Shown in pieces: positions 1-64,000 of a stretch of 64,000 bases of DNA. Below the pieces are notes generated by a model. That model was not told the origin of the DNA. It saw only the letters and a program-made list of their open reading frames with translations, and did no database searches. Position 1 is the stretch's first letter, and the number at the start of each line of letters is the position of its first letter. Source of the DNA: Microbacterium azadirachtae (GTDB lineage: Bacteria > Actinomycetota > Actinomycetes > Actinomycetales > Microbacteriaceae); the NCBI RefSeq assembly GCF_000956505.1, contig NZ_JYIX01000040.1, positions 310,001-374,000 on the forward strand, written 5' to 3'. The position numbers were made by a program, and so were the translations under genes.

Positions 1-89
1 TCGTCGGCGACGATGAGATGCTGAGCCTTCGTGGAGCGACGCAGGGCACGGCGCTCGGCGCGTGCGGTGGTGCGGATCGCAGTGGTCAT
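1..89 (-). CDS. Partial iron-regulated protein, possibly siderophore-interacting (SIP-like)
   Basis: Only the first 29 codons are in the window, starting at ATG 87-89 and running off the left edge. The N-terminus is basic and threonine-rich and ends in QHLIVAD, which resembles the start of the small SIP-type proteins found in Microbacteriaceae. No catalytic region is visible, so the family call is tentative. The stronger clue is regulatory: an IdeR/DtxR-like box lies about 25 bp upstream, which predicts repression by iron. The upstream ribosome-binding site (AGAGGC) is weak. Confidence 0.4.
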   Translation of the reverse strand, partial: MTTAIRTTARAERRALRRSTKAQHLIVAD

Positions 90-114
90 GATGCCTCTAC
101 GATATCACCGAATG

Positions 115-133
115 AAGGGTTGCCTAACCTACC
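115..133 (-). promoter_or_regulatory. IdeR/DtxR-like iron box
   Basis: AAGGGTTGCCTAACCTACC matches the DtxR/IdeR consensus TTAGGTTAGSCTAACCTAA at about 14 of 18 aligned positions, with the right half (CTAACCTA) perfect. It lies upstream of the minus-strand gene starting at 89. Family knowledge: Fe(II)-bound IdeR represses siderophore and iron-uptake genes through such boxes. The role here is inferred. Confidence 0.5.
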
Positions 134-175
134 TCGACCTCCGCGCAGGCGGGCATCCCGCGGCTCGCTGCCCGG

Positions 176-880
176 CTAGCCGACCAGCGACGTCCCCAGC
201 GCCTCCAGCTCGGCGCGGGTCAAACCGGACGCGAGCAGATAGTCCGCCGCCGATCCGTGCTGCTCGTCGATGCCCTTCAGCAGGTCGCGCATGACCGGCG
301 CCGGCGACTGGGTGGCGACCGCGATCGCGTCGTGCGCGATCGGCAGACGCTCCTCGAGCCACTTCGCGATCGCCCTGTTGCGGGATTCCGGAAGCTGCGA
401 CGCGGTCAGCGCGTAGTCCTCCACGATCGCTTCACGGTCGGCGCCGACGGCGGCGAGCGCGAGCGCGACGCTCACGCCCGTGCGGTCCTTGCCGAGCGTG
501 CAGTGCACGAGGGTGGGCTCCCCCGCCGACAGGATCCGGACGACCCGCACGATGCGGTCCGCGCCATCCTCGACGATGTGCCGGTACAGGCCCGCGAGGC
601 TGACATCGCCCAACAGGAAGGAGGCGACGGAGCCGGCGAAGAGCGGGATGCGGTCGATGCGCAGCCCTGGCAGCGCGCAGGGCTCGGCGCTCGCCTCGGT
701 GTCGTCGCGGAGGTCGACCACGCGAGCGACCCGCTCGGTCAGGAACGAGTGCGCGTCGGGGCCGACGTGCGCGAGGTTGCCGGAGCGGAACAGCACGCCC
801 TCGCGGATCCGGGAGGCGCCGGCGGGGATGCCGCCGACATCGCGCAGGTTCGTGATGCCTGGTACGTCGAGCAGGATCAT
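176..880 (-). CDS. Tyrosine-protein phosphatase (IphP/DSP-like)
   Basis: Predicted 234-residue cytoplasmic phosphatase. The cysteine-phosphatase signature HCX5R is at residues 126-133 (HCTLGKDR), with Cys127 the expected nucleophile and Arg133 the phosphate-binding residue. The N-terminal NLRDVGG segment is typical of the bacterial IphP-like tyrosine/serine phosphatase family. The start at ATG 880 was chosen because GAGGAGG lies just upstream; the frame is open much further but that part looks like antisense of the next gene. No signal peptide or membrane segment is seen. It stands alone, divergent from the CoA-transferase gene. The substrate cannot be told from sequence; family members act on phosphotyrosine or phosphoinositides. 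Confidence 0.88.
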   Translation of the reverse strand: MILLDVPGITNLRDVGGIPAGASRIREGVLFRSGNLAHVGPDAHSFLTERVARVVDLRDDTEASAEPCALPGLRIDRIPLFAGSVASFLLGDVSLAGLYRHIVEDGADRIVRVVRILSAGEPTLVHCTLGKDRTGVSVALALAAVGADREAIVEDYALTASQLPESRNRAIAKWLEERLPIAHDAIAVATQSPAPVMRDLLKGIDEQHGSAADYLLASGLTRAELEALGTSLVG

Positions 881-1023
881 GCGCACCTCCTCACCCGTGG
901 CCGCTGCCGTCGGCCTCCAGCCTAGGGCGTGTCCGGGGTGTGCAGCCGCGCGGCGGCGGAGCCGCGCGCACCGGACGGAACCGGCGGAGGCGGCGCCGTC
1001 CGTAGGATGGGGCGCACGGCGAA

Positions 1024-1104
1024 ACCATGTCCCAGTTCTGGCTGCTCCGGCACCGGTTTCTGAGCCGGATATGGGACACGGTGGGGCCAGAAGTGGGACA
1101 CGGT
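1024..1104. repeat. Inverted plus direct repeat cluster
   Basis: The 19-bp arm at 1024-1042 is an inverted copy of 1086-1104 (17 of 19 positions pair). An 11-bp direct repeat TGGGACACGGT occurs at 1072-1082 and 1094-1104, 22 bp apart. The cluster sits just upstream of the CoA-transferase start. It could be a regulator site or a remnant of insertion-sequence ends; no transposase is nearby. Confidence 0.6.
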
Positions 1105-1133
1105 TCGGGGCGGACGGCGAAGGAGCTGACGGG

Positions 1134-2279
1134 ATGAGCGGGGAGACCGAGCGGCGCGGCGTCCTCGACGGCGTGCGCGTGGCGGACTTCTCCCGGGTGC
1201 TCGCCGGCCCGTATGCGACCATGACGCTCGCCGATTTCGGCGCCGACGTCCTGAAGATCGAGCCGCCGGACGGCGACGACACCCGCCATTGGCATCCGCC
1301 TGTCGACGCGGACGGCACCGCGACCTATTTCAACAGCGTCAATCGCAACAAGCGCTCCGTCGCGCTCGATCTGACCGTCGAGGCCGACCGCGCGGAGGCG
1401 CTGCGCCTCGCCGGCACCGCGGACGTCGTGGTCGAGAACTTCCGCCCCGGCGTCATGGAGCGCTTCGGACTGGACGTCGCCGCCGTCCATGCCGTCAACC
1501 CCGCCGTCGTCTACTGCTCCATCACGGGTTTCGGCGACGGCCCAGGCGCTTCGCTCGCCGGCTACGACCTCCTCGTGCAGGCCGTCGGCGGCCTCATGTC
1601 CATCACGGGCGATCCGGAGGGCACCGCCGCGAAGGCCGGCGTCGCGCTCGTCGACGTGCTGTGCGGGCAGAACGCCGTGGCCGGGATCCTTCTCGCCCTG
1701 CGCGAGCGCGACCGCACCGGTCTCGGCCAGCGGGTCGAGGTGTCCCTGCTGCAGAGCCTCCTGTCCGCCCTGACGAACCAGGCCGCGTCGACCCTCGCCA
1801 CCGGGGTCCCGCCCCGCCGTCTGGGCAACGCGCATCCCTCGATCGCGCCCTACGCCCTGTTCCGCGCGGCCGACCGGGACCTCGTCATCGCCGTCGGCAA
1901 CGACAAACAGTTCCGCGCGCTGACCGAGGCGCTGGGGCGTCCGTCGCTCGCCGCGGATCCGCGCTTCCTCCGCAACGCCGACCGCGTCGCGCACCGCGAC
2001 GCCCTCACGACCCTGATCGAGAGCGGGCTCGCGGATGCAGAGGCCGCGCACTGGGTCGACCTGTTCCGCGCCGCGGGGATCCCCGCAGGCCTCGTGCACG
2101 ACGTCGCCGAGGCGATCTCCTTCGCCGAGGGGCTGGATCTCGACCCCGTGGTCGCGCTCGGCCCCTCCCGCACGATCGCGAATCCGATCCGGCTCGCGGA
2201 CGCGCCAGCGGCCTACCGCACGCCGCCGCCCGCCCTGAACGACTCCGCGCCCGCCGCCTGGCGCACCGAAAGGACCTGA
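1134..2279 (+). CDS. CaiB/BaiF family (class III) CoA-transferase
   Basis: A 381-residue family III CoA-transferase. It begins with the family hallmark GVRVADFSRVLAGPYATM (residues 13-30), and the expected catalytic aspartate that forms the CoA mixed anhydride is Asp145 in GYDLLVQA. Start ATG 1134 is preceded by GGAG at 1121-1124; the longer open frame upstream lacks family similarity. The stop lies one base before the acyl-CoA dehydrogenase gene, so the two are an operon. Family III enzymes move CoA between carboxylic acids. Pairing with a glutaryl-CoA-dehydrogenase-like partner suggests succinyl-CoA:glutarate (or related dicarboxylate) CoA-transferase activity, which is inference. Confidence 0.88.
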   Translation: MSGETERRGVLDGVRVADFSRVLAGPYATMTLADFGADVLKIEPPDGDDTRHWHPPVDADGTATYFNSVNRNKRSVALDLTVEADRAEALRLAGTADVVVENFRPGVMERFGLDVAAVHAVNPAVVYCSITGFGDGPGASLAGYDLLVQAVGGLMSITGDPEGTAAKAGVALVDVLCGQNAVAGILLALRERDRTGLGQRVEVSLLQSLLSALTNQAASTLATGVPPRRLGNAHPSIAPYALFRAADRDLVIAVGNDKQFRALTEALGRPSLAADPRFLRNADRVAHRDALTTLIESGLADAEAAHWVDLFRAAGIPAGLVHDVAEAISFAEGLDLDPVVALGPSRTIANPIRLADAPAAYRTPPPALNDSAPAAWRTERT

Positions 2280-2280
2280 G

Positions 2281-3471
2281 ATGACGACTGCTCCCCGCAT
2301 CGACGCCGTGTTCGACCTCGACGCCCTGCTCACGCCCGAGGAGCGCGACTGGCAGCAGCGCGCACGGGCCTTCGCGCAGGAGCGCATCCTGCCGGTCATC
2401 GAGGAGGACTTCGAGAACGCGCATTTCCGCCGCGAACTCATCGCAGAGCTCGGCGCCGCCGGTTTCCTCGGCATGCACCTGACCGGCTACGGCTGCGCGG
2501 GCGCCGGCGCCGTCGCATACGGCCTCGCCTGCCTGGAGCTGGAGGCCGCGGACAGCGGCTGGCGCACGTTCGTCTCGGTGCAGGGGTCGCTCGCGATGAG
2601 CGCGATCGCGAAGTACGGCTCCGAGGAGCAGAAGCAGACGTGGCTGCCGCGCATGGCGACGGGAGACGCGGTCGGCTGCTTCGCGCTCACCGAGCCGCAG
2701 GGCGGCAGCGACCCTGCAGCCATGACGACCACCGCGCGCCGGGACGGCGACGGCTGGGTGATCGACGGCGCCAAGCGCTGGATCGGGCTCGCCTCGCTCG
2801 CCGATGTCGCCGTGGTCTGGGCGCGCGTGGACGATCCCGCCCTCGGCGAGGGCGGACGGGCCGTACGGGGCTTCCTCGTGCCGACGGCGACGCCCGGCTT
2901 CACGGCGACCCCGATCACCGGCAAGCTGTCGATGCGCGCCTCTGTGCAGTGCGATGTCGCGCTCGACGACGTCCGGCTCCCCGCGGATGCGATCCTGCCC
3001 GGAGCCGAGGGGCTGTCCGGACCGTTCGGCTGCCTGAACGAGGCGCGGTACGGCATCATCTGGGGCGCGATGGGCGCGGCGCGCAGCTGCCTCGAAGCCG
3101 CTCTGGAGCGCGCGACCGGCCGCGAGGTCTTCGGCAAGCCGATCGGCGCCAATCAGCTCACGCAGGCGAAGCTCGCCGACATGCTGCTCGAGGTCGAGAA
3201 GGGGATCCTGCTGGCGCTGCATCTCGGACGACTCAAGGAGCGCGGCGCGCTCACTCCCGCGCAGATCTCGGTCGGCAAGCTCAACAGCGTGCGCGAGGCC
3301 CTCGAGATCGCGCATCAGGCGCGCTCGATCCTGGCGGGCGACGGCATCACGAACGCCTATCCGGTGATGCGGCACGCGGCCAACCTGGAGTCCGTCCGCA
3401 CCTATGAGGGCACCGACGAGATCCACCAGCTCGTGATTGGCCGGGCGCTCACGGGGCTGAGCGCGTTCTGA
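2281..3471 (+). CDS. Acyl-CoA dehydrogenase, glutaryl-CoA dehydrogenase-like
   Basis: A 396-residue FAD-dependent acyl-CoA dehydrogenase. Several stretches follow the glutaryl-CoA dehydrogenase branch: the YGCAGAGAVAYGL region near residue 75, the FALTEPQGGSDP flavin-contact region near 135, and YEGTDEIHQLVIGRALTG near the C-terminus, where Glu376 is the expected catalytic base. Glutaryl-CoA dehydrogenases oxidise and decarboxylate glutaryl-CoA to crotonyl-CoA in lysine and tryptophan breakdown. The gene follows the CoA-transferase by one base and must be co-transcribed. Whether the real substrate is glutaryl-CoA or another short dicarboxylyl-CoA is not settled; a plain short-chain dehydrogenase is the alternative. 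Confidence 0.87.
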   Translation: MTTAPRIDAVFDLDALLTPEERDWQQRARAFAQERILPVIEEDFENAHFRRELIAELGAAGFLGMHLTGYGCAGAGAVAYGLACLELEAADSGWRTFVSVQGSLAMSAIAKYGSEEQKQTWLPRMATGDAVGCFALTEPQGGSDPAAMTTTARRDGDGWVIDGAKRWIGLASLADVAVVWARVDDPALGEGGRAVRGFLVPTATPGFTATPITGKLSMRASVQCDVALDDVRLPADAILPGAEGLSGPFGCLNEARYGIIWGAMGAARSCLEAALERATGREVFGKPIGANQLTQAKLADMLLEVEKGILLALHLGRLKERGALTPAQISVGKLNSVREALEIAHQARSILAGDGITNAYPVMRHAANLESVRTYEGTDEIHQLVIGRALTGLSAF

Positions 3472-3634
3472 TCCGGATCCGGACCTTCACGCGAGGGTCA
3501 CCGATCCCGGGTCGGATCAATATGCGCGAACGGGTGCCATTATCAATGGCCTTTACACCGCCTGAAACGAGTATTTGTTACGCAGAATGATCTCTCGTTT
3601 CGCACCGACGGCTGCGCAGGAGCACAATGAGGGC

Positions 3635-4597
3635 GTGTCCCACGTCGCACCAGAAGAGACCACAGAGTTCTCCTTCCTCGCCGGTCAGGCCCGCGCATTC
3701 GGAGCCGGGGTTCCGCCCGTCCGGCGTCTGACCCTGCCCCTCCCCGACGGTCGCACGCTGAGCGCGCTGCGCTTCGGAGACGAGCCCGTCGAGGTCACCC
3801 TGCTGCACGGGGCGGGACTCAACGCGCACACGTGGGACACCACGGTGCTCGCCCTCGGCCGGCCCGTGCTCGCGATCGACCTCGCGGGCCACGGCGACTC
3901 CTCCTGGCGCGAGGACGCCGACTACACCGGCCGCACCCTCGCCGCCGACGTGATCGAAGCGCTGCAGGCCTGGACCGATCGCCCGCAGGTGCTGGTCGGC
4001 CAGTCGCTCGGCGGACTCACCGCTGCGGCTGTCGCCGCCCAGGCGCCCGAGCTCGTGCGCGAGCTCATCGTGGTCGACATCACCCCCGGCGTCGACCAGA
4101 GCGTCGGCCCCGCAGCCCTGCGCGAGTTCTACCGCGTGGTCGACGCCGCCAGCCGCGACGAGCTCGTCGACCGTGCGCAGCAGTTCGGCTTCGGCGGATC
4201 CCGCGAGGACACCGCCCGCGGCGTGTTCCTCAACACGCGCGTGCGGGCCGACGGCCGGGTGGAGTGGAAGCACCACTTCGCCCACATCGCCGCGCGGCTG
4301 CTGGACGCCCCGCCCGCCGCGTCGGCCTCCTCCGCCTCCGCCGGGCCGGTTCCGACGATCCTCGGCGAGCACGGCTGGGCGGACCTCGACGCCGTCGCCG
4401 CGCCGCTCACGCTGGTCCGCGCCGGACATGGATTCGTCTCGGACGGCGCGGAGCAGGAGTTCCGCACGCGTCTGCCCGGCGCACGCGTCCTGCATCTCGA
4501 CGGCAGCCACAACCTGCAGGAGACGGCGCCCGCCGCCCTCGCCGAGATCATCCGCACGGGGGCCGACAGCACCGCCGCGGACAGCACCGGCCCCTGA
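3635..4597 (+). CDS. Alpha/beta hydrolase
   Basis: A 320-residue alpha/beta-hydrolase-fold protein. The oxyanion-hole HG is in LLHGAGLNAHTW (residues 57-68), the nucleophile elbow GQSLGG places Ser124, and His292 in the LDGSHNLQE segment fits the catalytic histidine. I chose GTG 3635; the frame is open up to TTG 3575 with an ATG at 3587, so an N-terminus up to 20 residues longer is possible. A small Ala/Ser insert lies at about residues 229-240. It stands alone between the acyl-CoA gene pair and the ABC importer. The substrate cannot be predicted; esterase, lactonase or epoxide hydrolase are all possible. Confidence 0.82.
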   Translation: MSHVAPEETTEFSFLAGQARAFGAGVPPVRRLTLPLPDGRTLSALRFGDEPVEVTLLHGAGLNAHTWDTTVLALGRPVLAIDLAGHGDSSWREDADYTGRTLAADVIEALQAWTDRPQVLVGQSLGGLTAAAVAAQAPELVRELIVVDITPGVDQSVGPAALREFYRVVDAASRDELVDRAQQFGFGGSREDTARGVFLNTRVRADGRVEWKHHFAHIAARLLDAPPAASASSASAGPVPTILGEHGWADLDAVAAPLTLVRAGHGFVSDGAEQEFRTRLPGARVLHLDGSHNLQETAPAALAEIIRTGADSTAADSTGP

Positions 4598-4693
4598 ACC
4601 TGCTGAAGGGCCCCGGAATGTGACGCCGCGTCTCGCCGCCCCCGCCTCGCGATGAGACGCCGTCCTAGGCTCGACCGCACAGCACGACCCGCA

Positions 4694-4721
4694 GCACAGC
4701 ACCATTCGCACAGCACCATTC
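4694..4721. repeat. Short 14-bp tandem duplication
   Basis: GCACAGCACCATTC occurs twice back to back (4694-4707 and 4708-4721) within a run of related GCAC units in the leader of the substrate-binding-protein gene. It looks like a replication-slippage product. Confidence 0.75.
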
Positions 4722-4758
4722 GCACCGCACCGCAGCACCTCCCGAGAGGATCCCCCGC

Positions 4759-6306
4759 ATGCACCGCACCCGCGCCGCCCTCGCCTCGCGCCGGCCCCGC
4801 GCGCCGCGCCGCGCCGCCATCGCCCTGGTCACAGGACTGACGGCCGCCGCCCTGATGCTGTCCGCCTGCACCGGATCCCCCGCTCCGTCAGGAAGCGGCA
4901 CCGCGGGCGCCGTCGACGCGAACGCCGCCCTCACCGTGGGGCTCGTGCTCGAGCCGTCGAGCCTCGACATCCGGCACACGAGCGGCGCCGCGCTCGAACA
5001 GGTGCTCGTCGACAACATCTACGAGGGCCTGGTGAGCCGCACCCAGGACAACAAGATCATCGACCGGCTCGCGAAGAGCCACGAGATCTCGTCCGACGGG
5101 CTCACCTATACGTTCGTGCTCAACGACGGCATCACGTTCCACAGCGGCGCGAAGCTCACCTCCGCCGACGTCGTCGCATCGCTGCAGACCGCCAAGGACG
5201 ACAAGACCGTGCAGGGGCACGCCGATCTCGCCGGCGTCGCCTCGATCACGGCGAAGGACGACAAGACCGTCGTGATCACGCTGAGCCAGCCGAGCCAGAA
5301 CTTCCTGTTCAGCCTCACCGGCACGGCGGGCCTCGTGTTCCAGAAGGGCGACACGACGGATCTGCAGGCCGCCGAGAACGGCACAGGCCCGTTCACCCTC
5401 ACACAGTGGAAGAAGGGCGACTCGCTCTCCTTCGCCCGCAACGACGAGTACTGGGGGACGAAGGCGGGTGTGAAGAGCATCGTGTTCGACTACATCCCCG
5501 ACTTCACCGCCGGGGTGAACGCCGCCCAGAGCGGCACTCTCGACGTGCTCACCGCGGTCGACGCGAACCTCGCCCCGCAGCTCGATGGAAAGTTCGCCAT
5601 CACGAAGGGCAAGACCACCGACAAGGGCACTCTCGCGTTCAACAACGCCAAGGCGCCCCTGAACGACCAGCGCGTCCGCGAGGCGTTGCGGCTGGCGATC
5701 GACCACAAGGCGATCATCGAGGCCCGTGGCGTCGGCACCACGCTGTACGGCCCGATCCCCCAGCTCGACCCCGGCTACAAGGACCTGTCGAGCACGGCGC
5801 CTTACGACCCGGAGAAGGCCAAGGCGCTGCTCAAGGAGGCCGGCCAGGAGAACCTGTCGCTCACGCTCACGATCCCCTCGTTCTACGGCTCCACGGTGCC
5901 GCAGCTGCTCACGAGCGACTTCAAGAAGGTGGGCGTGACCCTCAAGGTGAACTCGGTCGAGTTCCCTGCCTGGCTGGACACCGTCTTCACCAAGCACGAC
6001 TACGACCTCAGCTTCGTGCTGCACGTCGAGCCGCGCGACTTCGGCAACTTCGCCAACCCGGACTACTACTTCGGCTACAACAACCCCGAGGTGCAGAAGC
6101 TCTACGCCCAGTCGCAGACAGAGCTGGACCCGAAGAAGTCGGCAGACCTGCTCTCCCAGGCCGCCGAGATCGTCGCCAAGGACGCCGCCGCGGACTGGCT
6201 GTACGAGGATCAGACGCTGACCGCGGTGCGCCCCGGCGTGAACGGCTTCCCGAAGGACTCGATCAACTCGCGGCTCGACCTGCGCGGCGTGACCGTCTCG
6301 AAGTAG
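4759..6306 (+). CDS. ABC transporter substrate-binding lipoprotein (peptide/nickel family 5)
   Basis: A 515-residue SBP_bac_5 protein. It has a basic N-region, a hydrophobic core and the lipobox LSAC with Cys37, so it should be lipid-anchored outside the membrane. The mature part has the family's LTVGLVLEPSSLDIRHT opening, the TFHSGAKLTSADV segment and repeated DDKT motifs. The start is ATG 4759 after a GAGAGGA ribosome-binding site. It is the first gene of a five-gene importer (binding protein, two permeases, two ATPases). Family members bind oligopeptides, dipeptides, nickel or opines; the true ligand is not visible here. Confidence 0.92.
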   Translation: MHRTRAALASRRPRAPRRAAIALVTGLTAAALMLSACTGSPAPSGSGTAGAVDANAALTVGLVLEPSSLDIRHTSGAALEQVLVDNIYEGLVSRTQDNKIIDRLAKSHEISSDGLTYTFVLNDGITFHSGAKLTSADVVASLQTAKDDKTVQGHADLAGVASITAKDDKTVVITLSQPSQNFLFSLTGTAGLVFQKGDTTDLQAAENGTGPFTLTQWKKGDSLSFARNDEYWGTKAGVKSIVFDYIPDFTAGVNAAQSGTLDVLTAVDANLAPQLDGKFAITKGKTTDKGTLAFNNAKAPLNDQRVREALRLAIDHKAIIEARGVGTTLYGPIPQLDPGYKDLSSTAPYDPEKAKALLKEAGQENLSLTLTIPSFYGSTVPQLLTSDFKKVGVTLKVNSVEFPAWLDTVFTKHDYDLSFVLHVEPRDFGNFANPDYYFGYNNPEVQKLYAQSQTELDPKKSADLLSQAAEIVAKDAAADWLYEDQTLTAVRPGVNGFPKDSINSRLDLRGVTVSK

Positions 6307-6316
6307 CCTCGGCTCT

Positions 6317-7270
6317 GTGCTCCGCTATGCGCTCACCCGAGGAGCCCTGCTCATCGCGGGGCTCCTCGTCGCGAGCGTCCTGATCTTCCTCGCCCTGCGG
6401 GTCTTCCCCGGAGACGTGGCGCAGCTGCTCGCGGGCGACAAGGCGACGCCGGCGCAGGTCGACGCGATCCGCAAGGCCCTGGGGCTGGATCAGCCGCTCG
6501 TCCTGCAGTACCTGGGCTGGATCGGCGGTGTGCTGCACGGGGACCTCGGCACGTCGCAGCTGAACGGCGCCTCGGTCGCCGCCGAGCTCGCGCAGAAGGC
6601 GCAGGTGACCGTGCCGCTCGCGACGCTGTCACTGCTCGTCGCCCTCGTGATCGCGGTACCGCTGGGCATCGGATCCGCCATGCTGCGAGGGCGAGCCGCC
6701 GGCACGGCGCTGAACACCGCGGCGCAGGCGATCGCCGCCGTCCCCGTCGTGTGGGCGGGCATGATGCTCGTCGTCGTGTTCGCGGTGTGGCTGGGCTGGC
6801 TGCCGGCGCAGGGCTTCCCCCGCGCAGGCTGGGCGGATCCGGGCGCCGCGCTGCAGTCGCTGATCCTCCCCGCGCTCACGATCGGCGCGATCGAGGGGGC
6901 GCTGCTGCTGCGCTTCGTGCGCAGCGCGACCCTTCAGGCGGCGTCGCAGGACTTCGTGCGCACGGCTGCGGCGAAGGGCCTCACCCGCAACCGCGCGCTG
7001 ATCCAGCACGGGCTTCCCGCGGTCGGCCTCTCGATCATCACGGTGCTCGGCATCCAGGTCGCCGGGATCATCGTCGGATCCGTGGTCGTCGAGCAGCTGT
7101 TCACGCTGCCGGGGATCGGGCGCATGCTCGTCGCCGACGTCGGCACGCGCGACCTCGTGAAGGTGCAGGGCGAGCTGCTCGTGCTCACGGGCATGGTGCT
7201 CATCATCGGCTTCGTCGTCGACCTCGTGCACCGCGCTCTCGACCCCCGGCAGCGGGAGGTCGACGAATGA
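6317..7270 (+). CDS. ABC transporter permease (DppB/OppB type)
   Basis: A 317-residue inner-membrane permease with about six membrane segments. It opens with the usual short N-terminal helix and the family region FPGDVAQLLAGDKATPAQ. The EAA loop that docks with the ATPases is near residue 215 (AAAKGLTRNRALIQHGLP). It starts with GTG 6317, ten bases after the binding-protein stop, and ends overlapping the next permease by four bases (ATGA). The pair forms the membrane channel of the peptide-family importer. Confidence 0.93.
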   Translation: MLRYALTRGALLIAGLLVASVLIFLALRVFPGDVAQLLAGDKATPAQVDAIRKALGLDQPLVLQYLGWIGGVLHGDLGTSQLNGASVAAELAQKAQVTVPLATLSLLVALVIAVPLGIGSAMLRGRAAGTALNTAAQAIAAVPVVWAGMMLVVVFAVWLGWLPAQGFPRAGWADPGAALQSLILPALTIGAIEGALLLRFVRSATLQAASQDFVRTAAAKGLTRNRALIQHGLPAVGLSIITVLGIQVAGIIVGSVVVEQLFTLPGIGRMLVADVGTRDLVKVQGELLVLTGMVLIIGFVVDLVHRALDPRQREVDE

Positions 7271-8193
7271 CCGGAAACCAGGTCTCCCCGAGCCCCCGGG
7301 GCCGGTCGAGCGTGCTGCGACGCCTCCTCTCCTCCGCCCCCGGGGTGTTCGGGCTCGTCGTCGTGGCCGCGATCCTCGCCACCGCCCTGGTGTCGCTGTT
7401 CTGGACGCCGTTCGACCCCCGCGCCACCGACGTGGCGTCGCGCTGGCTGCCCCCGGGGTGGCCGCATCTGCTCGGCACCGACCTCACCGGCCGGGACATC
7501 CTGAGCCTGATCATGGCCGGATCCCGCACGACCGTGCTCGTGGCGGTCGGCGCGGGCGTGGTCGCGACGCTGATCGGGCTCGCGCTCGGCGCGCTCGGCG
7601 CCCTCACTGCGCGCTGGGTGCGCGAGACCGTGGCGGTGCTCGTCGACGTCCTGATCGCCTTCCCTGTGCTGATCATCGCCATGCTGATCTCCACGGTGCA
7701 GGGCGGATCCCTCTGGGTCGTGGTGTGGGCGGTGGGCATCGGCTTCGGAGTGAACGTCGCCAGGGTCACGCGCCCCGAGCTGCGCCGCGTGCAGCACAGC
7801 GACTTCGTCATCGCGGGGAAGGCGTCAGGGCTCAGCCCCCTGCAGAACCTCGTGCAGCACCTGCTGCCCAACATCGCCCCCGTGTTCATCGTCCAGCTGA
7901 GCTGGGCCATGGCCACAGCCGTCCTGGCCGAGGCCGGGTTGTCGTACCTCGGCTTCGGCGCGTCGGTCGTCGATCCGTCCTGGGGCATCCTGCTGGCCGA
8001 CCTGCAGCGCTACATCCAGATCCACCCGCTCACCGTGGTGTGGCCCGGGCTCGCGATCACGATCACGGTGCTCGCGTTCAACCTGCTCGGCGACGCGCTG
8101 CGCGATGCGACCGATCCCACGCTGCGCGCCGGACGGCGTCCGGCCGGTCAGGCTCGCGCCGGCCAGCCGCGACTCCCGGAGGTGACCGCATGA
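7267..8193 (+). CDS. ABC transporter permease (DppC/OppC type)
   Basis: A 308-residue permease, second half of the membrane channel. It has the DppC-type N-terminus (FWTPFDPRATDVASRWLPP) followed by HLLGTDLTGRDILS, a family hallmark, and an EAA loop near residue 180 (AGKASGLSPLQNLVQH). ATG 7267 overlaps the preceding stop by ATGA, and the same kind of overlap joins it to the ATPase that follows, so translation is coupled. Five to six membrane helices are apparent. The C-terminal tail is Arg/Ala/Gly-rich. Confidence 0.93.
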   Translation: MTGNQVSPSPRGRSSVLRRLLSSAPGVFGLVVVAAILATALVSLFWTPFDPRATDVASRWLPPGWPHLLGTDLTGRDILSLIMAGSRTTVLVAVGAGVVATLIGLALGALGALTARWVRETVAVLVDVLIAFPVLIIAMLISTVQGGSLWVVVWAVGIGFGVNVARVTRPELRRVQHSDFVIAGKASGLSPLQNLVQHLLPNIAPVFIVQLSWAMATAVLAEAGLSYLGFGASVVDPSWGILLADLQRYIQIHPLTVVWPGLAITITVLAFNLLGDALRDATDPTLRAGRRPAGQARAGQPRLPEVTA

Positions 8194-8978
8194 CGCTCGA
8201 GGTGACCGACCTCGTCATCGAGATCGACGGCCGCAGGGTCGTCGACGGCGTCTCCTTCGCCGTGCCGGACGGCGCGCGCGTCGGCCTCATCGGCGAGTCC
8301 GGATCCGGCAAGTCGCTCACGGCGCTCGCACTCCTGGGACTGCTGCCCGACGGCGCCTCCGCCTCGGGAAGCGTGCGCTGGAACGGCCGCGAGATCCTCG
8401 ACCTGCCCGACCGCGAGCTCGCCGAGATCCGCGGCGACGAGATCGGCATGGTCTTCCAGGAGCCGCGGACGGCACTCAACCCGATCCGCACGATCGGCCG
8501 CCAGATCGCGGAGACCATCCGGATCCACGAGCGCATCGATCGCCGCGCCGCCAGGGTCCGCACCGTCGCGGAGGCGGCCCGCGTCGCGCTGCCGGACCCC
8601 GAGCGCATCGTGGACCGCTACCCGCATCAGCTGAGCGGCGGTCAGCGCCAGCGCGCCGCGATCGCGATCGCCCTCGCCGCGCACCCTCGCCTGCTCATCG
8701 CGGACGAACCCACCACGGCCCTCGACGTCACGATCCAGGCGGGCGTTCTGATACTCCTGCTCTCGCTCGTGGAGTCGGACGGGATGTCGCTCGTGTTCAT
8801 CACGCACGACCTCGCGGTGCTCGCGCAGGTCGCCACGCACGCCGTGGTGCTCGCGGACGGCCGCGTGGTCGAGTCGGGGCCGCTCGAGACGGTGCTGACC
8901 GCGCCGACGTCGCCGATCACGCAGGGCCTGCTGCGCGACGCGACCGCGACCCTGTGGCGTGGGGAGGACGAGGGATGA
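8190..8978 (+). CDS. ABC transporter ATPase (DppD/OppD type)
   Basis: A 262-residue nucleotide-binding subunit. Walker A is GESGSGKS at residues 35-42, the Q-loop follows in MVFQEPRTALNP, the signature is LSGGQRQR, and Walker B is LLIADEP, with an H-loop in FITHDLAV. It is shorter than classical DppD (about 320), ending soon after the core domain, and so lacks the long C-terminal oligopeptide domain with its Cys cluster. It overlaps both neighbours by ATGA. Confidence 0.93.
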   Translation: MTLEVTDLVIEIDGRRVVDGVSFAVPDGARVGLIGESGSGKSLTALALLGLLPDGASASGSVRWNGREILDLPDRELAEIRGDEIGMVFQEPRTALNPIRTIGRQIAETIRIHERIDRRAARVRTVAEAARVALPDPERIVDRYPHQLSGGQRQRAAIAIALAAHPRLLIADEPTTALDVTIQAGVLILLLSLVESDGMSLVFITHDLAVLAQVATHAVVLADGRVVESGPLETVLTAPTSPITQGLLRDATATLWRGEDEG

Positions 8979-9769
8979 CCGAGAACCCGCTGATCCGTGC
9001 CCGCGGGCTGCGCCGGGAGTATCTCGCGGCCCGGAAGGAGCCGTTCGCCCGGCGCGCCCGCACCGTCGCGCTCGACGATGTGGACCTCGACGTGACGGCC
9101 GGCCGCGCGCTCGGCATCATCGGCGAATCCGGATCCGGCAAGTCCACGCTGATCCGGCTCCTGCTGGGGCTCGACCGCCCGACCTCGGGGACCGTCCACG
9201 TCGACGGACGCCCGGTGGACGCGACGGCCTCGGCCAGGGCGCTGCACTGGCTGCGCCGCGAGACGGGCCTCGTCTTCCAGGATCCGTACGCCTCGCTGGA
9301 CCCGCGGCAGTCCGTCGGCCGGATCGTGTCGGAGCCGCTGCGCGCGCTGGACATCGACGGCGATCACCGCGCCAGGGTCGCCGAGGTGCTCGCCCAGGTC
9401 GGCCTCGACGCCGAGGCGGCATCGCGCTACCCCCACGAGTTCTCCGGCGGCCAGCGCCAGCGCGTGGCTCTGGCCAGGGCGATCGCGCACCGTCCCAGGA
9501 TCCTCATCGGCGACGAGCCGCTGTCGGCCCTGGACGTCACCGTTCGTGCGCAGATCCTCGACCTGCTGAGGGCGCTCAGCCGCGACGGAATGACCCTCGT
9601 GCTCGTCTCGCACGACATCGGTGTGGTGCAGAACCTCTGCGAGGACGTCGCCGTGATGAAGGACGGACGCATCGTCGAACACGGTCCCACCGCGCGGGTG
9701 CTCCACCACCCGGAGCACGACTACACGAAGCGGCTGCTCGCGGCGATCCCGGTCATCCCGGGGCGCTGA
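8975..9769 (+). CDS. ABC transporter ATPase (DppF/OppF type)
   Basis: A 264-residue second ATPase of the importer. It has Walker A GESGSGKS (residues 50-57), Q-loop VFQDPYASLDPRQ, signature FSGGQRQR and Walker B ILIGDEP. Family proteins of this type pair with the DppD-like subunit so that two unlike ATPases drive one channel. ATG 8975 overlaps the previous stop by four bases; a start seven codons upstream is less likely because it breaks that coupling. It is the last gene of the operon, and the next gene lies on the other strand. Confidence 0.93.
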   Translation: MTENPLIRARGLRREYLAARKEPFARRARTVALDDVDLDVTAGRALGIIGESGSGKSTLIRLLLGLDRPTSGTVHVDGRPVDATASARALHWLRRETGLVFQDPYASLDPRQSVGRIVSEPLRALDIDGDHRARVAEVLAQVGLDAEAASRYPHEFSGGQRQRVALARAIAHRPRILIGDEPLSALDVTVRAQILDLLRALSRDGMTLVLVSHDIGVVQNLCEDVAVMKDGRIVEHGPTARVLHHPEHDYTKRLLAAIPVIPGR

Positions 9770-9801
9770 GGAACGAGCCCGAAAGCGAACGAGTCGATCT
9801 C

Positions 9802-10653
9802 TTAGTGGCCACCACCGTCGCCGCCGGGACCGCCCTCACCCCAGAAGTCCTCATCCGGCCATTCGGTCAGATCCCCCATCTCGCGAGCGAGTCTGCGGAA
9901 ACGATCCGCCTCGAGCGCGTCTCCACGCTGCCACAGCATGATCGCGAGGTTCAGAGCGCTGAAGGCATCTCCCGTCGCGATGCCCTCCAGGTACGCGTTC
10001 ATCGCGCCGGCCTGGTCGTGCAGCTCATCGCAGAGGAGGTTGCCCAGAAGCAGCGCAGCCCCATATTCCTGCTGCTGCACGAGTGGCTGGAGTATTGCGG
10101 CGGCTTCCTGGTATGCGCCCCTCGCCCTGAGGACCTTGGCGTATTCCACCCCTGCCCACGGGTGTTCCGTCGCTCCCTCGCGCAGCAATGCCTCGACATC
10201 GGCGCTGCCCTCCCCGATCGTGTTCCTGGCTCGTCCGAGCAGCGCAGCGATCTTGGCGGATTCGCCCGCTCCACGGCGCCGCGCGTTCTCCAGCAACGGA
10301 ATCGCCTGCTCATGAGCTCCGAACCACTCGAGAGCCTCCGCGAGCACCAGCACCCCCTCTTGGGATCCCGCCTCGACCGCCGATCGCATGATCGCCATTG
10401 CGAGAAGCTCCGACCCCGGAACCTCCCAGAGCGCCGTGCCAAGAAGGAACATCGCCTCCGCGTCGCTCGCCGCGCCTTGAATCTCGCCGACCGCTTCCAC
10501 TGCGATCTCGCGTGGCAGAGGCCCATCGAGACCGGCTATCGCCTCCGGCGAAGCCGCGGCACGCACGAGCGCGACCAGTGTCGGATAGTCGCCCGCCGAA
10601 AAGGCCGAGCGGATCCGGTCGCCATCGATCATCCGCCCAATGTACGGCCTCAC
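9802..10653 (-). CDS. TPR/Sel1-like repeat protein, function unknown
   Basis: A 283-residue soluble protein made mostly of alpha-helical repeats in the Sel1/TPR style: recurring A-x-x-L-G-x-A/L and A-x-x-Y/W patterns such as FLLGTALWEVPG, AALLGRARNTIGEG and GAALLLGNLLCDELHDQ. The C-terminus is glycine-rich and ends in His (GGPGGDGGGH). GTG 10653 has AGGAG seven bases upstream and is preferred to ATG 10632. Such repeat proteins mediate protein contacts; no enzyme motif is seen. It is a lone gene convergent with the ABC importer. Confidence 0.8.
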   Translation of the reverse strand: MRPYIGRMIDGDRIRSAFSAGDYPTLVALVRAAASPEAIAGLDGPLPREIAVEAVGEIQGAASDAEAMFLLGTALWEVPGSELLAMAIMRSAVEAGSQEGVLVLAEALEWFGAHEQAIPLLENARRRGAGESAKIAALLGRARNTIGEGSADVEALLREGATEHPWAGVEYAKVLRARGAYQEAAAILQPLVQQQEYGAALLLGNLLCDELHDQAGAMNAYLEGIATGDAFSALNLAIMLWQRGDALEADRFRRLAREMGDLTEWPDEDFWGEGGPGGDGGGH

Positions 10654-10724
10654 AAGACTCCTGTGCGCCGACTACGGTACTCGTTCGGCTCGCCCGGAGG
10701 CGGGCTCGCGCAGGGCGCTGAGCC

Positions 10725-11285
10725 CTACAGCGACTTCTGCAGGAACAGCACGTCCAGGGTGCGGCCGAATTTCACGCCGACGCCCTTCAGATGCCCGGCG
10801 TCCACGAAGCCGTACCGGTGGTGCAGGGCGATCGACGCCGCAGCCGCCGTCGGCTCGATGACCGCGATGAGCTCGTGCAGACCCGCCTTGGCCGACGCGT
10901 CCAGCAGCGCCTCCAGAAGGGCCTTCCCCAGTCCGCGCCCTGCGGCGTCGGGGCTCAGGTAGATCGTGTTCTCCGCGCTGAACCGATAGGCCGACTTCGC
11001 ACGCCAGTGCTGCGCGTACGCGAAGCCGAGCACGACGCCGGCGGCGTCCTCCGCGACCAGGAAGGGCAATCCGGTCGATGCGAGCAGCTCGTGCTTGTGC
11101 TCCCAGACCGCGAGCTCCGTCTCCTCCTCGTCGAAGGTGACGGTGCTCGTGCGAACGTAGTGGTTGTAGATGTCGCGGACCGCGGCGAGGTCCTCCGTCC
11201 GCGCCGCACGGATGCCCGCGGCGGGCGCCGGCTGCGGCGTCTCCGCCGCGGCGGGCGTCTGCGGGACAGCCGGGGCGTCGCTCAT
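10725..11285 (-). CDS. GNAT N-acetyltransferase, phosphinothricin-acetyltransferase-like
   Basis: A 186-residue GNAT enzyme. After a Pro/Ala-rich N-terminal tail of about 24 residues, the domain opens with [20 protein letters not shown], typical of the PAT/MnaT subgroup. The acetyl-CoA-binding segment is [12 protein letters not shown] (motif A, near residue 118). These enzymes acetylate small amines such as phosphinothricin, methionine sulfoximine or amino acids. Its ATG overlaps the stop of the ung gene by ATGA, making it the last gene of a four-gene operon. Confidence 0.88.
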
Positions 11286-11971
11286 GCGATCCTCCAGTCG
11301 ACGGGGGCGGCGCCCTGTTCCTCGAGCAGCGCGTTGACGCGGGAGAACGGCCTGGATCCGAAGAATCCGCGGCTCGCCGAGAGCGGCGACGGATGCGCCG
11401 AGGCGACGATCGGGGTCTCGCCGAGCATGGGCCGAAGGCCTTCGGCGTCACGGCCCCACAGAAGCGCGACGAGCGGGACGTCCCGCGCGACGAGAGCGCG
11501 GATCGCGAGCTCGGTGACCTTCTCCCAGCCCCACCCACGATGCGAGGCGGGCGTGCCGGGGCGCACCGTGAGCACCCTGTTCAGCAGCATGACGCCCTGG
11601 TCGCTCCACGCCGAGAGGTCGCCGTGCGGCGCCGGCGCGATGCCGAGGTCCGTCTCGAGCTCCCGGTAGATGTTGCCGAGGCTGCGCGGCAGCGGCCGCA
11701 CGGACCGGTCCACCGCGAAGGACAGCCCGATCGGATGCCCCGGGGTGGGATACGGATCCTGTCCGACGATGAGCACCTTGACGTCTGCGAGGGGGCGGGA
11801 GAAAGCGCGCAGCACGTTCTCACCGGCGGGCAGATAGCCCCGTCCCGCCGCCGTCTCCGCGCGGAGCCGGTCGCCGAGCTCCGCAACGAGCGGGGCGACG
11901 GGGGCGAGCGCCTCGGCCCAGCCCTCGTCGAGCCGACCGTCCGCGGCGAGTTCGGCCAGCGACTTCGGCAT
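11282..11971 (-). CDS. ung: Uracil-DNA glycosylase (family 1)
   Basis: A 229-residue DNA repair enzyme that removes uracil from DNA. The water-activating loop GQDPYP (residues 70-75, Asp72) and the C-terminal [10 protein letters not shown] motif (His193) are both intact, as is the GVMLLN uracil-pocket segment. The length matches family 1 UDG. The start at ATG 11971 overlaps the stop of the upstream peptidase gene by ATGA; the frame continues upstream only as antisense of that gene. Confidence 0.96.
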
Positions 11972-12690
11972 CAGAGCGCCGCCCGGTCGCTCGAGACGGT
12001 CACGCCCTCGGAGCCGGCGAACACGCGCCAGACGCTGCCTTCGCCGGCGATCCGCAGGCCCTCGGCGTCCGCGATGAGCACCGTGCTCTCGTCGATCCCG
12101 AGGCCGCCGTCGATCGCGCCCGCCTCGGTCGCGGCGATCAGGCGGCTGAGCGTGCCCCACTGCGCGACATGCACGTCGATCGCGACGTCGACCAGACCGA
12201 TCCCGGAGACGACCGTGATCTCGTCGAGGTCCTCCGCGGTCTCCTCGGGGGCGATCGCCACCTCTCCGATCCGCCAGCCGCCGAGGATCGCGCGCTCGGC
12301 AGCGATCATGGCGCCGGCCGAGAAACCGAGGTACGGGGTGCCGCCCTGCACCGCGGTGCGGATGACGTCGTATCCGGCCTCGAGCGCCGAGTGGTAGGCG
12401 GGGGTCAGGCCCCCGCCGATGACGATCGCGTCGACGCCGTCGAACACGCCGGGATCCACGACGTCGCTCAGTCCCACGGTCACGACGGTGGCGTCGATGG
12501 GCGTCGCCCCGTCGGCGGTGAGCGCGTCCAGGAGGTCGCCCGCATGCTTCGTCGATGCGTCCTCGCGCACGGTCACCACCACGACGGACGGCCGCTCGCG
12601 TCCCGCCGCCGCGGCGAGCGCCGTCGCCTCCGCCGTGAACGGCGCGTACGCGGCGCGGCCGAACCCGCCGCCGACCAGGTGCACTCCCAC
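11971..12690 (-). CDS. Type 1 glutamine-amidotransferase-like / peptidase S51 protein
   Basis: A 239-residue protein of the peptidase E (S51) family. GFSAGAM at residues 122-128 gives the nucleophile-elbow Ser124, and [10 protein letters not shown] near residue 95 is the family's glycine loop. Members hydrolyse Asp-X dipeptides or cyanophycin-type substrates; which applies here is unknown. GTG 12690 was chosen because it starts the conserved [10 protein letters not shown] strand and lies two bases after the SDR stop. The stop overlaps the ung start by ATGA. Confidence 0.85.
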
Positions 12691-12692
12691 GG

Positions 12693-13505
12693 TCAGTCCT
12701 CTCCTCGCGGGCGCAGCGGCCCTCGTGCGAGCAGGTGCGCGGCGGCCTGTGCCACGGGGCGGATCACGACGAGGTCGAGGTTCACGTGCCCCGGCGCGTT
12801 CAGGGCGTAGGCGATCACGTCGGCGACGTCCTCCGCGACCAGCGGCGCCTCGACGCCCGCATAGACCGCCTCGGCGGCGACCTCGTCCCCGCCGAGCCGG
12901 CGCAGGGTGAACTCCTCGGTGTGCACGAGGCCCGGCGCGATCTCGGTCACCCGGATCGGCTCCCCGTTGAGCTCCTGGCGCAGCACCTGCGGGATCATCG
13001 ACTCCGCGGCCTTCGCCGCGTTGTAGCCGGATCCGCCAGGGTAGGCCTGACGTGCGGCGGTCGAGGTGAGGAACAGCAGGTCGGCGTGGCCGCCGTCCCC
13101 CGCCGCAGCGCGCAGCTGCGGCAGCAGCGCCGCCGTGAGCTGCTGCACGGCGAGCACGTTCGCCTCGAACATCCACCGCCACTTCTCCGCGGATCCATCC
13201 TCGACCCGCTCCGTGCCGCGGGCGCCACCGGCGACGTGCACGACCGCGTGCAGCGGACCGGTCTCCGCGAGGTGCTCCGCGAGACCAGCGATCTGCTCCG
13301 CATCGGTGAGGTCGGCCGCGTACGCGGTGGACCCGGTCTCCGCGGCGAGCGCCTGCAGACGGTCCTCGCGGCGGGCGACCCCCACGACGTCCCAGCCGCT
13401 CGCACGCAGCGCTCGTACCGTCGCCTCGCCGATCCCGGTGCTCGCGCCCGTCACGACCGCGCGTCTGCTGTTCTGGGGACCGTCGTTCGTCACGCTGTTC
13501 GCCAT
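12693..13505 (-). CDS. Short-chain dehydrogenase/reductase
   Basis: A 270-residue SDR oxidoreductase. The nucleotide-binding motif TGASTGIGE spans residues 19-27, and the catalytic residues are Ser148, Tyr161 and Lys165 (YNAAK). An arginine after the second strand (VGVARREDR) favours NADP(H). It is the first gene of the SDR, S51 peptidase, ung, acetyltransferase operon, which is transcribed away from metY. The substrate is unknown. Confidence 0.92.
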
Positions 13506-13621
13506 GCGACAACGCTACGGGATCCGCGAGCGCGCTTCGACGACCGATCGCGCCGGATCGCCTCGGTCGATCCGCGGGATTCCGCGGCCGGGGCGTGTTA
13601 CGTCACATTTCTCGCGCCTTG

Positions 13622-13744
13622 TTGACAGCGCCCACCTGTTCGTACTCTCGATGCAACGCCACCGGTCCTCGCACCCGTCGAGGAACCACGGCCCACCTGC
13701 CCTGCGACGCGGTTCCGGTGTCGCGCATCCATGAAGGAGACATC
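13622..13744 (+). promoter_or_regulatory. metY promoter and leader with short uORF
   Basis: TTGACA at 13622-13627 and TACTCT at 13643-13648 (15-bp spacer) form a possible promoter. A small open frame at 13651-13734 (27 codons) ends 10 bases before the metY start, and the leader can form a hairpin, GGTCCTCG pairing with CGAGGAACC. I could not match it to any known SAM riboswitch class. Control by sulfur amino acids is inference. Confidence 0.4.
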
Positions 13745-15067
13745 ATGACCGCTGCGGAGAACTGGCGCTTCGAGACCAAGCAGATCCACTCCGGCGCCGC
13801 GCCGGACCCCGTCACGAAGGCTCGCGCGACTCCGATCTACCAGACCACGTCGTACGTGTTCGACAACGCGGACCACGCGGCGAACCTGTTCGCCCTGGCC
13901 GAGTTCGGCAACATCTACACCCGGATCCAGAACCCGACGCAGGATGTGCTCGAGCAGCGCCTCGCCGCGCTCGAGGGCGGCACCGGCGCCCTCGTGCTCG
14001 CCTCCGGGCAGGCCGCGTCGACGTTCGCGATCCTCAACATCGCCCAGGCCGGGGACCACTTCGTCTCGAGCTCCTCGATCTACGGCGGCACCTACAACCT
14101 CTTCAAGTACACGCTCGCCAAGCTCGGCATCGACGTCACGTTCGTCGAGAACCAGGACGACATCGAGGAATGGCGCCGCGCGGTCCGCCCGAACACGAAG
14201 CTGTTCTTCGCGGAGACGATCGGCAACCCGCAGATCAACGTCCTCGACATCAAGGGCGTCGCTGACTCCGCGCACGAGGCCGGCGTGCCGCTCATCGTGG
14301 ACAACACGATCGCGACCCCGTACCTGATCCGTCCGTTCGAGCACGGCGCGGACATCGTCGTGCACTCCGTCACCAAGTTCCTCGGCGGCCACGGCACCAC
14401 GATCGGCGGCGCGATCATCGACGGCGGATCCTTCGCCTGGTCGCAGAACGTGGAGAAGTTCCCCGGACTCACCGAGCCGGACCCCTCCTACCACGGCGCC
14501 AGCTACACCGCCGCGGTCGGCGACGGCCTCGCCTACATCATCAAGGCCCGCGTGCAGCTGCTGCGCGACCTCGGATCGGCCATCGCCCCGCAGAGCGCCT
14601 GGAACCTCATCCAGGGCATCGAGACGCTGTCGCTGCGCATCGAGCGCCACGTGCAGAACGCGCAGGAGATCGCCGAGTGGCTGGACGGCCGCGACGACGT
14701 CGCCAGCGTGAACTACTCCGGTCTGCCCACCTCGCCCTGGTACGCGGCGGCGAACACCTACGCCCCCAAGGGCGTCGGCGCCGTGCTGTCGTTCGAGCTG
14801 AAGGGCGGCGTGGACGCCGGCCGCGAGTTCGTGAACAGCCTTTCCCTGTTCAGCCACCTCGCCAACATCGGCGACGTGCGCTCGCTCGTCATCCACCCCG
14901 CCTCCACCACGCACGCCCAGCTCACCCCGGAGCAGCAGCTCACCGCGGGTGTCACCCCTGGTCTCGTGCGCCTCTCGGTGGGCCTCGAGAACATCGATGA
15001 CCTGAAGGCCGACCTCGACCAGGCCCTCATCGCCGCGCGCAAGGTCTCCGAGGCCGCCCGCGCCTGA
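13745..15067 (+). CDS. metY: O-acetylhomoserine sulfhydrylase (bifunctional OAH/OAS)
   Basis: A 440-residue PLP enzyme of the Cys/Met metabolism family. It makes homocysteine from O-acetylhomoserine and sulfide, bypassing cystathionine. The PLP lysine is Lys211 in HSVTKFLGGHG, and the GNIYTRIQNPT and SGQAASTF segments are typical. Start ATG 13745 is preceded by GAAGGAGA. metX, which makes its substrate, follows about 1.4 kb downstream, but an unrelated gene sits between them. A strong hairpin at 15079-15119 closes the metY transcript. Confidence 0.96.
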   Translation: MTAAENWRFETKQIHSGAAPDPVTKARATPIYQTTSYVFDNADHAANLFALAEFGNIYTRIQNPTQDVLEQRLAALEGGTGALVLASGQAASTFAILNIAQAGDHFVSSSSIYGGTYNLFKYTLAKLGIDVTFVENQDDIEEWRRAVRPNTKLFFAETIGNPQINVLDIKGVADSAHEAGVPLIVDNTIATPYLIRPFEHGADIVVHSVTKFLGGHGTTIGGAIIDGGSFAWSQNVEKFPGLTEPDPSYHGASYTAAVGDGLAYIIKARVQLLRDLGSAIAPQSAWNLIQGIETLSLRIERHVQNAQEIAEWLDGRDDVASVNYSGLPTSPWYAAANTYAPKGVGAVLSFELKGGVDAGREFVNSLSLFSHLANIGDVRSLVIHPASTTHAQLTPEQQLTAGVTPGLVRLSVGLENIDDLKADLDQALIAARKVSEAARA

Positions 15068-15078
15068 CCACGTCCCTG

Positions 15079-15119
15079 AGCGGGGGTGTCCCGGGTCCTC
15101 GGATCCGGACACCCCCGCT
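15079..15119 (+). terminator. metY terminator hairpin
   Basis: A perfect 13-bp inverted repeat (AGCGGGGGTGTCC at 15079-15091, complement at 15107-15119) with a 15-nt loop lies 12 bases after the metY stop and is followed by TTCGT. It separates metY from the following gene. Confidence 0.8.
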
Positions 15120-15150
15120 TTCGTGTGCGCTCACTCCGCCCGCACTGTGC

Positions 15151-15235
15151 GCCGACGCCCCCTCTGAGGATCCACACCCCCTCTGAGATGCGTACCTGCG
15201 CGGGGGCGCCGACACTGCAAGGGGGCGTCGACGCC
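15151..15235. repeat. Palindromic repeat, left copy
   Basis: An about 85-bp element rich in GCCCCCTCTGAG and GGGGGCG blocks, with near-mirror ends (CGACGCCCCCT at the left, AGGGGGCGTCG at the right). A related copy lies at 16338-16421; the two flank the AbiEi/DUF559-like gene. It can fold into a long G/C stem. Confidence 0.75.
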
Positions 15236-15346
15236 AGGCGGGTCGTGCGGAGGCGATCGGTCCGCACAGGCCTGCGTCCACGCGGGTTTCGCACGGATCA
15301 CGGAGGCAGCGCGCCGCCCGCGTGCGCCGGCGGGCAGGCTACGCGG

Positions 15347-16330
15347 ATGAAGACGACCATCGGCCTCACGCAGGCACGCGATCTGCTGAAGACGCGCGAA
15401 GAGCTTCTCGACTCCGGATCCACCCCGCGGGAGATCCGCTCTCTGGTCGCCGAACGCCGGCTGATCCGGGTGCGGCGCGACCGCTACGTCGAGGCGGCGA
15501 CGCACGACGATCTCTGGAGCGAGGGTCGTCACCTCCTCGCCGTGATGGCGGCCCACCTCAACGCGGATCCCCCTGGTCCCGTGTTCTGGGGACCTTCCGC
15601 GGCCGTCCTCCTCGGCCTGCCCCTCTACCGCCTCACCCCACACAAGGTGCACACGGTCGTCCTCGGTGCGCGGCACGGTCGCACCCGCGCGGGCATCGCA
15701 CAGCACGGCGTCGGGATCGATGACGCGGACATCGTCGACATCGACGGAATCCGGTGCACCTCGCTTGACCGCACGGTACTCGACCTCGCCTGCACGACCC
15801 CGCCCGGGGCGGGGCTGTCCGCAGCCGACGCCGCGCTCAGACGCGTCGCCGTCGAGGGACATCGCCAGGATCCCGACCGCGCCGCCGACTGGCACCGGCG
15901 GATGTCCCTGCGCGCCGCCGCCGTCCGCTCCCGCGGCGTCCGCCGGGCGCGCTGGATCCTCGACTTCGCGGATGGCCGCGCTCAGCTGCCGGGTGAGAGC
16001 GTCAGCCGGCTGCAGCTGCACCGCATCGGGTTCACGGGCCTCGAGCTCCAGCCACACGTGATCGGATCCGAGGGCGACGAGTACTGGATCGACTTCGGCT
16101 TCCCGCACAACCGGGTCTTCGGCGAGTTCGACGGTCGGGGCAAGTACGTGGATCCGGAGATCCGCCGCACGCGCAGCGCCGAAGACGCGGTGCTCGCGGA
16201 GAAGCGTCGAGAGGACGACGTCCGGGGCGTCACCGGCTGGCGCTTCGCCCGCTGGGAGGACCGCCACGTCCGCTCTCCCGACGCGCTCGCGGCCCGCCTG
16301 CGTGCCTTCGGCGTCCGCCCGCCCGCCTGA
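15347..16330 (+). CDS. AbiEi-antitoxin/DUF559-like protein
   Basis: A 327-residue protein common in Actinobacteria under the AbiEi type IV antitoxin or DUF559 labels. The N-terminal third has a winged-helix-like pattern (LLDSGSTPREIRSLVAERRL, then IRVRRDRYV). The C-terminal part resembles a Vsr/DUF559 nuclease-fold core with IDFGF at about residue 247 and FGEFDGRGKY near 260, whose acidic and lysine residues could bind metal. ATG 15347 was chosen because family similarity begins there. No partner toxin gene is adjacent. It lies between two related palindromic repeats and splits the metY-metX pair, which suggests later insertion. Role unknown; defence or DNA-processing is a guess. Confidence 0.7.
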   Translation: MKTTIGLTQARDLLKTREELLDSGSTPREIRSLVAERRLIRVRRDRYVEAATHDDLWSEGRHLLAVMAAHLNADPPGPVFWGPSAAVLLGLPLYRLTPHKVHTVVLGARHGRTRAGIAQHGVGIDDADIVDIDGIRCTSLDRTVLDLACTTPPGAGLSAADAALRRVAVEGHRQDPDRAADWHRRMSLRAAAVRSRGVRRARWILDFADGRAQLPGESVSRLQLHRIGFTGLELQPHVIGSEGDEYWIDFGFPHNRVFGEFDGRGKYVDPEIRRTRSAEDAVLAEKRREDDVRGVTGWRFARWEDRHVRSPDALAARLRAFGVRPPA

Positions 16331-16337
16331 CGGAGGC

Positions 16338-16421
16338 CTCGACGCCCCCTCTGAGCATCCATGCCCCCGCGGAGGGACGCATCCGCGAGGGGGCGCGGAT
16401 GCTGCGAGGGGGCGCCGACGC
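16338..16421. repeat. Palindromic repeat, right copy
   Basis: A second copy of the element at 15151-15235, starting 8 bases after the stop of the AbiEi-like gene. Ends are CGACGCCCCCT and AGGGGGCGCCGACGC, with GAGCATCCATGCCCCCGCGG inside. The two copies are similar but not identical. Confidence 0.75.
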
Positions 16422-16490
16422 AACACGTCCCGACACCCGCGGGACCGTAACCTTCCGCGCACACCGTCCGGCACCCGGGAGAATGGATCC

Positions 16491-17699
16491 ATGGACTGGC
16501 AGACGACCTCGGAGGACACGGTGCCCTCGGCGCGCGTGTCGGAGGCGGACGCCCGCCTGCTGCGCGCCCGCCCGCCGTCCACCGGCGCCTGGCGCGACGG
16601 GGATCCCGCGGGCGACCGCCGGTTCGAGGCCTTCGGGCCGTTCCGCACCGAGGGCGGGGCCGAGCTGCCGCTGATCCGGCTCGCGTACGAGTCCTGGGGC
16701 GAGCTGAACGAGGCGCGCGACAACGCGATCCTGATCCTGCACGCGCTCACCGGCGACAGCCACGTGATCGGCGAGGCCGGCCGCGGGCATGCGACGAGCG
16801 GATGGTGGGGCGAGATCGTCGGCCCCGGCTGCGCGATCGACACCGACAAGTGGTTCGTGATCGCCCCGAACATGCTGGGCGGATGCCAGGGATCCACGGG
16901 ACCCGCGAGCATCGCGCCGGACGGCTACGAGTGGGCCTCGCGCTTCCCCTACCTCACGATCCGCGACCAGGTGGCCGCACAGGTGCTGCTGGCGGACGCG
17001 CTCGGCATCGCGCGCTGGGGCGCCGTGATCGGCGGATCCATGGGCGGCATGCACGCCCTGGAGTGGGCCGTCGGCCATCCGGAGCGCGTCGAGCGGCTGG
17101 CGATCCTGTCCTCTCCCCCGATCACGACCGCCGACCAGCTCGCCCTCAACTTCGTGCAGCTCGAGACGGTGCGGATGGATCCGCGCTTCGCGGGCGGCGA
17201 GTATTACGACGCGCCCGTCGGCGAGGGCCCGCACCGCGGCCTCGCCCTGGCGCGGCGCATGGCCCTGCTGAACTACCGCAGCCCGATCGAGCTGAATCAG
17301 CGGTTCCAGCGCTCCTGGCAGTCCGACGTGTCGCCGCTGGGTCAGGGCGGACGCTACGCGGTCGAGAGCTACCTCGACTTCCACGGCAACAAGTTCACCC
17401 GGCGGTTCGACGCGAACAGCTACCTGACGCTCGTGGAGGCGATGAACTCGCACGACATCGGGCGGGACCGCGGCGGCGTCGAGGACGCGCTCAAGCGGGT
17501 GACGGCGACGACTCTCGTGCTCGGCATCGACACCGACCGGCTGTTCCCGGTCGACGGCCAGCACCGCATCGCCCGCGGCATCCCGCACACGCTGGACGGG
17601 AACGAGGCCGTCGTACTCGCGAGCGACTTCGGCCACGACGGCTTCCTCATCGAGACCGACGACGTCGGCACGCACCTGGGGCGCCTGCTCGCGTCCTGA
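16491..17699 (+). CDS. metX: Homoserine O-acetyltransferase
   Basis: A 402-residue alpha/beta-hydrolase-fold enzyme that acetylates homoserine using acetyl-CoA, the committed step toward methionine. The nucleophile elbow GGSMGGMHALEW gives Ser183, with Asp349 in TDRLFP and His382 in GHDGF completing the triad. The NMLGGCQGSTGP loop near residue 127 is diagnostic. ATG 16491 is taken as start (GGGAG at 16478-16482); another ATG at 16483 is out of frame. The product feeds MetY, encoded just upstream. Confidence 0.95.
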   Translation: MDWQTTSEDTVPSARVSEADARLLRARPPSTGAWRDGDPAGDRRFEAFGPFRTEGGAELPLIRLAYESWGELNEARDNAILILHALTGDSHVIGEAGRGHATSGWWGEIVGPGCAIDTDKWFVIAPNMLGGCQGSTGPASIAPDGYEWASRFPYLTIRDQVAAQVLLADALGIARWGAVIGGSMGGMHALEWAVGHPERVERLAILSSPPITTADQLALNFVQLETVRMDPRFAGGEYYDAPVGEGPHRGLALARRMALLNYRSPIELNQRFQRSWQSDVSPLGQGGRYAVESYLDFHGNKFTRRFDANSYLTLVEAMNSHDIGRDRGGVEDALKRVTATTLVLGIDTDRLFPVDGQHRIARGIPHTLDGNEAVVLASDFGHDGFLIETDDVGTHLGRLLAS

Positions 17700-17764
17700 A
17701 CGACGACGCCACGGCCCGGCTCACAGGGCTCACGGCGCTCACGGCGCTCACGGACCCGAGCGGC

Positions 17765-18418
17765 TCAGACCCGCTCGTACCGCCACACCGGCTTCTCCGC
17801 GACGAGCCGATGGCGCGCGCCGGGTGCTCCCCCGGCGAGCTCATCGCCGTCCCAGTAGAAGATCCTGCCGTTCTCGGAGGGCTCCATCCGCGTCCGGAAG
17901 ACGGCGGGATCCGGCACGCGCGCGAGGGCGAACGCCTCCTGCACCGTGGCCGCGCCGAGCAACCCGTGCAGTGTGCGCCAGGTCGGCGGCATGAGCGAGA
18001 TCTCGCCGGCATCGTTCGCGGCCAGGGCCGCGTCCGGCGCGAACCAGCGCACGTCCACCGCCTCGTCCTCCGCCGCGACCGCCCCTGTACCGGGATCCTC
18101 CGCGAGGAAGAACCAGGTCCGCACGCGCTTCGGGATCCCCTCCGGCGGCACCCAGCACGAGAGCAGCACGAGCCGTTCCAGGGCCAGCCTCACCTCCTCG
18201 GCGGTCTCGCGCAATGCTGCCCGTCCGGCATCCTCGCTCTCCTCCGCACCCGCGACGCGGTCTCCGGGTTCGAGCATCCCGCCGGGGAACACCCAGGCGC
18301 GCGCGAACGAGCCGCGGTCCGGACGGCGCATCAGCAGCACCTCGATCCCGCGCGCCCCGTCGCGCAGGATCACCGCGGTGCCCGCGACGGGCAGGTCCTC
18401 GTCTTCGGCGGAGCTCAT
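17765..18418 (-). CDS. NUDIX hydrolase
   Basis: A 217-residue NUDIX protein. The box lies near residues 46-80, with GGMLEPGD and the metal-binding RETAEEVRL; the spacing between these halves is longer than in the classical 23-residue box, a feature of NUDT7/NUDT19-type CoA diphosphatases. It may therefore hydrolyse CoA or acyl-CoA, but this is inference. It is transcribed toward metX, from which it is separated by 65 bases containing a GCTCACG mini-repeat. No signal peptide is seen. Confidence 0.88.
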   Translation of the reverse strand: MSSAEDEDLPVAGTAVILRDGARGIEVLLMRRPDRGSFARAWVFPGGMLEPGDRVAGAEESEDAGRAALRETAEEVRLALERLVLLSCWVPPEGIPKRVRTWFFLAEDPGTGAVAAEDEAVDVRWFAPDAALAANDAGEISLMPPTWRTLHGLLGAATVQEAFALARVPDPAVFRTRMEPSENGRIFYWDGDELAGGAPGARHRLVAEKPVWRYERV

Positions 18419-18478
18419 CCGCCCATGCTAGGTCGCACGGGGTGCGTGCGCCTCAGCGTGCCTGCGATCCGAACCGGC

Positions 18479-19720
18479 TCAGACCAGGTCGCGCACCCGT
18501 ACGGATCCCGTCTCGGTGTGGAAGCGGCGCTGCACGGAGTAGGAGGTGATCGCGACGCCGAGTCCGACGACGGCGAGCCCGGCCCCGACCCAGGACGGCG
18601 CGGCGAAGCCCCATCCCCATGCGATCACGAGTCCGCCGAGGAAGGCGCCGAGGCTGTTGCCGATGTTCAGAGCGGAGTGGTTCAGCGCCGCGGCGATCGA
18701 CTGGTTGTCGCCTGCGACCTCCATGAGCCGGGTCTGGATCGCCGGGCTCAGGATCGAGGAGAGCAGCGCCATGACGAACGAGAGCGGCACGAGCAGCCAG
18801 ATCGAGAACGACAGGATCGCGAGCAGCACGAGCACCACGGACATCGCGCCGAGCCCCACGAGCAGCGTGAGGCGCAGATTGCGGTCGCCGAAGTACCCGC
18901 CGAGCAGGTTGCCCACCGTCATGCCGAGGCCGAACACGACGAGCGTGACCGGCACCATCCACTGCGGCGCTCCGGCGCGTTCTGTGACGACCGGCGCGAT
19001 GTAGCTGTAGACGGCGAAGAATCCCCCGAAGCCGATGGCCCCGGTGCCGAGAGCGAACCACACCTGGGGGCGGCGGAACACGCGCAGCTCGGAGCGGAAC
19101 GTACGGCCGGGATCCCCCTCGTGCTCTGGCACGAAGAACGCGATACACACCGTGGCGATCGCGAACACGATCGTCACGACGAGGAAGGCGCTGCGCCAGC
19201 CGACGTGCTGCCCGAGATAGGTTCCCGCCGGCACGCCGACCACGTTCGCGATCGTGAGACCGGTCAGGATGAACGCCACGCCCTTGGCCCGCTTGCCGGG
19301 GCCGAGCACGTCGGAGGCGACGAGGGCGCCGATCCCGAAGTAGGCGCCATGCGGAAGCCCCGCGATGAAGCGCGCGAGTCCGACCGTCTCGAAGGTCGGC
19401 AGCACCACGGCGAGACCGTTGCCGAGGGTGAGCGCGATCGCGAGGCCGATCATCACCCTGTGGCGCGGGAAGCGCGCGACGAGGCCCGCGATGGTGGGGG
19501 CGCCGAGCACCACGCCCAGGGCGTAGAGCGACACCAGGATGCCGGCGCGGCCGATCGCCTCATCGGGGTTCTGCGCCCAGAGCTCCGGCAGCAGATCCTG
19601 CGCGATGTTCGGGAGCAGGCCCATGGCGACGAACTCGGTCATGCCGATGCCGAAGCTGCCGATGGCGAGGGAGAGGAGCGCCCGCTTCGCCGCACCCCTC
19701 GAGAGGCTCGAGGGTTTCAT
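18479..19720 (-). CDS. MFS transporter (DHA1 family, drug/arabinose-efflux-like)
   Basis: A 413-residue membrane protein with 12 predicted helices. SFGIGMTEFVAMGLLPNIA in helix 1 is the hallmark of the Cml/AraJ/PbuE branch of DHA1 proton antiporters, and RFPRHRVMIG in loop 2-3 is the MFS loop motif. Members export drugs, nucleobases or sugars; substrate not predictable. The gene starts 9 bases after the stop of the thiamine-binding-like gene on the same strand, so it is probably the last gene of that transcript. Confidence 0.9.
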   Translation of the reverse strand: MKPSSLSRGAAKRALLSLAIGSFGIGMTEFVAMGLLPNIAQDLLPELWAQNPDEAIGRAGILVSLYALGVVLGAPTIAGLVARFPRHRVMIGLAIALTLGNGLAVVLPTFETVGLARFIAGLPHGAYFGIGALVASDVLGPGKRAKGVAFILTGLTIANVVGVPAGTYLGQHVGWRSAFLVVTIVFAIATVCIAFFVPEHEGDPGRTFRSELRVFRRPQVWFALGTGAIGFGGFFAVYSYIAPVVTERAGAPQWMVPVTLVVFGLGMTVGNLLGGYFGDRNLRLTLLVGLGAMSVVLVLLAILSFSIWLLVPLSFVMALLSSILSPAIQTRLMEVAGDNQSIAAALNHSALNIGNSLGAFLGGLVIAWGWGFAAPSWVGAGLAVVGLGVAITSYSVQRRFHTETGSVRVRDLV

Positions 19721-19729
19721 CCGTCCAGC

Positions 19730-20062
19730 TTAGAGGTTGCCGGAGTCCTCGATCGCGCGCTCGAGGCGCTCGATCTTGCCCTCGATCTCGCCCGTGTAGC
19801 CGGGGCGGATGTCGGCCTTGAGAACGAGGGACACGCGGGATCCGAACGGCATGACGGCCTCGGTGGCGCGCTTGACGACGTCCATGACCGTGTCCCAGTC
19901 CGGGCCCTCGATCTCGGTGAACATGCTCGTGGTGCGGTGCGCGAGCCCGGAGGCGCGGACCACCGCCACGGCGGCGGCGACGGCGTCGTGCACCGAGGCG
20001 TCGGCGCTCTCCGAGCGCTCGGGGGCGGATCCGCTGGGGGCGACGGAGAAGGCGACGAGCAT
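19730..20062 (-). CDS. MTH1187/YkoF-type thiamine-binding protein
   Basis: A 110-residue protein of the thiamine-binding (DUF77, MTH1187) family. MLVAFSVAP at the N-terminus, SMFTEIEGPDWDTVMDVVKRA in the middle and a C-terminal IERLERAIEDS helix match the family's ferredoxin-like fold, which binds thiamine or related pyrimidines. The ATG overlaps the stop of the upstream glycosyltransferase gene (ATGA). Its presence in a cell-envelope/NnrD operon is not explained by known function. Confidence 0.82.
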   Translation of the reverse strand: MLVAFSVAPSGSAPERSESADASVHDAVAAAVAVVRASGLAHRTTSMFTEIEGPDWDTVMDVVKRATEAVMPFGSRVSLVLKADIRPGYTGEIEGKIERLERAIEDSGNL

Positions 20063-21420
20063 CAGGACCTCCGGGTATCGGGGAGTTCGGGGGCGAGGGA
20101 CGAGGCGCGACGCACCGGGGTGCGCACGATCGCGCGGATCGCGATCACGCAGATGACCACGACCAGGATGTTGCGGGCGCTCAGCAGGGCGATCGGCAGT
20201 GCCTCGGCCGCCAGCAGATGGTCGTACACGACAGGGTAGACCGCCTGGGTGAGCGCGTAGTCGAGGAGCACGAGGATCGCGGGGATCCGCACCCGGGGGC
20301 CGTCGAACAGACACCACAGCACGAGCGGGGCGAGCATCCACACCTGGAACTGCGGCGAGCCCACCTTGTTGCACGCGATCAGGATCGCGACGAGGGCGAG
20401 CATGGTCGCCGGCAGCAGGCGCCGCGCCGAAGCCCCGGCGCGCAGCTTCCACAGTGCGAGCGCCGCCACAGCGATCACGCCCACGACCATGAGCGGGGTG
20501 AGCAGCGCGGCGACGACGTCGACGCCAGGGCCGGCGAGCTGGAAGGTCAGGATCTGGCGGTCGTACTGGATGCGTGTCACTCCGACCTGGGTGAGCCACA
20601 GCAGCGGAGTCGCACCGACCGCCTCGATCTGCAGGCCGCGGCCGCTCATCTGGCTGAGGAAGCCGAGCAGGTTCCTGGACCCGCCCAGCAGCACGAGTCC
20701 CAGCACGACGACGAACGTGACGATCGCGGCCGAGACGATCATGCGGATCCGGCCGCGCAGCAGCGCGAGCGCCGCAACGAACAGCGCGCCGGGCCAGATC
20801 TTGATCCAGGCGCCGATCGTGAACAGCGCGCTCGCGACCGCAGGACGGGAGAACAGCCACAGCCCGCCGATGATCGCGAGCGGCACGGTGATCGCGTCGA
20901 TCCGGAACATCGCGATGGGGCCGAGCAGCACGAGCGCGATCATCCAGACCAGGGCGGCGCCGCGGCGGATCCGGCTGCGGCGTGCCACGGTTCCGCGCAG
21001 CAGGAACGCGAATCCCACGGCATCGAGCGCCGTCACCAGGATCGACCAGGCGACGACGTAGCTTGCGGAGCCGACGGCGTACGACCCGGGGAACAGCGGG
21101 TGGATGAGCTGCGACAGCCCCTGCGCGATGAGCATGGGCACGAGGGCGAGCTGCGGGTAGACCCAGCTCTCCGTGACGCCGACGATCGCTCCTCCGCCGA
21201 GGGCGTTCCTCGCCCACGGCTCGTACACGAAGACCGTGTCGCCCATCGGCAGCGCGGGCATCCTCCACCCGATCATCGCGACATAGAGGTGCGCGACGAC
21301 GAACGCGAGCCACAGCACCGTGAGCGGCAGACCGGCCCTGCGCAGGGCCGCGGATGCGCGCCCGGTGGCGCCTCTGGTCGGTTCGGCACGGGTCGCGCCC
21401 GTCGGCTCGGCACCGCTCAC
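20062..21420 (-). CDS. GT87-like membrane mannosyltransferase
   Basis: A 452-residue polytopic membrane protein with about 10-12 helices. It resembles the GT87 polyprenol-phosphate-mannose-dependent alpha-mannosyltransferases: an acidic pocket after helix 1 (MGDTVFVYEPWARNAL) and an ITVPLAIIGGLWLFSRP-type helix pair with IGAWIKIWPG. Such enzymes build lipomannan or other envelope glycans on the outer face. GTG 21420 overlaps the nnrD stop (GTGA). The N-terminal 25 residues are Thr/Ala/Arg-rich and cytoplasmic. Confidence 0.75.
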   Translation of the reverse strand: MSGAEPTGATRAEPTRGATGRASAALRRAGLPLTVLWLAFVVAHLYVAMIGWRMPALPMGDTVFVYEPWARNALGGGAIVGVTESWVYPQLALVPMLIAQGLSQLIHPLFPGSYAVGSASYVVAWSILVTALDAVGFAFLLRGTVARRSRIRRGAALVWMIALVLLGPIAMFRIDAITVPLAIIGGLWLFSRPAVASALFTIGAWIKIWPGALFVAALALLRGRIRMIVSAAIVTFVVVLGLVLLGGSRNLLGFLSQMSGRGLQIEAVGATPLLWLTQVGVTRIQYDRQILTFQLAGPGVDVVAALLTPLMVVGVIAVAALALWKLRAGASARRLLPATMLALVAILIACNKVGSPQFQVWMLAPLVLWCLFDGPRVRIPAILVLLDYALTQAVYPVVYDHLLAAEALPIALLSARNILVVVICVIAIRAIVRTPVRRASSLAPELPDTRRS

Positions 21421-22406
21421 GCGCGGCCCTCCTCGGTCTCTTCGTGGTGTTCGATGTGTTCGCGGTGTTCGTCGTGCTCGCTGCCCTGGTCCTCGCCGAG
21501 CACCAGGGCGACCGCCGCCGGCAGAGCGTCCGCGACGTCGAGCGCGACGATCGGATGCGCTGGACCCCCTTCTCCGGCGCCGGACGCCGCCTCGGTGCCG
21601 GATGCGATCCGCCCGGCGACGCCGTGCAGCCACGCGGCCGTGGCCGCCAGCTCGGCGAGCGAGGTCGTCCCGCCCGCCGCGCGGTCCGCGGCGACGATCG
21701 CGCCGAGCACGCCGCCCAGCACATCTCCGGTCCCGGCGGTCGCGAGCCAGGGCGTTCCGGTCCCGACGGCGATCACGGCCGTGGCGTCGGCGACGAGCGT
21801 GGTGGCGCCCTTGAGCAGCACGGCGCCGCCCAGCGCTTCAGCGGTCTCGCGCACCGCTTCCGCGCGCGCGGCGGGATCCTGCAGCGTGTCGGAGGAGAGC
21901 CCGGCGAGTCCCACGGTCGCCCGCAGTCGCAGGAACTCCCCCGCGTGCGGGGTCGCGATCACGGGAGCGGCGGTCGCGGGGAGCAGATCCAGCGCACCCG
22001 CATCCACGACGACGGGATCCGACCCCGCCAGCAGCGCCCGCAGCGCCGAAGTCTCGGAATCGGGGCGAGTCGTGGCGTCGGTGCCGGATCCGATCACCCA
22101 GACGTCGGCGAGGACCGCGTCCGCGTCGGGTGTGGTCGCGACCGTCTCCGGTCGCCTCGCGAGCACGAGGTCCGCCGCGCGCCGGGGACCGACGTAGCGC
22201 ACGTAGCCGCACCCGGCGCGCCAGGCGCCCTCGACGCCGAGCACCGCCGCACCCGGATACGCGTCGGATCCGGTCCGCAGAGCCACGACGCCGCGGCTGC
22301 GCTTGTCGTCGCGGTCGCCCGGCACGCGCAGCAGGCGGCGGACGTCGCGGCCCGTCCACACGCGGCGGCTCTGCGCGTCGAACGCGCCGGCGGACGGAGA
22401 AGGCAT
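21417..22406 (-). CDS. nnrD: ADP-dependent NAD(P)H-hydrate dehydratase
   Basis: A 329-residue ribokinase-fold repair enzyme that converts the S-form of damaged NAD(P)HX back to NAD(P)H. The PHAGEFLRL segment near residue 158 and GTGDVLGGVLGA near 237 (with the catalytic Asp) are diagnostic. The epimerase (NnrE) domain often fused to it is absent. The C-terminal 26 residues form an unusual His/Glu tail (SEHDEHREHIEHHEE) of unknown role. ATG 22406 is the first start with family similarity. It heads a three- or four-gene transcript with the glycosyltransferase. Confidence 0.9.
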   Translation of the reverse strand: MPSPSAGAFDAQSRRVWTGRDVRRLLRVPGDRDDKRSRGVVALRTGSDAYPGAAVLGVEGAWRAGCGYVRYVGPRRAADLVLARRPETVATTPDADAVLADVWVIGSGTDATTRPDSETSALRALLAGSDPVVVDAGALDLLPATAAPVIATPHAGEFLRLRATVGLAGLSSDTLQDPAARAEAVRETAEALGGAVLLKGATTLVADATAVIAVGTGTPWLATAGTGDVLGGVLGAIVAADRAAGGTTSLAELAATAAWLHGVAGRIASGTEAASGAGEGGPAHPIVALDVADALPAAVALVLGEDQGSEHDEHREHIEHHEETEEGRA

Positions 22407-22502
22407 GGGATCAAAGGTACTGGGCCGAGGCTGTGCGCGCCGCCGCCGGGACGTCGCAGGGCGGATCCGGACCTCGCGCGCCTGCACCCCCTCCACGACG
22501 GG

Positions 22503-22514
22503 TAGCGTCGTCCC
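22503..22514 (+). promoter_or_regulatory. -10 element for a leaderless transcript
   Basis: TAGCGT at 22503-22508 fits TANNNT and sits exactly six bases before GTG 22515, so transcription should begin at the start codon. No ribosome-binding site is visible. Confidence 0.45.
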
Positions 22515-23582
22515 GTGAGCCTCCTGTTCTCCCCGCTGACCATCCGCTCCCTCACCCTGCGCAACCGCCTGTGGGTCTCCCCCATGTGCATGTACAGCGC
22601 CGTCGACGGCGTGCCGCAGGAGTGGCACCACACGCATCTCGCACAGTTCGCCTCGGGCGGCGCCGGACTCGTCGTGGCAGAAGCAACCGCCGTCGTGGCG
22701 GAGGGCCGGATCAGTCCGCGCGACACCGGCCTGTGGAACGATGCCCAGCGAGACGAGTGGAGGCCGATCGTCGACGCCGTGCACGCGCGCGGCGCGCGGA
22801 TCGGGGTGCAGCTCGCCCACGCCGGCCGCAAGGCCTCGACGTGGTGGCCGTGGGCGCAGGAGCACGGCTCCGTCCCCGCCGGCGATGGCGGCTGGACGAC
22901 CGTCGCGCCCTCGGCGATCCCGTTCGAGGGGTTCGCCGCGCCGGACGCCCTGGACGCCACCGCGATCGCCGGCGTCATCGCCGCCTTCGCCTCCGCCGCG
23001 CGCCGCGCTCTGGACGCCGGCTTCGATGTGCTGGAGATCCATGGCGCGCACGGCTACCTGCTGCACCAGTTCCTCTCGCCGCTCAGCAACCGCCGGGAGG
23101 ACGCGTACGGCGGATCGCTGCAGAACCGGGCCCGCCTGCTGCTCGAGGTCACCGAGGCGGTGCGCCGGATCGCGGGCGACGAGGTTCCCGTGTTCGTGCG
23201 GATCTCGGCGACTGACCATGCCCCCGGCGGCTTCACGCCGGACGAGGCAGCGATCGTGGCGGACTGGGCGGTCGCGCACGGCGCGGACCTCATCGACGTC
23301 TCGAGCGGCGGACTCGTCGCGCACCAGCGCATCGAGGTGCATCCGGGGTATCAGGTGCCGCTCGCCGCGGCCGTGCGCCAGGGCGGTCGCATCCCCTCCT
23401 CCGCGGTGGGGCTGCTGACCAGCGGCGCGCAGGCCGAGGCCGTGCTCGCCGAGGGCTCCGCGGACGCGATCTTCGCCGGGCGGGAGTGGCTGCGCGACTC
23501 GCACTTCGGCCTGCGCGCCGCCCACGAGCTCGGCGACGAGATCGCCTGGCCCGACCAGTATCTGCGCGCCCGCTGGCGCTGA
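22515..23582 (+). CDS. NADH:flavin oxidoreductase (old yellow enzyme, YqjM-like)
   Basis: A 355-residue FMN-dependent ene-reductase. VSPMCMYS with Cys25 is the redox-tuning cysteine of the thermophilic-like (YqjM) OYE class. QLAHAGRKAS near residue 97 and the EIHGAHGYLLHQFLSP segment near 175, which holds the substrate-binding His pair, are intact. YGGSLQNRARLL and the phosphate-binding IFAGREWLRD region are also present. It reduces activated C=C bonds with NAD(P)H. GTG 22515 is a likely leaderless start. Confidence 0.95.
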   Translation: MSLLFSPLTIRSLTLRNRLWVSPMCMYSAVDGVPQEWHHTHLAQFASGGAGLVVAEATAVVAEGRISPRDTGLWNDAQRDEWRPIVDAVHARGARIGVQLAHAGRKASTWWPWAQEHGSVPAGDGGWTTVAPSAIPFEGFAAPDALDATAIAGVIAAFASAARRALDAGFDVLEIHGAHGYLLHQFLSPLSNRREDAYGGSLQNRARLLLEVTEAVRRIAGDEVPVFVRISATDHAPGGFTPDEAAIVADWAVAHGADLIDVSSGGLVAHQRIEVHPGYQVPLAAAVRQGGRIPSSAVGLLTSGAQAEAVLAEGSADAIFAGREWLRDSHFGLRAAHELGDEIAWPDQYLRARWR

Positions 23583-23583
23583 G

Positions 23584-23714
23584 CAGCGAGCGCAGCGCCC
23601 TTCGTCTCGCCTTCGGCTCGTTCAGGGACCGATCACAGGACGGTTCCTGAGCGAGCGCAGCGCCCTTCGGCTCGCTCAGGGACCGATCACAGGACGGTTC
23701 CTGAGCGAGCGCAG
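23584..23714. repeat. REP-like direct/inverted repeat between convergent genes
   Basis: Two tandem units begin GAGCGAGCGCAGCGCCC and end CAGGGACCGATCACAGGACG, followed by a third partial GAGCGAGCGCAG. Within each, CCTGAGCGAGC pairs with GCTCGCTCAGG (for example 23646-23681), giving a stem-loop. It lies between converging genes and may act as a bidirectional terminator. Confidence 0.75.
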
Positions 23715-23715
23715 A

Positions 23716-24777
23716 TCAGCGGCCGAAGCCGCGGCGGGTGATGTCGCGCACCTCGCCGACGAGCTCCTCGATGATGTCCTCCAGGAACAGGATCGCCGTC
23801 GTCTCACCGGCCGCGTCGCGCACCTGCGCGAGGTGGCGGCCCGCACGCCGCATGATCGCGAGCGCGTCCTCAAGGTCGGTGTCCTCCTGCATCGGCACCA
23901 TCTGGTGGATCCGCTTCGCGGGGATCGGCGCGGCCGCGCGCGCCGCCGCATCCGGTCCCTCGGCAGAGCGGATCACGTCCTTCAGGTGCACGTAGCCCAC
24001 CGGCACGCCCTCGGGATCGACCATGACGTAGCGCGAGAAGCCGTGCTTGGCGACGGCACGCTCGACATCGTCAGGGGTCGCGCCGAGCGGCAGCGTCACG
24101 AGGCCCGCGAGCGGCACGGCGACGTCGCTCGCGTCCTTATCCGTGAACTCCACCACCGCGCTGACCGTGCCCGCGGAGTCGGTGAGCATGCCCTCGCGCC
24201 GGGACTGGTCCACGATCGTGGCGACCTCGTCGAGCGTGAACGTCGAGGCGGCCTCGTCCTTCGGCTCGACGCGGAACAGCCGCACGACGCCGTTGGCCGT
24301 GGCGTTCAGCGCGCGGATCACGGGATAGAAGATCTTCGAGATCCACACCAGTGGCGTCGCGAGGATCAGCACGGCCCTGTCCGGCACCGAGAACGCGAGA
24401 TTCTTCGGCACCATCTCGCCGAACACCACGTGCAGGAACGACACGATGACCAGCGTGATGATGAACGCGATCGCGTCGACCGCCCCCTCCGCCAGACCGA
24501 GCGCGCCCAGGGGCGCGGCGAGCAGGTGGTGCATCGCGGGCTCGGAGACGTTCAGGATCAGCAGCGAGCACACGGTGATGCCCAGCTGCGAGGTCGCCAG
24601 CATGAGCGTGGCGTGCTCCATCGCGTACAGGGCGGTGCGCGCGGAACGGGATCCGCGCTCGGCGAGCGGCTCGATCTGCGAACGGCGCGCGGAGATCACC
24701 GCGAACTCCGCCGCGACGAAGAACGCGTTGAAGGCGAGCAGCACGAACAGCCATGCGATTCCGGCCCAGTCGCTCAT
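23716..24777 (-). CDS. HlyC/CorC (CNNM-type) membrane protein, short form
   Basis: A 353-residue protein with an N-terminal CNNM/DUF21 domain of three to four helices (AAEFAVISARRSQIEPLAERG and FGEMVPKNLAFSVPDR are hallmarks), then two CBS domains ending in ILFLEDIIEELVGEVRDI. It stops right after the CBS pair and lacks the C-terminal CorC/HlyC domain present in its neighbour. Such proteins are linked to magnesium or cobalt efflux. Its ATG overlaps the stop of the upstream paralogue (ATGA), so the two are likely partners. Confidence 0.9.
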   Translation of the reverse strand: MSDWAGIAWLFVLLAFNAFFVAAEFAVISARRSQIEPLAERGSRSARTALYAMEHATLMLATSQLGITVCSLLILNVSEPAMHHLLAAPLGALGLAEGAVDAIAFIITLVIVSFLHVVFGEMVPKNLAFSVPDRAVLILATPLVWISKIFYPVIRALNATANGVVRLFRVEPKDEAASTFTLDEVATIVDQSRREGMLTDSAGTVSAVVEFTDKDASDVAVPLAGLVTLPLGATPDDVERAVAKHGFSRYVMVDPEGVPVGYVHLKDVIRSAEGPDAAARAAAPIPAKRIHQMVPMQEDTDLEDALAIMRRAGRHLAQVRDAAGETTAILFLEDIIEELVGEVRDITRRGFGR

Positions 24778-26090
24778 CGCTCGCCCCCTTCCTCGGTCGC
24801 TGCCTCAGGCGTGAAGCGGACCCGATCCACCCGGCGGCCCTGCATGCGCACGACGTGCAGGATGCCGCCCGGCACGGGCACTTCGTCCCCGGCCTTGGGC
24901 AGGCGCTCCAACACGCTCATCACGTAACCGCCGATCGTGTCGTACACGTCGCCCTCCGGCACCTCGATGCCGGTGCTCGCGCGCAGCTCGTCGGGGCGCA
25001 GCTCCGCGGGGAAGGTGATCCCGTCGCGGCCCTTCACGACGCCTGCCCTGCTGCGATCGTGCTCGTCCGACACCTCGCCGACGATCTCCTCGACGAGATC
25101 CTCGAGGGTCACGATCCCGGCCGTGCCGCCGTACTCGTCCACGACGATCGCGAGCTGGTACCCGCCGCCGCGCAGCTCCGCCACGAGCGCGTCGAGGTGC
25201 ACGGTCTCCGGCACCCGCAGCGGCTCGGAGGCGAGCGCGCCCACCGGCACCTCGGTGCGGCGATCACGCGGCACCGACACGGCCGCCTTCAGGTGCACGA
25301 CGCCCGTGATGTCGTCGAGGTCCTCGTCGAACACGGGGAAGCGGCTGTGGCCGGTGCGCCGGGCGAGGCCGATGACGTCGTCGGCGGAATCCGCCGCGGC
25401 GATCGCGTGCATGCTGGGCCGCGGGGTCATCACGTCGCCCGCGGTCAGCCGGGCGAACCCGAGGCTGCGATCCAGCAGCGTCGCGGTGTCCTCCTCGAGC
25501 AGGCCGGCGCTCGCGGAACGGCGCACGAGCGAGCTGAGCTCCTCCGCCGAGCGGGCACCGCTGAGCTCCTCCTTGGGCTCGATGCCCATCGCCCTCAGCA
25601 CGCCGTTGGCGCTCCCGTTCAGCACCGAGACGATGGGGCGGAACACCACGGTGAACGCGGTCTGGAAGGGGATGACGACCCTGGCCGTGGCCACCGGCAG
25701 CGCCAGCGCGAAGTTCTTCGGGACGAGCTCGCCGAGGATCATCGACAGCGTCGTGGCGATCGTCATGGCGACGATCACGGCGATCGTGACCGTGACCGCC
25801 TCGGGGATCCCCCACGAACCGAGCACCGGACGGAGCAGGTTCGACAGCGCCGGCTCCATCGTGAAACCGGTCAGCAGCGTCGTGAGCGTGATGCCGAGCT
25901 GCGCCGACGACAGATGCGTCGACGTGATCTTGAGCGCAGCGATGGTCATGCCGAGACGGCTCTCGCCGCGATCCCGTCGCGCCTCCAGATCGGCGCGGTC
26001 GAGGTTGACCAGTGCGAACTCGCTGGCGACGAACAGTCCCGTCCCCACGATGAGCAGAAGCCCCACGCCCAACCAGATGTAATCCATCAC
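24774..26090 (-). CDS. HlyC/CorC (CNNM-type) membrane protein, full length
   Basis: A 438-residue paralogue of the following gene: CNNM domain (ASEFALVNLDRADLEARRDRG, LGELVPKNFALALP), two CBS domains (VVDEYGGTAGIVTLEDLVEE is typical) and a C-terminal CorC_HlyC domain (DTIGGYVMSVLERLPKAGDE). It is presumed to take part in divalent-cation export across the membrane. GTG 26090 has GGAGG seven bases upstream and is preferred over the adjacent ATG 26087. Tandem long/short pairs of this kind are common in Actinobacteria. Confidence 0.92.
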   Translation of the reverse strand: MMDYIWLGVGLLLIVGTGLFVASEFALVNLDRADLEARRDRGESRLGMTIAALKITSTHLSSAQLGITLTTLLTGFTMEPALSNLLRPVLGSWGIPEAVTVTIAVIVAMTIATTLSMILGELVPKNFALALPVATARVVIPFQTAFTVVFRPIVSVLNGSANGVLRAMGIEPKEELSGARSAEELSSLVRRSASAGLLEEDTATLLDRSLGFARLTAGDVMTPRPSMHAIAAADSADDVIGLARRTGHSRFPVFDEDLDDITGVVHLKAAVSVPRDRRTEVPVGALASEPLRVPETVHLDALVAELRGGGYQLAIVVDEYGGTAGIVTLEDLVEEIVGEVSDEHDRSRAGVVKGRDGITFPAELRPDELRASTGIEVPEGDVYDTIGGYVMSVLERLPKAGDEVPVPGGILHVVRMQGRRVDRVRFTPEAATEEGGER

Positions 26091-26224
26091 GGTGTCACCT
26101 CCGACGAAGCGGAGAGCAGGCAGTGGGGCGATGTACTACACGAGGGAGGGTCGTCCATGGTGCGAACGATTCTACTGTGCGGCTGAGGAGGCGAAGCTGA
26201 GCGGATGCCCGATCCCGGATGCGT

Positions 26225-27688
26225 TCACCAGCTGACCGGCAGCGCCTTGCCCTCTTCGTAGCCCGCGGCGGACTGCAGGCCGACCAGAGCGCGCTCGTGG
26301 AACTCGGGTACGGACGAGGCGCCGGCGTAGGTGAAGGAGGAACGCACGCCCGAGGTGATCATGTCGAGCAGGTCCTCGACGCCGGGACGGAGCGGATCCA
26401 GATAGATCTTCGAGGACGAGATGCCCTCGGCGAACAGCTCCTTGCGTGCGCGCTCGTAGGCGTCGAGACGACCGAAGCGCGCCTGCACCGCCTTGGTCGA
26501 GGCCATGCCCCAGGACTCCTTGTAGAGGCGCCCCTCGGCGTCGATCTGCAGCTCGCCCGGCGCCTCGATCGTGCCGGCGAACCAGGATCCGACCATGACC
26601 GACGCGGCTCCTGCGGCGAGCGCGAGGGCGACGTCGCGCGGGTAGCGCACTCCCCCGTCCGCCCACACGTGCGCGCCGAGCTCGGCGGCGGCCTGCGCGG
26701 TCTCCAGCACGGCGGAGAACTGCGGACGACCGACCGCGGTCATCATGCGGGTGGTGCACATCGCGCCCGGTCCGACGCCGACCTTCAGGATCGATGCGCC
26801 GGCCTCGACGAGATCGCGCACGCCGTCGGCGGTGACGATGTTGCCCGCGACGATCGGGATGCCGAGCTCGAGCGCCGACACCGTGCGCAGGGCACGGAGC
26901 ATGCCCTCCTGGTGGCCGTGTGCGGTGTCGACCACCAGGACATCGACCCCGGCCGCTGCGAGGGCCTTGGCCTTGGCGGCGACGTCGCCGTTGATGCCCA
27001 CGGCCGCGGCCACGGCGAGGCGCCCAGACGCATCGACCGCGGGACGGTACAGCGTGGAGCGCAGCGCGCCGCGCGCGGTCTGAGTGCCGACGAGGTGCCC
27101 GTGCTGGAGCACGCACACCATCTCGGCCTCCACGGCGGTGATCGCGTCGAAAGCGGCACGAGGGTCGGCGATGTCCTCCGCGTCGAGCGACGGCGAGTCC
27201 GCACGGACCAGGTCGCCCAGCTGTGCATCCCGCAGCGCGGTCGCGAGGCGGACCGCGGGCAGAATCCCGTGGATCGCGTCGACGTGCAGGCCGTCCGGTC
27301 CGCCCGGTGCATCGGCGACCACGATGCCGTGGCCGTCGGTGACCGGCAGCAGCCGGAGCGCGTCCTCCACGGTGGCCAGCGGCGAGAGCACGAGCGGGGT
27401 GTCCCAGGACACCGGCTGGCGCTTGACCCAGCGGATCGCCTCATCCAGATCCTGCAGCGGCATGTCCTGCGGCAGCACGCCGATACCGCCACGGCGCGCG
27501 AGGGTCGCCGCGAGTCGAGGACCGGTCACCGAGTTCATGTTCGAGGACACGAGCGGGATGGTGGCGGGGGTGCCGTCCTGCGGTGCGAGATCGACCTGGA
27601 GGCGGCTCGTCACGTCCGAGCGGCGCGGCACCAGGAACACGTCGGAGTAGGTGAGGTCGACCATGGGTGCTTCGCCGGAGAACTGCAT
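26225..27688 (-). CDS. guaB1: GuaB1-family IMPDH-related protein, probable GMP reductase
   Basis: A 487-residue TIM-barrel protein with a CBS insert. The catalytic loop GPGAMCTTRMMTAVGRPQ holds Cys311, and DTAHGHQ and GGVRYPRDVALALAAGA are conserved. In mycobacteria the GuaB1 paralogue of IMP dehydrogenase has been shown to act as a GMP reductase (GMP to IMP), so the same is inferred here rather than IMP dehydrogenase proper. ATG 27688 is the start; the frame upstream is not conserved. It is divergent from kgd. Confidence 0.88.
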   Translation of the reverse strand: MQFSGEAPMVDLTYSDVFLVPRRSDVTSRLQVDLAPQDGTPATIPLVSSNMNSVTGPRLAATLARRGGIGVLPQDMPLQDLDEAIRWVKRQPVSWDTPLVLSPLATVEDALRLLPVTDGHGIVVADAPGGPDGLHVDAIHGILPAVRLATALRDAQLGDLVRADSPSLDAEDIADPRAAFDAITAVEAEMVCVLQHGHLVGTQTARGALRSTLYRPAVDASGRLAVAAAVGINGDVAAKAKALAAAGVDVLVVDTAHGHQEGMLRALRTVSALELGIPIVAGNIVTADGVRDLVEAGASILKVGVGPGAMCTTRMMTAVGRPQFSAVLETAQAAAELGAHVWADGGVRYPRDVALALAAGAASVMVGSWFAGTIEAPGELQIDAEGRLYKESWGMASTKAVQARFGRLDAYERARKELFAEGISSSKIYLDPLRPGVEDLLDMITSGVRSSFTYAGASSVPEFHERALVGLQSAAGYEEGKALPVSW

Positions 27689-27832
27689 GCTCTCAGGGTA
27701 GCCGCCCCCGCCCGGATCGCCTCGGGATCGCGTCCGGCGGACCGCCGGGGACGACCTTGGGACGGGGCGGCGGCGAAAGGTCCTGCCATACGCCGCGATC
27801 CACGCCCGCACCGCACCTCCGACACGTTAGGC

Positions 27833-27915
27833 TTGACACCCGGATGAGTGGCCATACCCGGAGACCACCGGGGACGGATCCCACCAGATTCAGCGATGAA
27901 AGAGGGCGATCGAGC
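27833..27915 (+). promoter_or_regulatory. Possible kgd promoter
   Basis: TTGACA at 27833-27838 is a good -35 in the 227-bp region divergent from guaB1. The -10 is weak (CATACC around 27853). AGAGGG at 27901-27906 could serve GTG 27916. Confidence 0.3.
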
Positions 27916-30900
27916 GTGTCGAGCCAGGTGACCGGCGTCGGGACTTCTGGAGATGGAGAGTTCGGGGCCAATTCCTGGCTCGTCGACGAGCTGTACGAGC
28001 AGTTCAAAGTCGATCGCAACTCCGTCGACAAGGAGTGGTGGCCGGTCCTCGAGAACTACCATCCCTCCCAGCCCTCGGCGGCACCCGCCGCCCCCTCCTC
28101 CCCCGCGGCCGCGCCGGCCGCTGCCGCCGATACGCATCCGGTGACCGCGCCGATCCCGGTGATCGGCCAGCAGCCGGTCGCGCGCACGACGACGAAGCCC
28201 GCGCGCCAGGCCCCGATCCCCGCCCAGGCGCAGGACCGCACCGCCGCGGAGCCCGGCACCGAGCAGCACGAGGACGTCGTCACGCCGCTGCGCGGCATGC
28301 CGAAGACGCTCGCCGCCAACATGGACGAGTCGCTCACGGTGCCGACCGCGACGAGCGTGCGCACGGTTCCGGCGAAGCTGATGATCGACAACCGCATCGT
28401 CATCAACAACCACATGTCCCGCACGCGCGGCGGCAAGGTGAGCTTCACGCACCTCATCGGCTGGGCGCTGATCCAGGCGCTCAAGGAGTTCCCGAGCCAG
28501 AACGTGTACTACGCAGAGGTCGACGGCAAGCCCAGCGTCGTCGCCCCCGCGCACGTGAACCTCGGCATCGCGATCGACATCCCGAAGCCCGACGGCACCC
28601 GCGCCCTGCTCGTTCCGAGCATCAAGCGCGCCGAGACCCTCACCTTCAGCGAGTACCTGTCGGCCTACGAGGACCTCATCGGCCGTGCACGAGGCAACAA
28701 GCTGACCGCCGCCGACTTCCAGGGCACCACGCTGTCCCTCACGAACCCCGGCGGCATCGGCACCGTGCACTCCGTGCCGCGCCTGATGAAGGGCCAGGGC
28801 TGCATCATCGGCGCCGGCGCCCTCGAGTATCCGGCCGAGTTCCAGGGTTCGAGCCAGAAGACGATCGACGTGCTCGGCATCGGCAAGACGATCACGCTCA
28901 CCTCGACCTATGACCACCGCGTCATCCAGGGCGCGGGCTCGGGCGAGTTCCTGAAGAAGGTGCACGAGCTGCTGATCGGCGAGCGCGGCTTCTACGAGAG
29001 CATCTTCCGCGCCCTCCGGATCCCCTACGCGCCGATCCGCTGGAACAAGGACATCGCGGTCGACCTCGCCGAGCGCATCGACAAGACCGCGCGCGTGCAG
29101 GAGCTCATCAACTCCTACCGCGTGCGCGGCCACCTGATGGCCGACATCGACCCGCTCGAGTACGTGCAGCGCACGCACCCCGACCTCGAGATCGAGACGC
29201 ACGGACTCACCTTCTGGGATCTGGACCGCGAGTTCGTCACGAACGGCTTCGGCGGCCAGCGCCAGCTGAAGCTGCGCGAGATCCTCGGTGTGCTCCGCGA
29301 CTCCTACTGCCGCACGCTCGGCATCGAGTACATGCACATCCAGGACCCGGATCAGCGCCGCTGGTTCCAGGACAAGGTCGAGGTCAAGTACGTCAAGCCC
29401 GGCCACGACGAGCAGCTGCGCGTGCTCAGCAAGCTCAACGAGGCCGAGGCCTTCGAGACCTTCCTGCAGACGAAATACGTGGGCCAGAAGCGCTTCTCGC
29501 TCGAGGGTGCGGAGTCGCTCGTCCCGCTGCTGGACGAGATCCTGCAGGGCGCAGCCGGCGCGGGCCTCGACGGTGCCGCGATCGGCATGGCGCACCGCGG
29601 CCGGCTGAACGTGCTCGCGAACATCGCGGGCAAGACGTACGGCCAGGTGTTCCGCGAGTTCGAGGGATCCATGCAGCCGGGCAACCAGCGCGGATCCGGC
29701 GACGTGAAGTACCACCTCGGCAAGGAGGGCACCTTCGTCGCCGACGACGGCGCCGAGCTGCCGATCCTCCTCGCCGCGAACCCCTCGCACCTGGAGACCG
29801 TCGACGGCGTGCTCGAGGGCATCGCCCGCGCCAAGCAGGACCGCAAGCCGATCGGCACCTTCACCTGGCTGCCGATCCTCGTGCACGGCGACGCGGCCTT
29901 CGCCGGCCAGGGCGTCGTCGTGGAGACCCTGCAGATGTCGCAGCTGCGCGGCTACCGCACCGGCGGCACGATCCACGTGGTCGTGAACAACCAGGTCGGC
30001 TTCACCACGCTGCCCAACGACTCGCGCACCTCCGTGTACGCGACCGACGTCGCCAAGACGATCCAGGCACCGGTCCTGCACGTGAACGGCGACGACCCCG
30101 AGGCCGTGGTGCACGTGGCCCAGCTCGCGTTCGAATACCGCGAGCGCTTCCACCGCGACATCGTGATCGACCTCGTCTGCTACCGCCGCCGCGGTCACAA
30201 CGAGGGCGACGACCCGTCGATGACGCAGCCGCTGATGACCGACCTGATCCAGGCGAAGCGGTCGGTGCGCAGCCTCTACACCGAGTCGCTCGTCGGCCGC
30301 GGCGACATCACGCAGGAGGAGTACGACCAGGCCAAGGCCGACTTCCAGAACCGCCTGGAGATCGCCTTCGCGGAGACGCACGCGGCGGAGACCGGCGCCA
30401 CGCCGATCGCCCCCGACCTCCCGCCGGTCGACGAGCACATCGGCACGCCCGACGTCACCGGCGTGCCGCTCGAGGTCGTGCATCTCGTCGGCGACGCGCA
30501 CGCGAACAAGCCCGAAGGCTTCACCGTGCACCCGAAGCTGCAGCAGGCGATGGACAAGCGCGTCGACATGAGCCGCAACGGCTCGATCGACTGGGGCTTC
30601 GGCGAGCTGCTCGCGTTCGGTTCGCTGCTCGTCGAGGGCACCCCGGTGCGCCTCGCCGGCCAGGACTCGCGCCGCGGTACCTTCGTGCAGCGCCACGCGG
30701 TCCTGCACGACCGCGCGAACGGTCAGGAGTGGCTGCCGCTCGCGAACCTCTCCGACAACCAGGCCCGCTTCTTCGTCTACGACTCGCTGCTCAGCGAATA
30801 CGCGGCGCTCGGCTTCGAGTACGGCTATTCGGTGGAGCGTCCCGAGGCGCTGGTGCTCTGGGAGGCGCAGTTCGGCGACTTCGTGAACGGCGCGCAGTCG

Positions 30901-31608
30901 GTCATCGACGAGTACATCTCCGCGGCCGAGCAGAAGTGGGGCCAGCAGTCGAGCGTCGTGCTGCTGCTGCCGCACGGCTACGAGGGCCAGGGGCCGGACC
31001 ACTCGTCCGCCCGCATGGAGCGCTTCCTGCAGCTGTGCGCGCAGGACAACATGACCGTGGCGCGTCCTTCCACGCCGGCGAGCTACTTCCACCTGCTGCG
31101 CCGCCAGGCGTACGCGAAGCCGCGCAGGCCGCTCATCGTGTTCACGCCGAAGGCCATGCTGCGTCTGCGCGGCGCGACCAGCCCGGTGGAGGACTTCACC
31201 CGGGGCCGGTTCGAGACGGTCATCGACGACACCCGCGAGCTGGACCGCAACGCCGTCAAGCGCGTGATCTTCCACTCCGGCAAGGTGCACTGGGATCTGG
31301 TCTCGGAGCTCGAGAAGAACCCGAACCCCGAGGTCGCGCTGGTGCGTGTCGAGCAGCTCTACCCCGTGCCGCTGCGCGCGCTGAAGGCCGTGGCCGACAC
31401 GTACCCGAACGCGGAGATCGTGTGGTTGCAGGAGGAGCCGGAGAACCAGGGCGCCTGGCCGTTCCTCGCGCTGCACTTCCAGACCGTGCCCGGCCCGCGA
31501 GTCGTGCGTCCGATCACGCGTCCCGCGTCGGCGGCGCCGTCGACCGGATCCTCGAAGGTGCACGCCGCGGAGCAGGCGGATCTGCTCTCGCGGGCGCTGA
31601 CCCTCTGA
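27916..31608 (+). CDS. kgd: Multifunctional 2-oxoglutarate dehydrogenase/decarboxylase E1-E2 fusion
   Basis: A 1230-residue TCA-cycle enzyme, almost the same length as Mycobacterium Kgd (1231). Order: N-terminal E1 helix (residues about 14-45, NSWLVDELYEQFKVD), Ala/Pro linker, E2 succinyltransferase core (about 105-355, catalytic His334 in TYDHRVIQG), then the thiamine-diphosphate E1 domains with GMAHRGRLNVL, GDAAFAGQGVV and CYRRRGHNEGDDP. There is no lipoyl domain, as usual for this fusion; lipoate comes from the pyruvate dehydrogenase E2. GTG 27916 matches the family N-terminus; ATG 27844 upstream is less likely. In relatives GarA/OdhI binds and inhibits it. Confidence 0.96.
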   Translation: MSSQVTGVGTSGDGEFGANSWLVDELYEQFKVDRNSVDKEWWPVLENYHPSQPSAAPAAPSSPAAAPAAAADTHPVTAPIPVIGQQPVARTTTKPARQAPIPAQAQDRTAAEPGTEQHEDVVTPLRGMPKTLAANMDESLTVPTATSVRTVPAKLMIDNRIVINNHMSRTRGGKVSFTHLIGWALIQALKEFPSQNVYYAEVDGKPSVVAPAHVNLGIAIDIPKPDGTRALLVPSIKRAETLTFSEYLSAYEDLIGRARGNKLTAADFQGTTLSLTNPGGIGTVHSVPRLMKGQGCIIGAGALEYPAEFQGSSQKTIDVLGIGKTITLTSTYDHRVIQGAGSGEFLKKVHELLIGERGFYESIFRALRIPYAPIRWNKDIAVDLAERIDKTARVQELINSYRVRGHLMADIDPLEYVQRTHPDLEIETHGLTFWDLDREFVTNGFGGQRQLKLREILGVLRDSYCRTLGIEYMHIQDPDQRRWFQDKVEVKYVKPGHDEQLRVLSKLNEAEAFETFLQTKYVGQKRFSLEGAESLVPLLDEILQGAAGAGLDGAAIGMAHRGRLNVLANIAGKTYGQVFREFEGSMQPGNQRGSGDVKYHLGKEGTFVADDGAELPILLAANPSHLETVDGVLEGIARAKQDRKPIGTFTWLPILVHGDAAFAGQGVVVETLQMSQLRGYRTGGTIHVVVNNQVGFTTLPNDSRTSVYATDVAKTIQAPVLHVNGDDPEAVVHVAQLAFEYRERFHRDIVIDLVCYRRRGHNEGDDPSMTQPLMTDLIQAKRSVRSLYTESLVGRGDITQEEYDQAKADFQNRLEIAFAETHAAETGATPIAPDLPPVDEHIGTPDVTGVPLEVVHLVGDAHANKPEGFTVHPKLQQAMDKRVDMSRNGSIDWGFGELLAFGSLLVEGTPVRLAGQDSRRGTFVQRHAVLHDRANGQEWLPLANLSDNQARFFVYDSLLSEYAALGFEYGYSVERPEALVLWEAQFGDFVNGAQSVIDEYISAAEQKWGQQSSVVLLLPHGYEGQGPDHSSARMERFLQLCAQDNMTVARPSTPASYFHLLRRQAYAKPRRPLIVFTPKAMLRLRGATSPVEDFTRGRFETVIDDTRELDRNAVKRVIFHSGKVHWDLVSELEKNPNPEVALVRVEQLYPVPLRALKAVADTYPNAEIVWLQEEPENQGAWPFLALHFQTVPGPRVVRPITRPASAAPSTGSSKVHAAEQADLLSRALTL

Positions 31609-31617
31609 GCGGTCCGC

Positions 31618-32958
31618 TCAGCCGATCGACGCGGTGTCCCGGTTCTCCGGGGCACCGCGTCGTCGTTCCCGCGCCTGGCGCACCACGGTCACGGCGAGCG
31701 CGAGGACCGCGACGGCGGCGGGGACCACGAGCGCGACTCCGGCGAGCAGCAGCAGTCCGACGGTGCAGACCGAGGCGATCACCGCCATCCACCAGCCCGG
31801 CGTCCGCCGCGGCAGGATCCGGATCGCGGCGATCATGCCGATCGTGTAGACGGCGACCATGCTCGCGGTGTGGATGAGGATGAACGGCTGCAGGTCGAAC
31901 CCTGTCGCCCAGGTCACGGCGAAGTAGGCCAGGACGAGTGCCATCGAGAGCAGCAGGGCGCGCCGCGGCACCGCACCGGACTCGGCGCCCTTCGCGAACC
32001 AGCGCGGCAGATCGCCGTTGGACGCGAGGGACGCGCCGAGCTTGCCGAACGCGGCGAGGTACACGTTGAGCACCCCGAGCGCGACCACCGCCGACACCAC
32101 GCCGATCAGGGTCGGCGCCGCGCGCACCCCTCCGGCCTCTGCAAGATCGAGCAGGACGACGTCGCCGTGCCCCGCCCGCTCCCCCAGGGCTCCGACCGTC
32201 ACGACCTGCAGTGCGAGATAGGATCCGCCGGCGAGCACCAGGGTGATGGCCGTCGCGAGCGGGATGGTGCGTCGCGGCCGCGCGAACTCCCCGGAGATGT
32301 GCGTGCCGACCTCCCAGCCGGCGAACGCCCACACGAACATCACGATCGCGGTGCCCACCCCGCCCCACCCGTGCGGCAGGAACGGCGTGAAGCTCTCCGG
32401 TCGCACGGCGGGCGCCGCCACCGCGACCACCACCACGACGATCGCGAGCAGCAGGCCCGTGAGCACCAGCTGCAGCCAGCCGGTGAGCCGCACTCCGAAC
32501 AGGTTGGCGACGAACGGCACCACGAGGAACCCGAGGGCGAGCCACGGGATGCCGGCGCTGTCGATCCCCACCGCCGTCGCGATGTAGCGTGCGCCGAGCA
32601 CCGACACGACGGGACCTCCGGCCGCGACGCCGAAGAGGAACCAGTACCCGGTGGCCCTGGCCGCGGTCGGCCCGAGGGCGCGACGTGCGTAGCTCGCGAC
32701 GCCACCCGGATCCGGATGACGGGCGGCGAGCGCGGCGAACGCCCCGGCGAGCGGCACCGCCAGGAGCGTGATCACCCCCACCGCGATGAGACTGGCGGGG
32801 CCGGCGGTCTTCGCCGCGAGCCCCGGGAGCACGAGGAGGCCGGTACCGAGGACCGAGGCGAGATACAGCGCGATCCCCTGCGCGAGGCCGAGCCCCGATG
32901 GCGCGCGCGTGCCGAGATCGGCGCCATCGGATCCCTCGGCGGGGCGGAGTGCGGTCAT
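31618..32958 (-). CDS. APC-family amino acid permease (YjeH-like)
   Basis: A 446-residue transporter with about 12 membrane helices. LYLASVLGTGLLVLPGLAA in helix 1 is the unwound substrate-binding motif of the APC superfamily, and FAGWEVGTHISGEFARPRRTIP in helix 6 and its loop is the conserved consensus region. Family members import or export amino acids; YjeH exports methionine and branched-chain amino acids. The C-terminal codons coincide with a bidirectional terminator hairpin shared with kgd. Confidence 0.88.
   Translation of the reverse strand: MTALRPAEGSDGADLGTRAPSGLGLAQGIALYLASVLGTGLLVLPGLAAKTAGPASLIAVGVITLLAVPLAGAFAALAARHPDPGGVASYARRALGPTAARATGYWFLFGVAAGGPVVSVLGARYIATAVGIDSAGIPWLALGFLVVPFVANLFGVRLTGWLQLVLTGLLLAIVVVVVAVAAPAVRPESFTPFLPHGWGGVGTAIVMFVWAFAGWEVGTHISGEFARPRRTIPLATAITLVLAGGSYLALQVVTVGALGERAGHGDVVLLDLAEAGGVRAAPTLIGVVSAVVALGVLNVYLAAFGKLGASLASNGDLPRWFAKGAESGAVPRRALLLSMALVLAYFAVTWATGFDLQPFILIHTASMVAVYTIGMIAAIRILPRRTPGWWMAVIASVCTVGLLLLAGVALVVPAAVAVLALAVTVVRQARERRRGAPENRDTASIG
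31628..31661. terminator. Bidirectional terminator between kgd and permease
   Basis: GACGCGGTGTCCC (31628-31640) pairs with GGGGCACCGCGTC (31649-31661) at 12 of 13 positions around an 8-nt loop. It lies 20 bases after the kgd stop and inside the last codons of the convergent permease. Confidence 0.65.
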
Positions 32959-32988
32959 GCCCTCACGGTAGCGAGGGCATCGGACATC

Positions 32989-34296
32989 TCAGTACCAGAT
33001 CGTGAGGGCGGGCGCCGCGGCGGTGCCGAATGCGTTCTGGATCGCCGCCGCCGTCTCCGCCGACGCCGAGATCCGGCCGGCTGCACGCAGGGTCGGCGCG
33101 CTCACGCCGCCGAGGTACAGCGAGGAGAGCGCGTCGACGCCGAGCTCGACGTCGGGCGCATCGGTCGTGACGTCGATGACGCCCTTCCCGTCCTGGCCGA
33201 CCCGGAGACGCCAGGATCCCTCGGCGAGTCCGAGCGGATCCGACACCCGCAGCACGAGATCGAGCGGGGCGCGGTAGGAGCGCGCCCCGAGCACGGCGGG
33301 CACGTCGAGGATCCGCAGCCAGCCGTGGTCGTGCACCGTGGTCTGCACCGCGCGCTGGTTGGCGACGAGCCAGGGCAGCGGATCGTCGATCGGGCGGAGG
33401 TCCGCGTGCACGGTGCGGATCAGGTCGTGGTTGACGGCGAAGGCCCAGAGCGCGCGCAGCGCCTCCGGCGTCTCGGCGTCGAGATGGCGGATCGCGAAGT
33501 CGGCGCCGAACTCGTCTGGCAGCTCGTCGAGCGTGTACGCGAGCACGCCGCGGGTGCCGCCATCGGCGTCGACCGCCCTCACTCCGCGGACCGCGCGGGA
33601 CCTCTCATCCCCCGGCACGAGCCCCGCCATCCGACGCCAGCGCAGCGGCCAGCCAGGGATGTCTCCCGGGCGATCGAGACGAGCACGCTCATGCACCTCG
33701 CCGAGCGCCGCCAGCAGTGCCTCGGGCTCGAGGTACTCGACCGTCGTCGCGCCGTCCGCCGCCGGCAGCGTGACTCCGCCGGCGCGCCGTGCGTCGACGC
33801 GCACGCGCGACACGGGGATCGCCGGACCGAAGCCGTAGCGGCCGTAGATCGTCGCCTCGGTGGCGGTGAGGCCCGCGATCGGGACGCCGGCCGAGGCCGC
33901 CGCGCGGAGCTCCCCCTCCAGGAGGTTGCGCGCGATCCCGCGCCGGCGATGCGTCGCGGCGACGGTGACGATGCTGATCGCCCACATGTCGAGGTGCGCT
34001 CCGGCGTCGCCCGGCACGGTCATCGGCGTCACCCAGGAGTCGACGGTCGCGACAGGAAGGTCGGCACCGGGCGCGTACACGCCGATGTTGCGCCGCCCCG
34101 ACATCATCTCGCCCATGACGCGGATCGTCTCGTCGTCGGGCTCCTTGTCCAGGAAGCCCCGGGCGTCGGCCCGCGCGAATCCGCGCAGTTGCGCCGGATC
34201 CGAGAGGTCGACGACGCGGTACTCGAGACGGGAGGCGCTCAGGCGCTCCTGCGAGGTCGGGTCGACGGGGACGTCACGGGCGTCGAGGTCTGCCAT
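32989..34296 (-). CDS. GNAT acetyltransferase, Eis-like
   Basis: A 435-residue protein with the Eis layout: an N-terminal GNAT domain (acetyl-CoA loop VAATHRRRGIARNLL near residue 112, then YGRYGFGPA), a second degenerate GNAT domain and a C-terminal SCP2-like domain. The chain ends in aromatic IWY, as Eis proteins use their C-terminal carboxylate in catalysis. Mycobacterial Eis acetylates aminoglycosides and host or polyamine targets; the substrate here is unknown. Single gene, 59 bases from the end of rsrA. Confidence 0.9.
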   Translation of the reverse strand: MADLDARDVPVDPTSQERLSASRLEYRVVDLSDPAQLRGFARADARGFLDKEPDDETIRVMGEMMSGRRNIGVYAPGADLPVATVDSWVTPMTVPGDAGAHLDMWAISIVTVAATHRRRGIARNLLEGELRAAASAGVPIAGLTATEATIYGRYGFGPAIPVSRVRVDARRAGGVTLPAADGATTVEYLEPEALLAALGEVHERARLDRPGDIPGWPLRWRRMAGLVPGDERSRAVRGVRAVDADGGTRGVLAYTLDELPDEFGADFAIRHLDAETPEALRALWAFAVNHDLIRTVHADLRPIDDPLPWLVANQRAVQTTVHDHGWLRILDVPAVLGARSYRAPLDLVLRVSDPLGLAEGSWRLRVGQDGKGVIDVTTDAPDVELGVDALSSLYLGGVSAPTLRAAGRISASAETAAAIQNAFGTAAAPALTIWY

Positions 34297-34355
34297 GCCC
34301 CCAGCCTAACCACGGCCGCCGACGATGCGGCGCCCACGGGACGCGAAGCGGCTCG

Positions 34356-34601
34356 TCAGTGGACGGCGGCCTGCACGGCGCGCAGCCGCGCCATGACCTG
34401 GTCGCGCAGCTCCTCGGGAGCCGTCTCCTTGCACGCCCGCGACACGACCTCGGTCAGCGTGGTCGCGACCAGAGCCTCCTCCGCGCAGGACGGGCAGTTG
34501 TCGAGATGCTCGCGGATGTCGGAGTGCTCCGTCTTGCACATCTCGTTGCGGAGGTATTCCTCCAGGTCCTGCCGCGCCTTGGCGCATCCGCAGTCCGTCA
34601 T
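34356..34601 (-). CDS. rsrA: Zinc-binding anti-sigma factor (RsrA/RshA type)
   Basis: An 81-residue ZAS-family anti-sigma factor. HLDNCPSC supplies the HX3CX2C motif (His32, Cys36, Cys39), with further cysteines at positions 4, 6 and 22. Family knowledge: disulfide stress oxidises the cysteines, zinc is lost, and the bound sigma factor is released. ATG 34601 overlaps the sigH stop (ATGA), giving near-equal synthesis of the pair. Confidence 0.95.
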
Positions 34602-35215
34602 TTCGTGCTCCTCGTGCCGGCCGTGGCGATTCCTCGCTCTGCGGCGTAGTCCGCCAGCAGCTCCCGCAGCATGCGGCGCCCGCGGTGCAGGCGGCTCATG
34701 ACGGTGCCGATGGGGGTCTTCATGATGTCGGCGATCTCCTGATAGGCGAAGCCCTCGACGTCGGCGAGGTACACCGCCAGTCGGAAGTCCTCCGGGACCG
34801 CCTGCAGCGCCTCCTTGACGACCGACGCGGGCATCCGGTCGATCGCCTCGGCCTCGGCCGAGCGGCTGTGCGACGCCGTGGTCGATTCGGCGCCGCCGAG
34901 CTGCCAGTCCTCCAGCTCGTCGATCGTGCCCTGATAGGGCTCGCGCTGGCGCTTGCGGTAGATGTTGATGTAGGTGTTCGTCAGGATCCGGTACAGCCAC
35001 GCCTTGAGGTTCGTGCCCTGCGTGAAGCTCGACCATGAGGCGAACGCCTTCACGAACGTCTCCTGGACGAGGTCCGCGGCATCGGACGGGTTGCGCGTCA
35101 TGCGCATGGCGGCGGCATACAGCTGATCCATGAAGGGGATCGCCTGCTCCTCGAATTCCCGGCGCGCGGAGGATTCCGCGTCCGGCTGCGCGTCCAGCGG
35201 TGCGTGATCGTTCAT
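34598..35215 (-). CDS. sigH: RNA polymerase sigma factor SigH/SigR (disulfide stress)
   Basis: A 205-residue group 4 sigma factor. Region 2 ([45 protein letters not shown]) and region 4 ([20 protein letters not shown]) are very close to mycobacterial SigH and streptomycete SigR, which control thioredoxin and other thiol-stress genes. I chose ATG 35215: the remaining N-terminus has SigH length, and TAAACT (complement of 35224-35229) lies eight bases upstream as a -10 for a nearly leaderless message. An upstream ATG at 35278 with GGAAGG could give a 21-residue extension, as in the sigma-R-prime isoform of Streptomyces. Confidence 0.95.
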
Positions 35216-35332
35216 CGCCAGCCAGTTTAGGCCGAACGCGTCGACCTCCACCGGTTCGAGAGTCGCGAGCATGCGCATTGCCTTCCGTTTCCCGCCCTCC
35301 GCTGCCGGAGGCCTTCAGTAGGGTAGGAACCG

Positions 35333-36670
35333 ATGAGCGCCTCCATGTATTCCCCCGCACCGCGCGGACGCTGGTCCGCGCCGCTCGCCGCAGGCACCCT
35401 GAACGCGCGGCTGCGCGTGCCGGGATCCAAGTCGCTCACCAACCGCGAGCTCGTGCTCGCAGCGATCGCGGACGCGCCGGGACTCGTCTCGGCTCCTCTG
35501 CACTCGGACGACTCCGCCCGGATGATCGACGCCCTGCGCGCCCTCGGCGTCGGGGTCGAGGAGCAGCCGGGCACGGGCGGGTTCGGACCCGACCTCCGGA
35601 TCACCCCCGCGCGGCTCACCGGCGGCACCACGGTCGACTGCGGTCAGGCCGGCACCGTCATGCGCTTCATCGCACCGCTCGCGGGACTCGCCCGCGGCGA
35701 CGTGCTGCTGACCGCGCACGAGACGGCGCTGCACCGCCCGATGGGCGCCATGATCCATGCGCTGCGCGACCTCGGTGTCGACATCGAGGACAACGGCAGC
35801 TGGTCCCTCCCCTTCACGATCCGCGGGCGCGGCCACATCCGCGGCGGTCGCGTGGAGATCGATGCCTCCGCATCCAGCCAGTTCGTCTCGGGCCTGCTGC
35901 TCGCCGCGCCGCGCTTCGACGTGGGCCTGCACCTGGTTCACACCGGCGAGCGGCTCCCGAGCATGCCGCACATCGACATGACCGTCGAGGCCCTGACCCG
36001 CCGCGGGATCAAGGTCTCCCGTCCGGCGCCGGGGGAATGGATGGTCGAGGGCGGCGTGCCGCGCTCCAGGGAGATCGCGATCGAACCGGACCTTTCCAAC
36101 GCCGCGCCGTTCCTCGCGGCCGCGCTCGTCGCCGGCGGCGAGGTCTCGGTCGAGGGGTGGCCCGCGCGCTCCACCCAGCCGGGCGCCCTGCTGCCGGAGC
36201 TGCTGGCGCACCTCGGCGCCGAGGTCCGCCGGGCCGATGGCGTGCTCACCGTGCGCGGCACCGGTCGTATCCGCGGCGGCGAGTTCGACCTGTCCGCCGC
36301 CGGCGAGCTCGCGCCGACGTTCGTGGGCCTCGCCGCTCTGGCCGACGCGCCCACCGCGATCACCGGCATCGGCCACATCCGCCTGCACGAGACCGACCGG
36401 ATCGCCGCGCTCGCCGGCAACCTGCGCGCGCTCGGCGGAGAGGCCGAGGAGCTCGAGGACGGCATCCGCATCGTCCCCGCCGCGCTGCAGGCCGGCACCT
36501 GGCCCGCGCATCACGATCACCGCATGGCCACCACGGGCGCGCTCATCGGCCTGCGCGTGCCGGGCGTCGAGATCGACGAGATCGGCACCACGGCGAAGAC
36601 CCTGCCCGAGTTCACCCAGCTGTGGGAGCGTCTGCTCGCCGCCGACGCCACGGGGAGCGCCCGCGCGTGA
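35333..36670 (+). CDS. aroA: 3-phosphoshikimate 1-carboxyvinyltransferase (EPSP synthase)
   Basis: A 445-residue shikimate-pathway enzyme that joins PEP to shikimate-3-phosphate. The N-terminal PGSKSLTNRELVLAAIA near residue 29 and CGQAGTVMRFIAPLA near 103 bind the substrates, HTGERLPSMPHIDMT and HETDRIAALAGNLRALG are conserved, and HHDHRMA closes the second domain. The glyphosate-contact segment here is QAGTVMRF rather than the class I NAGTAMRP type, as in other actinobacteria. TAGGGT at 35319-35324 may be its -10. The rsgA gene overlaps its stop. Confidence 0.96.
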   Translation: MSASMYSPAPRGRWSAPLAAGTLNARLRVPGSKSLTNRELVLAAIADAPGLVSAPLHSDDSARMIDALRALGVGVEEQPGTGGFGPDLRITPARLTGGTTVDCGQAGTVMRFIAPLAGLARGDVLLTAHETALHRPMGAMIHALRDLGVDIEDNGSWSLPFTIRGRGHIRGGRVEIDASASSQFVSGLLLAAPRFDVGLHLVHTGERLPSMPHIDMTVEALTRRGIKVSRPAPGEWMVEGGVPRSREIAIEPDLSNAAPFLAAALVAGGEVSVEGWPARSTQPGALLPELLAHLGAEVRRADGVLTVRGTGRIRGGEFDLSAAGELAPTFVGLAALADAPTAITGIGHIRLHETDRIAALAGNLRALGGEAEELEDGIRIVPAALQAGTWPAHHDHRMATTGALIGLRVPGVEIDEIGTTAKTLPEFTQLWERLLAADATGSARA

Positions 36671-37728
36671 GCTGGCTGGACGACGACGGCGACGACGAGC
36701 TCGACGACTTCGACGAGTCCCAGATCCGGATGCGGCCCAATCCGAAGGCCAATCGCCCGCGCACCAAGCGGCGCCCCGCGCACAGCGACGCCGAGATCGG
36801 GCGCGTGCTGGGGGTCGATCGCGGCCGCTACACCGTGCTGCTCGGGGAAGGCGGCGACGCGGAAGACGAGCGCACGATCACCGCGGCGCGCGCCAGAGAG
36901 CTGCGCCGCACCCCGATCGTCACCGGCGACGCCGCGCGGGTGGTCGGTGATGTCTCGGGCGAGGACGGCTCCCTGGGCCGGATCGTCGGCATCCTCGAGC
37001 GATCCTCGCTGCTGCGCCGCAGCGCCGACGACACCGATCAGGTGGAACGGGTCATCGTCGCCAACGCCGACCAGATGCTGATCGTGGTCGCCGCGGCGGA
37101 CCCTGAGCCCCGTGAGCGCCTGGTGGACCGCTACCTGGTCGCGGCGCTCGACGCGGGGATCCGCCCGCTGCTCGTGGTCACCAAGACGGATCTGGCGGAT
37201 CCGTCCGAGTTCCTGAAGCACTTCGAGGGTCTGGATCTCCAGGTGTTCACGAGCGCCCAGGGCGAGATGCCGGTGGACGAGATCGGCATGGCGCTCATCG
37301 GGCATTCCACCGTGTTCGTCGGACATTCCGGCGTCGGCAAGTCCACGCTCGTGAACGCACTGGTCCCGGGGGCCCGACGCGCCACCGGGCACGTGAACGA
37401 GGTCACCGGCCGGGGAAGGCACACCTCCTCGTCGACCGTGTCGCTGCGCTACGTCGCCCCTCCTCTCACCCCCGGGTCGGGCTGGGTGATCGACACCCCC
37501 GGCGTCCGCTCCTTCGGGCTGGGGCACGTGGAACCGCAGAACATCCTCGCCGCCTTCACCGAGCTCGCGGCGATCGCGGAGAACTGTCCGCGCGGCTGCA
37601 CGCACCGGGCGGACGCCGAGGACTGCGCGCTCAACGAGGCCGCGGCCGACGGCGCGCTCGGAGAGCCGGGCCTGGCGCGGCTGGAATCCCTGCAGCGGCT
37701 GCTCGCGACCTTCGCGGACAAGCTCTGA
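36667..37728 (+). CDS. rsgA: Ribosome small subunit-dependent GTPase A
   Basis: A 353-residue circularly permuted GTPase that helps mature the 30S subunit. The motif order proves the permutation: G4 TKTD at 172-175, G1 GHSGVGKS at 219-226, then G3 DTPG at 276-279. An OB-fold precedes it, and a C-terminal zinc knuckle starts at Cys307 (CPRGCTHRADAEDC). The N-terminal 30 residues are strongly acidic, then basic. GTG 36667 overlaps the aroA stop (GTGA), so the two are translationally coupled. Confidence 0.96.
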   Translation: MSWLDDDGDDELDDFDESQIRMRPNPKANRPRTKRRPAHSDAEIGRVLGVDRGRYTVLLGEGGDAEDERTITAARARELRRTPIVTGDAARVVGDVSGEDGSLGRIVGILERSSLLRRSADDTDQVERVIVANADQMLIVVAAADPEPRERLVDRYLVAALDAGIRPLLVVTKTDLADPSEFLKHFEGLDLQVFTSAQGEMPVDEIGMALIGHSTVFVGHSGVGKSTLVNALVPGARRATGHVNEVTGRGRHTSSSTVSLRYVAPPLTPGSGWVIDTPGVRSFGLGHVEPQNILAAFTELAAIAENCPRGCTHRADAEDCALNEAAADGALGEPGLARLESLQRLLATFADKL

Positions 37729-37753
37729 GCGGATCCGCTCCGTGGCATGCGGG

Positions 37754-37765
37754 TAGCCTGGAGGG
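37754..37765 (+). promoter_or_regulatory. -10 element for leaderless bcp transcript
   Basis: TAGCCT at 37754-37759 lies exactly six bases before GTG 37766. The GGAGGG between them is too close to the start to act as a ribosome-binding site, so a leaderless message is likely. Confidence 0.5.
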
Positions 37766-38242
37766 GTGACTGCGCAGCGCCTCGAACCCGGATCCCCCGC
37801 CCCCGACTTCACCCTGCAGAACCAGGACGGCGCGTCCGTCTCGCTGCACGACCTGCGCGGCAGGAACGTCATCCTGTACTTCTACCCGGCTGCGATGACG
37901 CCCGGTTGCACGACCGAGGCCTGCGATTTCCGCGACAGTCTCGCCTCGCTGCAGGGCGCCGGGTACACGGTGCTGGGCGTCTCCCGCGACGACGTGGCGA
38001 AGCTCGCGCAGTTCGCCGAGCGCGACGCGCTCTCCTTCCCGCTGCTGAGCGACGCCGACCTGGCCGTCCACCACGCCTACGGCGTCTGGGGCGAGAAGAA
38101 GAACTACGGCAAGGTGATCCAGGGCGTGATCCGCTCGACCTTCGTCATCGACGAGGACGGCGTGATCGCGCACGCCCTCTACAACGTCAAGGCCACGGGC
38201 CACGTCGCCCGCATCCGCAAGCTCGTGGGGCTCGCCGCGTAA
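37766..38242 (+). CDS. bcp: Thioredoxin-dependent peroxiredoxin (Bcp/PrxQ)
   Basis: A 158-residue peroxiredoxin that reduces H2O2 and organic peroxides using thioredoxin. TPGCTTEACDFRDS contains the peroxidatic Cys48 and the resolving Cys53, spaced by five as in alpha-type BCP. The C-terminal KATGHVARIRKLV helix is complete. Start GTG 37766 appears leaderless. It lies near sigH, whose regulon in relatives includes thioredoxin-linked genes. Confidence 0.95.
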   Translation: MTAQRLEPGSPAPDFTLQNQDGASVSLHDLRGRNVILYFYPAAMTPGCTTEACDFRDSLASLQGAGYTVLGVSRDDVAKLAQFAERDALSFPLLSDADLAVHHAYGVWGEKKNYGKVIQGVIRSTFVIDEDGVIAHALYNVKATGHVARIRKLVGLAA

Positions 38243-38248
38243 CGCGCG

Positions 38249-38659
38249 TCAGTCGTTCTCCTGCTCGGCGTCGGCGCTCCGGCGTGCTTCGGCACCCGCG
38301 CGCCGCGTCAACAGGAACAGCAGCACCGCGCCGATCGCACCGGGGATCAGCAGCGCGAGCACGAACACGACAGGGAACGGCTGCACCGTCAGAGCGCTCA
38401 GCGCGACCGCGATCGCGAGGATCTGCACCACCATGCCACCGCTGCGCCCGAATGAGCGCCCGCGCAGCACGGCGAAGGCCAGTGCGGCGAGTCCGACGGC
38501 CCCCACCGCGCTGAGCCCGATCAGCCCGAGGGCGGAGGGCAGCGACGTCGCGGCCCCCGAGCTCAGGCCGAACACCTCCATGAGGGTGACCACGAGCAGT
38601 GCCGCCGCTTCCAGAGCGAGCACGGCCGCCGCCGCGATGGTCAGTCTCGACGGGCGCAT
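38249..38659 (-). CDS. Small membrane protein, function unknown
   Basis: A 136-residue protein with four hydrophobic segments (about residues 7-27, 42-62, 80-97 and 100-121) and a charged cytoplasmic C-terminus (RRAGAEARRSADAEQEND). ATG 38659 has AGGAG six bases upstream. No family is recognised; many actinobacteria carry similar small four-helix proteins next to bcp. It converges on bcp. Confidence 0.7.
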   Translation of the reverse strand: MRPSRLTIAAAAVLALEAAALLVVTLMEVFGLSSGAATSLPSALGLIGLSAVGAVGLAALAFAVLRGRSFGRSGGMVVQILAIAVALSALTVQPFPVVFVLALLIPGAIGAVLLFLLTRRAGAEARRSADAEQEND

Positions 38660-38910
38660 GCGGGCTCCTGAGGGGTGTCTGGGGCGATGGCGTTCGCTCG
38701 AGGTTCGCCTCCCGTTCACACGGAGTGCAGAAAATCCTTGATCGTTCGCCTTTCATGTAAGAGAATAGATCACAGCCATGTGCTCCCACAGCGGCGTGGG
38801 GCGAGCATCCGCTCGCATCACCGATGGGCGTCGACCCCCCGAACGCCGCCTACGAATTCCGGGCACGCGAAATTCGCGCGCCCATGACATTTCCACACTG
38901 AGGAGCCCCC
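38660..38910. other. Intergenic region upstream of whiB1
   Basis: About 250 bp between the divergent membrane-protein gene and whiB1. It holds a relatively A/T-rich stretch at 38726-38775 that includes AATAGAT, a likely promoter zone for whiB1, and GAGGAG at 38901-38906 as its ribosome-binding site. No gene is seen in it. Confidence 0.4.
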
Positions 38911-39159
38911 ATGGATTGGCGCGACAAGGCCGCCTGCCTCACCGTCGACCCCGAACTGTTCTTCCCCGTCGGGAACACCGGTCCGGCCGTCGATCAGATC
39001 GAGAAGGCGAAGGCCGTGTGCGCCCGGTGCACCGTCACCGAGGTCTGCCTGCAGTACGCCCTCGAGTCCAGCCAGGATTCGGGCGTGTGGGGCGGACTCA
39101 GCGAGGATGAGCGCCGCGCCCTCAAGCGCCGCGCCGCTCGCGCCCGCCGCGCCGGCTGA
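38911..39159 (+). CDS. whiB1: WhiB family iron-sulfur transcriptional regulator, WhiB1-like
   Basis: An 82-residue WhiB protein. Four cysteines (9, 37, 40 and 46) should hold a [4Fe-4S] cluster, followed by the GVWGG turn and a basic DNA-binding tail (RRALKRRAARARRAG). It is close to mycobacterial WhiB1 along its length, including the DPELFFPVGN segment. WhiB1 binds region 4 of the housekeeping sigma factor, is essential in mycobacteria and senses nitric oxide through its cluster. It is a single gene next to the PdtaS-like kinase, the same neighbourhood as in Mycobacterium. Confidence 0.94.
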   Translation: MDWRDKAACLTVDPELFFPVGNTGPAVDQIEKAKAVCARCTVTEVCLQYALESSQDSGVWGGLSEDERRALKRRAARARRAG

Positions 39160-39288
39160 TACCCGGCCAGACGCAGATTCAGGACGAGCGAGCAGCCCGC
39201 AGGCTTCGGCTCGGACCGTCGCGCGGTCCTCGCTCAGCCATGAGTCGGCACGTCGCAGGTCCGCGTCGCGGACGAGCGTCGTGTCGAC

Positions 39289-40773
39289 TCAGCCGTTCAC
39301 CCAGCGCATGGGGAGGTCGATCGTGACCGTCGTCCCCTCGCCGTCAGAGCCCTCCCACACGATCGTCCCGCCGAGCTCGCCCTGAATGAGCGTGCGGATG
39401 ATCTGCGTGCCGAGGCCCTGACCGATCCGCCCCTCCGGCAGACCGTGTCCGGTGTCGCGGACGATCACGCGCAGGTTCTCATCGGTGCGCTGCGCCTCGA
39501 TGGTGACCAGGCCCTCCTGACCCGCGAGACCATGCTCGACGGCGTTGGTGACGACCTCGGTGAGGGCGAGCGCCAGCGGCGTCGCGTATTCGCTCGGCAG
39601 CACGCCGAACCGCCCCGTCGACTGAGTGCGCGCCCGCGTGTTGGGGGCGGACGCCACCTCCGCGACGAGCTTCAGCACGCGCGCGAACACCTCGTCGAAG
39701 TCGACCTTCTGCGCGAGCCCGCCCGCAAGCGTGTCGTGCACGACGGCGATCGACTCGACGCGGCGCATGGCCTGGGTCAACGCGTCGCGCGCCTCCTCGG
39801 AATGCGTGCGGCGGGCCTGGATCCGCAACAGGGACGCGACCGTCTGCAGGTTGTTCTTCACCCGGTGGTGGATCTCGCGGATCGTCGCATCCTTGGTGAT
39901 GAGCTCCTGCTCCTGGTGGCGCAGCTCCGACACGTCGCGGCACAGCACGATCGCGCCGATCCGGGTGCCGTGATCCTTGAGCGGGATGGCGCGCAGCGAG
40001 ACCGTGACCCCTCGCGCCTCCACATCGGTGCGCCAGGGCGCGCGCCCCGTCACCACGACGGGCAGAGACTCGTCGACCTGCCGCGAGGGCGGGACGATGC
40101 GCGTCGTGACCTCGACCAGGGACTCCCCCTCGAGCTCCTCGTCGAAGCCCATCCGATTGAAGGCGCTCAGCGCGTTCGGGCTGGCGAACGTGACGACGCC
40201 GTCGACGTCGATGCGGATCAGGCCGTCGGAGGCGCGCGGGGCGCCGCGGCGCGGCGAGGTCGGCGCGGACAGGTCGGGGAACGCCCCGCTCGAGATCATG
40301 CGGAACAGGTCGTCCGCGGCTTCGTTGAACGTGATCTGCTGCCGGGAGGGCGTGCGCGCCTCGCCGAGGTTCGTGTGGCGGGTGAGCACACCGACCGGGC
40401 GCGTGCGCTCGCCGTCTTTGCCGCGGGTGCGGACGATCGGCACGGCCCGCACCCTGGTGGGCGTCTCCTCGAACCAGTCGGGATTCGCCGAGTCCACGAT
40501 CTCGGCCGTGTCGAAAGCGCCCTGCACCTGGGTGCGCCACTGCGGCCGCACCCGCTCCCCCACGATGTCGCGGTAGAACAGGGTCGCCGCGCCGCTGGGG
40601 CGGGTGTGCGCGACCGCGATGAAGGATCCGTCGGCGGTCGCGATCCAGATCACGATGTCCGCGGAGGCCAGATCCGCCAGCAGCTGCCCGTCGCTCGCGA
40701 GTCGGTGCAGCCATTCGACGTCTTCGTCTTCGAGGCAGCCCTGGGCCTGGGCGAGATCACTGAGTGTCGACAC
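39289..40773 (-). CDS. Sensor histidine kinase, PdtaS-like
   Basis: A 494-residue soluble kinase with an N-terminal GAF domain (residues about 25-150), a PAS domain (about 185-285), a HisKA_2 dimerisation helix with the phospho-acceptor pair His302-His303 in EIHHRVKNN, and an HATPase domain (EVVTNAVEHGL, DTGHGLPEG, GLGTQII). It has no membrane segment. In mycobacteria PdtaS phosphorylates the antitermination-type regulator PdtaR, which is encoded elsewhere. Position beside whiB1 supports orthology. Confidence 0.93.
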   Translation of the reverse strand: MSTLSDLAQAQGCLEDEDVEWLHRLASDGQLLADLASADIVIWIATADGSFIAVAHTRPSGAATLFYRDIVGERVRPQWRTQVQGAFDTAEIVDSANPDWFEETPTRVRAVPIVRTRGKDGERTRPVGVLTRHTNLGEARTPSRQQITFNEAADDLFRMISSGAFPDLSAPTSPRRGAPRASDGLIRIDVDGVVTFASPNALSAFNRMGFDEELEGESLVEVTTRIVPPSRQVDESLPVVVTGRAPWRTDVEARGVTVSLRAIPLKDHGTRIGAIVLCRDVSELRHQEQELITKDATIREIHHRVKNNLQTVASLLRIQARRTHSEEARDALTQAMRRVESIAVVHDTLAGGLAQKVDFDEVFARVLKLVAEVASAPNTRARTQSTGRFGVLPSEYATPLALALTEVVTNAVEHGLAGQEGLVTIEAQRTDENLRVIVRDTGHGLPEGRIGQGLGTQIIRTLIQGELGGTIVWEGSDGEGTTVTIDLPMRWVNG

Positions 40774-40858
40774 CCTATACAGCCTAAGGCGTATCCCCGG
40801 CCCGGCACGCGCGAGCCGGGGCGGCAGGCGCGCGGGCCAGAGCGTCGCCGGATCGCGC

Positions 40859-41245
40859 TCAGAGCATGGCCAGCGACGTGGCCCGCCAGCGCCGATCCAG
40901 CCCCTCCAGCCGGACCGCGACGGCCCTCGTGCGACCGGGGGTCTGCACGATCAGGGTGGCCTCGACGATGCCGTCCGCCGGCGAGGACACGTGCGTGGAC
41001 AGGATGCGGAACACAGGCCTCGCCGGAGCCACCCCGCGCGCGCTCCGCGCCCTGGCCGACAGGTTCGCGCGCGTCGTGAGCACGATGAACGCGTCCTCCG
41101 CGAACCAGCGCGCGAGCTGATCCGCCTCGCGCACTCCGGCCAGCACCTCGAGGACGCCGCGCGTCAGGCTCTGCAGAAGCGGAGTCGGATCAGGCAGCTC
41201 CGCGCTCGGCGTGGGCTGCGGCGCGAAATCCTCGAGCGTCATCAT
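40859..41245 (-). CDS. Rv3235-family protein
   Basis: A 128-residue protein matching the Rv3235 family of actinobacteria: an acidic/proline N-terminus, then LLQSLTRGVLEVLAGVREADQLARW and a compact beta-rich C-terminal half with VRLEGLDRRWRATSL. The fold looks NTF2/SnoaL-like. Function unknown; its gene lies near secA and whiB1 in many actinobacteria. GGGGGAG upstream of ATG 41245 is its ribosome-binding site. Confidence 0.78.
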   Translation of the reverse strand: MMTLEDFAPQPTPSAELPDPTPLLQSLTRGVLEVLAGVREADQLARWFAEDAFIVLTTRANLSARARSARGVAPARPVFRILSTHVSSPADGIVEATLIVQTPGRTRAVAVRLEGLDRRWRATSLAML

Positions 41246-41379
41246 CGGCGTTCTCCCCCTCGAGACTCGGATGGCGTGACTCGCAGTCGAGCACATCCGC
41301 ATGCGGAACGGGGCGGATCGGCCGAGGTGTGTGGAGAACCCGTATGCCGCCTGCGGGTGCATCCCCTAGCCTCGACGGC

Positions 41380-41976
41380 ATGGAATGGGACCGGCTGTTC
41401 GAAGATCTCGAGGACCAGGTGGCCTCCGGGTGGGAGGCGGAGCGCGCAGCCCTGGACGCCGAGACGGAGCGTCTGCGCGTCGCCCGGCTCGACCTGCGCA
41501 CTCGGCTGGGCGCGCTCGTGGACGAGGGTGCGACGCTCGCCGCCGTGCTGACCGATTCCACCCGAGTGCACGGCCGGCTGCGGGCGGTCGGCGCCGACTG
41601 GACGGCCGTGCAGCCGCAGGGCGCCCCCGGGATCGTGCTGCTGCCCTCGCACGCCGTGGAGCTGTGGGCGCTCGACCACGGGGCGCTGCTCAGCAGCAGC
41701 ACCGCCCCCGCGCCGCTCTCGCCGCTGCGCGAGCGGATGACGTTCGGGTTCGTGCTGCGGGACCTCGCCCGGCGCCGCAGCGGAGTGACGGTGCGCACCC
41801 GCTCCGGCACGGTGCTGGCAGGGACGATCGACCGCGCAGGCTCCGACCACCTCGATCTCGCGCTGCACGATGCGGGCTCGCCGCGGCGAGCACGAGCGGT
41901 CGCGGGATTCCGCATCCTGCCGTTCGCCTCGGTGCTCTCGCTCAGCACGGATGCTCCCGCCCCCGGCCTCGGCTGA
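41380..41976 (+). CDS. Conserved hypothetical protein
   Basis: A 198-residue protein with an N-terminal coiled-coil-like helix (about residues 1-45, rich in E, R and L) and a C-terminal small beta-domain (about 115-185, VTVRTRSGTVLAGTIDRAGSDHLDLAL) resembling an Sm-like/PRC barrel. No enzyme motif. ATG 41380 is preceded by TAGCCT (41367-41372) at seven bases, pointing to a leaderless message. It is divergent from the Rv3235-family gene and convergent with the HTH gene. Function unknown. Confidence 0.72.
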   Translation: MEWDRLFEDLEDQVASGWEAERAALDAETERLRVARLDLRTRLGALVDEGATLAAVLTDSTRVHGRLRAVGADWTAVQPQGAPGIVLLPSHAVELWALDHGALLSSSTAPAPLSPLRERMTFGFVLRDLARRRSGVTVRTRSGTVLAGTIDRAGSDHLDLALHDAGSPRRARAVAGFRILPFASVLSLSTDAPAPGLG

Positions 41977-42019
41977 AGAGCGCGCAACCGCTCCGCTCCC
42001 GCATGCCGAGCCCACTGCC

Positions 42020-42307
42020 CGAACGTGGTGGCCCCACATTCCGAGTCGTCCCCACCAGCGCACGCCATAGGCTCCGCTCACAGGGACGACCCGAACGTAG
42101 TTGCCCGCCATTCCGCGTCGTCCCCACCAGCGCACGCCATAGGCTCCGCTCACAGGGACGACCCGAACGTGGTGGCCCACATTCCGAGTCGTCCCCACCA
42201 GCGCACGCCATAGGCTCCGCTCACAGGGACGACCCGAACGTAGTTGCCCGCCATTCCGCGTCGTCCCTACCAGCGCACGCCATAGGCCCCGCTCATGGGG
42301 ACGACCC
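42020..42307. repeat. 72-bp tandem repeat, four copies, A-B-A-B
   Basis: Units begin CGAACGT at 42020, 42092, 42164 and 42235 (periods 72, 72, 71). Copies 1 and 3 share GTGGTGGCC and CCGAGTCG; copies 2 and 4 share GTAGTTGCC and CCGCGTCG, so the true period is about 144 bp. Each unit holds an inverted repeat (GTCGTCCC with GGGACGAC) around the shared core AGCGCACGCCATAGGC. With its flanks it fills the 358-bp gap between two convergent genes; no real gene is seen in it. Confidence 0.92.
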
Positions 42308-42334
42308 GGTCGTGGGCACGGGACGGCGGCGGGC

Positions 42335-42613
42335 TCACTCGCCGAGGCGGACGGGCGGACCCCACAGCTCGGGGAAGCTCGCCGCGTTGGCCTGACGCCA
42401 CAGCGCCCTGCGCCGCGCGTCCTCCGCCTGCTCCGCGAGGTATTCGGCGATCGAGGCCTCCTCGACCCGCCACACGGCGGGAGCGCCGAGTCTCGCTCCG
42501 CGCAGCCGGCTCTGCATGATGAGCTCGACGATCTCGTCGACCTGCACCCCGAGAAGCTCTGCCACCTGAGCCAGGGCGAGATAACGCACGGCAGGCGGGG
42601 ATGCGTCGGGCAT
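42335..42613 (-). CDS. Excisionase-like helix-turn-helix protein
   Basis: A 92-residue protein with one HTH (residues about 10-55: YLALAQVAELLGVQVDEIVELI, then AVWRVEEASIAEYL), of the MerR/excisionase-like HTH_17 type, and a short C-terminal tail. It probably binds DNA. The start ATG 42613 has GGAGG only one base away, so translation efficiency or the exact start is uncertain. Divergent from the SAF-domain gene; no integrase is nearby. Confidence 0.78.
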   Translation of the reverse strand: MPDASPPAVRYLALAQVAELLGVQVDEIVELIMQSRLRGARLGAPAVWRVEEASIAEYLAEQAEDARRRALWRQANAASFPELWGPPVRLGE

Positions 42614-42709
42614 GCCTCCATTGTGCTCCGCGTCGGTGCGGTCGAGCCAGAGGCCCGGACGCTGTGGATAACTTCCTCGCCCGCATCCGGATTCTGTGAC
42701 CATGGGCGG

Positions 42710-43327
42710 ATGACCACCGCACGCGCCGCTCGACGGCCCTGGACCGATCTGCGCTTCTTCATCGGCCTCGCCCTGATCGTCCTGTCGGTCGCAGGGGTCT
42801 GGCTGATCGTGGGCGCCGCGAAGCAGACCCGTCCCGCTCTGCAGGCGGTGCGCACGATCGTCCCCGGCGATCCGCTCACCTCCGCCGACGTGCGCGTGGT
42901 CGATGTCGTGCTCGGAACCGTCGGATCCGGCTATCTCACGCCTGCCACGCTCGAGCCGGGACTGATCGCGACCCGCACGATCGCCGAGGGCGAGCTCGTC
43001 CCGTCGACGGCCGCCGCCGGCTCCGACGAAGGACGCACCACCTCGGTCGTGGTGCGCAGCGCGGTGCCGGTCCCCGGCTCGATCGGCAGGGGCTCCGTGG
43101 TCGAGCTGTGGGCAGCCGATCCGCGCGCCGAGGGCAAGGGCTTCGACGCGCCGCGCGTGCTGCTGCCCGATGCGACCGTCGCCTCGGTCGACCGCGAGGA
43201 CGGTCCGCTGTCGGCGAAGTCCACGACGCTCGAACTCGTCGTGAGCCGGGCGAAGGTCGGCGAGGTGCTCGGAGCGCTGACCGCCGGATCCTCCCTGTCT
43301 GTGGTGCAGGTCGGAGCCCGCACGTGA
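42710..43327 (+). CDS. SAF-domain membrane protein (CpaB/RcpC-like)
   Basis: A 205-residue protein with one N-terminal membrane helix (residues about 20-42) and an extracellular SAF domain (VRTIVPGDPLTSADVRVVDV, TRTIAEGELV), followed by an RcpC-like region. CpaB/RcpC proteins belong to Flp/Tad pilus machines, but no other tad gene except the TadZ-like neighbour is present. Start ATG 42710. The next gene overlaps its stop (GTGA). Confidence 0.75.
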   Translation: MTTARAARRPWTDLRFFIGLALIVLSVAGVWLIVGAAKQTRPALQAVRTIVPGDPLTSADVRVVDVVLGTVGSGYLTPATLEPGLIATRTIAEGELVPSTAAAGSDEGRTTSVVVRSAVPVPGSIGRGSVVELWAADPRAEGKGFDAPRVLLPDATVASVDREDGPLSAKSTTLELVVSRAKVGEVLGALTAGSSLSVVQVGART

Positions 43328-44583
43328 CCGGGGTCGTCCTGGCCCTGCCCCCGGAGCGCGCCGAGGGTCTCGCGGAAGAGCTGGAGCTTGCCGGCGTCGC
43401 GGTGATCGCGCGGATGCCGCCGCACCAGGCCGCCCGCCTGGTCGCGCACGCCGAGGAGCTCCGCGGTGCCGAGGCGCTGCTGATCCCGGCGGAGCGGGCA
43501 TGGTTGAGCCCGGCGCTGCGCGGGGCCTGCGACCGCGCGGGCGTGCGGATCCTGACTCTGGGCGACGGTCCAGCCGCCGCCCGGCTCGCGCACCGGCACG
43601 GACTGGGCGCGCCGTTGCCCGCCTCCGCGAGCGGATGGGATGTCGCAGACGCGTTCCACGACAGGGGCACGGACGCGGACAGTGGCGCGACGAGCACCGC
43701 CGGCGCCGGCGCCGCCGCCGCCTCGCCGAACCGGCTGATCGCGGTGTGGGGCCCGCACGGCGCACCGGGACGCAGCACGGTCGCGGTGCAGCTCGCGGCG
43801 CTCCTCGCCGCCCCGGATCGAGGGGTCGCCCTCGTCGACGCCGACACCCATGCCCCTGCCCTCGCCCTCCTGCTGGGCCTGACCGACGACGGGCCAGGCA
43901 TCGCCGCCGCATGCCGCCGCGCGGAGCTGGGACTGCTCGACGGCGCCGAACTCAGCCGGCTCTCCCGCCCCGCGGAGTCCTCCGGCGGCACCATCGACGT
44001 GCTGGTGGGCATCAACCGCCCCTCGCGCTGGCCGGAGCTGTCGGCCGCGCGTCTGCGCGCAGCGCTCGACGCCTGCCGGCGCTGGAGCGCGATCACCCTG
44101 GTCGATGTCGCGGCCTCGCTCGAGGCCGACGAGGAGATCAGCAGCGATCTGGACGGCCCCCGGCGGAACGCCGCGACGCTCAGCGCCCTGCACAGCGCCG
44201 ACCGCATCGTGGCGGTGGCCGCGGCGGACCCGCTCGGGATCGCCCGATTCGTGCGCGGCTATGCGGAGCTGCGCGCCGAGGTCGGCGACGTCCCCGTCAC
44301 GGTCGCCGTGAACAAGGTGCGTCCAGGCCCCCTCGGCGTCGACGCGCGCGGTCAGGTCCGGCGCGCCCTGGACCGGTTCTCCGGCATCCGCGAGGTGCAC
44401 TTCCTGCCGTACGATCGGCGCGCGCTGGATGCCGCAGCCCTGCACACCAGACCCGTACCCGACGTGGCGGGCCGCTCGGCGTTCGCGACTGCCGCGCGCA
44501 CCCTCGCCATGACCCTGATGCGCGACGCGCACAGCCCCGGGACGCGGCGCGAACGGCGTCTCGGGGCTGCGGTCGCGGTCTGA
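43324..44583 (+). CDS. TadZ/CpaE-like MinD-family ATPase with altered P-loop
   Basis: A 419-residue protein: an N-terminal response-regulator-like domain (residues about 1-90), a short Gly/Ala linker, and a MinD/ParA-type domain. The deviant Walker A is GPHGAPGRST (143-152), where the signature and P-loop lysines are missing (Arg150 replaces one), while VALVDADTHAP and ITLVDVAA are kept. ATP binding is therefore doubtful. CpaE/TadZ proteins place Tad pilus machines at the pole. GTG 43324 overlaps the SAF gene. Its last 80 bp are duplicated at 46050-46129. Confidence 0.78.
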   Translation: MTGVVLALPPERAEGLAEELELAGVAVIARMPPHQAARLVAHAEELRGAEALLIPAERAWLSPALRGACDRAGVRILTLGDGPAAARLAHRHGLGAPLPASASGWDVADAFHDRGTDADSGATSTAGAGAAAASPNRLIAVWGPHGAPGRSTVAVQLAALLAAPDRGVALVDADTHAPALALLLGLTDDGPGIAAACRRAELGLLDGAELSRLSRPAESSGGTIDVLVGINRPSRWPELSAARLRAALDACRRWSAITLVDVAASLEADEEISSDLDGPRRNAATLSALHSADRIVAVAAADPLGIARFVRGYAELRAEVGDVPVTVAVNKVRPGPLGVDARGQVRRALDRFSGIREVHFLPYDRRALDAAALHTRPVPDVAGRSAFATAARTLAMTLMRDAHSPGTRRERRLGAAVAV

Positions 44584-44585
44584 CC
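44506..44585. repeat. Direct repeat flanking lower-GC islet, left copy
   Basis: Covers the 3' end of the TadZ-like gene. The last 67 bp (44519-44585) match 46063-46129 at 65 positions; similarity weakens toward 44506. It contains a hairpin (AGCCCCGGGACGC at 44533-44545 with 44556-44568) that could be the gene's terminator. Confidence 0.9.
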
Positions 44586-44742
44586 GGTGCCGACGGTCGG
44601 CGCGTGTACAGCACGAGGGCTTCATGTTGATGCCGTGGAGCTATTCGGCCGTGCTGCTCTGTCCCCGAAAAGGGTATCGATCTTGCTGCGATCGGCCCGA
44701 CTTCGTTCGACCACTAACGCAAATCTATTCGAGGGGGAAAAC

Positions 44743-45189
44743 ATGCGGTCTCATCTGCGACGGGCGGCGGTTGCCGTAGTAATGATGCTGGGAATCGGAG
44801 CTTTCAGCGGCTGCGCGATGGCGCTCGGCAATACGCGTTGCAATCTGAACGTTCAGAACCCTCATCAGTCGAGGGGAACTCCCCGATACATGGATTCAAA
44901 ACTCACTTTCACATGCGATCGAGTGGTACATGCCGTATCGGTCACAATCAAGATGCAACGCAGAGCTGGAGGCTCCTGGATTGAGGTTCCTAACTCATCG
45001 CGCACGATCTCCATCGATAACCTTCTCGCAAATACTCCACTGAAAGTGATGACTGGGGGCAATTTGCTCTGCACAGTTGGAACCTTCAGGACGGCCGGCA
45101 GGGGAACCGCGACGAACGCGCAAGGGCTCCGCGATTCGCTGGACCGGTACTACGGAGATCCTGTGTCTGTGACTTGTCCGAATTCGTAG
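44743..45189 (+). CDS. Small secreted protein or lipoprotein, unknown function
   Basis: A 148-residue protein with a signal sequence: basic RSHLRR, hydrophobic residues 8-22, then FSGC with Cys24, an imperfect lipobox (Phe at -3). The mature part has four more cysteines (CNLN, FTCD, LLCTV and VTCP contexts), suggesting two disulfides, and a beta-rich pattern. GAGGGGG lies six bases before ATG 44743. Codon use is much more A/T-rich than in neighbouring genes, a sign of transfer. No family recognised. Confidence 0.72.
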   Translation: MRSHLRRAAVAVVMMLGIGAFSGCAMALGNTRCNLNVQNPHQSRGTPRYMDSKLTFTCDRVVHAVSVTIKMQRRAGGSWIEVPNSSRTISIDNLLANTPLKVMTGGNLLCTVGTFRTAGRGTATNAQGLRDSLDRYYGDPVSVTCPNS

Positions 45190-45629
45190 TTCACGTTCGA
45201 GACGACTACCAGCGGCGGCGAACATCTCGCCTTTCGCACTCGTCGTCGCACTCTGGCGGCCAGGATGTTCGCTCCCCATCAGTGGCCGATTGCGCCATGG
45301 GTGGGATCGGTGGCCAGGGCGTTCTGCGCGGAGAGGTCGGCATCGCCCACCGAGGTCGATCGACACGAGTCTGGAGACAGGCAGTACTAGTGGGGGCGGT
45401 GGCAGGCTTCTGGACTCGTCACACGAGGAGATCCTGTGGCACCATCTTTGGTCAGGTCGGCGTTCGGAATTGGCTAGATCTGGTCTACCCTAGGGTTCGG
45501 GCTCACGCATCTGAATACACTACCAGCAGGGCCATGTGGCACAGCGAGAGGTTCAATGCTTCCTTTCATTGCAACACACCTGATTGACAATGCGGTTCTT
45601 CTAGGCAACCCTTTCTCAAGGTGAAATCT
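45190..45629. other. Gene-free part of the islet
   Basis: A 440-bp stretch between the two islet genes. Short open frames exist on both strands, but none has a ribosome-binding site with consistent actinobacterial codon bias. TTGACA at 45585-45590 is a possible -35 for the next gene, with no clear -10. It may be decayed sequence. Confidence 0.4.
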
Positions 45630-46001
45630 ATGGATGATTCAACAATTACAGCGCGACTGAGATCCAGTTTCGGGGACGATGTCCACTCCGCCGAAGGCGT
45701 TGAGCACTGTTGGCTGATCTCTTCCGAATTGGCGAGTCGCACGATCGTTCTTGAAGCAGGCGATGACGCGGTACGGATCCATGCAGGCAGGATCGTCGAT
45801 GCTCTGTCCCTGGAGGACCGCGACGACCTCGATCGGATCGTCACCCTGATCGAGGCAATCCGTGCCGGTCGCGCCTACGAATATTTTGGCTATTCGACGG
45901 AGCCGCCATTCGGCTTCATCGGATACGAAGTCAACGCACCCGGATTGGTCGTTGTGCGTGTGGACGAGGGTGCACGCATCATCCACAAGGCGCTTGTCTG
46001 A
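45630..46001 (+). CDS. Orphan 123-residue protein, unknown function
   Basis: A small acidic soluble protein. An N-terminal part with alternating strands (ASRTIVLEAGDDAVRIHAGRI) is followed by a helix (LEDRDDLDRIVTLIEAIRAG) and a C-terminal strand pair (GLVVVRVDEGARIIHKALV). ATG 45630 is preferred because AAGGTG lies at proper distance; GTG 45621 is the other option. The size, charge and isolation within an islet resemble immunity-type proteins, but no family is recognised. Confidence 0.55.
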   Translation: MDDSTITARLRSSFGDDVHSAEGVEHCWLISSELASRTIVLEAGDDAVRIHAGRIVDALSLEDRDDLDRIVTLIEAIRAGRAYEYFGYSTEPPFGFIGYEVNAPGLVVVRVDEGARIIHKALV

Positions 46002-46049
46002 CAATTCAAAAGAGCAGGCCGCGGGAATCTGCTTTGCAATCCGCGACAA

Positions 46050-46129
46050 GCCACGACGCTGCTGCGCGACGCGCACAGCCCCGGGACGCGACGCGAACGG
46101 CGTCTCGGGGCTGCGGCCGCGGTCTGACC
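46050..46129. repeat. Direct repeat flanking lower-GC islet, right copy
   Basis: Partner of 44506-44585. It still reads, in frame, as the last codons of the TadZ-like protein (LLRDAHSPGTRRERRLGAAA then V and stop). Its hairpin (46077-46089 with 46100-46112) lies between the islet and the aminotransferase gene and may terminate both. Confidence 0.9.
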
Positions 46130-46144
46130 CGCGCCGGCGACGGG

Positions 46145-47368
46145 TTACTGCTTGTAGCTCGCCAGGAAGTTGCCGAGGCGCTCGATGGCCTCGGTGATCA
46201 CGCGCGGCTCGGGCAGCGTCACCACCCGCAGGTGGTCCGGCGTCGCCCAGTTGAAGCCGGTGCCCTGCACGAGCAGGATGCGCTCAGCGACCAGCAGGTC
46301 GTAGATGAGCTTCGCGTCGTCGTGGATCTCGTGCACGTTCGGATCCAGCTTCGGGAACGCGTAGAGGGCTCCCGTGGGCTTCACGCAGCTGACGCCGGGG
46401 ATCGCGGAGAGCCCCTCCCAGGCGGCGTCGCGCTGCAGGTGCAGGCGCCCGCTCGGGGCGATCAGCGACTCGATCGACTGCACCCCGCCGAGCGCCGCCT
46501 GCACCGCGTGCTGCGCCGGCACGTTCGGGCACAGTCGCGTGGACGCGAGCAGGGTGATCCCCTCGATGAAGCCCTTCGCGTGCTGCTGCGGACCCGTGAT
46601 GACGAGCCAGCCCGACCGGTATCCGGCCACGCGGTAGGTCTTGGAGAGTCCGTTGAAGGTCAGGCAGAGCAGGTCGGGCGCGAGGGTCGCGGTGGGGATG
46701 TGGTGCGCGTCGTCGAAGAGGATCCGGTCGTAGATCTCGTCCGACAGCAGCAGCAGGTCATTCTCCCTCGCGACCTGCACGATGCCCTGCAGCACCTCGC
46801 GCGAGTACACCGCGCCGGTCGGGTTGTTCGGGTTGATGATGACGATGGCCTTGGTACGAGGCGTCACCTTGGACCGCAGATCCTCCAGATCCGGGTTCCA
46901 GCCGTTCTCCTCGTCGCACAGGTAGTGCACAGGGGTGCCGCCGGCGAGGCTGGTCATCGCGGTCCACAGCGGATAGTCCGGCGCGGGGATGAGCACCTCG
47001 TCGCCCTCGTCCAGCAGCGCCTGCATGGTCATCGTGATGAGCTCGGAGACGCCGTTGCCGAGGTAGACGTCCTCCGGGTCGACGAGCGGGAAGCCGTCGA
47101 CCTGCTCATAGCGGCTGACCACGGCGCGGCGCGCGGAGATGATGCCCTTGCTCTCGCTGTAGCCGTGCGCGGTGGGCAGCGTCGCGAGCATGTCGCGCAC
47201 GATCTGCTGCGGCGCCTCGAACCCGAAGACCGCGGGGTTGCCCGTGTTCAGCTTGAGCACCGAGTGGCCTGCCGCCTCCAGCCGAGCCGCCTCGACGAGC
47301 GCGTTGCCGCGGATCTCGTACAGGACGTTCTTCAGCTTGGACGACTGGTCGAAGGTTCTCGGTGTCAT
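46145..47368 (-). CDS. PLP-dependent aminotransferase, AlaA-like
   Basis: A 407-residue class I aminotransferase. The PLP lysine is Lys243 in GLSKTYRVAG, INPNNPTGAVYSRE binds substrate, and DEIYDRILFDD and YRSGW are conserved. Closest in pattern to alanine aminotransferase AlaA (FDQSSKLKNVLYEIRG N-terminus), which interconverts pyruvate/glutamate and alanine/2-oxoglutarate. It starts 49 bases after the gntR stop on the same strand and may be its co-transcribed neighbour. Confidence 0.92.
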   Translation of the reverse strand: MTPRTFDQSSKLKNVLYEIRGNALVEAARLEAAGHSVLKLNTGNPAVFGFEAPQQIVRDMLATLPTAHGYSESKGIISARRAVVSRYEQVDGFPLVDPEDVYLGNGVSELITMTMQALLDEGDEVLIPAPDYPLWTAMTSLAGGTPVHYLCDEENGWNPDLEDLRSKVTPRTKAIVIINPNNPTGAVYSREVLQGIVQVARENDLLLLSDEIYDRILFDDAHHIPTATLAPDLLCLTFNGLSKTYRVAGYRSGWLVITGPQQHAKGFIEGITLLASTRLCPNVPAQHAVQAALGGVQSIESLIAPSGRLHLQRDAAWEGLSAIPGVSCVKPTGALYAFPKLDPNVHEIHDDAKLIYDLLVAERILLVQGTGFNWATPDHLRVVTLPEPRVITEAIERLGNFLASYKQ

Positions 47369-47417
47369 CGGCCAAGGTTACCGCCCACGCGAGGGGTCCC
47401 CGTGCACGCGGGTCGCG

Positions 47418-48086
47418 CTACTCGGCGCGGGCCGCGCCCGCACGGACCGCCTCGACGTGCGCGATGCGCTCCCGGCGGCTGCTCTCCACATGCGAGGCGG
47501 CGAGCTCCGCCGCGCGCTCCGCGTCGCGTGCCTTGATCGCCTCGAACAGCTCGACGTGCTCCCCGCTGATGTGCTGCAAGTCGTCGTGCTGCGAGAGCGC
47601 CCAGCGCAGTCTGCTGCGGATGCCCTTCATCATGTCGCTCAGCAGCCGGTTCTCGGCGAGGTCCGTGACGATCTCGTGGAAGTCGGCCGCGGCGCGGCGG
47701 GATCCGATCCCGTCCCCCGACCGTGCGCCGGTCTCCTCCAGCTCGAGCGACCGCTGCAGCCGGGCGAGGCCGTCGCGCCGGTGGCGCTCCGCCGCGAGGC
47801 GGAACGCCAGGGGCTCGAGCACCGCACGCACCTCATCGAGATCGGCGAGGTCGGCGTCGGTGAACTCGCGCACCACGGCCCAGGTGTGCGGCCGCAGTTC
47901 GACGAGGCCCTCCGCGACGAGCACCTTGAGCGCGTCCCGCACCGGCACCCGGCTCACGCCGAACTCGGCCGCGAGGTCGCGCTCGATCAGGCGGCCGCCG
48001 GGGGCGCGCACGCCGTCGAGGATCGCGTCGCGCAACCACGACGCGATCCGCGTGGACTCGGGCTGACGTTCATCCGTGCTGGTCAC
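47418..48086 (-). CDS. GntR/FadR-family transcriptional regulator
   Basis: A 222-residue regulator: N-terminal winged helix (IASWLRDAILDGVRAPGGRLIERDLAAEFGVS, positions about 13-44, then RVPVRDALKVLVAEGLVEL) and a C-terminal FCD ligand domain (FHEIVTDLAENRLL, with His residues for a metal or carboxylate ligand). It is encoded right after the carbamate kinase and is the obvious local regulator of the divergent carbamoyltransferase cluster. GTG 48086 is used as start; the ribosome-binding site is poor. Confidence 0.88.
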   Translation of the reverse strand: MTSTDERQPESTRIASWLRDAILDGVRAPGGRLIERDLAAEFGVSRVPVRDALKVLVAEGLVELRPHTWAVVREFTDADLADLDEVRAVLEPLAFRLAAERHRRDGLARLQRSLELEETGARSGDGIGSRRAAADFHEIVTDLAENRLLSDMMKGIRSRLRWALSQHDDLQHISGEHVELFEAIKARDAERAAELAASHVESSRRERIAHVEAVRAGAARAE

Positions 48087-48137
48087 GGCCCCATTCTTCC
48101 ATCGCGCGGTCCACCTCCTGCGACGACGGCACGCGGG

Positions 48138-49082
48138 TCAGGCCTTCGCGGTCTCGACCCAGCGGATGCCCTCCTTGAGCGTCGGCACGATCTCGGTGCC
48201 GATCTTGCGCGCGAGCAGGTCGTCCAGCCGGTCGAGCGGACCGATGAGGGTGCGGCCTCCGGCGCGCGCGACGCGGATCGCGGCGTCGATCTTCGGCTGC
48301 ATGGATCCCTCCGCGAACGACATCGCGGAGACGGCATCGACCGAGGCCGTGTGGATGTCGCGCTGCTCCGGGGTGCCCCAGTTCTCGCTCACGTAGTCGC
48401 CGTCGGTGAGCATGATGAGCGTGTCGGCCTGGATGTCGGCGGCGAGCGCGGCGCTGGCGAGATCCTTGTCCACCACGGCCTGCACGCCGATGTGGCGGCC
48501 CTTCGAGTCCACGCGCACGGGGACTCCCCCGCCGCCCACGCATACGGCGAGGCTGCCGGCCTCGAGGAGGCGGCGGATGAGCGGCGCCTGCACGATCGAG
48601 AGCGGCATCGGCGAGGGCACGACGCGACGGAACGCGTTGCCGTCCTTCGCGATGGTCCAGCGGTACTCGGCGGCGGCCTCTGCGGCGTCGTGCGCGGAGT
48701 ACTGCGGTCCGATGAGCTTTGTGGGGCGCACGAAGGCCGGATCCGCCTCGTCGACCACGGTCGTGGTGATGATGCCCGCGACCTCGCGCTCGCCGCCCAG
48801 CGCGTTGGAGAGCTCCTGCTGCACGACGTAGCCGATCATCCCCTGCGTCTCGGCTCCGAGGATGTCGAGCGGATACGCCGCGACGTCCTGGTAGGCGAGG
48901 TTCTGGAGCGCGAGCAGGCCGACCTGGGGGCCGTTGCCGTGCGTGATGACGACTTCGTTGTCGCGGGCGAACGAGGCGAGCGCCTCGCACGCGGCCTTGA
49001 CGTTGGCCCGCAGGTATTCGGCCGTCATCGGCTCGCCTCGGCGGGCGAGGGCGTTGCCCCCGAGTGCCACTACGACACGCAT
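48138..49082 (-). CDS. arcC: Carbamate kinase
   Basis: A 314-residue kinase that makes ATP from carbamoyl phosphate and ADP, releasing ammonia and CO2. MRVVVALGGNALARRG, THGNGPQVGLL, CVGGGGVPV, VDKDLASAALA and LTDGDYVSENWG match the family throughout. No ornithine carbamoyltransferase or arginine deiminase is nearby; instead AllF/G/H genes lie divergently, so it plays the AllK role of using their carbamoyl phosphate. The start ATG 49082 faces the shared operator region. Confidence 0.95.
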   Translation of the reverse strand: MRVVVALGGNALARRGEPMTAEYLRANVKAACEALASFARDNEVVITHGNGPQVGLLALQNLAYQDVAAYPLDILGAETQGMIGYVVQQELSNALGGEREVAGIITTTVVDEADPAFVRPTKLIGPQYSAHDAAEAAAEYRWTIAKDGNAFRRVVPSPMPLSIVQAPLIRRLLEAGSLAVCVGGGGVPVRVDSKGRHIGVQAVVDKDLASAALAADIQADTLIMLTDGDYVSENWGTPEQRDIHTASVDAVSAMSFAEGSMQPKIDAAIRVARAGGRTLIGPLDRLDDLLARKIGTEIVPTLKEGIRWVETAKA

Positions 49083-49128
49083 CTGGTCTCTCCTTCGCTG
49101 AGGCCGCGAAGGCGGCCCGTTCGATCAG

Positions 49129-49162
49129 AAATGGTACTCCATTTAAGACAATGGTATACATT
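49129..49162. promoter_or_regulatory. Two palindromic operators in divergent promoter
   Basis: AAATGG-TACT-CCATTT (49129-49144) is a perfect 6-bp inverted repeat, and AATGGTATACATT (49150-49162) is a close variant centred about 20 bp away, two helical turns. They resemble FadR-type GntR half-sites (ATGGTA/TACCAT) and lie between arcC and allH. Binding by the GntR protein encoded at 47418-48086 is inferred. Confidence 0.6.
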
Positions 49163-49228
49163 CAAGAGACCACTTGATCACCCTTCCCCATCGCCCACCA
49201 CGTCGGGGAAGGCCCAGGAGAGAACACG

Positions 49229-50227
49229 ATGCCCCCCATCGCCACCCCGATCGCCGTGCGCGCGATCACCTGGGACCCCTCGCTCGAGGAGACGCTCGCA
49301 CACGCCGCCGATGCGCAGCCCTCCTCCGTGCTGGCCCGCACCCGCCCCGGCGTCACCCCGTCGATGCCCGTCGATGCCGGCGTGCGGGTGCACTCGGTGC
49401 ATCGCCGCGCCGTGAACCTCCGTGTCGGCGATGAGCTCGTCGCACTGGTCTCGGCCGCGCTCGATGACGCGCCGGCCACGGTCCGCGTCCCGGTCGAGGA
49501 CTGGACGGCGCTGCAGGTGCGCCAGGGCGATCCCGCATCGATCGGACCGGACGGCTTCCGCATCGAGACGGTCCAGGGGCCGATCGCCGTGCTCACCTCG
49601 TCGGCCACCGCGTGGGCGCCGGCCGAGATCTGCCTGTGCGCGCTCTCGGACGGGCAGCTGCTGCGCGCGGAGGCGACGATCGCGGCGACCCCCGCGCCGG
49701 TGCAGCAGTCCGCGTTCGGCAGCGCCGCCGCCGCGCTGCTCACCGAACGCGTGGCGGCTCTCGAAGAGGCGTTGCGGAGGCGGGATCCCTCCGCGATCAC
49801 CGCGGCCGCGGCAGGACTGCTCGGACTCGGAGAGGGGCTGACGCCGTCCGGCGACGACGTGCTGACCGGGCTCGCCTTCGTGAGCGCGCAGCGCGGGACC
49901 AGGCTCCATGGAGCGCTCGCATCGCTCGCCGCCGCACTCGACGACGAGGAGGAGCGAACGACGCTGCTGAGCGTCGCGACCGTCCGCCACGCGCTCAAGG
50001 CCCGCGCGCAGCACGGCCTGCACGAGCTGATCCAGGCCGTCCGCGACGGCGACGACGAGCGCATCCGCGACGCGGCGCTGCACGTCGCGGGGATCGGTCA
50101 CACCTCCGGCACGGACATCCTCTCGGGCGTCCGGCTCGCCCTGCGCACAGAGGCGGCGCTGCGCTCCGCCTCCGCACCCGTCCCCGCGACCTCGTCGTCC
50201 GGGATCATTCCGAAGGAGCAAGCGTGA
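49229..50227 (+). CDS. allH: DUF2877 protein, AllH-like oxamate carbamoyltransferase subunit
   Basis: A 332-residue DUF2877 protein. The family core is GLLGLGEGLTPSGDDVLTG (split here at residues about 190-208), with a second conserved stretch GIGHTSGTDILSGV near the C-terminus. In E. coli the DUF2877 protein YlbF was renamed AllH when it was shown, with AllF (FdrA) and AllG (YlbE), to form oxamate carbamoyltransferase. Here it opens the plus-strand operon and is overlapped by the permease gene. ATG 49229 has GGAGAGAACACG upstream. Confidence 0.85.
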   Translation: MPPIATPIAVRAITWDPSLEETLAHAADAQPSSVLARTRPGVTPSMPVDAGVRVHSVHRRAVNLRVGDELVALVSAALDDAPATVRVPVEDWTALQVRQGDPASIGPDGFRIETVQGPIAVLTSSATAWAPAEICLCALSDGQLLRAEATIAATPAPVQQSAFGSAAAALLTERVAALEEALRRRDPSAITAAAAGLLGLGEGLTPSGDDVLTGLAFVSAQRGTRLHGALASLAAALDDEEERTTLLSVATVRHALKARAQHGLHELIQAVRDGDDERIRDAALHVAGIGHTSGTDILSGVRLALRTEAALRSASAPVPATSSSGIIPKEQA

Positions 50228-51534
50228 TGACCAAGACCGTCCCCGCGGAGACCAGCACGGGTGAGTTCGAGCACGAACCCGTGCCGCTCAGCCACCGGAA
50301 GTCGCTCTTCACCGTCTCGGCGGTGTGGTTCGGCTTCCCGATGATCCTCACCAACGCCGTGCCCGGTGGACTCGTGGTCGCGATGCTGGGCTTCTGGCCC
50401 GGTGTCGGCGCGATCCTCACCGCGAACGCGATCATGTTCGTCTATGTGAGCCTGCTCAGCTGGCGCGCGGGCCGCACCGGCAAGAGCTTCTCGCTGCAGG
50501 CGACCGAGACCTTCGGCACGGCGGGCTACGCGATCGCGTCGGGATTCCTCTCGACCGTGGTCGTCGGATGGTTCGCGTTCAACACGGGCGCGACCGGCGA
50601 CAGTCTCAGCACGGCCTTCGGCTGGAACGAGACGCTCGTCGCCGCACTCGCAGGCCTCGTGTTCATCGCCGTCACGTACCTCGGCATCCGCGCCCTGTCC
50701 GTACTGGGCGCGATCGCGGCACCGCTGTTCATCGCGGCGGTCCTCATCGCGATCGGCATCGCGGCGCAGAACCACGACTTCTCCGCGGTCTTCGGCTACA
50801 CCGGCGTCGGCGGCGGCGCGATGTCGTTCGGCGTCGCGGTGACCGCGATCATGGCGACCTTCGCCGACTCCGGCACCATGACCGCGGACTTCACCCGCTG
50901 GGCGCGCAACGGCAAGCAGGCCGTGATCGCCACAGTCACCGCGTTCCCGTTCGCGAGCCTGGTCGCCCAGCTCAGCGGGGCGCTCTTCGTCGCCGCGGGC
51001 GCGATCGCGTCCCCGGCCGTGAACGGCGGCAACTTCGCGCCGATCCTGACCGGCACCCGCAATCCGCTGCTGGACGTGTTCCTGCTGCTGTTCGTCGTGA
51101 TCAACCTCGGATCCGTGTGCACGCACTGCCTCTACAACGGCGCCCTGGGCTGGTCGCACCTGACCCGTTCGAAGATGCGCGTGCTGACCCTCATCCTGGG
51201 CGTGATCGGAACGCTGGTGGCCGTGCTCGGCGCCTGGCACTACTTCGTGAACTGGCTCGCGCTGCTCGGTGTCCTGGTGCCACCGCTCGGCGCCGTGCTC
51301 ATCGCCGACCAGATCATCCTCGCGAAGCGCAACGCCGGCCGGCCGCCGCAGCGGTTCCGGCTCACCGCGCTGGTGGCCTGGGCCATCGGCGCCGGGGCAG
51401 CGCTGCTCTCGCACTTCTTCGCCCCCGTCCTGAGCGATGCCGTGGTCGGCCTCGTCGTGGGCTGCATCGCCTATCTCGCCCTGGAGCGGCTCGCCCGCCC
51501 GCAGACCGCCCTCATGAAGGAGACCATCCGATGA
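50227..51534 (+). CDS. NCS1-type cytosine permease-like transporter (CodB-like)
   Basis: A 435-residue membrane protein with about 12 helices of the cytosine/purine NCS1 family, CodB branch: VSAVWFGFPMILTNAVPGG in helix 1, DFTRWARNGKQAV after helix 6, and GSVCTHCLYNGALGWS in helix 8. Likely imports a nucleobase or ureide by proton or sodium symport. ATG 50227 overlaps the allH stop by one base, and the ankyrin gene overlaps its end (ATGA), so it is fully embedded in the operon. Confidence 0.9.
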   Translation: MTKTVPAETSTGEFEHEPVPLSHRKSLFTVSAVWFGFPMILTNAVPGGLVVAMLGFWPGVGAILTANAIMFVYVSLLSWRAGRTGKSFSLQATETFGTAGYAIASGFLSTVVVGWFAFNTGATGDSLSTAFGWNETLVAALAGLVFIAVTYLGIRALSVLGAIAAPLFIAAVLIAIGIAAQNHDFSAVFGYTGVGGGAMSFGVAVTAIMATFADSGTMTADFTRWARNGKQAVIATVTAFPFASLVAQLSGALFVAAGAIASPAVNGGNFAPILTGTRNPLLDVFLLLFVVINLGSVCTHCLYNGALGWSHLTRSKMRVLTLILGVIGTLVAVLGAWHYFVNWLALLGVLVPPLGAVLIADQIILAKRNAGRPPQRFRLTALVAWAIGAGAALLSHFFAPVLSDAVVGLVVGCIAYLALERLARPQTALMKETIR

Positions 51535-52139
51535 CCGCTTCGATCAGCGCCGACGAGCGCTACCTCGCCGCCGCTGCGGCCGGCGACCTGGACGGCGTCC
51601 GCACCGCCCTCGCCGGCGGCGCCGACCGCAACGCCGTGGACCGCGAAGAGGCCACCGCCATCCTGCACGCCGCGCGCGGCGGCCACCTCGACGTGGTGCG
51701 CGCCCTCATCGCCGAGGGCGTCGACATCGACGCCCAGGATCAGACCTGCTCGAACCCGTTCCTGTTCGGCTGCATCACCGACGACCTCGCGCTCGTGCGG
51801 ACCATGTTCGAGGCCGGAGCCGACCTCAAGCGCCTCACGCGCATGGGCGGAAACGGACTCACCCCCTCAGCGGAGAAGGGGCACCTCGAGGTCGTCCGGT
51901 ACCTCCTGGAGAACACGCGCATCAACGTCAACCTCACCAACAACCTGGGCTGGACCGCGCTGATCGAGACGATCATCCTCGGCGACGGCGGGCCGGTGCG
52001 CCAGCAGATCGTCGAGCTCCTGCTCGCGCACGGCGCCAAACCAGGCATGCCCGACCCGTGGGGAACGTCCCCCGCCGACCTGGCCCGCGAGCGCGGATAC
52101 GACGAGATCGTCGCCATCCTCGAGCGCCACCAGGCCTGA
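51531..52139 (+). CDS. Ankyrin-repeat protein within carbamoyltransferase operon
   Basis: A 202-residue soluble protein made almost wholly of ankyrin repeats, about six units: residues 8-37, 40-70, 73-104, 108-138, 139-175 and a capping 178-202. Typical pieces are AARGGHLDVVRALIAEGVDI and AEKGHLEVVRYLL. There is no signal peptide. ATG 51531 overlaps the permease stop and fdrA begins 19 bases downstream, so its co-expression is certain. Ankyrin proteins bind other proteins; a scaffold or assembly role for the AllFGH complex or permease is a guess. Confidence 0.9.
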   Translation: MTASISADERYLAAAAAGDLDGVRTALAGGADRNAVDREEATAILHAARGGHLDVVRALIAEGVDIDAQDQTCSNPFLFGCITDDLALVRTMFEAGADLKRLTRMGGNGLTPSAEKGHLEVVRYLLENTRINVNLTNNLGWTALIETIILGDGGPVRQQIVELLLAHGAKPGMPDPWGTSPADLARERGYDEIVAILERHQA

Positions 52140-52158
52140 GACCCCCGAAAGGAACACG

Positions 52159-53709
52159 ATGACCCGGCACATCGAGATCAGGAAGAACACGTACCTCGAC
52201 TCCGTCTCGCTCATGTCGATGAGCACCAGGGCGAATGCGGTCGACGGCGTCAGCCAGGCCCTGCTCGGCATGGCGACGCCGATGAACAAGGAGGTCCTCC
52301 TCAACGTCGGCGTGCAGGACGCCGCGATCGACGAGGCCAGGCCGAGCGATCTGATGATCGTGATCGACGCCTCGGACGACACCATCGCCGCGGCGATCGA
52401 GGCGGTCGACGACATCCTCGCCCGCAAGGACAAGGGCACCGCCGGCGCCGCCGAGGTGCGCTACCGCACTCTGGACGGCGCGTTCGCGGAGGTCCCTGAC
52501 AGCGACCTCGTGCTCATCTCGGTGAACGGCGCTTTCGCGGCCCGCGAGGCGCGCAAGGCGCTGAACGCCGGCAAGCACGTCATGATCTTCTCCGACAACG
52601 TGTCCGTGGAGGACGAGCTGGCCCTCAAGACGCTCGCGCACGACAAGGGCCTGCTCGTGATGGGCCCGGACTGCGGCACCGCCATCATCAACGGCACCGG
52701 CCTCGCCTTCGCGAACGCCGTCCGTCGCGGCTCCATCGGCATCGTCGGCGCCTCCGGCACCGGCAGCCAGGAGCTGAGCGTGCGGATCCACGACTTCGGC
52801 GGCGGCGTCTCGCAGCTGATCGGCACGGGCGGTCGCGACCTCAGCACCGAGATCGGCGGCATCTCGATGATCGACGGCATCGCCGCGCTCGACGCGGATC
52901 CGGAGACAGCGGTGATCGTCGTCGTCTCCAAGCCCCCGGCAGAGGAGGTCGCCGACAAGGTGCTCGCCGCCGCCGGCGCCGCGTCGAAGCCGGTCGTCGT
53001 CACCTTCCTCGGATCCACTCGCACCGAGAGCGGCTACGAGAACGTGACGCTCGTCTCCGGCACCAAGCCGACCGCGATCGCGGCGGTGGTCGCGAGCGGC
53101 ATCGACGAGTCCGCGCTCGACACGCATCCGCTGAACCTCCCGCTGATCGCGGAGGTGCGCGCGAAGCTCGCCCCCGAGCAGGCCTATGTGCGCGGGCTGT
53201 TCTGCGGCGGCACGCTGTGCGACGAGGCGATGTTCGCGGCGCTCGCGACCTCCGACGACGTGTACTCCAACATCCAGAAGGACCCGGCGCGCGTCATCGG
53301 CGCGAGGGACGTCTCCCGCGCGCACACCTTCCTCGACATGGGCGACGACGACTTCACCAACGGCCGTCCGCACCCGATGATCGATCCGACCCTGCGCCTG
53401 CAGCGGCTGGTCCAGGAGGCCGACGATCCCACCGTGGGCGTGATCGCGATGGACTTCATCCTCGGCTTCGGCTCGCACGAGGATCCGGTGGGGGTCACGA
53501 TCCCGGCGATCCAGGAGGCCAAGGCGAAGGCCGCGGCGCGCGGGCAGCACCTGGAGGTCCTCGGCTACGTGCTCGGCACCGACCTCGACAGCCCGGCGAT
53601 CGCCGACCAGATCGCGAAGCTCGAGGCCGCGGGCGTGACCATCGCCTCCTCCTCCACCAACCTCGGGCTGCTGGCCCGCGAATTCGTCGCGAAGGGTGAC
53701 AACCGATGA
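52159..53709 (+). CDS. allF: FdrA/AllF, oxamate carbamoyltransferase subunit
   Basis: A 516-residue protein of the FdrA family, related to succinyl-CoA ligase subunits. GPDCGTAI (from residue 169) and GIVGASGTGSQE (from 194) form the nucleotide/phosphate-binding core, and a ligase-CoA-like C-terminal domain follows (FCGGTLCDEAMFAAL, IDPTLRLQRL). In E. coli FdrA is AllF of the oxamate carbamoyltransferase complex, which converts oxalurate plus phosphate to oxamate plus carbamoyl phosphate. GAAAGGAAC precedes ATG 52159; the stop overlaps allG (ATGA). Confidence 0.9.
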   Translation: MTRHIEIRKNTYLDSVSLMSMSTRANAVDGVSQALLGMATPMNKEVLLNVGVQDAAIDEARPSDLMIVIDASDDTIAAAIEAVDDILARKDKGTAGAAEVRYRTLDGAFAEVPDSDLVLISVNGAFAAREARKALNAGKHVMIFSDNVSVEDELALKTLAHDKGLLVMGPDCGTAIINGTGLAFANAVRRGSIGIVGASGTGSQELSVRIHDFGGGVSQLIGTGGRDLSTEIGGISMIDGIAALDADPETAVIVVVSKPPAEEVADKVLAAAGAASKPVVVTFLGSTRTESGYENVTLVSGTKPTAIAAVVASGIDESALDTHPLNLPLIAEVRAKLAPEQAYVRGLFCGGTLCDEAMFAALATSDDVYSNIQKDPARVIGARDVSRAHTFLDMGDDDFTNGRPHPMIDPTLRLQRLVQEADDPTVGVIAMDFILGFGSHEDPVGVTIPAIQEAKAKAAARGQHLEVLGYVLGTDLDSPAIADQIAKLEAAGVTIASSSTNLGLLAREFVAKGDNR

Positions 53710-55127
53710 GCGTCAACGAACTGTTCGGCTCCGCGCTGAAGCCGGTCAACCTCGGCCTCGACATGTTCGCCGAGGATCTCGCGGCGCAGGGCGTGAGCCC
53801 TGTTCTCATGGACTGGACCCCGCCCGGCGGCGGCGACCCCGAGGTCATCGCCGCACTCAGCACGCTCGAGGACCCGGCGATCGCCGCCAAGATCGACGCC
53901 GCCAACCAGGAGGCGCTGAGCCGCATCCTCGCCGCACAGCCGTTCCTGGAGGACTTCGGCCAGGCGATCGACGTCGTCCCAGGGATGACCGCGAAGACGA
54001 TCCTGCACGCCGGCCCGCCGATCGCCTTCGCCCGTATGTCCGGCCCGATGAAGGGCGCCGTCACGGGCGCCCTCGTCTTCGAGGGGCTCGCGAAGGACCT
54101 CGACGAGGCCTTCGAGCTGGCCGCCTCCGGCGAGATCACCTTCTCGCCCTGCCACGAGCACCAGTCGGTCGGCTCCATGGCGGGGGTCACGAGTGCCAGC
54201 ATGTGGGTGCACCAGGTGCGCAACCGCACGCACGGCAACCTCGCGTTCACGAACCTGTCCGAGCAGCTCTCCAAGATCCTGCGCTTCGGCGCCAACGACC
54301 AGTCGGTCATCGACCGTCTGAACTGGATGCGCGACGTGTTCGGCCCCGTGCTCTCCGGCGCCATGAAGCTCAACGCCGACGGCATCGATCTGCGACTCAT
54401 GCTCTCGCAGGCGCTGCACATGGGCGACGAGGCGCACAACCGCAACGTGGCCGGCACGACCCTGCTGATCCAGGCGCTCGCGCCCTACATCCTGGAGACC
54501 GACTTCACGACGAAGGAGAAGCGCGAGGTCTTCGACTTCGTCGCCTCGTCGGACTACTTCTCCGGCCCCACCTGGATGGTCACGGCGAAGGCGTCGCTGG
54601 ATGCCGCGAACGGCATCGAGAACTCCACGGTCGTGACCACGATGGCCCGCAACGGCGTCGACTTCGGCATCCGCGTCTCCGGCACCGGCGGCCAGTGGTT
54701 CACCGGACCCGCGCAGCAGGTCGTCGGCCCGATGTTCGCCGGCTACACCCCGGCCGACTCCGGCCTCGACATGGGCGACTCCGCGATCACGGAGACCTTC
54801 GGCATCGGCGGCTTCGCCATGGCCGCGGCGCCCGCGATCGTGGCCCTCGTCGGCGGCACCGTCGACGAGGCCATGGGCTACTCGCGCACCATGAACGCCA
54901 TCACGACCGGGAACAACCCGAACGTGACCATCCCGGCGCTCGACTTCATGGGCGTGCCCACCGGCATCGATGTGCGCAAGGTCATGGAGACCGGGATCCT
55001 CCCGATCATCAACACCGCGATCGCCCACAAGGATCCGGGCATCGGCATGATCGGCGCCGGCATCACCCACCCGCCCGTCGAGGCTTTCCAGCAGGCGCTC
55101 GTCGCGCTCGCGGGCCGCGTCGCCTGA
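53706..55127 (+). CDS. allG: DUF1116/AllG, oxamate carbamoyltransferase subunit
   Basis: A 473-residue DUF1116 protein (YlbE, renamed AllG in E. coli). Conserved stretches include MDWTPPGGGD near residue 36, ITFSPCHEHQSVGSMAGVTS near 149 with Cys and His residues that could serve catalysis or metal binding, and GDEAHNRNVAGTTLL near 240. Along with AllF and AllH it completes the three-subunit set. A perfect-stem terminator follows at 55138. Confidence 0.9.
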   Translation: MSVNELFGSALKPVNLGLDMFAEDLAAQGVSPVLMDWTPPGGGDPEVIAALSTLEDPAIAAKIDAANQEALSRILAAQPFLEDFGQAIDVVPGMTAKTILHAGPPIAFARMSGPMKGAVTGALVFEGLAKDLDEAFELAASGEITFSPCHEHQSVGSMAGVTSASMWVHQVRNRTHGNLAFTNLSEQLSKILRFGANDQSVIDRLNWMRDVFGPVLSGAMKLNADGIDLRLMLSQALHMGDEAHNRNVAGTTLLIQALAPYILETDFTTKEKREVFDFVASSDYFSGPTWMVTAKASLDAANGIENSTVVTTMARNGVDFGIRVSGTGGQWFTGPAQQVVGPMFAGYTPADSGLDMGDSAITETFGIGGFAMAAAPAIVALVGGTVDEAMGYSRTMNAITTGNNPNVTIPALDFMGVPTGIDVRKVMETGILPIINTAIAHKDPGIGMIGAGITHPPVEAFQQALVALAGRVA

Positions 55128-55137
55128 CCCCCTGACA

Positions 55138-55169
55138 GCCGGCGCGGGCGCCCGATCGCCCGCGCCGGC
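55138..55169 (+). terminator. Terminator after allG
   Basis: GCCGGCGCGGGCG (55138-55150) and its exact complement (55157-55169) form a 13-bp stem with a 6-nt loop, 11 bases after the allG stop. It suggests the allH-to-allG message ends here. Confidence 0.8.
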
Positions 55170-55252
55170 CACCATCCAGGCCCTGCGTCGTCCTCGCCGG
55201 TGCCCGCAGCCCCCACACCGCACGTGCGAGCGCATCGTGCCGACAGATATGG

Positions 55253-56749
55253 ATGACGATGTCCGCCACCCCCATCGATCCTGCCCTGGTGGATCCCGGC
55301 GCCGAGCGCGTCGCGGAGTATTCGCGGCGCGGCTACGCCGATGACGTGCTGCCGATCCGCCCTCAGGAGCGCACCTGGAGGACCACGCAGTTCCTCACCG
55401 TGTGGATGGGACCGATCCACAACATCCTGTCCTACTTCACGGTGGTCGGCTTCTTCGCGCTGGGCCTGTCCGCCTGGCAGGTCGTCGCGGCGATCATGAC
55501 GTCGGCGGTGATCGTCTCCCTCGGGTACGTCCTGAACGGGCAGGCGGCAGCGAAGTACGGCGTGCCGTTCGCGATGCAGCTGCGCGAGGCGTTCGGCCAC
55601 AAGGGCGCGCTCCTGCCCACCTGGATCCGCGGCATCATCGCGGGCGTCGTGTTCTTCGGCCTCACCACGGTGTCGGCGGCGAAGGCGTTCGACGTGGTCT
55701 TCACCACGATCTTCCCCGGATTCATGGACATCGGAGGCGGAGGGGACATCTTCGGGCTGCCGATCCCCACCGCCATCTCCTATCTGGTGACCTGGGTGAT
55801 CACGGTCACACTGTTCCTCGGCGGCCAGAAGTTCCTCGGACGGTTCAGCACCTGGGCCAACCCCGCGGTGTTCGTCCTCGTCGTCATCGCCGTCGTCCTC
55901 GCCGTCGTCAACGCGGGCGGCTTCGGTGACGTGTTCGCCTTCCAGGCCGTGCACACCGCGGTGACGCCGCTGATCTTCATCAGCTGCGTCTCCGCTCTGG
56001 TGTCGAACTGGGCGGGCCCGATCGTGAACACGGGCGACTACACCCGCAACGCCACGTCGATGAGGGCGCCGGCGATCGGCTTCCCGATCGGAGTGATCGG
56101 CTCCTACATCCTGTTCACCCTGGTGACCGTGTCGTTCATGGCTTCCCTGCAGGTCGCGACCCGCGGAGAGTTCGACATCAACAGCCCCGGCGTCTTCGTG
56201 CAGGCGATCAACTCGATCGGCAACCCGTTCGTCGTCGTGCTGCTCATCCTCGCCATGAACGTCGGGGCGATCGCGTTCTGCGTGTTCGGCAACATGCTGC
56301 CCGCGGGTCTACAGCTGACCGCGCAGCTGCCGAAGGTCTTCACGGTCACGCGCGCGGCGGTGCTCTCCGCGGTCCTCGGCACGCTGATGCTGCCGTGGGT
56401 CTTCCTGGAGAACACCGACGTGCTCTTCCTCTTCTACTCGTTCATCGGATCGATGTTCGGGCCGATCGCGGGCATCATGCTCGCCTCGTACTTCATCGAG
56501 GGCAGGAAGACGCTCGATCTGGACGGCATCTACGCCGACTACAAGGGCGGACAGAAGGGATCCCTGCCCGCGTACAACTGGCGCGCGGTGGGCCTGCTGA
56601 TCGTGAGCTTCGTCATCACGATGGCGGGCACCGTACTGAAGGACGTCGACGTCCTGGTGCAGATCAAGAACCTCGCGTTCTTCGCCGGTCTGTTCATCGG
56701 GTTCGTCGGGTACGCCCTGCTCACCCTGGCCGCCCGCCGGCGCGCCTGA
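55253..56749 (+). CDS. NCS1-family permease (allantoin/hydantoin/nucleobase type)
   Basis: A 498-residue transporter with about 12 helices from a different NCS1 branch than the CodB-like one upstream: longer N-terminus (RGYADDVLPIRPQERTWRTTQFLTVW split at residues about 26-51), WMGPIHNILSYF in helix 1, and NTGDYTRNATSM between helices. Branch members carry allantoin, hydantoins, uracil or purines with sodium or protons. ATG 55253 or 55259 may be the start; neither has a good ribosome-binding site. The deaminase gene follows by 19 bases. Confidence 0.88.
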   Translation: MTMSATPIDPALVDPGAERVAEYSRRGYADDVLPIRPQERTWRTTQFLTVWMGPIHNILSYFTVVGFFALGLSAWQVVAAIMTSAVIVSLGYVLNGQAAAKYGVPFAMQLREAFGHKGALLPTWIRGIIAGVVFFGLTTVSAAKAFDVVFTTIFPGFMDIGGGGDIFGLPIPTAISYLVTWVITVTLFLGGQKFLGRFSTWANPAVFVLVVIAVVLAVVNAGGFGDVFAFQAVHTAVTPLIFISCVSALVSNWAGPIVNTGDYTRNATSMRAPAIGFPIGVIGSYILFTLVTVSFMASLQVATRGEFDINSPGVFVQAINSIGNPFVVVLLILAMNVGAIAFCVFGNMLPAGLQLTAQLPKVFTVTRAAVLSAVLGTLMLPWVFLENTDVLFLFYSFIGSMFGPIAGIMLASYFIEGRKTLDLDGIYADYKGGQKGSLPAYNWRAVGLLIVSFVITMAGTVLKDVDVLVQIKNLAFFAGLFIGFVGYALLTLAARRRA

Positions 56750-56768
56750 TCCGGACGAAGGAGACCCC

Positions 56769-57257
56769 ATGACCCCCGCCACTCCCCCGGCCGACGTGCT
56801 GGACCGCTACTTCGCGCAGGCCGTCGAGGCGACCCTCGAAGGCCTGCGCGCCGGAGACGGCGGACCGTTCGGCGCCACGCTCGTCGATCCCGCCGGGCGG
56901 ATCGTCGTCGCCGTCGGCAACACCGTCCTCCGCGAGACGGATATCTCCGGCCACGCCGAGATGGTCGCGGTGCGCGAGGCGTGCACGAAGCTGGAAACCC
57001 TGGATCTGTCGGGCCACGTGATGTACGCGACGTGCGAGCCCTGCCCGATGTGCGTCGCCGTGATGATGTGGGCGGGGATCACCACCTGCTTCTACGCGTC
57101 GACCCGCGTCGACGCGGCCGACAACGGATTCAGCGATCTGCGCCTGCGCCGTTTCCTCGACGGCAGCGACACCTCGGCGCTCGACATGATCCACCTCGAG
57201 CGCGGCCGCGAGGACTGCGCCGGGATCTGGACGGAATTCCAGCGCCGGAACGCCTGA
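56769..57257 (+). CDS. Nucleoside/nucleobase deaminase (GuaD-like)
   Basis: A 162-residue zinc deaminase. GHAEM (His62, catalytic Glu64) and EPCPMC (Cys92, Cys95) are intact. The C-terminal region with DAADNGFSD matches guanine-deaminase-like members (GuaD) more than tRNA adenosine deaminases. It likely deaminates a purine, pterin or related ring in the cytosol. It is co-transcribed with the preceding permease and adjacent to the AllFGH genes, which suggests that the imported compound is first deaminated. GAAGGAGA precedes ATG 56769. Confidence 0.88.
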   Translation: MTPATPPADVLDRYFAQAVEATLEGLRAGDGGPFGATLVDPAGRIVVAVGNTVLRETDISGHAEMVAVREACTKLETLDLSGHVMYATCEPCPMCVAVMMWAGITTCFYASTRVDAADNGFSDLRLRRFLDGSDTSALDMIHLERGREDCAGIWTEFQRRNA

Positions 57258-57264
57258 CCGGCGG

Positions 57265-57307
57265 ACGAAGGAGGCCGGCACCCTGGACGGGTGCCGGCCT
57301 CCTTCGT
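57265..57307. terminator. Strong bidirectional terminator
   Basis: A perfect 19-bp inverted repeat (ACGAAGGAGGCCGGCACCC at 57265-57283, complement at 57289-57307) with a 5-nt loop lies between the deaminase stop and the convergent secA stop. It should end both messages. Confidence 0.9.
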
Positions 57308-57325
57308 GTCCCTGGATGCGGGGAG

Positions 57326-60127
<2,802 letters not shown>

Positions 60128-60296
60128 GGATTCCATCTCCCTAGGGGTCTGACCCGCGCGCGACGCGCGCACGGCATACGGACCCATGTTACCGGGCCGT
60201 GACCTGTCGATCCCCTGCACCGGGTCGGTGGATCCGATCCGAGGCCCGGTCGCCGCCCCCGGGGCTGCGACACACCGCGCGGCGGAGGCAGACGGA

Positions 60297-60326
60297 TGTT
60301 TCCGAGTATGCATATACTCGGAAACA
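60297..60326. promoter_or_regulatory. 30-bp palindromic operator, probable PadR site
   Basis: Perfect 13-bp arms, TGTTTCCGAGTAT at 60297-60309 and its complement at 60314-60326, flank GCAT. The sequence TATACT (60313-60318) inside the right arm could be the -10 of the padR operon, so a bound dimer would block it. It lies 22 bases before the padR start. Confidence 0.75.
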
Positions 60327-60348
60327 GATTCCGGGAAAGGAAATACCG

Positions 60349-60975
60349 ATGTCCGTTCGCCAGAGCCTCCTCGCCATCCTCGATCAGGGTCCCTGCTACG
60401 GGTACCAGCTGCGCGCCGAGTTCGATCGCCGCACCGGCTCGACCTGGCCGCTCAACGTCGGCCAGATCTACAACACGCTCGAGCGCCTGGAGCGCGATGG
60501 GCTCGTCGAGCGCGGCGACGCCGACGACCAGGGGCACGTGTACTGGGCGATCACGCCGGCCGGATCCGTCGAAGTCTCCGGCTGGCTCTCCTCCACTGTC
60601 GAGCGCGGCACCGGCACGCGCGACGAGCTCGCCATCAAGCTCGCGGTCGCCGCGACCCTGCCCGGCGTCGATGTGACGGCCGTCATCCAGTCGCAGCGCA
60701 AGGCCTCACTCGCGCAGCTGCAGGAACTGCAGCGCACGAAGTACGCCGGCCCCCAGCCGGACAGCCCGCAGGAGCTGGCCTGGACGCTCGTGATCGACAA
60801 CATGATCTTCCAGGCGGAGGCGGAGGTGCGCTGGCTCGATCACACCGAGCAGCGCCTCGCACAGCACCCCCGGCACGCGCTGGAGCTCGAGCTCTCCACG
60901 GAGCATCCCAAGCGCGGAAGGCCCTCCGCCCGGTCCCTCAGCGCGCAAGCGACCTCGGGGAGCGCGGACGCATGA
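60349..60975 (+). CDS. PadR-family transcriptional regulator
   Basis: A 208-residue regulator. The N-terminal winged helix ([20 protein letters not shown], then [20 protein letters not shown]) is typical of PadR, and the C-terminal part (about residues 100-175) is the Vir/PadR_C dimerisation helix bundle. ATG 60349 has AAAGGA upstream. It is the first gene of an operon with an ABC ATPase and FtsX-type permease, a common layout in which PadR represses an efflux or stress pump. The palindrome at 60297-60326 is its likely autoregulatory site. Confidence 0.92.
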
Positions 60976-61688
60976 CCGCCCCGGTGCTGCAGCTCATCGG
61001 CGTGTCGCAGCAGTACGGACAGGGTGCCACCTCTGTCAGCGCCCTCTCCGGCGTGGATCTCACGGTGTCCTCCGGCGAGCTGGTCGCCGTCATGGGGGCC
61101 TCCGGATCCGGCAAGTCGACGCTGCTCGCGATCGCCGGCGGGCTGCAGACGCCGACGGCGGGCGAGGTGATCGTCGAGGACACCTACCTCAGCTCGGCGA
61201 CCTCGCAGGAGGTCGCGGCCCTCCGGCGCCGCTCGCTGGGATTCGTCTTCCAGGACTACAACCTCATCCCCACGCTCACCGCGATGGAGAACGTCACCCT
61301 GCCCCTCGAGCTGGACGGGATCTCGGGCAGGGCGGCACGGCGAGCCGCCCACGACGCCCTCGCCGCGGTGGGTCTCGACGTCAAGGCGTCCTCCTACCCC
61401 GACGACCTCTCCGGCGGTCAGCAGCAGCGCGTCGCGATCGCCCGCGCGATCGTCGGCGGGCGACGGCTGATCCTCGCCGATGAGCCCACGGGCGCCTTGG
61501 ACTCCGTGACAGGGGAGGCCGTGCTGCGCGTGCTGCGCGAGCGCGTCGACGGCGGCGCAGCCGGGATCCTGGTCACGCACGAGGCGCGGCACGCGGCCTG
61601 GGCGGACCGGATCGTCTTCCTCCGCGACGGACGGATCATCGATCAGACCCGGCGCGACGACGCCGCCGATCTGCTGGTGGTGCCGTGA
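60972..61688 (+). CDS. ABC transporter ATPase (MacB/LolD type)
   Basis: A 238-residue ATPase. Walker A GASGSGKST (residues 42-50), Q-loop FVFQDYNLIPTLT, signature LSGGQQQR and Walker B LILADEPTGALD are present; NLIPTLTAMENV and DEPTGALDS are hallmarks of the MacB/LolD/FtsE group. It powers the FtsX-type permease encoded next. ATG 60972 overlaps the padR stop, and the permease GTG overlaps its own stop. Confidence 0.94.
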   Translation: MTAPVLQLIGVSQQYGQGATSVSALSGVDLTVSSGELVAVMGASGSGKSTLLAIAGGLQTPTAGEVIVEDTYLSSATSQEVAALRRRSLGFVFQDYNLIPTLTAMENVTLPLELDGISGRAARRAAHDALAAVGLDVKASSYPDDLSGGQQQRVAIARAIVGGRRLILADEPTGALDSVTGEAVLRVLRERVDGGAAGILVTHEARHAAWADRIVFLRDGRIIDQTRRDDAADLLVVP

Positions 61689-64000
61689 GCGGCACACGCG
61701 CGAGCCGGCGCACCGCATCGACGCAGCGCGCCAGGGCGCGCTCAGGGCGCCCTGCGCCCCGCCGACGCGACGCCACGGCTCCCGGGCCGCGGCGTGTCTG
61801 GCCGCGCCTGCTGGCAGACCTGCGCCTGGCCCGGCGTCAGGTGCTGCGGGCGAAGGGCTCGTCCGTCCTGGTCGTACTGCTCGTAGCCCTTCCCGTGGCC
61901 GGGCTGTTCGGCGCGGCCGTGTTCCTGGAGAGCCGCACCGCGACCGCGGACGAGGCGGTGACGCTACGGCTCGGGCACGCGCAGTCGCTGATCGAGTCGA
62001 TCTCGCCGCTCCCGGAGGGATATCGGCAGGCGACCGACGAGCCGTCGATGTCCCAGGCCGAGGAGGGTGCGACGCCCGAGGCCGGGCCGCGGCCCATGGT
62101 TCCGGCGCCCACCGAGATCAGCGATCGAGTGCCCTCGAGTGCGCACGTGATCCCGGTCGAGCAGAGCACGGCCCGGCTCATCACTCCCACGGGAATGGCG
62201 AATTTCGCCGTGATGAGCGGGAGCGCCTGGGATCCGGCGCTCTCCGGCGCCTTCCGGATCGCGTCGGGCACCGCACCATCGGGCACGCACGAGGCGATGG
62301 CGGCTCCGGGGCTGCTGGAACGGCTGGGGATCGTCGTCGGCGACCGGGTCACCCTGCCCGACACCGGGACTTCGCTCACCATCACGGGCACCCTGCAGGC
62401 GCTCGATGCGCAGCGGTACGACGCGACCACGCTGTACGCGCCTCTCGGCGCGATCCCCGCGGACGCCGCCGGCCCTGGTCGGCGCTCGTGGTACATCGCG
62501 GACTGGCAACCGCGCTTCGAGGACTTCACCGCGTTCAACCGCGACGGCTACGGCGTGTACGCACGGGACGTGGTGCGGAATCCTCCGGCCGGCGCGCTCA
62601 CCGCGAACAACGCCCGCTCGCCGCAGGTGCGCTGGGCCTCGTACGCGACCGGGGCGGTCTTCGCCGTCGCCAGCGGCTTCCTGGTGACGTTGCTCGCGGG
62701 TGCCGCGTTCGCCGTCGCCACCCGGCGCCAGCAGCGGTCCCTCGCCGTCGCGGCGAGCGTCGGCGCCGCGCGCGGGGACCTGTTCCGCGTCGTCGTTCTG
62801 CAGGGGCTCTCGCTCGGCCTCGTCGGAGGGATCGTCGGCGCCGTGCTCGGCGGCGCCGCCGTGGCGATCGCCCTGCGCGTGCTGGATCCGGGCGTGCAGG
62901 GACTCTTCTGGTCGAGCTACGGATTCCGGATCCCGTGGGACGCCGCCGTCGCGATCATCGTGTTCGCGGCGCTCGTGGGCATGCTCTCCGCGCTCGCCCC
63001 AGCCCGCGGCGCGACCCGCGGCGACACCCTCGCGGCGCTTCGCGGGTCGCGAAGGCCCGCCGTGCTGCGCCGGAGATTCCCGGTGTTCGGCGTCGTGCTC
63101 CTGGCGTCCGGCGTCGCGATCAGCCTTGCGGGCGGTGTGATCGCCGCCGTGTTCGCCGCGCCGAGAACCTTCGCCACCTACGTCGCTGCGGAGGACGCGG
63201 CGAACACGGAGACTCTGCAGACGGTGCTCCGCACGGTGTCGCTCTGGATGATGATCGGCGGCCCGCTCCTCATGCAGATCGGGATCATCTTCACCGGGCA
63301 CACGCTCCTGCGCGGCGTCGCACGGGTCCTCTCGTCGATCGGACTCGCACCTCGCCTCGCCGCCCGCGATGCCGCTGCGAACCCCACGCGCACCGTGCCG
63401 GCGTTCACCGCGATCACGGCGAGCGTGTTCATCGCGACCTTCGTCCTCGCCACGCTCGCCACGACGTCCGCGGCCGGTGCGCGGCAGTACATGTGGACGG
63501 GTCCACTCGGATCCGTCACCGTGTCGTTCGGCGGCGAGGACGCCGACCGCGCGCAGATCGAGCAGAACGCGCGGACGCTGCTCGCCGGCACGGATCCTCA
63601 AGCGGTGTTCACGATCTCGTCGCCGTCGTCCCCGCCATACGATCCGGCGACAGGACGGCCGGAGCCCACGGATCTGCAGGAGTACCGGGCCTCCGTGCCG
63701 GACTGCGCGACCTGCGCACCCGGCGGAATGGGGATGCTCGTCATCGCGGATCCTGAGGCGGCGAATGCGATGTACGGCGGCCGGCTCAGCGACGATCAAC
63801 TGCGCGCCTTCCGCGCCGGCGCCCTGCTCACCACGATTCCGGACGCCGTCGCCGTCGTCCCGCGCACGGCACAGATCGACGCCTATCCGGCCGGCACGCT
63901 CGGCGGCGGCTTCACCGGAAAGGAGAAGCCCACGGCTTCGGAGGAGCTCCCGCTCGTCGGAGTGCCGATGGCGCACTCCCGATTCGACGCCGTGATCACC
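61685..64000 (+). CDS. FtsX/MacB-type ABC permease, truncated by window end
   Basis: The frame is open from GTG 61685 to the window edge, 772 codons without a stop, and the end is outside. A basic Arg-rich cytoplasmic N-terminus (about 45 residues) precedes a first helix (SSVLVVLLVALPVAGLFGAA), an extracellular domain (about 85-310), and an FtsX core with three helices from about residue 319 (VFAVASGFLVTLLAGAAFAV, RQQRSLAVAASVGAARGDLF). A second membrane block starts near 465. Such large permeases act in lipid or peptide export or in mechanotransmission. GTGA overlap couples it to the ATPase. Confidence 0.88.
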   Translation, partial: MSGTRASRRTASTQRARARSGRPAPRRRDATAPGPRRVWPRLLADLRLARRQVLRAKGSSVLVVLLVALPVAGLFGAAVFLESRTATADEAVTLRLGHAQSLIESISPLPEGYRQATDEPSMSQAEEGATPEAGPRPMVPAPTEISDRVPSSAHVIPVEQSTARLITPTGMANFAVMSGSAWDPALSGAFRIASGTAPSGTHEAMAAPGLLERLGIVVGDRVTLPDTGTSLTITGTLQALDAQRYDATTLYAPLGAIPADAAGPGRRSWYIADWQPRFEDFTAFNRDGYGVYARDVVRNPPAGALTANNARSPQVRWASYATGAVFAVASGFLVTLLAGAAFAVATRRQQRSLAVAASVGAARGDLFRVVVLQGLSLGLVGGIVGAVLGGAAVAIALRVLDPGVQGLFWSSYGFRIPWDAAVAIIVFAALVGMLSALAPARGATRGDTLAALRGSRRPAVLRRRFPVFGVVLLASGVAISLAGGVIAAVFAAPRTFATYVAAEDAANTETLQTVLRTVSLWMMIGGPLLMQIGIIFTGHTLLRGVARVLSSIGLAPRLAARDAAANPTRTVPAFTAITASVFIATFVLATLATTSAAGARQYMWTGPLGSVTVSFGGEDADRAQIEQNARTLLAGTDPQAVFTISSPSSPPYDPATGRPEPTDLQEYRASVPDCATCAPGGMGMLVIADPEAANAMYGGRLSDDQLRAFRAGALLTTIPDAVAVVPRTAQIDAYPAGTLGGGFTGKEKPTASEELPLVGVPMAHSRFDAVIT

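Follow-up and report, generated by a model that had tools for sequence, protein, structure and literature searches.

The window analysed here is a stretch of 64,000 nucleotides from Microbacterium azadirachtae (contig NZ_JYIX01000040.1), and it contains a predicted catabolic gene cluster whose ends, 47418 and 57257, are exactly those proposed by the initial annotation, which had been made from the sequence alone. Family searches confirmed the gene families named there (a GntR regulator, a carbamate kinase, DUF2877, FdrA and DUF1116 proteins, two NCS1 permeases and a GuaD-like deaminase) and added an ankyrin-repeat gene (51531-52139) that it had missed. The features are:

47418..48086, minus strand: GntR/FCD regulator (PF00392 and PF07729, both over cut-off)
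48138..49082, minus strand: carbamate kinase (NF009008, 410.9 bits; cut-off 361)
49131..49142, plus strand: operator-like site 1, ATGGTACTCCAT (2 mismatches to ATGGTATACCAT; kept in relatives)
49151..49162, plus strand: operator-like site 2, ATGGTATACATT (20 bp from site 1; kept in relatives)
49229..50227, plus strand: DUF2877 protein of the YahE/AllH family (PF11392, 81.9 bits)
50227..51534, plus strand: NCS1 permease a, CodB-like (PF02133; NF008241, 186 bits, under the cut-off of 326)
51531..52139, plus strand: ankyrin-repeat protein of the YahD type (Ank_2, E 8.8e-25)
52159..53709, plus strand: FdrA protein of the YahF type (NF004760, 477 bits; cut-off 433)
53706..55127, plus strand: DUF1116 protein of the YahG type (PF06545, 295 bits; identity to YahG; tree)
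55253..56749, plus strand: NCS1 permease b, distantly allantoin-permease-like (PF02133; NF008476, 378 bits, under the cut-off of 620)
56769..57257, plus strand: CDA-superfamily (GuaD-like) deaminase (PF00383; PDB matches)
57265..57307, no strand: 19-bp perfect inverted repeat, terminator-like, between the ends of the deaminase and secA genes

The DUF2877, FdrA and DUF1116 genes had been described as overlapping. This is true of the FdrA and DUF1116 reading frames, which share 4 bp, but the DUF2877 gene does not adjoin the FdrA gene and instead overlaps that of permease a by 1 bp; permease a in turn overlaps the ankyrin gene by 4 bp. In 11 of the 12 named Microbacterium loci the cluster is flanked by the same pair of genes, an aminotransferase gene and secA (the remaining locus, L021, is a 4.6-kb contig), and this retention of both cluster and flanks indicates that the grouping of the genes is not due to chance. 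An Rfam search of the window gave no match, and no relatives of the cluster were found in the viral contigs searched.

Homologues of all three subunits of AllFGH are present together with a linked carbamate kinase (PF06545, PF11392, NF004760 and NF009008, all over cut-off), and the initial annotation had labeled the cluster AllFGH. Both identity and tree instead place the FdrA and DUF1116 proteins in the YahEFG branch. The former is 60% identical to E. coli YahF as against 40% to AllF, and the latter 69% to YahG as against 47% to AllG. We built a quick tree from 78 of the 84 Yah-type proteins described below (after a length filter), E. coli AllG and five proteins from what we term type B loci, where the relatives lie beside a biuret-hydrolase relative or a cyanuric acid amidohydrolase. 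Here, the window protein did not group with E. coli AllG but fell with E. coli YahG in a clade apart from it, although the very long branch of AllG makes its placement unsure; the type B proteins also lie outside the YahG clade. Certain polar residues are common to AllG, type B and YahG proteins. Of the remaining components, the ankyrin protein is 53% identical to E. coli YahD over 187 residues, the DUF2877 protein 26% to YahE over 259 residues and 32% to AllH over 107, and the carbamate kinase is nearer AllK (48%) than YahI (37.5%). From these sequence relationships, the cluster is best read as a second branch of the FdrA/DUF1116/DUF2877 transcarbamylases, which would feed a carbamate kinase.

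The conservation of this organization was assessed across 84 YahG-type loci, namely the window, L014, L015, the E. coli locus L017 and the 80 top-ranking of 269 relatives, ordered by their similarity to the query; four of the 84 span less than 13 kb. Presence was counted from tblastn matches because gene picking is crude in GC-rich loci. YahF is present in 83 of the 84, YahE in 78, a permease in 71, the ankyrin gene in 70 and carbamate kinase in 69, with some of the 15 loci lacking a kinase match being short contigs. The same searches recovered M20 relatives in 10 loci, PucR in 36, a weak BiuH match in one, and no homologue of AllB, AllD, AllE or AtzD in any. Among the 80 loci of at least 13 kb, 19 have a permease and the kinase with no GuaD, YahJ, M20 or alpha/beta hydrolase, so that the deaminase does not seem to be obligatory. 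No enzyme for ring opening common to the 84 neighborhoods was seen among the genes listed and the tblastn matches. Both observations go against the fixed order of deamination followed by ring opening in the initial proposal. The Yah-type branch itself is found in Actinomycetota, Bacillota and Pseudomonadota.

The transport and hydrolytic components offer some hints as to the cargo. Permease a has a cytosine permease (7qoa) as its best PDB match, and permease b is 34% identical to AllW. The equivalents of Mhp1 W117 and Q121, which we take to be the residues by which an allantoin/hydantoin NCS1 permease can be tested, are W and Q in AllW; in the permease b rows the former is F in 28 of 29 and the latter T or K in 28 of 29, with the equivalents of W220 and N318 kept in all 29. 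The deaminase has guanine deaminases 1wkq (E 2.4e-25) and 1tiy as its best PDB matches, with the 1wkq alignment ending at residue 131 of 162; the C-terminal part of GuaD closes the active site. The best PDB matches of the carbamate kinase are solved carbamate kinases. About 175 kb away on the same contig lie genes for two amidohydrolases whose relatives adjoin YahFG in Leucobacter, and this satellite locus (L103), with its promoter near 175.4 kb of the contig, carries an operator-like site with 2 mismatches. These enzymes are candidates for the missing steps of the pathway and lend some support to the import of an amino N-heterocycle.

Structure models were computed for the DUF2877 and DUF1116 proteins. 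The DUF2877 model is confident (mean pLDDT 91.5); Foldseek matched nothing to it at E <= 0.001 and VIA nothing with Z of at least 5, an absence that does not equate to a new fold. The DUF1116 model (mean pLDDT 83.6) matched only 3clq at E <= 0.001, a structure itself without an assigned function.

The divergent promoter bears paired TGGTATACC-type operator-like sites, for which the chance mean over the whole window is 0.06; their conservation was scored over 28 loci, L015 being without a site, with shuffles that ignore kinship. The GntR protein probably controls this promoter via these putative operators. Sites of a similar kind are present at a further FCD-GntR locus in the genome, and the TGGTATACC motif may be general to FCD-GntR regulators.

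Putting these strands together, we consider it reasonably probable that these genes specify a catabolic transcarbamylase pathway of the Yah type, with carbamate kinase. As predicted from their family, the NCS1 permeases would bring in a nucleobase-like or ureide compound, and the GuaD-like deaminase, perhaps along with the two distant amidohydrolases, would feed related amino compounds into the route. By homology to AllFGH, the substrate of YahEFG would be an N-carbamoyl intermediate of the ureido or acylureido kind, whose cleavage with phosphate would yield carbamoyl phosphate plus an amine or amide; the ankyrin protein is likely to take part as a fourth component. The carbamate kinase would then convert carbamoyl phosphate and ADP to ATP, ammonia and CO2, drawing on the established carbamoyl phosphate/ADP to ATP reaction of its family, and the GntR protein would govern the genes through the conserved sites. 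This proposal is favored by the identities, the clade, the retention of kinase and permease, the polar residues and the operators; against it stand the low identity to E. coli YahE, the loci lacking a kinase match and the gap from cargo to N-carbamoyl compound left by the lack of a common ring-opening enzyme. The carbamoyl phosphate/ATP route of the initial annotation is in keeping with permeases and a carbamate kinase alongside homologues of a proven three-subunit carbamoyltransferase: according to the accessible text of PMC11326118, carbamoyl phosphate is a product of E. coli AllFGH, whose operon also encodes a carbamate kinase. A more specific version, to which we would give somewhat less than an even chance, holds that the ankyrin protein is a required fourth subunit of YahEFG, that the donor is new to transcarbamylases, that amino N-heterocycles enter via interchangeable GuaD-like or YahJ-like deaminases, and that E. 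coli yahDEFGIJ is the model for the system.

Other donors merit consideration, foremost a purine-pathway ureide. The initial annotation had judged from the window that the substrate is probably not allantoin, and had named a complete allantoin pathway elsewhere in the genome, feeding the same enzymes, as grounds for refuting its proposal. The former judgment is undercut by contig C15, where urate oxidase, HIU hydrolase, OHCU decarboxylase, allantoinase and glyoxylate carboligase each exceed their NCBIfam cut-off; the latter is borne out in part, as the route runs from uricase to allantoinase but the allantoate step was not found, with no M20 allantoate amidohydrolase over cut-off and no allantoicase match in the genome. 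The donor could then be allantoate or ureidoglycolate, with YahEFG replacing the amidohydrolase, as foreshadowed by the ureidoglycine transcarbamylase of Rubrobacter (PMC4016543). The M20 relatives and PucR in some YahG-type loci point the same way, as does the presence of uricase in 18 of 24 AllG+ genomes (over cut-off; 24 of 366 in the genus) versus 82 of the 342 others, counting G430 as AllG- (Fisher p 6e-7, uncorrected). However, a single 23-row clade of the uricase tree (59 of 60 rows, G659 being lost) takes in 14 of the 18 AllG+ genomes with uricase, such that Yah is clumped on this tree. Further, two AllG- genomes, G410 and G416, have the same allantoate-step gap, the panel for which comprised 22 AllG+ and 19 AllG- genomes and left out G430 (weak match), G684 and G690 (both incomplete). 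Allantoate amidohydrolase is also lacking from 40 of 42 AllG- uricase stretches, which represent 41 of the 82 genomes that are AllG- and have uricase, the enzyme of G417 lying just outside its stretch. These three observations weaken the case for Yah as a substitute for allantoate amidohydrolase. A regulon link between the Yah and uricase clusters was rejected, as none of 60 loci has an operator with at most 1 mismatch (L123-L182: 58 uricase stretches, the short L139 and the allantoicase locus L140), and permease b is without two residues that the allantoin permease retains. We rate such a purine-pathway ureide donor as unlikely.

A biuret- or triazine-type donor, as in the type B loci, appears less probable still. 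Those loci do show BiuH (266 bits, under the cut-off of 370) and AtzD (560 bits, over 360), N-isopropylammelide isopropylaminohydrolase is the solved protein that E. coli YahJ matches best, and in ammonia oxidisers and comammox bacteria, as far as the available portion of PMC12625717 goes, allFGHK occurs without upstream purine genes and beside biuH. Yet in YahG-type loci AtzD is absent and BiuH all but so, AtzD had no match in the genome itself (no control genome was positive), and the type B proteins lie outside the YahG clade.

Ordinary oxamic transcarbamylase activity, by which AllFGH turns oxalurate into oxamate and carbamoyl phosphate, would account for the same three protein families and the linked kinase; it sits poorly with the separate DUF1116 clade and with the absence of AllB, AllD and AllE from the 84 loci, and is a slightly weaker contender again. 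The genome has no match to the AllD family (PF02615; the search was positive in 4 of 14 genomes, including E. coli), which leaves the oxalurate route unsupported. Least probable of all is that YahF and YahG form an acyl-CoA or acyl-phosphate ligase and that another acid is the substrate of the kinase. FdrA does belong to the succinyl-CoA synthetase alpha family, but transcarbamylase activity has been measured for the homologous AllFGH complex (PMC11326118, accessible text) and carbamate kinase accompanies most of the loci.

The function of the FdrA/DUF1116/DUF2877 transcarbamylases was assigned only in 2024, and for one substrate (PMC11326118, accessible text); a literature search for the function of yahDEFG found nothing. 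The catabolic transcarbamylase reading adds a probable second branch that has permeases, deaminases and regulators of its own and an ankyrin partner. As this branch is tied to an operon of E. coli K-12, the role of yahDEFG can be probed in a laboratory strain, which may bring to light an ATP-yielding nitrogen source of soil and gut bacteria.

Among known systems, Rubrobacter Rxyl_2847 (PMC4016543) is comparable in its workings, pairing a catabolic transcarbamylase with carbamate kinase, but it is a single ATCase-type protein in a uricase operon, and no protein of the window cluster matches the ATCase family; a search for PyrB, YgeW and ArgI found nothing in 60 uricase stretches. The ammonia oxidiser and comammox loci resemble the cluster in that their synteny legend names GntR and codB (PMC12625717, available portion), but they include biuH, which the window cluster lacks. 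E. coli AllFGHK (PMC11326118, accessible text) has the homologous three subunits and carbamate kinase, whereas the window proteins are 40-47% identical, form a separate clade, occur in a genome with no AllD-family gene and are accompanied by an ankyrin gene absent from the AllFGHK system. In E. coli K-12 yahDEFG(H)IJ, by comparison, ankyrin, DUF2877, FdrA and DUF1116 genes are likewise found together, and the operon also has genes for a carbamate kinase-like protein and for a hydrolase of the deaminase type; the window cluster differs from it in its gene order, its AllK-like kinase, its CDA-type deaminase in place of the YahJ amidohydrolase, and its two NCS1 permeases and GntR regulator.

On sequence criteria the correct label for this cluster is Yah type, and the AllFGH label under which the initial annotation had placed it is wrong. 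Against E. coli K-12, a species with both a yah and an all locus, the FdrA protein shows 60% identity to YahF versus 40% to AllF, and the DUF1116 protein 69% to YahG versus 47% to AllG. The ankyrin-repeat protein matches YahD at 53% identity and the DUF2877 protein YahE at 26%; the carbamate kinase is nearer to AllK (48%) than to YahI (37.5%). A 78-row clade with support of 100 unites the DUF1116 protein and E. coli YahG in a quick maximum-likelihood tree; on the opposite side fall E. coli AllG, whose exact place is unsure because its branch is very long, and five further AllG-family proteins (henceforth type B). In the portions of the literature available to us, full-text searches on yahD, yahE, yahF, yahG, yahI, yahJ and carbamate kinase listed no work on the function of the yah operon. 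Term searches of the main texts of PMC11326118, PMC9843812, PMC3364942, PMC6022934, PMC12507026 and PMC4016543 did not find 'yah', and the excerpt of PMC3423039 names yahI merely as a poorly characterised carbamate kinase.

The cluster itself is real, as is the gene content first reported for it, save that an ankyrin-repeat gene had been overlooked. Nine genes lie between an aminotransferase gene and secA in a genome of 4.24 Mb and 40 contigs, of which the window covers C40:310001-374000:

46145-47368, minus strand: aminotransferase gene, one flank of the cluster
Leftward pair: gntR and the carbamate kinase gene
Rightward, in this order: DUF2877, NCS1 permease, ankyrin-repeat, fdrA, DUF1116, second NCS1 permease and deaminase genes
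57265-57307: perfect 19-bp inverted repeat closing the operon
57326-60313, minus strand: secA, the other flank, named from sequence and conserved position

The G+C content dips to 0.63 at 44001-46000 of the window, against about 0.71 around it, in a stretch holding short unassigned open frames only. The closest named relatives of the DUF1116 protein, the product of the single AllG-family gene in this genome, are from Microbacterium, and the same two genes flank the cluster in 11 of 12 named Microbacterium loci. Its occurrence in the genus is sporadic (24/366 genomes over the AllG-family cut-off). In a family-wide sample, 8 of 398 genomes carry such a gene; by neighbourhood three of these are Yah type (this genome and the relatives L014 and L015) and five are not.

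To these three loci and that of E. coli we added the best 80 of the 269 relatives that four aligned YahG-type proteins retrieved from named genomes, and counted gene presence by tblastn over the resulting 84 loci. YahF is present in 83, YahE in 78, the ankyrin protein in 70, carbamate kinase in 69 and a permease of any kind in 71 (the first NCS1 type in 19, the second in 31, NCS2-like in 36). A deaminase occurs in 49 (GuaD-like 35, YahJ-like 19, both 5), an alpha/beta hydrolase in 23, M20 in 10, AHY33 in 6, an amidase in 4, and BiuH, at 29% identity, in one; AllB, AllD, AllE and AtzD were found in none of the 84. Moreover, 19 of 80 loci of at least 13 kb have a permease and kinase without GuaD, YahJ, M20 or alpha/beta hydrolase. 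The core is therefore import, YahEFG, the ankyrin protein and the kinase, with the deaminase as a recurrent extra. A permease family represented at L054:12796-14343 occurs in 36 of the 84 loci and has no Pfam or NCBIfam match at E 0.001. One Yah-type locus (L084) belongs to Glutamicibacter uratoxydans, whose species name points to urate oxidation.

Among regulators, PucR is present in 36/84 loci and GntR in 23/84. In the gap between the kinase gene and yahE, two palindrome-like sites (49131-49142 and 49151-49162) lie 20 bp apart, where chance predicts a mean of 0.06 matches over the whole window. Of 28 actinobacterial loci, 27 have a site within two mismatches of ATGGTATACCAT (versus 0.003 per shuffled region) and 17 have sites spaced by exactly 20 bp with three mismatches at most (versus 0); neither count is corrected for kinship. 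These pairs fit the adjoining GntR/FCD regulator as its putative operators.

A carbamoyl-phosphate function for the cluster is likely. In E. coli, AllFGH turns oxalurate into oxamate and carbamoyl phosphate, upon which carbamate kinase then acts (PMC11326118, in excerpt); the Yah enzyme would perform the same phosphorolysis on a different carbamoyl donor. Many polar residues are common to AllG, type B and YahG (e.g. H101, C149, H150, D241, E242, H244, R246, N247), whereas others are YahG-specific, such as E151 (H in AllG and type B), S157 (P) and Q187 (G). The DUF1116 protein has a close solved relative of unknown function (3clq, 69% identity) and FdrA has one in 3dmy. For the DUF2877 subunit (49229-50227) the fold prediction is confident (pLDDT 91.5), and solved structures offer no convincing counterpart. 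In a 32-row alignment of the ankyrin family (reference-row numbering, the window's long open frame left out), an invariant run beyond the repeat pattern (e.g. R117, N150, W154, E159, D165-G166-G167, Q171) is the predicted partner-binding face.

The donor might be allantoate or ureidoglycolate from a uricase-allantoinase pathway elsewhere in the genome. Contig C15 encodes OHCU decarboxylase, HIU hydrolase, urate oxidase, allantoinase, glyoxylate carboligase, glycerate kinase and 8-oxoguanine deaminase, all over NCBIfam cut-offs, with a hydroxypyruvate isomerase match below its own. This purine-to-glyoxylate cluster (L121, L122) pairs urate oxidase and allantoinase without a recognised allantoate enzyme. 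The genome has no AllD-family gene, no M20 amidohydrolase over the TIGR01879 cut-off and no match to allantoicase, whose model matched 1 of 41 genomes of the genus. Uricase is found in 18 of 24 Microbacterium genomes with an AllG-family gene over the cut-off versus 82 of 342 others (17/22 versus 6/19 in a smaller sample, where M20 exceeds its cut-off in 8/22 versus 10/19). However, this association is clumped, 14 of the 18 falling in one 23-row uricase clade, and genomes without an AllG-family gene, G410 and G416 among them, show the same allantoate-enzyme gap. Of four Mhp1 positions compared, the second permease retains two; at the other two, which bind hydantoin in Mhp1, it departs from the hydantoin and allantoin permeases, with F in 28/29 and T or K in 28/29 rows as opposed to W and Q in AllW.

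The ureide donor is lowered a little in weight by a satellite locus at about 172-183 kb of C40 (L185, L186, L103), roughly 175 kb from the cluster. On one side a PRK06151-type amidohydrolase accompanies a second FCD-GntR gene; on the other, a YahJ-like amidohydrolase sits with an ABC permease and a family-5 solute-binding protein. In Leucobacter zeae (L040) a protein 2.9 kb away from YahG shares 57% identity with the former amidohydrolase, and in Leucobacter sp. (L030) another, 31 bp from YahG, shares 76% with the latter. Both enzymes, related to TRZ/ATZ-type hydrolases and to AtzC/cytosine deaminases, are the strongest candidates for the missing steps and tilt the reading towards an amino N-heterocycle as the cargo. 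In the satellite's divergent promoter, TGGTATAC sites are spaced by about 22 bp, though they may be a general feature of FCD-GntR regulators, and one two-mismatch site in some 125-155 kb of this genome's sequence is near chance level.

Type B relatives adjoin a biuret-hydrolase relative or cyanuric acid amidohydrolase, and allFGHK lies next to biuH in nitrifiers (PMC12625717, in the part available). At L011:2999-10489, DUF2877, FdrA, DUF1116 and carbamate kinase genes run directly into those for cyanuric acid amidohydrolase, scoring 560 bits against a cut-off of 360, and for an NCS1 permease; this AllFGH-type set may serve a cyanuric-acid-like compound. A 645-aa permease-like protein adjoins AllFGH-type genes at L010:12432-14369, L012:12405-14342 and L013:5661-7598. 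In the domain scan, which covered the L010 copy, its terminal domain matches the C-terminal domain of allophanate hydrolase (PF21986), and the other two copies agree with it in length and start.

Finally, the cluster lends the orphan yah operon of E. coli a testable role. From the sections of the sources at hand, a Rubrobacter transcarbamylase uses phosphate to cleave allantoate into ureidoglycine and carbamoyl phosphate (PMC4016543), and E. coli YgeW catalyses a like reaction within reductive urate breakdown (PMC12507026). Carbamoyl-phosphate salvage from ureides thus has precedent; it is already known, though not by a Yah-type enzyme.
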